Positions 1 through 23,256 of a stretch of DNA of 23,256 nucleotides are shown here, piece by piece. Source of the stretch: a virus; IMG/VR virus record IMGVR_UViG_3300007344_000257, positions 1 through 23,256 of that record, one strand, 5' to 3'. The notes under the pieces were generated by a model. The model saw only the letters and a list, made by a program, of their open reading frames with translations. It was not told the origin of the DNA and searched no databases. A program made the position numbers and the translations under genes. How positions within the stretch are numbered: position 1 is the stretch's first letter; each line of letters opens with the position of its first letter.

Positions 1-36
1 CGTTTCGTGAGCGCAATTCCTTTGCTCGTCGGTCAT
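1..36 (-). CDS. 5' end of an unidentified early gene (partial)
   Basis: Twelve codons are visible (MTDEQRNCAHET) before the window ends. The ATG overlaps the TGA of the replication-protein gene in an ATGA junction, the same coupling used through the rest of this operon, which is the main reason for calling it. The product cannot be named from so little sequence. By position just after a replication protein it could be a helicase or another early function, but that is inference only. Confidence 0.45.
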   Translation of the reverse strand, partial: MTDEQRNCAHET

Positions 37-857
37 TGCATGGCCTCGCTTCTCCACTCGGACAGGACAGAGGCGGGCGCACGGCATCCAGGCTCTGACG
101 GATCAGGCCCCCAATCGCCTCGATTCCAGAAGCGTCCAGGACGCCATCCACGCGTGCGGGCTCGCCATTGGCTGTCATCGTCGCGGGAGACGGGCAAACC
201 CGCTGTATGGGCAAATTTACCGGCCTGCGGACGACGGAAATTGCTCTCGTTCCGGCACCAGTACTGAAAGCCCTTGTCCCAATCGAGCGCGAGGGTGCCC
301 TTGGACTGGTGGTGGAGCTTGAACCGGGTCGCGGTGTCGGCGGGATCGGCACAGCCCTGCGCTTTGGCGTACTCAAGCTGCTCGGCAGTCGGCTCCCAAT
401 CTTCCGGCAACTTCGACTTGCGCTTTGCCTTCCCGCTCTCAGCGGGGGAACAATCGATAGATTGTTCTTCCTTCCCTTCCCTTTCCTTCCCTTCCTCCCT
501 GCGCGTCACTGACGCGTCACTGCGCGTGCCTGACGCGTGGTCGGATGGGCTCGGCAGGGTCGACGCGGCCTCCCTCGGGTTGACGTGCTGATGCTTGGAG
601 AAGGTGGGGATGTGCGCCAGGGTATCGCCGTAGAGGGCGACTAGTCCGGCATCCCTTAGTTCCTCGCAAACCGCATCAATGTTGCAGTCATCCTCTGGCA
701 GGTAACGACGCTTGAAGGTGCGCGGCGCCCAAACAAGACGCCCTTCCCTGTCGGCTTCGCACCACAGGCCGACATAGAGAATCCGGGCAAGCGGGCTCAG
801 CGAGCAAGTATCGTCGCTCGTGAAGAACTCTGGCTTTATGGTGCGAATCCTAGCCAT
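33..857 (-). CDS. Phage replication-initiation-like protein
   Basis: 274 residues. The N-terminus (MARIRTIKPEFF, then SPLARILYVGLW and a charged helix-rich stretch to about residue 100) matches the winged-helix start common in phage replication proteins of the lambda O / DnaT-like type. A low-complexity, charged linker (about 105-150) follows, then a C-terminal segment with DWDKGFQYWCRNE (about 192-204), typical of the region that contacts the helicase or helicase loader. The tail has WGPDPSEPGCRAPA, a motif often seen at the end of these proteins. The start is supported by a GAGGGGAG ribosome site five bases upstream. It overlaps the upstream gene by 8 bases. Its probable role is binding the phage origin and recruiting replication machinery. 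The family is clear by pattern, but the exact function is inferred. Confidence 0.75.
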   Translation of the reverse strand: MARIRTIKPEFFTSDDTCSLSPLARILYVGLWCEADREGRLVWAPRTFKRRYLPEDDCNIDAVCEELRDAGLVALYGDTLAHIPTFSKHQHVNPREAASTLPSPSDHASGTRSDASVTRREEGKEREGKEEQSIDCSPAESGKAKRKSKLPEDWEPTAEQLEYAKAQGCADPADTATRFKLHHQSKGTLALDWDKGFQYWCRNESNFRRPQAGKFAHTAGLPVSRDDDSQWRARTRGWRPGRFWNRGDWGPDPSEPGCRAPASVLSEWRSEAMQ

Positions 858-1104
858 GCGCTCCCCTCTTCAACTCGGCATGGGCAGCAGCCGATCCAAA
901 AACCACGCGGATCTTGTCAAACTGGCTCCGGGCCTTGGTGCCTCGCGGGGGGACAATCGTGCGGTGCGCGTTTCCGCGTGCGGACATGGCTTTGAGGTGG
1001 GCGCGCAGGGCGTTGCCATCCGGCCCTGCCAACTTGTCCAGCAGAACCTGCCGAATGCGCGCGCGGGTTTCTGGGCTTACCTTGAAGCCTTTGGGGCGAG
1101 GCAT
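850..1104 (-). CDS. Small basic hypothetical protein
   Basis: 84 residues beginning MPRPKGFKVSPETRARIR. The start is set by a TGATG junction with the stop of the upstream membrane-protein gene; the open frame continues further upstream, but that would run into the neighbouring coding sequence. The protein is rich in Arg and Lys, with a predicted helical N-terminal half and no transmembrane segment. No domain is recognised. Its place between a membrane protein and the replication protein, with overlaps on both sides, supports translation as part of the leftward early operon. It may bind nucleic acid, judging only from its charge. Confidence 0.6.
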   Translation of the reverse strand: MPRPKGFKVSPETRARIRQVLLDKLAGPDGNALRAHLKAMSARGNAHRTIVPPRGTKARSQFDKIRVVFGSAAAHAELKRGAHG

Positions 1105-1289
1105 CACGGCATCCCCGTAGGCGGCATGAGCGGGGAGAGAATCACCCAAGCCAGACCGAAGGCGAAGGCAACGCCCCAAACCGCCGCCACGGCCAGCCAG
1201 AACATGGTCCAGAACACAGGCGGCTTATAAGGCGCGGGAGCGATGGAGTTGGGGCCCAGAGAGGGCATGTTCTTGAACCAGTCGGTCAT
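1104..1289 (-). CDS. Small single-pass membrane protein
   Basis: 61 residues. A polar, proline-containing N-terminus (to about residue 25) is followed by one long hydrophobic segment, about residues 26-52, including FWLAVAAVWGVAFAFGLAWV, and a short tail. It is therefore predicted to sit in the inner membrane with one helix. No Lys/Arg-rich signal-peptide start or lipobox is present. It overlaps the DUF1064 gene upstream by four bases (ATGA) and the basic protein downstream by one base. A membrane protein in an early operon could act in superinfection exclusion or host takeover, but nothing in the sequence proves this. It is too early and too far from the lysis genes to be the obvious holin. 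Confidence 0.6.
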   Translation of the reverse strand: MTDWFKNMPSLGPNSIAPAPYKPPVFWTMFWLAVAAVWGVAFAFGLAWVILSPLMPPTGMP

Positions 1290-1603
1290 GTGATCCTCCA
1301 GTCAATCCACGGGTAGCAAGCCTTTGCGAGTGCCCACTTGATCTTAAAGGCCGGGGTTTGAACGCCCTTCTTGTCCTCGATCACTTCGCGGTTGCCCTCG
1401 AAATATCGCCAGTCCGCGACGTAGGTGCAGACCTTCTCGCCATTGGCGCGCAGGACGAACCGGGGCTGCCGTTCGAGGCGCTGAATCGCACCGGCCTTGG
1501 CGAGCAACTGAAGCTCCGCATCCCGCTTCGCCTCTGCCTTGCTGGCGAACCTCACGCCGTCCACCACCTGGGGCTTGGCGTTGAACTTGTTGCGGCGGCT
1601 CAT
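1286..1603 (-). CDS. DUF1064 family PD-(D/E)xK-type nuclease
   Basis: 105 residues from MSRRNKFNAK. This start makes an ATGA overlap with the stop of the methyltransferase-like gene; an in-frame ATG 33 bases upstream lies inside that gene and is less likely. The family signature is present: NKFNAK at the start, the SKAEAKRDAELQLL helix with a conserved Glu, YVADWRYF supplying the Asp, and EVIEDKKG supplying the ExK pair. DUF1064 proteins are small phage proteins related to restriction-fold nucleases and are often proposed to resolve branched DNA. All expected acidic and Lys residues appear intact. It may process recombination or replication intermediates during phage growth. Confidence 0.8.
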   Translation of the reverse strand: MSRRNKFNAKPQVVDGVRFASKAEAKRDAELQLLAKAGAIQRLERQPRFVLRANGEKVCTYVADWRYFEGNREVIEDKKGVQTPAFKIKWALAKACYPWIDWRIT

Positions 1604-2220
1604 GCGGCCACCTGCTTTTCCGCGTGTGTGCCCCACTGATCCGCCATCGCGGCGGCAATCCCCGGATAGAACCTGCTGCGCTCTTTCCAGCGGTCGGCGG
1701 ACGGTGGCATGCGATGCACGCGCGCCTCGCGGCCTTCCACGATGTTGGTGGGCGAAAGCGGCGGCAGGCCCTTCAACCAGAAGCAGGTCCGCTTGGTTTC
1801 ACCGTGTCCAAATTGCCACGGCTGCACCGATTGAGCCGGCGCCTGATAGTTGCGGATCAGCGCCTTGGCGTGCCGGTGCATTACCGGATTCTCGACGGCG
1901 ATGCGGTCGATGGGCGCATTCCAGCATGCCGAGAACAGCGCGGCGCCTTCCTGAAGTTCCGCCTGCATCTGGTCGGCCGTCTTGCCCGGCGGCGGCACGC
2001 TCAGCCAGCGCACACCGCTGTTGCAAAGCCTAGTGCAAGGCGGGTGCATCACGGCGAGCAGATCCCAGCCGTCATTCAACAGGTCGCGCACGTCGCCGAC
2101 GATGTGCCGGTTGCTGCCGTCCTCGGCCGGCAACAGGTCGCAGGACCATACATCGTGGTCGCGTGCGGCAAAGGCCCTGCGGACAATGCCCGAGGTTTCG
2201 CAGCCGACCAAGACCCTCAT
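1600..2220 (-). CDS. DNA cytosine methyltransferase-like protein
   Basis: 206 residues. The N-terminus MRVLVGCETSGIVRRAF resembles the cofactor-binding start of C5-cytosine methyltransferases. HPPCTRL (59-65) matches motif IV with a candidate catalytic Cys, and VENP (109-112) matches motif VI. The stretch with GHGETKRTCFWLKGLPPL (about 138-155) is typical of a short phage subfamily. At 206 residues it is smaller than full C5 enzymes (usually over 300) and has no obvious large target-recognition domain, so activity and target are uncertain. It could protect phage DNA from host restriction. A ribosome site (GGAGGGTGAAGG) precedes the ATG. It overlaps small genes on both sides. Confidence 0.7.
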   Translation of the reverse strand: MRVLVGCETSGIVRRAFAARDHDVWSCDLLPAEDGSNRHIVGDVRDLLNDGWDLLAVMHPPCTRLCNSGVRWLSVPPPGKTADQMQAELQEGAALFSACWNAPIDRIAVENPVMHRHAKALIRNYQAPAQSVQPWQFGHGETKRTCFWLKGLPPLSPTNIVEGREARVHRMPPSADRWKERSRFYPGIAAAMADQWGTHAEKQVAA

Positions 2221-2375
2221 GCCTTCACCCTCCAGACGCGGAGGCAGGCAAGGCGAGCCGCCTCTAGTGCAGCCTTTGCCTTGTGAGAGCGCGTGCGGTC
2301 ATACCGGCGCTGGGCCATGTCGGCGGCAAGCTCGGCGGCTATTAGGCGGGCGGCGGGGCAACGGCGGCGGGTCAT
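2217..2375 (-). CDS. Small basic hypothetical protein, 52 residues
   Basis: The ATG at 2375 overlaps the TGA of the GapR-like gene (ATGA), and its own TGA overlaps the ATG of the methyltransferase-like gene in the same way, so the frame exactly fills the space between two real genes. The protein is Ala- and Arg-rich and predicted helical throughout (for example LIAAELAADMAQRRYDRTRS). No family is recognised. Four-base overlaps at both ends are strong evidence that it is translated by coupling within the operon. Confidence 0.65.
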   Translation of the reverse strand: MTRRRCPAARLIAAELAADMAQRRYDRTRSHKAKAALEAARLACLRVWRVKA

Positions 2376-2833
2376 GTCATCCCCCTCGCCGCTCGGGTCG
2401 CCTGAAGCGCCTCGTATGCCTCGTCCATCGCTGAAATGGCCGCGTCGTCGGAAATCGCGGGCGGCTCTGGCGTTTCAGATTTTTTATTTAGTGAAACGGA
2501 CCGCGTCACCGTTACATGGTCGATGCCCGTTTCCGTCTCAATCTCGCGCGAGGTCGCGCCAGCCTTCGCCATCTGAACGGCGCGGCGCATGGAAGGGCTG
2601 AGAGCGTCCTCGTACAAGCCAAGGATTGCGTCCTCCTCGCTCCGCTTGTCCTGATCCATGCGCTTGCGCGTGATGGCTTTGCGGAGAACCTTGGGCACGT
2701 AGCCCGCGCTCTTGGCCTCGGCATAGATGTCGCGAATGTCGGACTGGATGGCGTCGCGCTCATCCATCAAACGCTCGATACGGTCGGCCAGCGACTTCAG
2801 GTGGTTGTCGGCTGTGTTGTGTCCGATGCTCAT
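2372..2833 (-). CDS. GapR/DUF2312-like nucleoid protein with C-terminal HTH extension
   Basis: 153 residues. Residues 8-75 match the DUF2312 (GapR) pattern: LADRIERLMDERDAIQSDIR, IYAEAKSAGYVPKVLRKAI, then EEDAILGLYEDAL. GapR of Caulobacter is a roughly 90-residue protein that binds overtwisted DNA ahead of replication forks and stimulates topoisomerases. Here a second part follows: residues 80-115 (MRRAVQMAKAGATSREIETE, then TGIDHVTVTRSV) look like a helix-turn-helix with a recognition helix, and an acidic tail follows. The start has AGGGGG upstream and a TAATG junction with the preceding frame. It may organise phage or host DNA or regulate genes; the added DNA-binding module is unusual for the family. 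Confidence 0.8.
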   Translation of the reverse strand: MSIGHNTADNHLKSLADRIERLMDERDAIQSDIRDIYAEAKSAGYVPKVLRKAITRKRMDQDKRSEEDAILGLYEDALSPSMRRAVQMAKAGATSREIETETGIDHVTVTRSVSLNKKSETPEPPAISDDAAISAMDEAYEALQATRAARGMT

Positions 2834-2946
2834 TACCGCCCCCTACCGCCGATCAGCTTGTATGCGCGCCGCCGGTCCGCCTGGAGCTTCGCCACGCGCT
2901 CCCTGATCCGGCGTTCCTCCCGCTCGCACTTGGCGAGAAGGCGCAT
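2833..2946 (-). CDS. Short basic coiled ORF, or frameshifted end of the upstream gene
   Basis: From ATG at 2946 the frame gives 37 residues, MRLLAKCEREERRIRERVAK then a basic tail ending IGGRGR. It is strongly helical and highly charged. Its TAA overlaps the ATG of the GapR-like gene (TAATG), as expected for a real stop in this operon. No good ribosome site precedes the ATG. The overlapping gene at 2843-3244 is in another frame and its last 40 residues look non-natural (many Gly, Arg, Pro), so this segment may be the true C-terminus of that gene, reached by a +1 frame change near 2950. Confidence 0.4.
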   Translation of the reverse strand: MRLLAKCEREERRIRERVAKLQADRRRAYKLIGGRGR

Positions 2947-3244
2947 TCCCAGCGTCTGCGTCGAGCGCCCGCAGGTTTTCCGCAATGCGTTGATCGAGCG
3001 CGCAAAACCGTTCTTCAATCCGGACATATTCATCGGCGGTCAGGCTCACTTTTTCATTGTTAGAAAGGATTGCCCTTACGCGGCGAGCGTTCATGTCGAG
3101 CCGCCGTGCAAGGCGGTTTCGCCAATGGTCTTTGGTGTCGGACCACGAGCGCGGGCCGCCTATCGCAATCAGCATCGGGCGGACACGTTCAAGCGCGGCA
3201 GACATTGCCGAGTTTCCGACAGTCTTTGACAGCTTCGTGGGCAT
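2843..3244 (-). CDS. Hypothetical early phage protein, possibly frameshifted
   Basis: 133 residues from MPTKLSKTVGNSAM, chosen because GAGG lies six bases before this ATG; an internal ATG at 3205 (MSAALERVRPML) is the alternative. The body has GGPRSWSDTKDHWRNRLARR, then a predicted helix-turn-helix-like stretch (RLDMNARRVRAILSNNEKVS) and LTADEYVRIEERFCALDQRI, a pattern known from small phage DNA-binding proteins of alphaproteobacteria. After about residue 98 the frame becomes Gly/Pro/Arg-rich and loses its helical pattern, while the neighbouring frame (2833-2946) looks natural. The stop used here does not make the coupled junction seen at almost every other gene. Function unknown, probably DNA-binding. 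Confidence 0.55.
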   Translation of the reverse strand: MPTKLSKTVGNSAMSAALERVRPMLIAIGGPRSWSDTKDHWRNRLARRLDMNARRVRAILSNNEKVSLTADEYVRIEERFCALDQRIAENLRALDADAGNAPSRQVRAGGTPDQGARGEAPGGPAARIQADRR

Positions 3245-3635
3245 GGCTTCCCTCATGGTTGAACCCATGAAGAGCGCCGATACCTGGAAGCCTCTGGGCA
3301 CCGTCACGCAGCAAATCGCCGCCAAGCTGATCGAGCTTCGTGAGGTGCAGGATAAAAGAGCGGGCGCGCTGCAATCCGAAGAGAGCGCGCCCGCAGTTGT
3401 CCCCGGTCAGGGAGGAGGAAGCGGCACCCCAAGGAGCCGCACCGGGGATTTCAAGAACAGCCCCCGAGCCGTGCAGAGCCACGAGTCCGGGGTGAATGGG
3501 GTCGGCCTCGCGCGACCCAATCATCAACGCGAGGCCGGTGCTGGGCATGTTCGGAGCGCTATGCATGCCAGCGAGGGAAACGAAATCGCGAGCAATCCCG
3601 CTCGCCGGGAGGTCGGAACAGAAGCCCCGGATCAT
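3189..3635 (-). CDS. Doubtful ORF spanning the terminator region
   Basis: 148 residues from MIRGFCSDLPASG. In favour: the ATG overlaps the TGA of the DnaA-like gene (ATGA) and is preceded by AGGGGAGG. Against: the composition is rich in Gly, Ala, Ser and His without a clear domain, the frame runs straight through a perfect intrinsic terminator (3351-3394) and a second inverted repeat, and its 3' end overlaps the next gene by 56 bases. It may be a leader peptide whose translation opens the terminator, or the whole 3245-3632 stretch may be an untranslated structured region. I recognise no family. Confidence 0.3.
   Translation of the reverse strand: MIRGFCSDLPASGIARDFVSLAGMHSAPNMPSTGLALMIGSREADPIHPGLVALHGSGAVLEIPGAAPWGAASSSLTGDNCGRALFGLQRARSFILHLTKLDQLGGDLLRDGAQRLPGIGALHGFNHEGSHAHEAVKDCRKLGNVCRA
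3351..3394 (-). terminator. Strong leftward intrinsic terminator
   Basis: Two perfect 11-base arms (3360-3370 and 3384-3394, on the minus strand GCGGGCGCGCT and AGCGCGCCCGC) enclose a 13-base loop, followed on the minus strand by TCTTTTAT. This is a textbook rho-independent terminator for leftward transcription. It lies in the middle of the early left operon, between the DnaA-like gene and the downstream replication-related genes, so downstream expression would need antitermination, translation through the hairpin, or a further promoter. Confidence 0.8.
3504..3536. repeat. Inverted repeat, 9-bp arms
   Basis: Perfect 9-base arms GGCCTCGCG (3504-3512) and CGCGAGGCC (3528-3536) enclose a 15-base loop. 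No T-run follows on either strand. Together with a shorter 5-bp stem at 3421-3440 and the terminator at 3351-3394 it makes the 3350-3540 stretch unusually structured. It could be an RNA element of the leftward transcript or a protein-binding site. Confidence 0.5.
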
Positions 3636-4285
3636 TTCCGGCCTCCCCTCTTACCTTCCAGATCGTCAACGACGACCAGCCCGGAGGCGGACAGGCGCGT
3701 CCGAAGGTCCCAATAAAGCGCCGCGCCTTCGACCGTCTCGGCAGCGTCGAGCGCACGGCCGATCCCGTTAATGACGCTCGTATGGCAGCCGCGATTGGTT
3801 ACGCGGGCCATGGAGGGAGAGCTAAGCCCGGTAAACTCTCTCAAAAGCCGCCAGCAGACATGCCGAACGCGGACGTTCTTGCGCAGCCGCTTGAAGTCGT
3901 GGATCTCGTAGGCTGTGACGCCCGCAACCTGGGCCGCCAGTTCAACAATCTTGTCGAAGATCACGCGATCGGCCGGGGTATCGGTGCGGCCGTTCTGGAG
4001 GTAAAGCCGCGTGTTCTTAATGCGCTTGGTGATCCTGCCAAGGCGGGTGCGGTCGCGATTTTCCCACGGCTTGCGGCCGTTTACACGGCACGCTTCCTGC
4101 CGGGCTGGGTTGGTAGTGTCGCGTTTGCTCGCCAGCACAACAGGCGCAATCACGTCCCGCTTGATAACGATGGGCTTGGGCAGCCGCGCGAGCGCCGCCG
4201 GGCTCATGTCCTTGCTGGCGAGGCTGCGGATGCGCGCCTTTTCTTCCTGCAGTTCCTGGAAGTAGCCGATGCCATCGAGGTCCAT
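3632..4285 (-). CDS. DnaA domain IV-like DNA-binding protein
   Basis: 217 residues. The segment about 118-175 (VAGVTAYEIHDFKRLRKNVR, VRHVCWRLLREFTGLSSPSM, RVTNRGCHTSVINGIGRA) has the layout of DnaA domain IV: a basic loop, a helix carrying a conserved Arg, the LTGLSxxxI-like turn, and the xxxHTSVxxxxxR recognition helix close to the DnaA signature DHTTVLHA. No AAA+ ATPase domain (Walker A or B) is present; the N-terminal 100 residues are basic and of unknown fold. It could bind DnaA-box-like sites at a phage origin or act as a regulator. It starts directly after the upstream stop and is coupled to the next frame by ATGA. Confidence 0.7.
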   Translation of the reverse strand: MDLDGIGYFQELQEEKARIRSLASKDMSPAALARLPKPIVIKRDVIAPVVLASKRDTTNPARQEACRVNGRKPWENRDRTRLGRITKRIKNTRLYLQNGRTDTPADRVIFDKIVELAAQVAGVTAYEIHDFKRLRKNVRVRHVCWRLLREFTGLSSPSMARVTNRGCHTSVINGIGRALDAAETVEGAALYWDLRTRLSASGLVVVDDLEGKRGGRK

Positions 4286-4468
4286 CTAGGCCCCCATGTC
4301 GTCAAAGTCAGACGAAACGTAATGGGTGGACACCGATTGAGCGTTCGACTTGACCCACCCGCGGGCAAGCCGCGTCCGCTGCAGTCTTTTGATCTTTGCG
4401 AGCTTTTCCTCTTCGGAAAATTCCCGCCGTGCCGGAACAGGGTCGGTGGCTTCTGTCCAGTCGCTCAT
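4286..4468 (-). CDS. Small hypothetical protein, 60 residues
   Basis: The protein begins MSDWTEATDPVPARREFSEE and has a central basic helix (KLAKIKRLQRTRLARGWVKS) followed by a Ser/Asp-rich tail. The ATG overlaps the stop of the upstream gene (ATGA), AAGG lies seven bases before it, and its TAG abuts the ATG of the DnaA-like gene. No domain is recognised. Tight packing with clear coding genes supports expression. It is likely cytoplasmic, as no hydrophobic segment is visible. Confidence 0.6.
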   Translation of the reverse strand: MSDWTEATDPVPARREFSEEEKLAKIKRLQRTRLARGWVKSNAQSVSTHYVSSDFDDMGA

Positions 4469-4764
4469 GCCCGCACCTTGGCGGTGCCGGTGAGGCGGAC
4501 GGGCGTTATTGCGCTGGTCCAGTTATGCTTCGCGTAATTAAGAAGTTCGCCTTCGGTGGCAAAGTTCGTGGTCAGGACGTTTCCGTACTTGTCGATTGCG
4601 TGCCAGCGCGTCACCTTCACCTCTCTGGGGAGAGAAGGCAGCAGTGCCTCGGCGGCTTCCACCAAAGGCCAAAAGTCGCTGATCTTGAGGGCATCAGAAC
4701 CGGCACGGCGGCAATCGCGCGCAGCCCGCACAAGCTCTTCCAGCTTCTCCGCGTCTATGCTCAT
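4465..4764 (-). CDS. Hypothetical protein with a duplicated phage module
   Basis: 99 residues from MSIDAEKLEELVRAARDCRR. The start is fixed by an ATGA overlap with the Cro-like gene and by GAGG five bases upstream; a longer frame upstream lies inside the Cro-like gene. The first 45 residues (AARDCRRAGSDALKISDFWP, LVEAAEALLPS) resemble the start of the protein at 10237-10602 (ARAIRDAGSDVLDLAGFWPL), so the same small helical module occurs in both early operons. The C-terminal half has VTRWHAIDKYGNVLTTNFAT, which suggests a beta-rich fold. Function unknown. Confidence 0.65.
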   Translation of the reverse strand: MSIDAEKLEELVRAARDCRRAGSDALKISDFWPLVEAAEALLPSLPREVKVTRWHAIDKYGNVLTTNFATEGELLNYAKHNWTSAITPVRLTGTAKVRA

Positions 4765-5012
4765 GACGCCCTCGCCTGCTTCTTCGGCGCGGACGCCTTC
4801 CGCTCTGGCTTCACGCGCGGCTTGGGGAGCTTGATGCCGTCCTGCTCGGCAATGGCCTTCAGTTCGCGCGTCCACCAATGGGGGAAGTGCCCCGTGTCGC
4901 CGTACTGGGCGCTGGAAATCGTGGAGACAGCCCGACCTGTGCGAGCCGCCATCTTTCGGATGCCGCCAAACCGCGCGATTGTGTCGGCTGCGGGAAGTTC
5001 GAGCTTGTTCAT
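4761..5012 (-). CDS. Cro-like HTH regulator
   Basis: 83 residues from MNKLELPAADTIARFGGIRK. The stretch AADTIARFGGIRKMAARTGR then AVSTISSAQYGDTGHFP fits a small Cro/YdaS-type helix-turn-helix with its recognition helix at about 27-38; the C-terminus is a Lys/Pro-rich tail. It is the first gene of the leftward operon, divergent from the repressor, which is the usual Cro position. I chose the ATG at 5012 because the promoter-like -10 element ends seven bases before it, implying a leaderless mRNA. An ATG at 5024 with a weak GGAAA site, or TTG at 5048, would be needed if transcription starts further upstream. It probably binds the shared operators and opposes the repressor. Confidence 0.65.
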   Translation of the reverse strand: MNKLELPAADTIARFGGIRKMAARTGRAVSTISSAQYGDTGHFPHWWTRELKAIAEQDGIKLPKPRVKPERKASAPKKQARAS

Positions 5013-5019
5013 GTACGGG

Positions 5020-5048
5020 AACATGGCCGATTTCCGCACACGACGCAA
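5020..5048 (-). promoter_or_regulatory. Leftward early promoter (PL-like)
   Basis: On the minus strand TTGCGT (5048-5043), a 17-base spacer and CATGTT (5025-5020) form a plausible sigma-70 type promoter. The spacer contains one copy of the operator (5027-5037). The layout mirrors the rightward promoter at 5933-5961 almost base for base (TTGCGC, 17, CATATT), which makes each more credible. The expected start of transcription falls on or next to the ATG at 5012. Confidence 0.55.
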
Positions 5049-5068
5049 TAGCCAAAACCGATTTTCGG
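5027..5068. promoter_or_regulatory. Left operator pair
   Basis: Two copies of an 11-base element, 5027-5037 (CCGATTTCCGC) and 5058-5068 (CCGATTTTCGG), spaced 31 bases start to start. The second is a perfect dyad (CCGA-TTT-TCGG). The same element recurs on the other side of the repressor gene at 5921-5931 and 5944-5954. Position and recurrence fit repressor or Cro binding sites; which protein binds is inferred. Confidence 0.6.
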
Positions 5069-5113
5069 ACTTTCAGCAGTTCAAACGCTGACTCAGTGAC
5101 GCACCCCGCATGC

Positions 5114-5119
5114 TAGAAT
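5114..5119 (+). promoter_or_regulatory. Possible -10 element of the repressor promoter
   Basis: TAGAAT lies 30 bases before the repressor ATG, and the GGATAGG ribosome site falls between them. No good -35 hexamer is found 16-18 bases upstream (ACTCAG or similar), which would fit a promoter needing activation by a bound regulator. Weak call. Confidence 0.3.
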
Positions 5120-5148
5120 TAGTCGAATTACCCGCGCTACGGATAGGC

Positions 5149-5814
5149 ATGAGCAAGATGCCTCCCAAGACAGTGACGCCACGGCCCTGGCTGGAGCAGC
5201 GAATCCACGCGGTCGGCAAAAACAAGATTGACCTTGCCCGCGCGCTGGGTCTCAATAATGCCCGCGTCCATGAGATGATCTCCGGGGGGAGACGGATCAA
5301 ACTTAGCGAAATGGATCGTATCGCGGCGTTTCTGGATTGGACCCGCGAAGAACTTTTCCGACACGAAACCGGGCTCTCCCCCGCCTCCACTGAAATTGTA
5401 CAAGTGGAGAATGTCGAGATTGACTACGGGCGCACTTTTGATCTGCCGCTCTACGGGGCGGATGATCTAGGGGGCGGCGTCTTTGCCATGAGTGAGAAAC
5501 CCGTAAACAGTATCGATCGGTCTCCCGCCCTGAAGGGCAACAAGGCCGCTTATGCCGTCTATTGCGCCGAGGACTCACTCGCCCCTCGATACGAGCGCGG
5601 TCAAACTCTCGCGATCGACCCGACTCGCCCCGTCGCCCCCGGCAATGATGTCCTGTTCGTGAGCCGGGATGGAAAGTCGCGCTGCATCCGGCGTCTGGTC
5701 GCCGTCCTGCCGAGCGAATGGCGCGTGCAGCAGCTCACCCCTCCTCGCACCTACAAAATGGCAAAAGCCGAATACCCCACGGCACACAAGATATTCGGCT
5801 CCCGCACGCTCTAG
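5149..5814 (+). CDS. CI-type phage repressor, S24-like
   Basis: 221 residues from MSKMPPKTV; GGATAGG five bases upstream and the likely -10 at 5114 favour this ATG over one at 5110. Residues about 15-67 form an XRE-type helix-turn-helix (KNKIDLARALGLNNARVHEM, ISGGRRIKLSEMDRIAAFL). A linker leads to a LexA/CI S24 domain: LPLYGADDLGGG, then YAVYCAEDSLAPRYERG with the nucleophile-position Ser at 143, and CIRRLVAV where the family usually has VKRL. The catalytic Lys position is therefore Arg (181), and no Ala-Gly or Cys-Gly cleavage pair is seen in the linker. The domain may serve only for dimerisation. It should hold the lysogenic state by binding the flanking operators. It stands alone on the plus strand between divergent early promoters. 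Confidence 0.85.
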   Translation: MSKMPPKTVTPRPWLEQRIHAVGKNKIDLARALGLNNARVHEMISGGRRIKLSEMDRIAAFLDWTREELFRHETGLSPASTEIVQVENVEIDYGRTFDLPLYGADDLGGGVFAMSEKPVNSIDRSPALKGNKAAYAVYCAEDSLAPRYERGQTLAIDPTRPVAPGNDVLFVSRDGKSRCIRRLVAVLPSEWRVQQLTPPRTYKMAKAEYPTAHKIFGSRTL

Positions 5815-5820
5815 CGTAAC

Positions 5821-5835
5821 GCTGGCACCGCCAGC
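5821..5835 (+). other. Stem-loop after the repressor gene
   Basis: GCTGGC and GCCAGC pair around a three-base loop seven bases after the repressor TAG. There is no T-run, so it is at best a weak or factor-assisted terminator. A second possible hairpin, AGCG-TAA-CGCT at 5813-5823, overlaps it. Confidence 0.35.
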
Positions 5836-5873
5836 AGCCGAAACGGCGATTCCCTAACTCGCGCACAGCTTGA

Positions 5874-5954
5874 CCGAAAAACGCAAGAATCTTGCGTTTG
5901 TGCGACATGCGTATAGCTGTACGATTTTCGTGTTGCGCACTGTCCGATTTCCGC
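5874..5954. promoter_or_regulatory. Right operator set
   Basis: Two clear copies of the 11-base operator, 5921-5931 (ACGATTTTCGT, a perfect dyad) and 5944-5954 (CCGATTTCCGC, identical to the left copy at 5027), spaced 23 bases. A third weaker candidate, one mismatch to the core on the minus strand, is at 5874-5884. The copy at 5944 lies inside the spacer of the rightward promoter, so binding there should block it. Confidence 0.6.
5881..5897. repeat. 17-bp palindrome upstream of the right promoter
   Basis: ACGCAAG and CTTGCGT are perfect 7-base inverted arms around AAT. The sequence differs from the 11-base operator family and is single-copy as far as I can see by eye. It lies about 36 bases upstream of the -35 hexamer, a usual place for an activator or second-repressor site. 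Confidence 0.55.
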
Positions 5955-5961
5955 TCATATT
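5933..5961 (+). promoter_or_regulatory. Rightward early promoter (PR-like)
   Basis: TTGCGC (5933-5938), a 17-base spacer and CATATT (5956-5961) precede the first rightward gene by about 30 bases, leaving room for the GAGAGGAG ribosome site. An operator copy occupies the spacer. The architecture matches the leftward promoter at 5020-5048. Confidence 0.6.
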
Positions 5962-5990
5962 CTCCTCGCACACCGGGAGAGGAGATAGAA

Positions 5991-6125
5991 ATGACTGCAT
6001 CCACCTACGCCGAAGCCAAGGCCATCGCAGACAGCCTCCGCGCGACCTTCAAGGGCTGCGACTGGGTTGTGACCATCCACGCCCCTCTCTTCGACGGCGA
6101 CCTGTATCGCGTCGTGGTCGGCTAA
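5991..6125 (+). CDS. Small hypothetical protein, first rightward early gene
   Basis: 44 residues from MTASTYAEAKAIADSLRATF. AGAGGAG lies seven to eight bases upstream, a strong ribosome site; a longer frame starting at 5892 would begin upstream of the promoter and is rejected. The protein has one helix then a short beta-like end (CDWVVTIHAPLFDGDLYRVV). As the first gene of the operon it should be expressed early and strongly. No family is recognised. Confidence 0.6.
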   Translation: MTASTYAEAKAIADSLRATFKGCDWVVTIHAPLFDGDLYRVVVG

Positions 6126-6155
6126 CCCGCTCGCACACGCGCACAGGAGGATCAC

Positions 6156-6611
6156 ATGCCCGACACGCTCACCACCTTCCGCCGCGACACCGATCACCTC
6201 ACCACCGCCGAGCTGATCCGCCGCGAAAGGCAACCGCTGCCTTCGCACGCAATTGAAGGCTTCAATTATCGCCAGTGGGCCGTCGCCGTGTGCACCGCCG
6301 AGGTCGCCCACCGCGCCGCCGACTTCGCCCGCTGCGAGCGCCTGCTGGGCTACGACTTCGACCGCTGGGCCGAGCCGACCTGTGTCGAGATGGGCCAGTT
6401 CGCGCACGAAGCGCATGCCGGGGCCGCGCTGGTTTGGCTGTCGCACCTCCAGACGCACGAGAGCGACCGCCGCGCCGCATGGGACTGCCTGCCGTTCGAC
6501 ATGTGGACGAAGAAGCGCCGCGCCGCCTGGATCGCCAAGCGTCGGGTGCTGTGGGCCGGATTTCTCAATGCCGTGCGGAACTACAAGGCAGCAAAAGGAG
6601 AAGGACGATGA
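6156..6611 (+). CDS. Hypothetical protein
   Basis: 151 residues, preceded by AGGAGG seven bases before the ATG, the best ribosome site of the early right operon. The protein is rich in Trp, Arg and Ala and predicted helical (FNYRQWAVAVCTAEVAHRAA, LVWLSHLQTHESDRRAAWDC, DMWTKKRRAAWIAKRRVLWA). No signal peptide or membrane helix is convincing. It overlaps the next gene by four bases. I do not recognise a family. Confidence 0.65.
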   Translation: MPDTLTTFRRDTDHLTTAELIRRERQPLPSHAIEGFNYRQWAVAVCTAEVAHRAADFARCERLLGYDFDRWAEPTCVEMGQFAHEAHAGAALVWLSHLQTHESDRRAAWDCLPFDMWTKKRRAAWIAKRRVLWAGFLNAVRNYKAAKGEGR

Positions 6612-6991
6612 ACAAGCATAAGATGGTCGCCTACGCGCCGTTCGGGCTGGAGCCCGACGCGATTGAGGTGTTGATCACGTTCACATTTCTGCCGGGCGCT
6701 CGCGCCACGCGCATCGACCCCGCCGATCCTGCCGAGGTCGAGTTCGTCAGCGCCACCGCCACGCTGCACACCCTCGACACGGGCATGCAGGCGATGCTGG
6801 ACGACTGGGCGCGCGAGTATCTGGGCGACGCGGGTTACAGCGACGCCTGCGCCGCTGCCGAGGACGACAACACCAGCGCACGCGAGGATGCGGCCGACTA
6901 TCGGCGCCGTGCCGCTCGCGATGACGCTCTGACGGAGCGCGGCACCGACGAACAGCGGGCTTGGTACGACACCAGCGAGGAACTGAAATGA
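6608..6991 (+). CDS. Hypothetical acidic protein
   Basis: 127 residues from MNKHKMVAYAPFGLEPDAIE, started by an ATGA overlap with the previous gene; GAAGGAC lies just upstream. The first half looks beta-rich (IEVLITFTFLPG, VEFVSATATLHTL), while the C-terminal half is acidic and charged (CAAAEDDNTSAREDAADYRR), so the protein is clearly acidic at its end. Acidic small early proteins are sometimes DNA mimics that block host enzymes, but there is no specific evidence for that here. It is coupled to the next gene by ATGA. Confidence 0.6.
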   Translation: MNKHKMVAYAPFGLEPDAIEVLITFTFLPGARATRIDPADPAEVEFVSATATLHTLDTGMQAMLDDWAREYLGDAGYSDACAAAEDDNTSAREDAADYRRRAARDDALTERGTDEQRAWYDTSEELK

Positions 6992-7173
6992 CCGACAAAG
7001 ACAAGATCATCCGCGCGCTGAAGCCGTTCGTGGAAGCCTACGCGAAGTCTGCCGATCCCATTGGCGACAGCGACTTGGACAACGAGCAGCCGCGCCACGT
7101 CACCGTGACCTTGGGCGACTGCCGGCGAGCCGCGAACTTGCTCGGCATCTATCCGACCGCAAAGGGGAAGTAA
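6988..7173 (+). CDS. Small hypothetical protein, 61 residues
   Basis: Begins MTDKDKIIRALKPFVEAYAK; the ATG overlaps the upstream TGA. It has a leading amphipathic helix, an acidic loop (DPIGDSDLDNEQ), and a second segment HVTVTLGDCRRAANLLGIYP. It resembles small phage proteins of unknown role that precede Gp157 and annealing-protein genes. Four bases separate its TAA from the next ATG. Confidence 0.6.
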   Translation: MTDKDKIIRALKPFVEAYAKSADPIGDSDLDNEQPRHVTVTLGDCRRAANLLGIYPTAKGK

Positions 7174-7176
7174 GCC

Positions 7177-7704
7177 ATGCCTGACCAGACCATCCCGCGC
7201 TCGTCCGTCACCGTCCGCGCAATCGGCGTCGAGCTGAACGAGGCGATGAAGCTTCGCCAGATGCTTGGCGAGGACTGCGACCCGAAGCTGCTCCTTGATA
7301 CCATCGAAGGCGAGACCAATCTGGCCGAGGCGTGCGTGTTCGTGCTGGAGCAGACGCACGAGGACGAGATTCTGATCGAAGGGCTGGCGGCGAAGATTGC
7401 CGAGCTTCAGGTCCGCAAAGGCCGCATGGAAAAGTCCGTCGAGAGCCGGCGCGGCGTGATCCTGATGGCGATGGATAAGGCGGGCCTTCAGACGATCAAG
7501 AGCCCGCTCGGCACGATGACCGCGCGACCGACGCCACCGAAGGCCAGCATCACAGACGAGGCGCTGATCCCCTCTAGGTTCTGGAAGCCCAGCGATCCCA
7601 AGCTCGACCGGGCCGCCGTGGCCGCAGCACTCAAGGCCGGCGAGGCCGTGCCCGGTGCCAGCCTGTCCAACGGCGGCCTGACCCTTTCCATCCGCATTAA
7701 GTGA
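7177..7704 (+). CDS. Siphovirus Gp157-like protein
   Basis: 175 residues with GGGGAAG upstream. The Gp157 family pattern is visible: an N-terminal helix, LLLDTIEGETNLAEACVFVL, a long coiled segment EILIEGLAAKIAELQVRKGR with MEKSVESRRGVILMAMDKAG, then the beta-rich end LQTIKSPLGTMTARPTPPKA and ALIPSRFWKP. Gp157 proteins occur beside phage single-strand annealing proteins; in streptococcal phages the family is linked to phage resistance, and the biochemical role remains unsettled. Its position directly before the Bet-type gene fits. Length is close to the family norm. Confidence 0.8.
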   Translation: MPDQTIPRSSVTVRAIGVELNEAMKLRQMLGEDCDPKLLLDTIEGETNLAEACVFVLEQTHEDEILIEGLAAKIAELQVRKGRMEKSVESRRGVILMAMDKAGLQTIKSPLGTMTARPTPPKASITDEALIPSRFWKPSDPKLDRAAVAAALKAGEAVPGASLSNGGLTLSIRIK

Positions 7705-7711
7705 GGAAACC

Positions 7712-8653
7712 ATGAACAACGTCGTTCCAATGCAGACCCCGTCGCCGCTTCGCCCGCGCGACTACGACCCGTCGCAGCTTGCCCTGATCCGTCGCACCGT
7801 CGCAGCCGACACGACGCCGGATGAGTTCAACATGTTCATCGAGATTGCCAAGCGCGCCGGCCTCGATCCGTTCCGGAGGCAGCTTTACTGCATCGTGTAT
7901 TCCAAGGATAAACCCGACAAGCGCAAGGTGACGTTCATCACCGGCATTGACGGCTTCCGCGCCGTCGCCGCTCGCAATCGGGACTACAGGCCCGGCGACG
8001 ATGAGCCCGTCATCGTCTATGACGACGCCGCCAAAAACCCGGAGACCAATCCGCTCGGCATCGTGAAGGCCACCGTGAAGGCTCACAAGATGGCACCTTC
8101 TGGCGAGTGGTTCCCCGTGAGCGGCACCGCCTATTGGTCCGAGTTCGCGCCGCTCAAGGATGAGTGGCAGTGGAACGATGAGAAGGGCAAGCGTCTGCCG
8201 ACCGGCCGCATCACGCTCGATCCCTCGTCCAACTGGTACAAGATGGGGCGGATAATGATTTGCAAGTGCGCCGAGGCCCAGGCGCTCCGCAAGGGCTGGC
8301 CAGAGGATCTGAGCGGCATCTACTCGCCCGAGGAGATGGAGCGTCCCATGCTGGACGTGACGCCCACGGATGCCATCGAGCAGCACGAGCAGGCGCAGCG
8401 CATGGCGCGCATCGGCGGGACCAACACCATCGCCGTGATCTGGAAGATGGCCGAGGCGCTGGAGGCCGTTCCGGTCGGCAAGCTGGCGGATCGGTGCATT
8501 GCCCACTTCGCCACGCTCGAGAGCGTGGGTGAACTGGAGTGGTGGTGGGCAACCAACGAAGTCTCGATGCGGCAGTTTTGGGCGCTGCACAAATCAGACG
8601 CGCTCAACGTGAAGGCCGAACACGAGGCCCGCAAGGCGGCGCTTGCCGGCTGA
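7712..8653 (+). CDS. bet: Bet/RecT-type single-strand annealing recombinase
   Basis: 313 residues with GAGGAAA six to seven bases upstream. Residues about 20-200 match the lambda Bet family: LALIRRTVAADTTPDEFNMF, IEIAKRAGLDPFRRQLYCIV, KVTFITGIDGFRAVAARNRD, then the acidic and aromatic core GTAYWSEFAPLKDEWQ and MIMCKCAEAQALRKGWPEDL-like text around residues 188-208. Bet binds single-stranded DNA and anneals complementary strands, driving recA-independent phage recombination. The C-terminal 100 residues are helical and more variable. No lambda-exonuclease partner is seen next to it; Gp157 lies upstream and NinB downstream. It functions in the cytoplasm during replication. Confidence 0.9.
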   Translation: MNNVVPMQTPSPLRPRDYDPSQLALIRRTVAADTTPDEFNMFIEIAKRAGLDPFRRQLYCIVYSKDKPDKRKVTFITGIDGFRAVAARNRDYRPGDDEPVIVYDDAAKNPETNPLGIVKATVKAHKMAPSGEWFPVSGTAYWSEFAPLKDEWQWNDEKGKRLPTGRITLDPSSNWYKMGRIMICKCAEAQALRKGWPEDLSGIYSPEEMERPMLDVTPTDAIEQHEQAQRMARIGGTNTIAVIWKMAEALEAVPVGKLADRCIAHFATLESVGELEWWWATNEVSMRQFWALHKSDALNVKAEHEARKAALAG

Positions 8654-8855
8654 CTTGTTGCCGAGCGTCCTGATCTGGGCGCTAGGACAGGCAACCTCTG
8701 ACGAGGATTTGGACAAATGGTGGCACAAGCACAAGCGATTGATCGCGGGTTTGAGCGAGGCGGACCGCGTCCGGTTGTTGGAAGCCGGACGGGAAACCCG
8801 CGCCCGCATCAAAGCCGGACCCACAAGCAAAACCGCCTCCTGCATGCGGCGCTAA
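8643..8855 (+). CDS. Small hypothetical protein, TTG start
   Basis: 70 residues from a TTG at 8643 with AAGG five bases upstream; it overlaps the end of bet by 11 bases. Other TTG codons at 8655 and 8658 are possible. The sequence (LGQATSDEDLDKWWHKHKRL, IAGLSEADRVRLLEAGRETR) is helical and charged and resembles small proteins that follow phage recT or bet genes. Its last 139 bases overlap the NinB gene in another frame, so one of the two may be shorter than drawn. Confidence 0.55.
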   Translation: MPADLLPSVLIWALGQATSDEDLDKWWHKHKRLIAGLSEADRVRLLEAGRETRARIKAGPTSKTASCMRR

Positions 8856-9118
8856 ACGACATCGCGGATCAACTGCCGTGGCCTTCGGAGACTGGCGAAC
8901 TGCACGATGCGATCTGGTGGAAGCGCCGGATCACCCTCCAATGGCTGATCGAGACAGGCGAGACGCCGGAGCTTGTCGAGAGCCTGGACGGGCTGCAATT
9001 CGCCCTCCTGCTCCCGCACACGAGCGACCTGACCACGAAGCAATGCGCCGCGCTGAACGAGTGGCTGTTCGTGTTCGGCCATCAACACGGCGTCACGTTC
9101 AAGAAGATTGAAGCATGA
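8717..9118 (+). CDS. ninB: NinB/Orf-like recombination protein
   Basis: 133 residues. From about residue 36 the NinB pattern is clear: HKQNRLLHAALNDIADQLPW, ELHDAIWWKRRITLQWLIET, then FALLLPHTSDLTTKQCAALN and EWLFVFGHQHGVTF. In lambda, NinB (Orf) binds single-stranded DNA and SSB and can replace RecFOR. The first 35 residues, encoded where the frame overlaps the preceding gene, do not look like the family N-terminus and are low in structure, so the protein may be N-terminally reduced. The ATG at 8717 is the only good start, with GAGG about ten bases upstream. It is coupled to the HNH gene by ATGA. Confidence 0.8.
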   Translation: MVAQAQAIDRGFERGGPRPVVGSRTGNPRPHQSRTHKQNRLLHAALNDIADQLPWPSETGELHDAIWWKRRITLQWLIETGETPELVESLDGLQFALLLPHTSDLTTKQCAALNEWLFVFGHQHGVTFKKIEA

Positions 9119-9444
9119 CCACCCGCCGCTCCCTCTCCCCGCTACAGCGCCTCAAGGTGTTTGAAGCCGCAGGCGGACGCTGCCACTTGTGCGAGCTTCG
9201 CATCCAGGTCGGCCAGCCGTGGGACGTGGAGCATGTGCGGCCCCTTGCGCTGGACGGCGCGGACGACGCCGCCAACATGCGCCCGGCTCACAAGGCGTGC
9301 CACGCCGACAAAACCCGGACCGACGCGGCATCGTGGTCGAAGGCAAAGCGCGTCAAAGCGAAGCTGTACGGGGCTAAAAAGCCCTCCGCATGGCGCAAGC
9401 CGCCACCAGGATACAACGCATGGACACGACGAATAGAGCGATAG
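9115..9444 (+). CDS. HNH endonuclease
   Basis: 109 residues. The HNH module spans about 20-65: GGRCHLC gives the first Cys pair, WDVEHVRPLALDG the catalytic His region, DDAANMRPAHKACHADKT the Asn and last His plus a third Cys. The basic tail (KAKRVKAKLYGAKKPSAWRK) could bind DNA. At about 110 residues it is a typical small phage HNH protein. It starts by ATGA overlap with ninB. In this early recombination block it more likely processes DNA intermediates than assists packaging, but a packaging role cannot be excluded. Confidence 0.85.
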   Translation: MTTRRSLSPLQRLKVFEAAGGRCHLCELRIQVGQPWDVEHVRPLALDGADDAANMRPAHKACHADKTRTDAASWSKAKRVKAKLYGAKKPSAWRKPPPGYNAWTRRIER

Positions 9445-9599
9445 ACTTGCCTGTAGGCCAATGGCGGAACCGCAAGGAATACGACGCTTGGTGGAGCAAA
9501 AACAGCATGGCGCACAACCGGCTTGCCGTCACAGATCCAGCGGAGTGGGAAAGAATCACAAAGGCTATCGAGGCATTCCATAGGAGAATTGAGACATGA
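9420..9599 (+). CDS. Small hypothetical protein, 59 residues
   Basis: Starts MDTTNRAIDLPVGQWRNRKE; AGGA lies eight bases before the ATG. It overlaps the HNH gene end by 25 bases and its own TGA overlaps the next ATG. The sequence has two aromatic-rich helices (EYDAWWSKNSM, DPAEWERITKAIEAFHRRI). No family is recognised. A longer start at 9390 would extend further into the HNH gene without a better ribosome site. Confidence 0.55.
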   Translation: MDTTNRAIDLPVGQWRNRKEYDAWWSKNSMAHNRLAVTDPAEWERITKAIEAFHRRIET

Positions 9600-10240
9600 G
9601 CGAGGAACTAAAGCCGTGCCCATGTGGAGGGCAGGTTTACGTCGGAGAACTCAAGTTCACCGGAGAGACACAATGGCACGTCGGCTGCATTAACTGCAAC
9701 CGCGAATCTGGCAAGCACGCGGACAAGGCCGAGGCTATCGCCGCCTGGAACCGCCGCGCCTCCCCCACTCCGGAAGGAGGAGGGGGAGAGCGGGACGCTT
9801 TTGAGGTTTGGGCACACGCGGACCACCGCCGCATCGAGCCCGAGGAGTACGAAGAGCGCACGCCCGACAATAACCACTACTACGCCGACGACAGCACCAA
9901 TCAGGCTTATGTCGGCTGGTGCGCCGCCCTCCTCTCCTCACCACGGGTGGAGGACGTGAGGCGTGATGCGCTGGAAGAAGCGGCGACGGTGGCGGATGAG
10001 ACACAGGCAAGCGCACGCGAAGAGGTCGCATCCGACAAAGAGGAAATGGGCGAAGATTACGATCCGTATTCATTTGGCGCTGGGTTTTTAAGCGGCGAAA
10101 TAACTGCGTCGATTAATATTGGGACGGCCATCCGTTCCCTCTCTCCCCCTGATGGGGATGGGAAACAGGAACAGGCTACGCGGGCCTCCGGCCCTACCGC
10201 GCCGACCGACCTACTGCAATCGAAGGAGTCCTATAAATGA
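9596..10240 (+). CDS. Lar-like zinc-ribbon protein with long acidic tail
   Basis: 214 residues. The N-terminal 55 residues match the Lar restriction-alleviation family: LKPCPCGGQVYVG, then WHVGCINCNRESGKHADKAE and AIAAWNRRA, with Cys pairs fitted to a zinc ribbon. The first pair is CPC rather than the more usual CPxC. Lar of Rac prophage relieves host type I restriction; many small phage proteins share only the ribbon. The remaining 150 residues are acidic (DAFEVWAHADHRRIEPEEYE, EEVASDKEEMGEDYDPYS) and include a short repeat-like Gly stretch; their role is unknown. It starts by ATGA overlap and is coupled to the next gene the same way. Confidence 0.65.
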   Translation: MSEELKPCPCGGQVYVGELKFTGETQWHVGCINCNRESGKHADKAEAIAAWNRRASPTPEGGGGERDAFEVWAHADHRRIEPEEYEERTPDNNHYYADDSTNQAYVGWCAALLSSPRVEDVRRDALEEAATVADETQASAREEVASDKEEMGEDYDPYSFGAGFLSGEITASINIGTAIRSLSPPDGDGKQEQATRASGPTAPTDLLQSKESYK

Positions 10241-10602
10241 GCGCCACGCAGAATACCTTGGAAGACTTGGTCGCCCGAGCGCGCGCCATCCGCGACGCTG
10301 GCTCTGACGTTCTTGACCTTGCGGGCTTCTGGCCGTTGATCGAGGTCGCCGCCGCCAATCTGCCGGCCCCGGACTACACGGCGATGACCGGCCCGGAACT
10401 GCTTCATGCGTGCCGCGATGACGCCCACAAGTGGGCCACCGCATTCTGCCAGCACGCGAAGAAGCAAGGGCGCGACATAGATCATGGCTGGATGGTCGGC
10501 TGGTTCGCCAACGCTATCGAACACTCGCACGACGTTCGCACCGGCGGCGGCCCCGTGGTCATGCCGGACGGGTCCGCGTTCTTCGTGGCCGAAGTCAAAT
10601 GA
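10237..10602 (+). CDS. Hypothetical protein with the duplicated phage module
   Basis: 121 residues from MSATQNTLEDLVARARAIRD, started by ATGA overlap with GAAGGAG close upstream. The first 45 residues resemble those of the leftward-operon protein at 4465-4764 (shared core AGSD, FWPLxExA and a following LP). The C-terminal part (LLHACRDDAHKWATAFCQHA, MVGWFANAIEHSHDVRTGGG) is different from that paralog and is common in phage hypothetical proteins. Function unknown; the repeated module may be an interaction domain. Confidence 0.65.
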   Translation: MSATQNTLEDLVARARAIRDAGSDVLDLAGFWPLIEVAAANLPAPDYTAMTGPELLHACRDDAHKWATAFCQHAKKQGRDIDHGWMVGWFANAIEHSHDVRTGGGPVVMPDGSAFFVAEVK

Positions 10603-10775
10603 CGGAGCAGGAGCGCGCCGACGTGCGGACGGCCTATCGCCCGCTGGTCGAGGGTCTCGCGGGAAAGCCGGGCACCGTCAGCTACGACGAATGGGCCGCT
10701 GCGGTTGATCGTGCGTTCCCGCCATCCCCCACCGATGGCGCGGCCTTCGACCCACCAAAGGTCAGGACCCAATAA
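10599..10775 (+). CDS. Small hypothetical protein, 58 residues
   Basis: The ATG overlaps the previous TGA (ATGA), which fixes the start MTEQERADVRTAYRPLVEGL. The protein is mostly helical with a Pro-rich end. The open frame reaches further upstream inside the neighbouring gene, where it is only a shadow. No family is recognised. Confidence 0.55.
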   Translation: MTEQERADVRTAYRPLVEGLAGKPGTVSYDEWAAAVDRAFPPSPTDGAAFDPPKVRTQ

Positions 10776-10795
10776 CCCCCATGGAGAGTAAGACA

Positions 10796-11155
10796 ATGTC
10801 AGATTCAACTCGCTCCAAGGTATTAGAGGTGATGGCGGAAGCCGTGAGGGTTTCACGGATCAACGACGTGTACGACGCCGACGAAATCGCCTCCGACATT
10901 CTCGCGCACCTATCTGCAAAAGGGATGGCGGTCGTGCCGGTGGAACCGACTGCCGCGATGTTGGACGCCCTGCACGACAAGGTTTTGATTAGGGCAGATC
11001 CGGCGCTGCGCGAGTGCAGCATACTGAACGACCGCGAGACTTACGCCGCCATGCTCTCCGCCTCCCCTTACGGGAAAGCGCCGATGCAGGAAGCATCGGC
11101 GGAGCGCGAAGCGCGTAGCGAACAAATCCCCCCAGGGAAGGAGGAGAGCAAATGA
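10796..11155 (+). CDS. Hypothetical phage protein
   Basis: 119 residues from MSDSTRSKVLEVMAEAVRVS. This ATG has GGAG nine bases upstream, whereas an ATG at 10781 has no ribosome site. The central segment MAVVPVEPTAAMLDALHDKV is a motif often seen in phage proteins of unknown role; the C-terminus is charged (AEREARSEQIPPGKEESK). It is coupled to the next gene by ATGA. Cytoplasmic, function unknown. Confidence 0.6.
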   Translation: MSDSTRSKVLEVMAEAVRVSRINDVYDADEIASDILAHLSAKGMAVVPVEPTAAMLDALHDKVLIRADPALRECSILNDRETYAAMLSASPYGKAPMQEASAEREARSEQIPPGKEESK

Positions 11156-11400
11156 GCGAGCGCAACTCAATCCCCTACCCGCCACGGGGGCTCAGCCGGG
11201 AAGAGGCGGCCCACTATATCGGCGTCGGCGCGACGACCTTCGACGGGCTGGTGCAGGACGGCCGGATGCCGAAGCCCATGAGGCTTGGCAAGCGTGTGAT
11301 CTGGGATCGCCTGAAGGTCGAGGCGGCCTTCGTGGATCTGGACGAAGGCCGGGAGAACGTGATTGATCGTGCCTTGCGGCTGGCTGGCAGCCGCCGGTAG
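11152..11400 (+). CDS. AlpA/excisionase-like HTH protein
   Basis: 82 residues. GLSREEAAHYIGVGATTFDG followed by LVQDGRMPKPMRLGKRVIWD is the winged-helix pattern of AlpA and phage excisionase-type regulators, with the basic wing at about 42-52. It starts by ATGA overlap and lies directly upstream of the integrase fragment, where an Xis gene is expected. It could direct excision or regulate the integrase. Since the integrase appears cut off, an excision role may be lost in this genome. Confidence 0.75.
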   Translation: MSERNSIPYPPRGLSREEAAHYIGVGATTFDGLVQDGRMPKPMRLGKRVIWDRLKVEAAFVDLDEGRENVIDRALRLAGSRR

Positions 11401-11409
11401 CTTTAGGCC

Positions 11410-11691
11410 ATGGACAACCGCCCCTTTCTCTCCAGCTACAAGGACCGCCACGGAAAGACGCGCTGGCGATTCCGGCGGGGGAAGGCTGGCCGCCCTATGC
11501 CGGGCGCGCCGGGCGATGAGGCATTCGAGATTGCCTACGACGACGCCCTGAACGGCCGTGCGAGCGCCAAGGTCGTCTCCCATCCGAACAAGGCATTGCC
11601 GCGCACTCTGCGGGCCGCCTGGAGACTTGCCCCGGCCATCAGGAACGCCCCCAGCCGCAGAGCCGTTCGCCCTTCTCGTTGTGGGCTATAA
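11410..11691 (+). pseudogene. int: Integrase N-terminal fragment
   Basis: The first 75 residues (MDNRPFLSSYKDRHGKTRWR, RPMPGAPGDEAFEIAYDDAL, ALPRTLRAAWRLAP) match the arm-binding N-terminus of alphaproteobacterial tyrosine recombinases, which are normally about 350-400 residues. After about 11634 the frame simply reads the opposite strand of the spanin gene and stops at 11691. The core-binding and catalytic domains (Arg, His-x-x-Arg and Tyr) are absent. The break coincides with the stop of the Rz1-like gene at 11639, a sharp module boundary. The ribosome site is weak (AGG two bases before the ATG). I judge it a non-functional remnant; a short arm-site-binding product is possible. Confidence 0.65.
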
Positions 11692-11836
11692 TGGCCCTCT
11701 CCGTCCGCTCTGCCATCCGATCGCTTGGCGCAAAATAGATCGGCTTGGCGACAAGGCAGAACGAGTCAGCGCTCCCATTTCCGGCGCAGCCTGCCAAGCT
11801 CGTCAGCGCCAGCACCATCAACGCGGTTTTCGACAT
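11639..11836 (-). CDS. Rz1-like outer-membrane spanin lipoprotein
   Basis: 65 residues. MSKTALMVLALTSLAGCAGN is a lipoprotein signal peptide with lipobox LAGC (Cys at 17). After the lipidated Cys comes a short periplasmic part with a Cys (SFCLVAKPIYF) and the ending EKGERLCGWGRS, typical of phage o-spanins. It overlaps the i-spanin gene by about 70 bases in another frame, the usual Rz/Rz1 nesting. With the i-spanin it would fuse inner and outer membranes in the last step of lysis. It is the last gene of the late operon and meets the integrase fragment tail to tail. Confidence 0.8.
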   Translation of the reverse strand: MSKTALMVLALTSLAGCAGNGSADSFCLVAKPIYFAPSDRMAERTERAIIAHNEKGERLCGWGRS

Positions 11837-11999
11837 TACGGGCCTCCGTGGCCTGTTGGTTAATGCGTTCGGCGGTTTCGGCTCGCTCCGCCTTCCGTCC
11901 GATGCCGATGAGCTTCAGGACGGCAATCAGGAGGAGGCCGACGAAGGCCCCCACGAAGGCGACCTTGGCCCAGATCCCGGAGAGCCAAACGGGGATCAC
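11766..11999 (-). CDS. Rz-like inner-membrane spanin
   Basis: 77 residues. One N-terminal transmembrane helix (about 9-32, WAKVAFVGAFVGLLLIAVLK) is followed by a long charged coiled-coil segment (RKAERAETAERINQQATEAR), the expected layout of an i-spanin with its helix in the inner membrane and the coil in the periplasm. It starts by ATGA overlap with the endolysin stop and contains the start of the Rz1-like gene. Shorter than lambda Rz (153 residues) but similar in size to many phage Rz proteins of alphaproteobacteria. Confidence 0.75.
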   Translation of the reverse strand: MIPVWLSGIWAKVAFVGAFVGLLLIAVLKLIGIGRKAERAETAERINQQATEARNVENRVDGAGADELGRLRRKWER

Positions 12000-12805
12000 G
12001 GGCTGATCTCCCCGGACTTCACGCGCCGGAACACCCGGCGGATCAGGTAGACCGCGGCAAGCGTGATCCCGACCGCTATCAGGGCCGTGTAGACGTGCCC
12101 GTTGGCGAGGGGGGATAGCAGGTCCCGGATACTCGCCGCCGTCCCTTGGGCAGATTTGGCGGCTTCTACGGCGGCATTCACGGCCTCGACCGCCGGCTTG
12201 ATGTTCTCGACCGCTAGGGCCGTTGCGCCTGCCGCCACGCCGACGTTCGTCAGCACCGCTTTGGACGAGCCTGCGCCCGGCGGCGGCTTCACGTCCTGCG
12301 GCATGGGGCGCGGCAGCTCGTTCTGCATCGGCTCAAAAAACATGGCGGTTTCGCGCGCCCGCCGGGCAACCAGCGCAGAGTTCACACCGAACTTGTCGCG
12401 ATTCCACAGGCTGATCGCGTCGCCCGCTTCCTTGAACTTCCCGGCCTTCCAGTTGCGGACCACGCTGGACGAGGCAAACCCGCCCTTGCCGATGTTGAAG
12501 GCCAGCGAGACGCAGGCGTTGAACTGGTTGTCGTTGGGCTTCTCGCCCGCCGGTCCGACCATGTTCTGCTCAACCACCGCCTCCGCCCAGTCCGTATCCT
12601 TGTCGAACAGGGCGCGGGATTCCTCCTTGGTGATGGTCTGGCCGGGGAACACGTCAGATCCAGTGTGGCCGACGCCGATGGTCAGGACGCCCTGCACCAC
12701 GTCGCCGGGATTGATCCGCTTGCCGGTGTGGTCGTCGTAGGCGAACAGGCGCTCGCCCTCCTGTTCCGTCAGGAAGTCGTAGCCGCGCGTCGTCATCTGT
12801 CGCAT
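11996..12805 (-). CDS. GH24 (T4-type) endolysin with C-terminal membrane anchor
   Basis: 269 residues from MRQMTTRGYDF, with AAAGGAA six bases before the ATG. The catalytic region fits the phage lysozyme family: EGERLFAYDD gives Glu16 and Asp25, and LTIGVGHTG gives Thr42 after a short insertion; the core runs to about residue 155 (FNACVSLAFNIGKGGFASSS, VNSALVARRARETAMF). A Pro/Ala-rich spacer then leads to a hydrophobic Ala/Val region and a transmembrane helix near 234-255 (YTALIAVGITLAAVYLIRRV). It has no N-terminal signal-anchor, so it depends on a holin or on an unusual C-terminal anchor for access to peptidoglycan. It cleaves the glycan strand. Confidence 0.85.
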   Translation of the reverse strand: MRQMTTRGYDFLTEQEGERLFAYDDHTGKRINPGDVVQGVLTIGVGHTGSDVFPGQTITKEESRALFDKDTDWAEAVVEQNMVGPAGEKPNDNQFNACVSLAFNIGKGGFASSSVVRNWKAGKFKEAGDAISLWNRDKFGVNSALVARRARETAMFFEPMQNELPRPMPQDVKPPPGAGSSKAVLTNVGVAAGATALAVENIKPAVEAVNAAVEAAKSAQGTAASIRDLLSPLANGHVYTALIAVGITLAAVYLIRRVFRRVKSGEISP

Positions 12806-12984
12806 GGGTTTCCTTTCTCTCGTTGCCGCATTTCACGCATCAGAACCTCAAGCCCGTCCTGGACGAGGTTGCGCAGCTCGCCCATGGACACGGGGAAAGA
12901 CAGGTCGCGCTCGGATGCGGCATCCCACACCTTGAGCCGTAGCGGCTGCCCGTGTTCGGCAATGATGCGCGGCATGGGGCTCAT
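12793..12984 (-). CDS. Small hypothetical protein in the lysis cassette
   Basis: 63 residues, MSPMPRIIAEHGQPLRLKVW then DAASERDLSFPVSMGELRNL and a basic, Arg-rich end. No membrane helix. It lies between the candidate holin and endolysin genes, overlapping the endolysin start by 13 bases and following the holin candidate after one base. A second Met (MPRII) could be the start. No family is recognised; lysis timing or a structural role is possible. Confidence 0.55.
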   Translation of the reverse strand: MSPMPRIIAEHGQPLRLKVWDAASERDLSFPVSMGELRNLVQDGLEVLMREMRQREKGNPCDR

Positions 12985-12985
12985 T

Positions 12986-13213
12986 TCAGGCCCGGTGCAG
13001 GAATTTATCGAAGAGCGCCCACGCCGCTGCGATAATCATGGCCAGGATGCCGCCGACCTTCAGAGCAAGCCACAAGGCGCCCTTCCCCATGTCGGCGATG
13101 CTGGTCAGGTGATCGAGTTTGGCCTCGATCGACTCCAGGGATTTCTGCTGCCCGGCGACGATCTGCTCGACCTTTGCCAGCCGGTCCCGCTCGTCAGGGC
13201 TCATGATGGACAC
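12986..13213 (-). CDS. Candidate holin or lysis membrane protein
   Basis: 75 residues from a GTG at 13213, chosen because GGAG lies eight bases upstream; the ATG at 13204 is the alternative but is 14 bases from the site. An N-terminal coiled coil (ERDRLAKVEQIVAGQQKSLE, SIEAKLDHLTSI) is followed by one transmembrane helix (about 46-68, ALWLALKVGGILAMIIAAAW) and a short basic tail. This coil-plus-single-helix layout occurs in many small phage proteins beside endolysins. It may form the lesion that activates lysis, but holin function is inferred from position. Confidence 0.6.
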   Translation of the reverse strand: MSIMSPDERDRLAKVEQIVAGQQKSLESIEAKLDHLTSIADMGKGALWLALKVGGILAMIIAAAWALFDKFLHRA

Positions 13214-13328
13214 GTGCCCCTCTCCCTGCCTACGCTCATGTCAGCCTCCGTGCAGGTCTTCTGGTCCGCGTTGGGGTTAGGGCTCCGGGGTAGATGGCCG
13301 TCTGCTCCGGGGCCTGCTGCTTAAACTC

Positions 13329-13522
13329 CTACGCCCACACGACGGGCGGATCGGTCAGATCGCGCTGCACACCAGCCCCTTCAATTGCCGTCGTGATCGT
13401 CTCGTAGCCGACAAAAGCGTCGTTGAGCCGAAGCAGTCGGCGCCATTCAGGTCGGTGTTGGGATTGTCCGACTGGAACTGCGAGTAATCGCGATACCGCG
13501 TGTAGGATGTGGGGGTCGTCAT
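13329..13522 (-). pseudogene. Fibre-anchor-like short gene with apparent -1 frameshift
   Basis: Starting at ATG 13522, which overlaps the previous TGA, the frame reads MTTPTSYTRYRDYSQFQSDN then PNTDLNGAD, the N-terminal pattern of podoviral fibre proteins. It then turns into an unnatural Arg/Ser/Thr tail ending at 13355. The neighbouring frame continues naturally (LLRLNDAFVGYETITTAIEG, AGVQRDLTDPPVVWA) and stops at 13329. Re-reading one base at the GAC codon (-1) joins them into a smooth 64-residue product. No slippery heptamer is visible, so a one-base deletion or a sequencing error is more likely than programmed shifting. Even joined, the protein would lack a fibre shaft. Confidence 0.5.
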
Positions 13523-13671
13523 TGTGCGTCCGCCACAAGGTTGTCATCAGTCCTCGAAAGGGCGGCGGCAATCAGCTTCAACGCCTCGATCCGCAGGTCT
13601 GCATCGGCACCTTTCAACGGCACTTCGTTTGCCAGTTGGGCGATAACCTTAAACGCATTTTCATTGGTCAT
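13519..13671 (-). CDS. Small hypothetical protein, 50 residues
   Basis: MTNENAFKVIAQLANEVPLK followed by GADADLRIEALKLIAAALSR and an acidic end. AAGG lies nine bases before the ATG, and its TGA overlaps the next start (ATGA). It has two helices, no membrane segment, and no recognised family. It lies in the late operon between two fibre-related genes; it could be a chaperone or a virion protein. Confidence 0.6.
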   Translation of the reverse strand: MTNENAFKVIAQLANEVPLKGADADLRIEALKLIAAALSRTDDNLVADAQ

Positions 13672-13683
13672 AGTGATAGCCTT

Positions 13684-14931
13684 TTAGATGATGCAGGGGA
13701 TGCGATACGCCTGCCCGGTGCTGTCGGTGATGACAATGGATGCGTTCGTCGTCGCCGCCAGTGCGCCAGCGACCAGCCCAGTGGTCGCGGCGTTTCCGAG
13801 CGTCAGTGTCTTGCCAGAGGCGATCTTGAAGTTCTGAGCGCTGGTGACGAGTGCAGGGGCAATCGTGAAGGTCACAGCAGGAGCGCCACCGTTTGCTACC
13901 AAGAAATCAAAGGTAATGGCGTTGCCGCCATTGGTCGTTGCGCGGATAAGACCGTCGCGGCTATTAGCACCGTTGCCGGTGGGGTCGAATGACAAAGCAA
14001 CGCCGGTACTAGCGGTGCTGCCAGCGTTCATCAGGACCATTCCGTAAGTCGTCGCGCCTGCGCTGTCCTGCCGGATGCGAACCTGCTCCGTGCCAACGAC
14101 AGAAGTGCCAATCGCGATTTGGCCGGCGTGATAACTCTTTGCGGTGCCGCTGAAATACAAGCCCCACTTGCCTGTGCCCGACGCCATCGCTGACTGATAC
14201 GCCGCTGTGATAGGAGCGCCCTCTGTCATGTTGCCGACTGACACACCGTAAGCCGCCGTCGTGACACGGGTACCGTGGCCTAGGTTGCCAACTTGGAAAC
14301 CAGTCATCGTGCCAATCGTGCCTGTGCCGTCTAGCAGATCGACGTCACCGGCTTCAAACACAGCCGCAGTTGTGATCGTTCCGCCAGTACCTTCGTGGGC
14401 AATATGACCCCGCGAATAGCGCGCAGACGTAATGCCGCTAACAGCGCTACCCGCCAACCCTAAACGGACGTACCCGTCGTTTGCCAGCGCAAAACTTACC
14501 GTACCGGCAGTGTGGTTCAGATCAAGCGTGACTTTCGCGCCCACGGTCTGAAAGGCACTGCCGGTTCCGGTGAAATCAGTGGTAATCAAGACATTCGTGC
14601 TATCTGTCGTGCCGCCGCCTGACATGGCCGCAGCAAGTCGGCTCAACACTGTGTTCGTTGTGCCGGTGTTTTTGGTGGTGTTAACGCCCCCCGCCAGAGA
14701 CAAACCCGTGGACGAGAAGGTGCCCATGTTGGCACCGCCCAGCGCAATCGAAAGCGTGCCGTCGCCCGGCGTTGCCTGATAAAAGCCGGTATCGACATCG
14801 CTGCCATAAATCATACCAGGGGCGGCGGCAGAGCCATCTGCAATAACAACAGCACCAGCAGATGCCGGGGTGAAGCCAAGGGCTGTGATGATGCGGGCGG
14901 AATTGACTGCGGGGGAATACGAAATAGCCAT
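13684..14931 (-). CDS. Tail fibre or receptor-binding-type structural protein
   Basis: 415 residues, rich in Gly, Thr, Ala and Ser with repeated beta-strand patterns (SGGGTTDSTNVLITTDFTGT, TYGMVLMNAGSTASTGVALS) and very few Cys or Trp. The start MAISYSPAVNSARIITALGF and the phrase DTGFYQATPGDGTLSIALGG are typical of phage fibre or decoration proteins with a trimeric beta fold. The C-terminal tip (NASIVITDSTGQAYRIPCII) is the likely end of a spike. It would project from the virion and contact the host surface. Its start follows the stop of the next upstream gene by one base. Confidence 0.7.
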   Translation of the reverse strand: MAISYSPAVNSARIITALGFTPASAGAVVIADGSAAAPGMIYGSDVDTGFYQATPGDGTLSIALGGANMGTFSSTGLSLAGGVNTTKNTGTTNTVLSRLAAAMSGGGTTDSTNVLITTDFTGTGSAFQTVGAKVTLDLNHTAGTVSFALANDGYVRLGLAGSAVSGITSARYSRGHIAHEGTGGTITTAAVFEAGDVDLLDGTGTIGTMTGFQVGNLGHGTRVTTAAYGVSVGNMTEGAPITAAYQSAMASGTGKWGLYFSGTAKSYHAGQIAIGTSVVGTEQVRIRQDSAGATTYGMVLMNAGSTASTGVALSFDPTGNGANSRDGLIRATTNGGNAITFDFLVANGGAPAVTFTIAPALVTSAQNFKIASGKTLTLGNAATTGLVAGALAATTNASIVITDSTGQAYRIPCII

Positions 14932-14932
14932 A

Positions 14933-15349
14933 TCAAGTCCCCTGCTGATAGACGAGGCTCTGTCCCGCAGTGCCGATAAAGGTAATCGCGCCGACCGGAC
15001 ACTCCGCGCCCGTCAGCGTCAGCATGTCACCAGACAGCAGAGGCCGAGACGTTGCGAGGACTGCCGTGCCACCAGCAATGTTGACGCTCATCTGCGCGTT
15101 CCCAATCGGGTTCCAGATCGAGATGGCTTTGCGTCCCGCAACGGCGGCAACCAGCGTCGTGGACGTGGGACCGGCGGTGACTGCCACCGCCGTGGGAGCG
15201 CCCCAGGTGATGCCGCCGCCGACGGGGGCGGCCCCTGAGTCGACGGTCTTCAGGTATCCTTGCGCATCCACCTGCACAAGGATGGTCTGCCCATCCCCAA
15301 AGACCTTTGGCGACTCCTGATACTGGCCTGCAATCTGTTCAACGGGCAT
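14933..15349 (-). CDS. Small virion or fibre-associated protein
   Basis: 138 residues with a perfect AGGAGG six bases before the ATG. The N-terminal part (MPVEQIAGQYQESPKVFGDG, QTILVQVDAQGYLKTVDS) is followed by a beta-rich domain (GRKAISIWNPIGNAQMSVNI, ITFIGTAGQSLVYQQGT) resembling small head or fibre-decorating phage proteins. No signal peptide. Placed between two fibre genes, it is most likely a structural or fibre-tip component. Function inferred from context. Confidence 0.6.
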   Translation of the reverse strand: MPVEQIAGQYQESPKVFGDGQTILVQVDAQGYLKTVDSGAAPVGGGITWGAPTAVAVTAGPTSTTLVAAVAGRKAISIWNPIGNAQMSVNIAGGTAVLATSRPLLSGDMLTLTGAECPVGAITFIGTAGQSLVYQQGT

Positions 15350-15358
15350 TGTGGCCTC

Positions 15359-16582
15359 CTAGGCGTAGACGCGGATGCTGAAGCCATCCGGGTCCTGATA
15401 AGCGACGTTGTCGCCAAGAAATCCGAGATAGAACGTCGTCGTGGTTCGTCCCGACGCCGTCCGCTCCATGAAGATGGTAGAGTTCGTGGTGACGAGCGGA
15501 TCGCTGAGCGTCGAGCCGGTGACGACGTAGTTCGCGTCCGGCATGGCGGGCGACATGACGACCGTCACTTTGCCCTGCGCGGTGCGCGTGATGCTCGAAA
15601 TCCCGGTCTGCTTCTGGATGGTGATCGTGGTGCCCGACATCGTGCAGTAGGCTTGGGCGTACTGTTGAAGAGGCAGAACCGCCGCGCCTGTGGCTGGCTG
15701 GTAGCTTGTGCAACGCCAGTTTCCGGAGCCTTCCGACTCGAACTCGGCGCAATCGCCCGCCGCCGTCGTGATGTTCGCGCCCGTGGGCAGGATCAGCGAC
15801 GTGGCGTTGTGGGTGAGCGTCAGGATGCCGCCAAACACCACCTTGCGGCGCACGCCCGAGGCAATCGTGCCGAGCGCCGTGATGGTCGTCGTTCCAGTGA
15901 CCCGCACATAGTTAGACGCCGCCGCGCCGATGTCCGTGGTGGTGGCGCTGGCCACATCCACCCGCACCGCCTCGTTGAAGGCCGCGCTCGTCATGGTGAG
16001 CGTTGCGGTGACGCTCGTTGCGCCGCTCAGCGTGCCGCCTGTGCGGGGTAGCGCGGGATAGGAGGAGTTCTGTAGATGAAATACCGGCGTCGCCGCAGAA
16101 ACCGCGATTTCGTAGACGCCACCGGATACGATGTCGCCCGCCGCCATCGCCGCGCCATTGGGCCAGACAAGCGCGCCCGACCCTACCGTGCTGACATCGA
16201 CCGTCATCGCTCCGGTATTGGTGGACGCAGCCTTAAAGGTGAACGTCTGCCCGGCCGCATAAGCCGAGATTCCCGGCGTGGGGGAAAGCGTAATCGCGTC
16301 CGCCGTCCCGCCTGCCGTGCCGCCGTAATTGATGGCGCCGTCCGCGACCTGTGACACGCGCACGCTATCAGCCGGCGACGAGCCGATCCCCAATCCGGTG
16401 AGTTTGTTGCCCCCCATCGGCTGGTTGCCGGTGTAGACCGTCTGCCCGTCTTTGCTGATGGACTGCGTAAGAGCCGCGCCGATGTCGGACAGGTCGGAAT
16501 TGACCGCGCTCGACGCAATCGTCGTTCCCGGCGTGAAGGGGGGTTGTGGCAACGAATATGTGCCTGAACCATTACGCGCCAT
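15359..16582 (-). CDS. Tail fibre protein
   Basis: 407 residues. The N-terminus (MARNGSGTYSLPQPPFTPGT, TIASSAVNSDLSDIGAALTQ) is the anchor pattern shared by many podoviral and prophage fibres, followed by DGQTVYTGNQPMGGNKLTGL, the usual neck motif. The remainder is Thr/Gly/Ala-rich beta structure (GAASNYVRVTGTTTITALGT, ILTLTHNATSLILPTGANIT), with an aromatic C-terminal tip (FYLGFLGDNVAYQDPDGFSI). It should attach at the tail and bind the host. The ribosome site is weak. The next gene starts six bases past its TAG-AGGAGG junction. Confidence 0.8.
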   Translation of the reverse strand: MARNGSGTYSLPQPPFTPGTTIASSAVNSDLSDIGAALTQSISKDGQTVYTGNQPMGGNKLTGLGIGSSPADSVRVSQVADGAINYGGTAGGTADAITLSPTPGISAYAAGQTFTFKAASTNTGAMTVDVSTVGSGALVWPNGAAMAAGDIVSGGVYEIAVSAATPVFHLQNSSYPALPRTGGTLSGATSVTATLTMTSAAFNEAVRVDVASATTTDIGAAASNYVRVTGTTTITALGTIASGVRRKVVFGGILTLTHNATSLILPTGANITTAAGDCAEFESEGSGNWRCTSYQPATGAAVLPLQQYAQAYCTMSGTTITIQKQTGISSITRTAQGKVTVVMSPAMPDANYVVTGSTLSDPLVTTNSTIFMERTASGRTTTTFYLGFLGDNVAYQDPDGFSIRVYA

Positions 16583-16585
16583 GTG

Positions 16586-18706
16586 TCACCGTGGAGATGA
16601 GGCAAAGCCGCCCGCAGCGCCGGCAAGACCAGCGTTAACGGGACGGGCCGCGCCCTGTTGCTTGAGGATGGCGTCAATCAGCGAAAGCGTTTCGGCGTTC
16701 ACTTGAGCGTTAGGATTGGCGAGAAGATCGGCCAGCCGCGAACGCACGGCCTCGCTGGGCTGGCGTGCCTTTTGGTAGCCCGTTGCAATCATCTGCAGAA
16801 TGGAGGCGGGCGTTGTCGCGCCGCCTTGCGGGATGCTCAATGCCGCGTCGTCCGCCATGGAGGCAAGCCGCTCGGCAGTTTGTGAGCCTTGAAGAACCTT
16901 GTTTTGCGTGTCCGCAAAAGCGCGTTCGGCACCGGATCGCTTGATAAGCTGTTCAGCGGCATCAGGGCCGTAAATCTCAGCTAGCTTCTGCTGCATGATC
17001 TGGTTGTCGGAGATCGACTTGGCGAGCCGGCGCGTTGATTCTGGGCCGCTAGTGGCCGCGTCGCGCATGACATTGGACGATCCCACCTGGAACGCCTGAA
17101 GTTGGCGCAAGTCGGCACCCGGCAAGTCCGCCGCGAGGGCAGCCGGCGAGACATTGACCGCCGCCTCACCCTGTCCCGATTTCATAAAGTCGCCGCCGCG
17201 CTTAAGCCAACCTTCGCCCGTGCGCTTGTTGTAAAGGGACGCGACCTTTGAATAGGCTTCGTCTGCCGCTTTGATGCTGGGGTTTGCATCGTAAAGCGCC
17301 CTTTCCCATCGGCTCCCGATGTCATCCACGAAGGATTGGTTGACCGCCTTGCCCGACTGAAACGCCGCCTGCGTGTTCTTGTTCATCATGCGCTTGACCA
17401 TGTGCGCGGCTTCGGCGGCCCCAAGCTGAACGCCGTTTTCTTCAGCGTCCGCGATGATCTGGTCCATCGTCTTGCGAATGGCCGGAACCTTTAACAGTTC
17501 ATCCATTTCCGGGGAGACGTTGAACTTTCCTGCGCGCAATACCGGGTCATAGAGTTCGCTGCCGGTCTGCGTCTTGTATGCCTGCAGGAACTTCTGCGCG
17601 TCGTAGACGCTGGGCACGTTGGCCTGATCGCCCATCGCCCCCAGCATCCGCTGGCCCGTCTCGCGGTTGCGTTGACCGAAAGCCGCTGTGTATTTCTCTC
17701 CAGCCTCTCCCGGTAGCATCGCTCCAAGGTTGGCAAGCCTCGTCGCGCCCTTGCTGGTGTCAGCGAGGAAAGCCCCTTCGCCCAGATCGCCCAATCTGGT
17801 GCGTGCCTGTCCCGTGCCACCGCTGCGGGCAATTTCCAAGGCTAAGCGCTTACTCGCCGCGTCGCCCTCGATGTTGCCCGCCGCGATGCGTGAACTATCG
17901 GCAATGGTCGCCGCCAGACTGTCCTGCGTGATGTTCCCGCCTTCGGGAGCGGCGGCCGACAGGGACTTGTAGGGAACCTGCGGCGCGAACTTGTCGGCAA
18001 GATTGCCGGTCGCGCGCAATACGCCCGGCGCGAACTTTTCGTAGAGATACTTTGCCCCCGAGCCGACAACCGGGAGAACGCCACCCACGGCACCACCTAC
18101 GGCGGCCGGGATGACGGCATTTGCGGCCCTGTTATCAAATCCGCCCTCACCTTCGCCAAAGCCCTGAGCGCCGCCAAGGACAGCACCGGAGGCCGCGCCA
18201 CGCAGCATCATGCCGGGCAAGCTCGTCGCGCCGCCGCCAAGCAACGCCTGCCCGCCTGGAAGCATCATCAGTGCGCCCGTGCCGGCAAGCGTGCCGGCGA
18301 CGCCAGCGCCCGTGGTCGTGACCGGATAAGCTTCTGCGTCGCTCTTGGTCTGCGCCCTCTGGCGGGCAAGTTCCTCGTCGTATCTCTGGCCCTGTGTCGG
18401 GGCATTGGAGACGGTTTGCGGCGTCGGGCTGCCGCCGATGCTCTCGTCCCTCTGGAGAGCGGGGCCGCTCATCATCCAGTTAGAAAATTTGGGGAGCGCC
18501 GAGCGCACACCGGCCGCAATCTCGTCTCCAAAGCCCAGCGTTGCGCCCTGCCCAAAGGCATTGGCAGCGGCGTCAGAACGGCCCTGCGGCTTGCTGCCCT
18601 TTTCGCGGGCAAGGAACGTGCGGGCCGCATTGGCCGCCTGTGCCGCGTCCGGGGCGTCCACAACCACCGTGCGCCCGTCGCCTAGATCGACTTCAAACTC
18701 GCTCAT
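16586..18706 (-). CDS. Internal virion / DNA-ejection-type protein
   Basis: 706 residues. It starts MSEFEVDLGDGRTVVVDAPD, a small beta segment seen at the front of phage injection proteins, then an Ala/Gln-rich stretch. Two hydrophobic, Gly/Ala-rich segments (about 130-170, TTTGAGVAGTLAGTGALMML, and about 192-215, AVIPAAVGGAVGGVLPVVGS) could insert in the host membrane. The rest, about 260-690, is long helical protein. This layout matches podoviral ejection proteins that leave the capsid and build a channel across the envelope. It follows the transglycosylase-bearing gene with an ATGA overlap. No enzymatic motif is seen. Confidence 0.65.
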   Translation of the reverse strand: MSEFEVDLGDGRTVVVDAPDAAQAANAARTFLAREKGSKPQGRSDAAANAFGQGATLGFGDEIAAGVRSALPKFSNWMMSGPALQRDESIGGSPTPQTVSNAPTQGQRYDEELARQRAQTKSDAEAYPVTTTGAGVAGTLAGTGALMMLPGGQALLGGGATSLPGMMLRGAASGAVLGGAQGFGEGEGGFDNRAANAVIPAAVGGAVGGVLPVVGSGAKYLYEKFAPGVLRATGNLADKFAPQVPYKSLSAAAPEGGNITQDSLAATIADSSRIAAGNIEGDAASKRLALEIARSGGTGQARTRLGDLGEGAFLADTSKGATRLANLGAMLPGEAGEKYTAAFGQRNRETGQRMLGAMGDQANVPSVYDAQKFLQAYKTQTGSELYDPVLRAGKFNVSPEMDELLKVPAIRKTMDQIIADAEENGVQLGAAEAAHMVKRMMNKNTQAAFQSGKAVNQSFVDDIGSRWERALYDANPSIKAADEAYSKVASLYNKRTGEGWLKRGGDFMKSGQGEAAVNVSPAALAADLPGADLRQLQAFQVGSSNVMRDAATSGPESTRRLAKSISDNQIMQQKLAEIYGPDAAEQLIKRSGAERAFADTQNKVLQGSQTAERLASMADDAALSIPQGGATTPASILQMIATGYQKARQPSEAVRSRLADLLANPNAQVNAETLSLIDAILKQQGAARPVNAGLAGAAGGFASSPR

Positions 18707-20460
18707 AGCGGCTTGCCGTCCAGGCTGATCCGCTGGCGCGTCCCATCCCCACTGCCAGACGACGGAGTACTGCTGCGAGATTGAGTTGGACGATAGGTCG
18801 GGCCGGCATTCCGAGACATGCCGTCAACGGCGATTTGCCGATTGATTTCCTTCTGCGCGATGACCTCTTTTGAATCTCCAGGTTGCGGGAAGTACTGACG
18901 ATCCGCCGCTACGTATTCGTCTTTACCAATCGCAGCCCCCGACTCCTTGCGGAGTTGCGAATAAATAAAGTTGTTCTTTGCCTGCTGGTAACGCTGATAT
19001 TCAGACGAGCGAACTTGATTGGCAGCGTAGTCGCCAATGAAAGGAATAGAGCCCACCAACCCGCCCTCGCCAGCGGTTTGCACCGATGTTGGCAATTTCG
19101 CCACAACTGCGTTTGCCTCTGCCATGCGGTCCGCGTATGTCGCGGCCAGCGCCTGAGTATCATTCATGGGCTTGTTGGCTTCGCGGCGGTCATGCTCCTC
19201 TGCGTCAAGGCGGCGCTTCTGCTCAGCCTCCGACTGCGCATCAGTGCGCCTGCGCCCATACTCAAAGTCGCCCTGAAGGCGCTGGTATTCCAGCTTCTGG
19301 TTCTCGAAAGAGGCATCCAGGTCGCGCTGCATATGGGCGACCATCGCCTGCTCGGCTTGAGCAGGGTTTTCCCTCCCGTATCCGCCTCGGCGGAAGCGAT
19401 CAACGTATGGCGCGGCAAGCTGGGGCGGCATGTCACGCGGCGTCATGCGCTGCGGAAGCTGCGGCGGAGCAACCATCGTCGGCCCCTGCACGCCCTGCGG
19501 CGACGGCGTCGGCGGCATGCCGTTGGTATCGGCGGTTCCCTGTGCAACTTGCGGCCCCGGCTGCGGCGGTTGGCCAGCGCCAGGAAACCGCGATTGCGCC
19601 ATCTGCAGGAACTGGCCGACAGTCTTGCCCTGCATGTCGGGGTTTTGGGCAATCCACTGTTGCGGCACGACAGACGCCATCGGCGCGTTTGGGTCTGCCT
19701 TGAGAAGCGTCTGCGCGCCCTGCGCGCCAGTGCGATGGGCAAGGTAGAGAGCGGCCGGAGTCGGAGCGATGCCCGCCGCCTGTAGCGTCTGCGCGTTGCT
19801 TGCGCGGAACCGTCGCTCTGCTTCCGCCTGCAACTCCGGGGAGGCTTGGCGCGGGTCTGCCGGGAGGTTCAAGTCCGGGTTTTTCGCGCGCACGTCCGCC
19901 CACGTCGGCGGGATGAATTGGAACTGCCCGCCCGCGCCAGACTGCGGATTGAGCGCCGTTGGGTTGTTTCCGCTCTCGAAGCCGCCAAGCGTGCCTTGAT
20001 AGCCGCCCGGAGGCGGAGGCGCGCCTTGCGTGATCTGCGGAGCGCCATAGCTTGCGCCAAAACTTCCGGCCGCCGTCTGCAAGCCTTCGCGTTGCCGGTC
20101 AATCTTGGCCTGCTCGACGGCCATTTGCCCCGAAAGCCGCGCGCCGTACTCGGGGTCAATTGCCGTCAGGAGCCCGATCTTCTTCTGCGGGTCCGCCTCG
20201 GCCATGACTTCCGCAAGCTTGGTGTTGCGGTCCTCGGTGGCCTTCTTCTCCTCCACATCGACGGCGTAATTGCCGTATGCGCCGGCCAGTGTCTGCGCGA
20301 GACGCGAGACGCCCTGCCACGGCGACTGAATGGGGCTGGCGTCCATGCCCTGCTCTTGAAGGCGTCGAGCGAAGGCGCGGCGAGTGTCGTAGGGGTTGGC
20401 ACGGCGACCCAAGCCCGAAAGGGTGTAAGCAAGGTTGTTGTCGTCGGGCATGACGGTCAT
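18703..20460 (-). CDS. Virion protein with lytic transglycosylase-like domain
   Basis: 585 residues from MTVMPDDNNLAYTLSGLGRR; the ATG overlaps the stop of the upstream gene (ATGA). A helical N-terminal part is followed by a transglycosylase-like domain at about 157-270: FESGNNPTALNPQSGAGGQF supplies the candidate catalytic Glu (162) and the GxxQF motif, then QFIPPTWADV and TPAALYLAHRTGAQGAQTLL. A Pro/Gln-rich linker and a second helical region (RRTDAQSEAEQKRRLDAEEH) complete it. It should be carried inside the virion and locally open peptidoglycan during DNA entry, together with the 706-residue neighbour. Confidence 0.8.
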   Translation of the reverse strand: MTVMPDDNNLAYTLSGLGRRANPYDTRRAFARRLQEQGMDASPIQSPWQGVSRLAQTLAGAYGNYAVDVEEKKATEDRNTKLAEVMAEADPQKKIGLLTAIDPEYGARLSGQMAVEQAKIDRQREGLQTAAGSFGASYGAPQITQGAPPPPGGYQGTLGGFESGNNPTALNPQSGAGGQFQFIPPTWADVRAKNPDLNLPADPRQASPELQAEAERRFRASNAQTLQAAGIAPTPAALYLAHRTGAQGAQTLLKADPNAPMASVVPQQWIAQNPDMQGKTVGQFLQMAQSRFPGAGQPPQPGPQVAQGTADTNGMPPTPSPQGVQGPTMVAPPQLPQRMTPRDMPPQLAAPYVDRFRRGGYGRENPAQAEQAMVAHMQRDLDASFENQKLEYQRLQGDFEYGRRRTDAQSEAEQKRRLDAEEHDRREANKPMNDTQALAATYADRMAEANAVVAKLPTSVQTAGEGGLVGSIPFIGDYAANQVRSSEYQRYQQAKNNFIYSQLRKESGAAIGKDEYVAADRQYFPQPGDSKEVIAQKEINRQIAVDGMSRNAGPTYRPTQSRSSTPSSGSGDGTRQRISLDGKPL

Positions 20461-21179
20461 CCGGCAATCTCCCGCTGCAGATGAGCCCACAGGGGCGCGA
20501 CTTCTGCCGCCACCACTTCAAGCTTCGCCCGGTAGGTCTCACTCAGGGCCGGATGATGCTTTGCCAAATAGGCAGCGCGGCCTTCGCTCCACCACGCCGG
20601 GCACGTCGCGCACTCGGGAGACTGCACGCCGTTCTCGTAGACGCGGCAGATCGGAGCGCCGACTTCTCGCAGGTAGGCGAATACATCTTCGTCCGACCAG
20701 TCCAGCAACGGCAGCCACAGGTCGTATCCAAGCCCCGTAGGCCCGTCTTCAGCCGGGAGCCGTTTCATATCTGCGCGTTTCGTGCCCCTGATGACGAGCG
20801 TGCAACCGTCGTTCAGGGCCGCATTGTGCATCGGCACCATGATATTAAACGCGCAGCACTCAAAACGATCCACGAGGCGGCGGTCGCTCATGCCGATTTT
20901 CACACCCAAAGGCGTGCAGGAGCTTGGCACGAGGTCGCTAGGCAAGCCGAAGCGCTCGTTCCAGTCAGCCGCCTGCGTCTCGATGCGGACGAACGACGGC
21001 ACCATAGCCTCAACGCTATCCACGATCTCCCGCACTTCTGGCAGTAGGTCGCCGGTATCGACATGGTAAAGCGTCAGGCGGTCCCAATGCGGACGCAACA
21101 GGTGGACCAACGCAAGGCTGTCCTTGCCACCGCTGAACTGAAAGGCCACGTTCTTGTGGTTAGAAAGGGGATTCGTCAT
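20457..21179 (-). CDS. PAPS reductase family protein with Fe-S cysteines
   Basis: 240 residues. SGGKDS (16-21) is the PP-loop that binds the adenylated or phosphorylated substrate. ECCA (Cys 108 and 109) and CATC (Cys 190 and 193) together form the CC...CxxC set that holds a 4Fe-4S cluster in APS/PAPS reductases and in DndC. RGTKRADMKR and LPLLDWSDEDVFAYLREVGA complete the family core. Host enzymes reduce sulfate; phage relatives may serve in DNA phosphorothioation or another sulfur chemistry, but no dnd genes are seen here. It lies inside the virion gene cluster and its ATG shares bases with the ATG of a divergent lipoprotein gene. Ribosome site weak. Confidence 0.8.
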   Translation of the reverse strand: MTNPLSNHKNVAFQFSGGKDSLALVHLLRPHWDRLTLYHVDTGDLLPEVREIVDSVEAMVPSFVRIETQAADWNERFGLPSDLVPSSCTPLGVKIGMSDRRLVDRFECCAFNIMVPMHNAALNDGCTLVIRGTKRADMKRLPAEDGPTGLGYDLWLPLLDWSDEDVFAYLREVGAPICRVYENGVQSPECATCPAWWSEGRAAYLAKHHPALSETYRAKLEVVAAEVAPLWAHLQREIAG

Positions 21180-21393
21180 GAGACTTTGGCTTGTGCTTCT
21201 TCTGTGCGTTTCCGCATGTGCGGGGCGCGCGACAGTCGAAGGGACAGAAAAGGGCGGCGTGGCGACTTGGTGGAATCATCCAGACGCAACGCTCGCAATG
21301 CAGGCCGCAACGACGCATTGCGCTCGCTATGGCCGCATAGCAAAGCCGACTCAGGTCGAGTGGACGGGAATGATGACGTTTTCATGTGAGTAA
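21178..21393 (+). CDS. Small lipoprotein on the opposite strand (moron-like)
   Basis: 71 residues from MRLWLVLLLCVSACAGRATV. AAAGGGG lies about eight bases before this ATG. A short hydrophobic signal ends in the lipobox VSAC (Cys at 14), predicting an outer- or inner-membrane lipoprotein of under 60 residues. The mature part has HCARYGRIAKPTQVEW and MMTFSC, a two-Cys pattern found in small alphaproteobacterial and prophage lipoproteins. It is the only plus-strand gene in the late region, fits exactly between two minus-strand genes, and so may be transcribed independently in the lysogen, for example for superinfection exclusion. No promoter is obvious. Confidence 0.7.
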   Translation: MRLWLVLLLCVSACAGRATVEGTEKGGVATWWNHPDATLAMQAATTHCARYGRIAKPTQVEWTGMMTFSCE

Positions 21394-22278
21394 TCAAAAC
21401 GCAGCCAAGCCGAAGTAACTGGCGGCCCCGCTGATTCCCGCGCTACCCAAGCCAAACAGTCCACCCATCGCGGCGTCCGAGCTTTTCTGCTGCATCTGCT
21501 GTTGGGCAAGCTGGCCCTGGTACTGGTTCCAGTAATTCCCGCTCACGTCAGTTGGCGCGACTTGCGTCTGTGCCACCTGACTGAACTGCGGCGTCTGCAC
21601 GCCCGTCCCGGTGCCCATGAGCGCGGCCACCTCGTTGATCGGCTGCGTGCGAAGCGCCGTCATTTCCTGAATCGCCCGGTCGCGGGTGTTGCTCTCAAGC
21701 CCGTACTGTTGCGCGGCGGCGTTGCCAGCCTGCACGTCAGCCCCAAGGCGGAAATCGTTCTGCGCGCGGCTGTAATCGTCCTGCGCGGCCCGCCATGCTT
21801 CCGTGCCTACCGTGACGCCCTGATTGGCCAGGCGCTGCCGGAGCGCGTCCTGGTCCCGCTGCATCTGCGGCGCGGCGCGGTCGGTGATCGCCTGCAACTG
21901 CTGGCGGCGGTAATCCTCGTTGTACTGCGGAGCCGGGGCCAGCCCGTCGTAGCTGTAGGGCTTTGAGGTCGCGTCGCCGATGCGGCCAACGTACTGGTTG
22001 GCAAGGTCTGACGTGCCCTGCGTCAGCTGCTGTTGGCTGTTGTAAATCTTCTGCTGTTCGGGGCTGAGCGTGGTCGTCTCGTTCCACAGGGGAACATCGA
22101 CGCCGCCCACGTTCTGCGTCCCGTTGACGGCGTAGGTCTTTGAGCCGTCCGGCCCGTACTGGTTGACGCGATTTAGGTAAGCGTTTGCAACCGCCGTATT
22201 GACGTTGCTTTCCGTCTGCTGTTGCGAGACGTACTTGGGATCAGGGGCCGGGGGTGCCGATGCGCTCTTGCTGCCCAT
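21394..22278 (-). CDS. Podovirus-type virion structural protein
   Basis: 294 residues from MGSKSASAPPAPDPKYVSQQ; a longer frame starts at 22338 but that ATG lies within the acetyltransferase gene, and AAAAGCAGG stands before 22278. The sequence QQTESNVNTAVANAYLNRVN, QYGPDGSKTYAVNGTQ and LSPEQQKIYNSQQQ is a Gln/Asn-rich pattern found in conserved proteins next to podoviral injection genes. Helical and Gln-rich to the end, with a short hydrophobic Gly/Ala tail (GGLFGLGSAGISGAASYFGL) that may touch membranes. Probably a minor virion or ejection component. Its stop abuts that of the lipoprotein gene. Confidence 0.65.
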   Translation of the reverse strand: MGSKSASAPPAPDPKYVSQQQTESNVNTAVANAYLNRVNQYGPDGSKTYAVNGTQNVGGVDVPLWNETTTLSPEQQKIYNSQQQLTQGTSDLANQYVGRIGDATSKPYSYDGLAPAPQYNEDYRRQQLQAITDRAAPQMQRDQDALRQRLANQGVTVGTEAWRAAQDDYSRAQNDFRLGADVQAGNAAAQQYGLESNTRDRAIQEMTALRTQPINEVAALMGTGTGVQTPQFSQVAQTQVAPTDVSGNYWNQYQGQLAQQQMQQKSSDAAMGGLFGLGSAGISGAASYFGLAAF

Positions 22279-22792
22279 ATGCCTGCTTTTCGGTCGGGCG
22301 TCGGACCTTTGGGCGTGGGTTTTTCCACCTCGCCTCAAATTCTCCGCGCGTCATTCCGCAAATGCAGGCATGAACATTCTTGGCGTACTGGTGCCGTAAT
22401 GTCCCTTCCGGCTTCAGGCCGATCCCTTCGTTGAAGCGGAGCGCCCGCTTGTTCGTGGAGGGTGTGGCCGTCACTACCTTCCTACAAGCATACTGTAGAA
22501 ACGGTATGCTCAGCAAGGTTGAAATAGAGCGACGTGTTGCCCATTTCGGGCTTGCCGCCGCAAATGAAATCTCACAGGTGCCGTACCACGTCTTGCCGTC
22601 GATCTCCTTCGGCGCCGTGTAGTTGTGGTAAATGCACACGGCCAGGAGCGGAAACGTCAGATCCCCGCCAGCCACGACACCCACCGCCCTCATGCTCGCG
22701 CTCGGCGTCAGATGCGGGATGCGAACCGCCGCCCATTCAAGGAGCTTCAGGTTCTCGGCGTCAGTGGACGGGAAAAAGATCGTATGGCTCAT
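22241..22792 (-). CDS. GNAT-family acetyltransferase-like protein
   Basis: 183 residues from MSHTIFFPSTDAENLKLLEW, started by ATGA overlap. The GNAT fold is suggested by GTCEISFAAASPKWATRRSI, the helix STLLSIPFLQYACRKVVTAT, then NKRALRFNEGIGLKPEGTLR, matching motifs A and B where acetyl-CoA binds and the NxxALRFNEG-like helix follows. The last 40 residues are basic and overlap the next gene by 38 bases. GNAT genes of this type are common in podoviral structural clusters; the substrate is not known. The acetyl group could be placed on a virion protein, host protein or small molecule. Confidence 0.7.
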   Translation of the reverse strand: MSHTIFFPSTDAENLKLLEWAAVRIPHLTPSASMRAVGVVAGGDLTFPLLAVCIYHNYTAPKEIDGKTWYGTCEISFAAASPKWATRRSISTLLSIPFLQYACRKVVTATPSTNKRALRFNEGIGLKPEGTLRHQYAKNVHACICGMTRGEFEARWKNPRPKVRRPTEKQAYGQQERIGTPGP

Positions 22793-23028
22793 ATAGATGT
22801 CACCGTCTCCCAGCCTGCCCCGGTATTCTGGCAGAGCTTGTTAAGCGTGCCGTCATAGACGAGCGTGCCTTTGACGTTCGGCAAAGCGTTTTTCTGCGTG
22901 GTGGTGATCGGCGTAAGCCGGACGGAAGCAAAGGCGCCCGCCTCGTCCATGCCCGCGCCGGTTAGCACCGCATCGACGCCGCGCCGGAACAGTTCCTCGC
23001 TGGGCTGGAAAATGGGAATAATTGCCAT
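22789..23028 (-). CDS. Small virion-associated hypothetical protein
   Basis: 79 residues from MAIIPIFQPSEELFRRGVDA. The start is fixed by a TGATG junction with the preceding gene; the longer upstream frame is a shadow. The body has an N-terminal helix and a beta-rich end (GTLVYDGTLNKLCQNTGAGW) often seen in phage surface or fibre-tip proteins. It is coupled to the acetyltransferase by ATGA. No family is named with confidence. Confidence 0.6.
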   Translation of the reverse strand: MAIIPIFQPSEELFRRGVDAVLTGAGMDEAGAFASVRLTPITTTQKNALPNVKGTLVYDGTLNKLCQNTGAGWETVTSI

Positions 23029-23256
23029 CAGAGCGCGACCCTCTGGCCGACTTCGTATTTCATGTCGAATGCGTTCAGGATGACCTGAATGCCCCGGCTT
23101 TGGCCCATCATGTGAACCGATGCCGTCGTGCCGATGCCGGTGGCTGCGTACCAATTGTTATAGGGCGAAGCGCCGTCGCCCCACATGCCCACGTCCCACT
23201 CCGACACGTCCCAAACTCCGCCCTGTGCGCCTGCCGATAGCGGAAACTCGTCTGTC
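23028..23256 (-). CDS. C-terminal end of a virion structural protein (partial)
   Basis: The window holds the last 75 residues, reading TDEFPLSAGAQGGVWDVSEW, DVGMWGDGASPYNNWYAATG and VILNAFDMKYEVGQRVAL. The Trp/Asp/Gly-rich WDxSxWDxxxWG pattern followed by a short beta end is common at the C-terminus of large podoviral tail-hub or head-tail adaptor-like proteins. The stop overlaps the next ATG (TGATG). The gene continues beyond the right edge, so its size and N-terminal domains are unknown. Confidence 0.65.
   Translation of the reverse strand, partial: TDEFPLSAGAQGGVWDVSEWDVGMWGDGASPYNNWYAATGIGTTASVHMMGQSRGIQVILNAFDMKYEVGQRVAL

Follow-up and report, generated by a model that had tools for sequence, protein, structure and literature searches.

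It is very likely that a single deletion in a temperate ancestor removed most of the integrase gene (int), and with it the inferred phage attachment site (attP), from the environmental bacterial virus IMGVR_UViG_3300007344_000257, while the repressor gene was kept; the resulting phage would be unable to integrate. The window analysed here is the whole 23,256 bp stretch of DNA corresponding to positions 1–23,256 of that record.

BLASTP analysis of ORF 11,410–11,691 revealed it to have 72% amino acid identity over 79 residues (E = 4e-36) to the intact 359 amino acid integrase of L008 (IMGVR_UViG_3300020044_007367). Its first 71–78 residues also shared 42–53% identity with the integrases of L002, L003, Agrobacterium phage Rivra and Microcystis phage Mae-JY35, and the residues invariant in this integrase family (P5, R13, H14, R22, F38, Y42 and W70) were all present. 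Sequence comparison therefore confirmed the ORF as the N-terminus of a tyrosine integrase belonging to a family known from Hyphomicrobiales prophages, and a reading made from the sequence alone, which had described a tyrosine recombinase cut to about 75 residues, was borne out. The last residues of the 93 amino acid ORF were unrelated to integrases. The remnant retained the N-terminal features of the family and was devoid of the catalytic domain of a functional tyrosine integrase; R208/R209, K231, H291, R294, H317 and Y326, which were invariant in five full-length relatives, were all missing from it. A six-frame search for PF00589 returned no matches in the window, nor any in the sister contig L021, and a tblastn search of the window with the C-terminal 279 amino acids of the L008 integrase gave nothing significant (best E = 0.48). 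Together, these searches found no displaced C-terminal piece of int in the window or in L021.

The closest relative at the int locus was L008, which encodes xis, int, Rz1, Rz and endolysin in the same order as the window. The two sequences also shared convergent lysis genes, an excisionase-like gene upstream of int (81% identity) and the N-terminus of int (72–76% identity), but L008 differed in having a full-length integrase, of the kind the earlier reading had proposed to look for at this position, followed by a 234 bp spacer between int and Rz1. Compared to the L008 layout, the window was missing approximately 843 bp of int and the 234 bp spacer, or approximately 1.08 kb; the deletion size and breakpoints are approximate, as L008, with an int of about 76% nucleotide identity, stood in for the parental sequence. 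A part of the lysogeny region was thus lost while the flanking gene order remained that of an intact relative. Alignment of the window with L008 int (BLASTN) ended at 11,630 bp, although a loose extension could be drawn to between 11,638 bp and 11,647 bp. As the stop codon of Rz1 occupied 11,639 bp–11,641 bp, the join lay within about 10 nucleotides of it, which agreed with the earlier observation that the integrase homology ends at the Rz1 stop codon.

The C-terminal end of Rz1 in the window was LCGWGRS, whereas the Rz1 proteins of L008 and L013 finished no more than two residues from the 'LC' motif. This longer tail was in keeping with a new Rz1 end made by the join, and the last Rz1 codons and stop codon probably derive, as judged from the alignment, from the int side. 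The remnant and Rz1 ORFs overlapped tail to tail by 53 bp (11,639 bp–11,691 bp), and no terminator-like site was found between the convergent operons in this interval. Loss of a terminator along with the spacer was ruled out, since the L008 spacer did not contain a terminator-like site either. The features of the locus and of the retained lysogeny genes are listed in Table 1.

Table 1. Position, strand and supporting evidence of the window features discussed in the text
Feature	Position (bp)	Strand	Evidence
Divergent small ORF, Cro candidate	4761–5048	-	Position only
CI-like repressor	5110–5814	+	HTH and Peptidase_S24; retained
Excisionase-like HTH gene	11,152–11,400	+	Directly upstream of int; phrog_66 (E = 2e-6), phrog_9834 (E = 1e-4)
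int remnant	11,410–11,691	+	93 aa: 73–79 int codons, then ~14 out-of-family codons antisense through the Rz1 3′-end
Deletion junction	11,631–11,656		int homology secure to 11,630, possible to 11,647; Rz1 family tail ends at ~11,657 (codon C60)
Rz1-like spanin subunit	11,639–11,836	-	phrog_1275 (E = 1e-17)
Rz-like spanin subunit	11,766–11,999	-	phrog_1026 (E = 1e-4); 64% to L013
Endolysin (phage lysozyme)	11,996–12,805	-	PF00959 (E = 1e-27)

The earlier reading had attributed the truncation to an exchange of modules, in which a recombination event combined the early arm of one phage with the lysis arm of another and happened to cut int. The xis and int sequences of the window were indeed nearest to L008 while its endolysin was nearest to L013 (86% identity), and at the DNA level the Rz gene matched that of L013 and barely that of L008. 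The locus was also mosaic, with several kinds of integrase sharing <30% identity with one another found among the relatives. The integrase of L013 was of a different kind (341 amino acids) and was 98% identical to that of the more distant phage G021; a third kind was common to G008, G019 and G023, and a fourth was present in G011. The near-identity of the integrase in two otherwise different phages (L013, 3791 bp–4816 bp; L149, 1092 bp–2117 bp) is a sign of cassette transfer. In these sequences the int locus has changed often. However, flanks of mosaic origin are commonplace among these phages, and in L008 an intact int is already flanked by the genes found on either side of the join, in the same order, so that a plain deletion of approximately 1.08 kb is enough and an exchange is not required. 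Module exchange as the cause of the truncation is possible but unlikely; the lysis side may still have been exchanged, given that Rz and endolysin are nearer to those of L013.

The deletion left other lysogeny genes in place. As had been noted from the sequence, the window kept a switch region and a possible excisionase gene: the putative repressor combined an HTH domain with Peptidase_S24, as expected of the CI-type repressor of an integrating temperate phage, and the excisionase-like gene corresponded to the one upstream of the intact L008 int. The divergent ORF regarded as a Cro candidate had no family match. These intact genes would also suit a phage that has remained temperate by persisting outside the chromosome as a plasmid-prophage, with the repressor kept for that purpose, a lifestyle suggested in the earlier reading and known from phages that carry parABS in place of the integration cassette (PMC7157519). 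Searches for another integrase or for parAB, which that reading had recommended, were carried out on the window, which represents about two thirds of the genome, on its two sister contigs and on relatives, in which alone the remaining part was seen. No ParA (PF13614) or ParB (PF02195) was found in the window, the sister contigs or the relatives G009, G018, G023, G021 and G011, so that within the sequence examined there was no partition pair at or near the integration cassette, and the int position was filled by nothing else. A second recombinase of the serine type (PF00239) was likewise absent from the window, the sister contigs and the relatives covering the missing part of the genome. A plasmid-prophage lifestyle is consequently quite improbable. 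Other genes encoded by the window included a Lar-like restriction alleviation protein (9596 bp–10,240 bp), a GapR-like DNA-binding protein (2372 bp–2833 bp), a DnaA C-terminal-like protein (3632 bp–4285 bp), a PAPS reductase (20,457 bp–21,179 bp) and an acyltransferase (22,241 bp–22,792 bp).

It is very improbable that the 93 amino acid remnant still works as a gene, producing alongside Xis an N-terminal DNA-binding fragment of the integrase that serves as a small regulator or dominantly blocks the integration of related phages. Comparison with L008 gave dN/dS values of 0.17/0.72 for the remnant and 0.11/0.97 for xis. There was no sign of decay in the remnant from these values, but they date nothing, because most of the divergence between the remnant and L008 is older than the deletion. 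No relative was found to use the short protein as a whole gene. A plasmid search for a stand-alone short homologue gave only Mesorhizobium plasmid pMLb (L180), and this candidate was rejected as a broken gene since the rest of the recombinase lay directly downstream. Between 1474 bp and 2627 bp, pMLb carries an integrase of the same family in two pieces, a short ORF and an ORF for the C-terminal recombinase part, and the gene is probably broken.

The integrase family of the remnant is present in Hyphomicrobiales genomes, and the position of attachment sites was examined in relatives. Among bacterial loci of this family, 21 had a tRNA, which in 18 cases started 61–106 bp beyond the int stop codon. 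The complete phages Rivra and Mae-JY35 contained stretches of 16 and 21 nucleotides, respectively, that were identical to the 3′-end of tRNA-Met and lay 59–95 bp past the int stop codon. No 14-nucleotide stretch of the window matched the tRNAs that the relatives use. The att core of L008 itself was not found, as a DNA search of four Hyphomicrobiales genomes gave chance-level matches only, and no closer lysogen was present among 397 Hyphomicrobiales genomes (best match 53% identity). A short echo of the start of int after the L008 int stop codon was rejected, its score being no better than background. Judged by its position in the family, attP was very probably lost together with int. The attP-like core of Mae-JY35 (L005, 7140 bp–7160 bp) was the stretch of 21 nucleotides identical to a Hyphomicrobiales tRNA-Met 3′-end, in a comparison that did not include Microcystis tRNAs; this sequence match may indicate that the true host of Mae-JY35, which was recorded from Microcystis, is an associated alphaproteobacterium.

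The absence of the catalytic domain and the very probable absence of attP suggest that the phage is unable to integrate on its own, which supports the integration defect proposed from the sequence. That reading also put forward a dependence on another integrase. Integration through one provided in trans by a second prophage would be favoured by the retention of xis and by the frequency of other elements with this integrase family in Hyphomicrobiales. It would nevertheless require attP, which in this family lies next to the 3′-end of int, the end lost here, and no tRNA-derived core was traced in the window. As attP was very probably lost, a helper integrase would be left without a substrate, and rescue in this way is highly improbable.

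Two sister contigs bore on whether the join is genuine. L021 (IMGVR_UViG_3300007640_000507; 16,970 bp) aligned with the window between 6270 bp and 23,239 bp with 99.79% nucleotide identity (34 mismatches), and the section from 10,531 bp to 13,797 bp, which includes the junction, was identical. L028 matched the window between 13,905 bp and 23,256 bp with 99.97% identity and extended 2.9 kb beyond it; the junction was outside its span. An assembly or amplification artefact at 11,630 bp–11,656 bp, the first of which had been named beforehand as a possible refutation, is scarcely credible because L021 carries the identical join while differing from the window at 34 sites elsewhere, even though both contigs are metagenomic and may come from related samples. 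L021 gives strong, though not conclusive, evidence against an assembly error confined to the window. The mismatches between the window and L021 were clustered, with 8 in 71 bp (10,460 bp–10,530 bp) and approximately 20 in 300 bp (22,834 bp–23,133 bp), which suggests allelic recombination or fast-evolving stretches.

The proposed ancestor was temperate and podovirus-like and probably infected an alphaproteobacterium; in it, one deletion would have run from int codon 73–79 to the last codons of rz1. This would have taken out the core-binding and catalytic regions of the integrase and the int–rz1 spacer, presumably with the attP core inside it, and left behind an N-terminal int fragment overlapping rz1, an intact xis and the CI-like repressor. 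Such a simple deletion could have arisen by aberrant excision of a prophage or in a replicating genome. The phage would now be lytic, or would enter a short-lived, non-integrated repressed form; with the repressor retained, short-lived repression or immunity may still be possible. The window phage seems to represent a recent and ordinary intermediate stage in the loss of lysogeny towards a lytic life. It offers a snapshot of the loss of integration, in which int and probably attP went in one step while the repressor and excisionase stayed, and intact, swapped and integrase-free relatives are available for comparison with it. It also cautions that an 'integrase' match in a viral contig need not imply a temperate phage.

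Among known phages, Rivra and Mae-JY35 were similar to the window in having an integrase of the same family with an excisionase-sized gene just upstream, but encoded a full-length integrase with a tRNA-Met-derived core just downstream. The more distant relative G018 (IMGVR_UViG_3300006805_000019), a 34.7 kb genome complete by its 123 bp terminal repeat, had structural proteins 44–85% identical to those of the window and, like it, no integrase between the early and lysis genes; unlike the window, it also had no S24 repressor and no int remnant. G018 probably represents a phage of this group that is lytic by nature. Its record (L147/L148) is listed as linear despite the terminal repeat. Integrase-less temperate mycobacteriophages such as RedRock, in which a parABS cassette replaces the integrase (PMC7157519), share with the window phage a temperate-type genome with the integrase missing from its usual position, but have parABS where the window has nothing. 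The Streptococcus thermophilus phage TP-778L has only a truncated int, which arose by aberrant excision of a prophage that has the whole gene (PMC3952083). Like the window phage it has a truncated integrase gene, and it is viable and was grown lytically; the recombination partner in TP-778L was a second truncated integrase gene of the host, whereas in the window the join was to rz1 and no repeat was evident. A truncated int in a phage has thus already been published for TP-778L, and the window case is ordinary in kind and involves no new mechanism.
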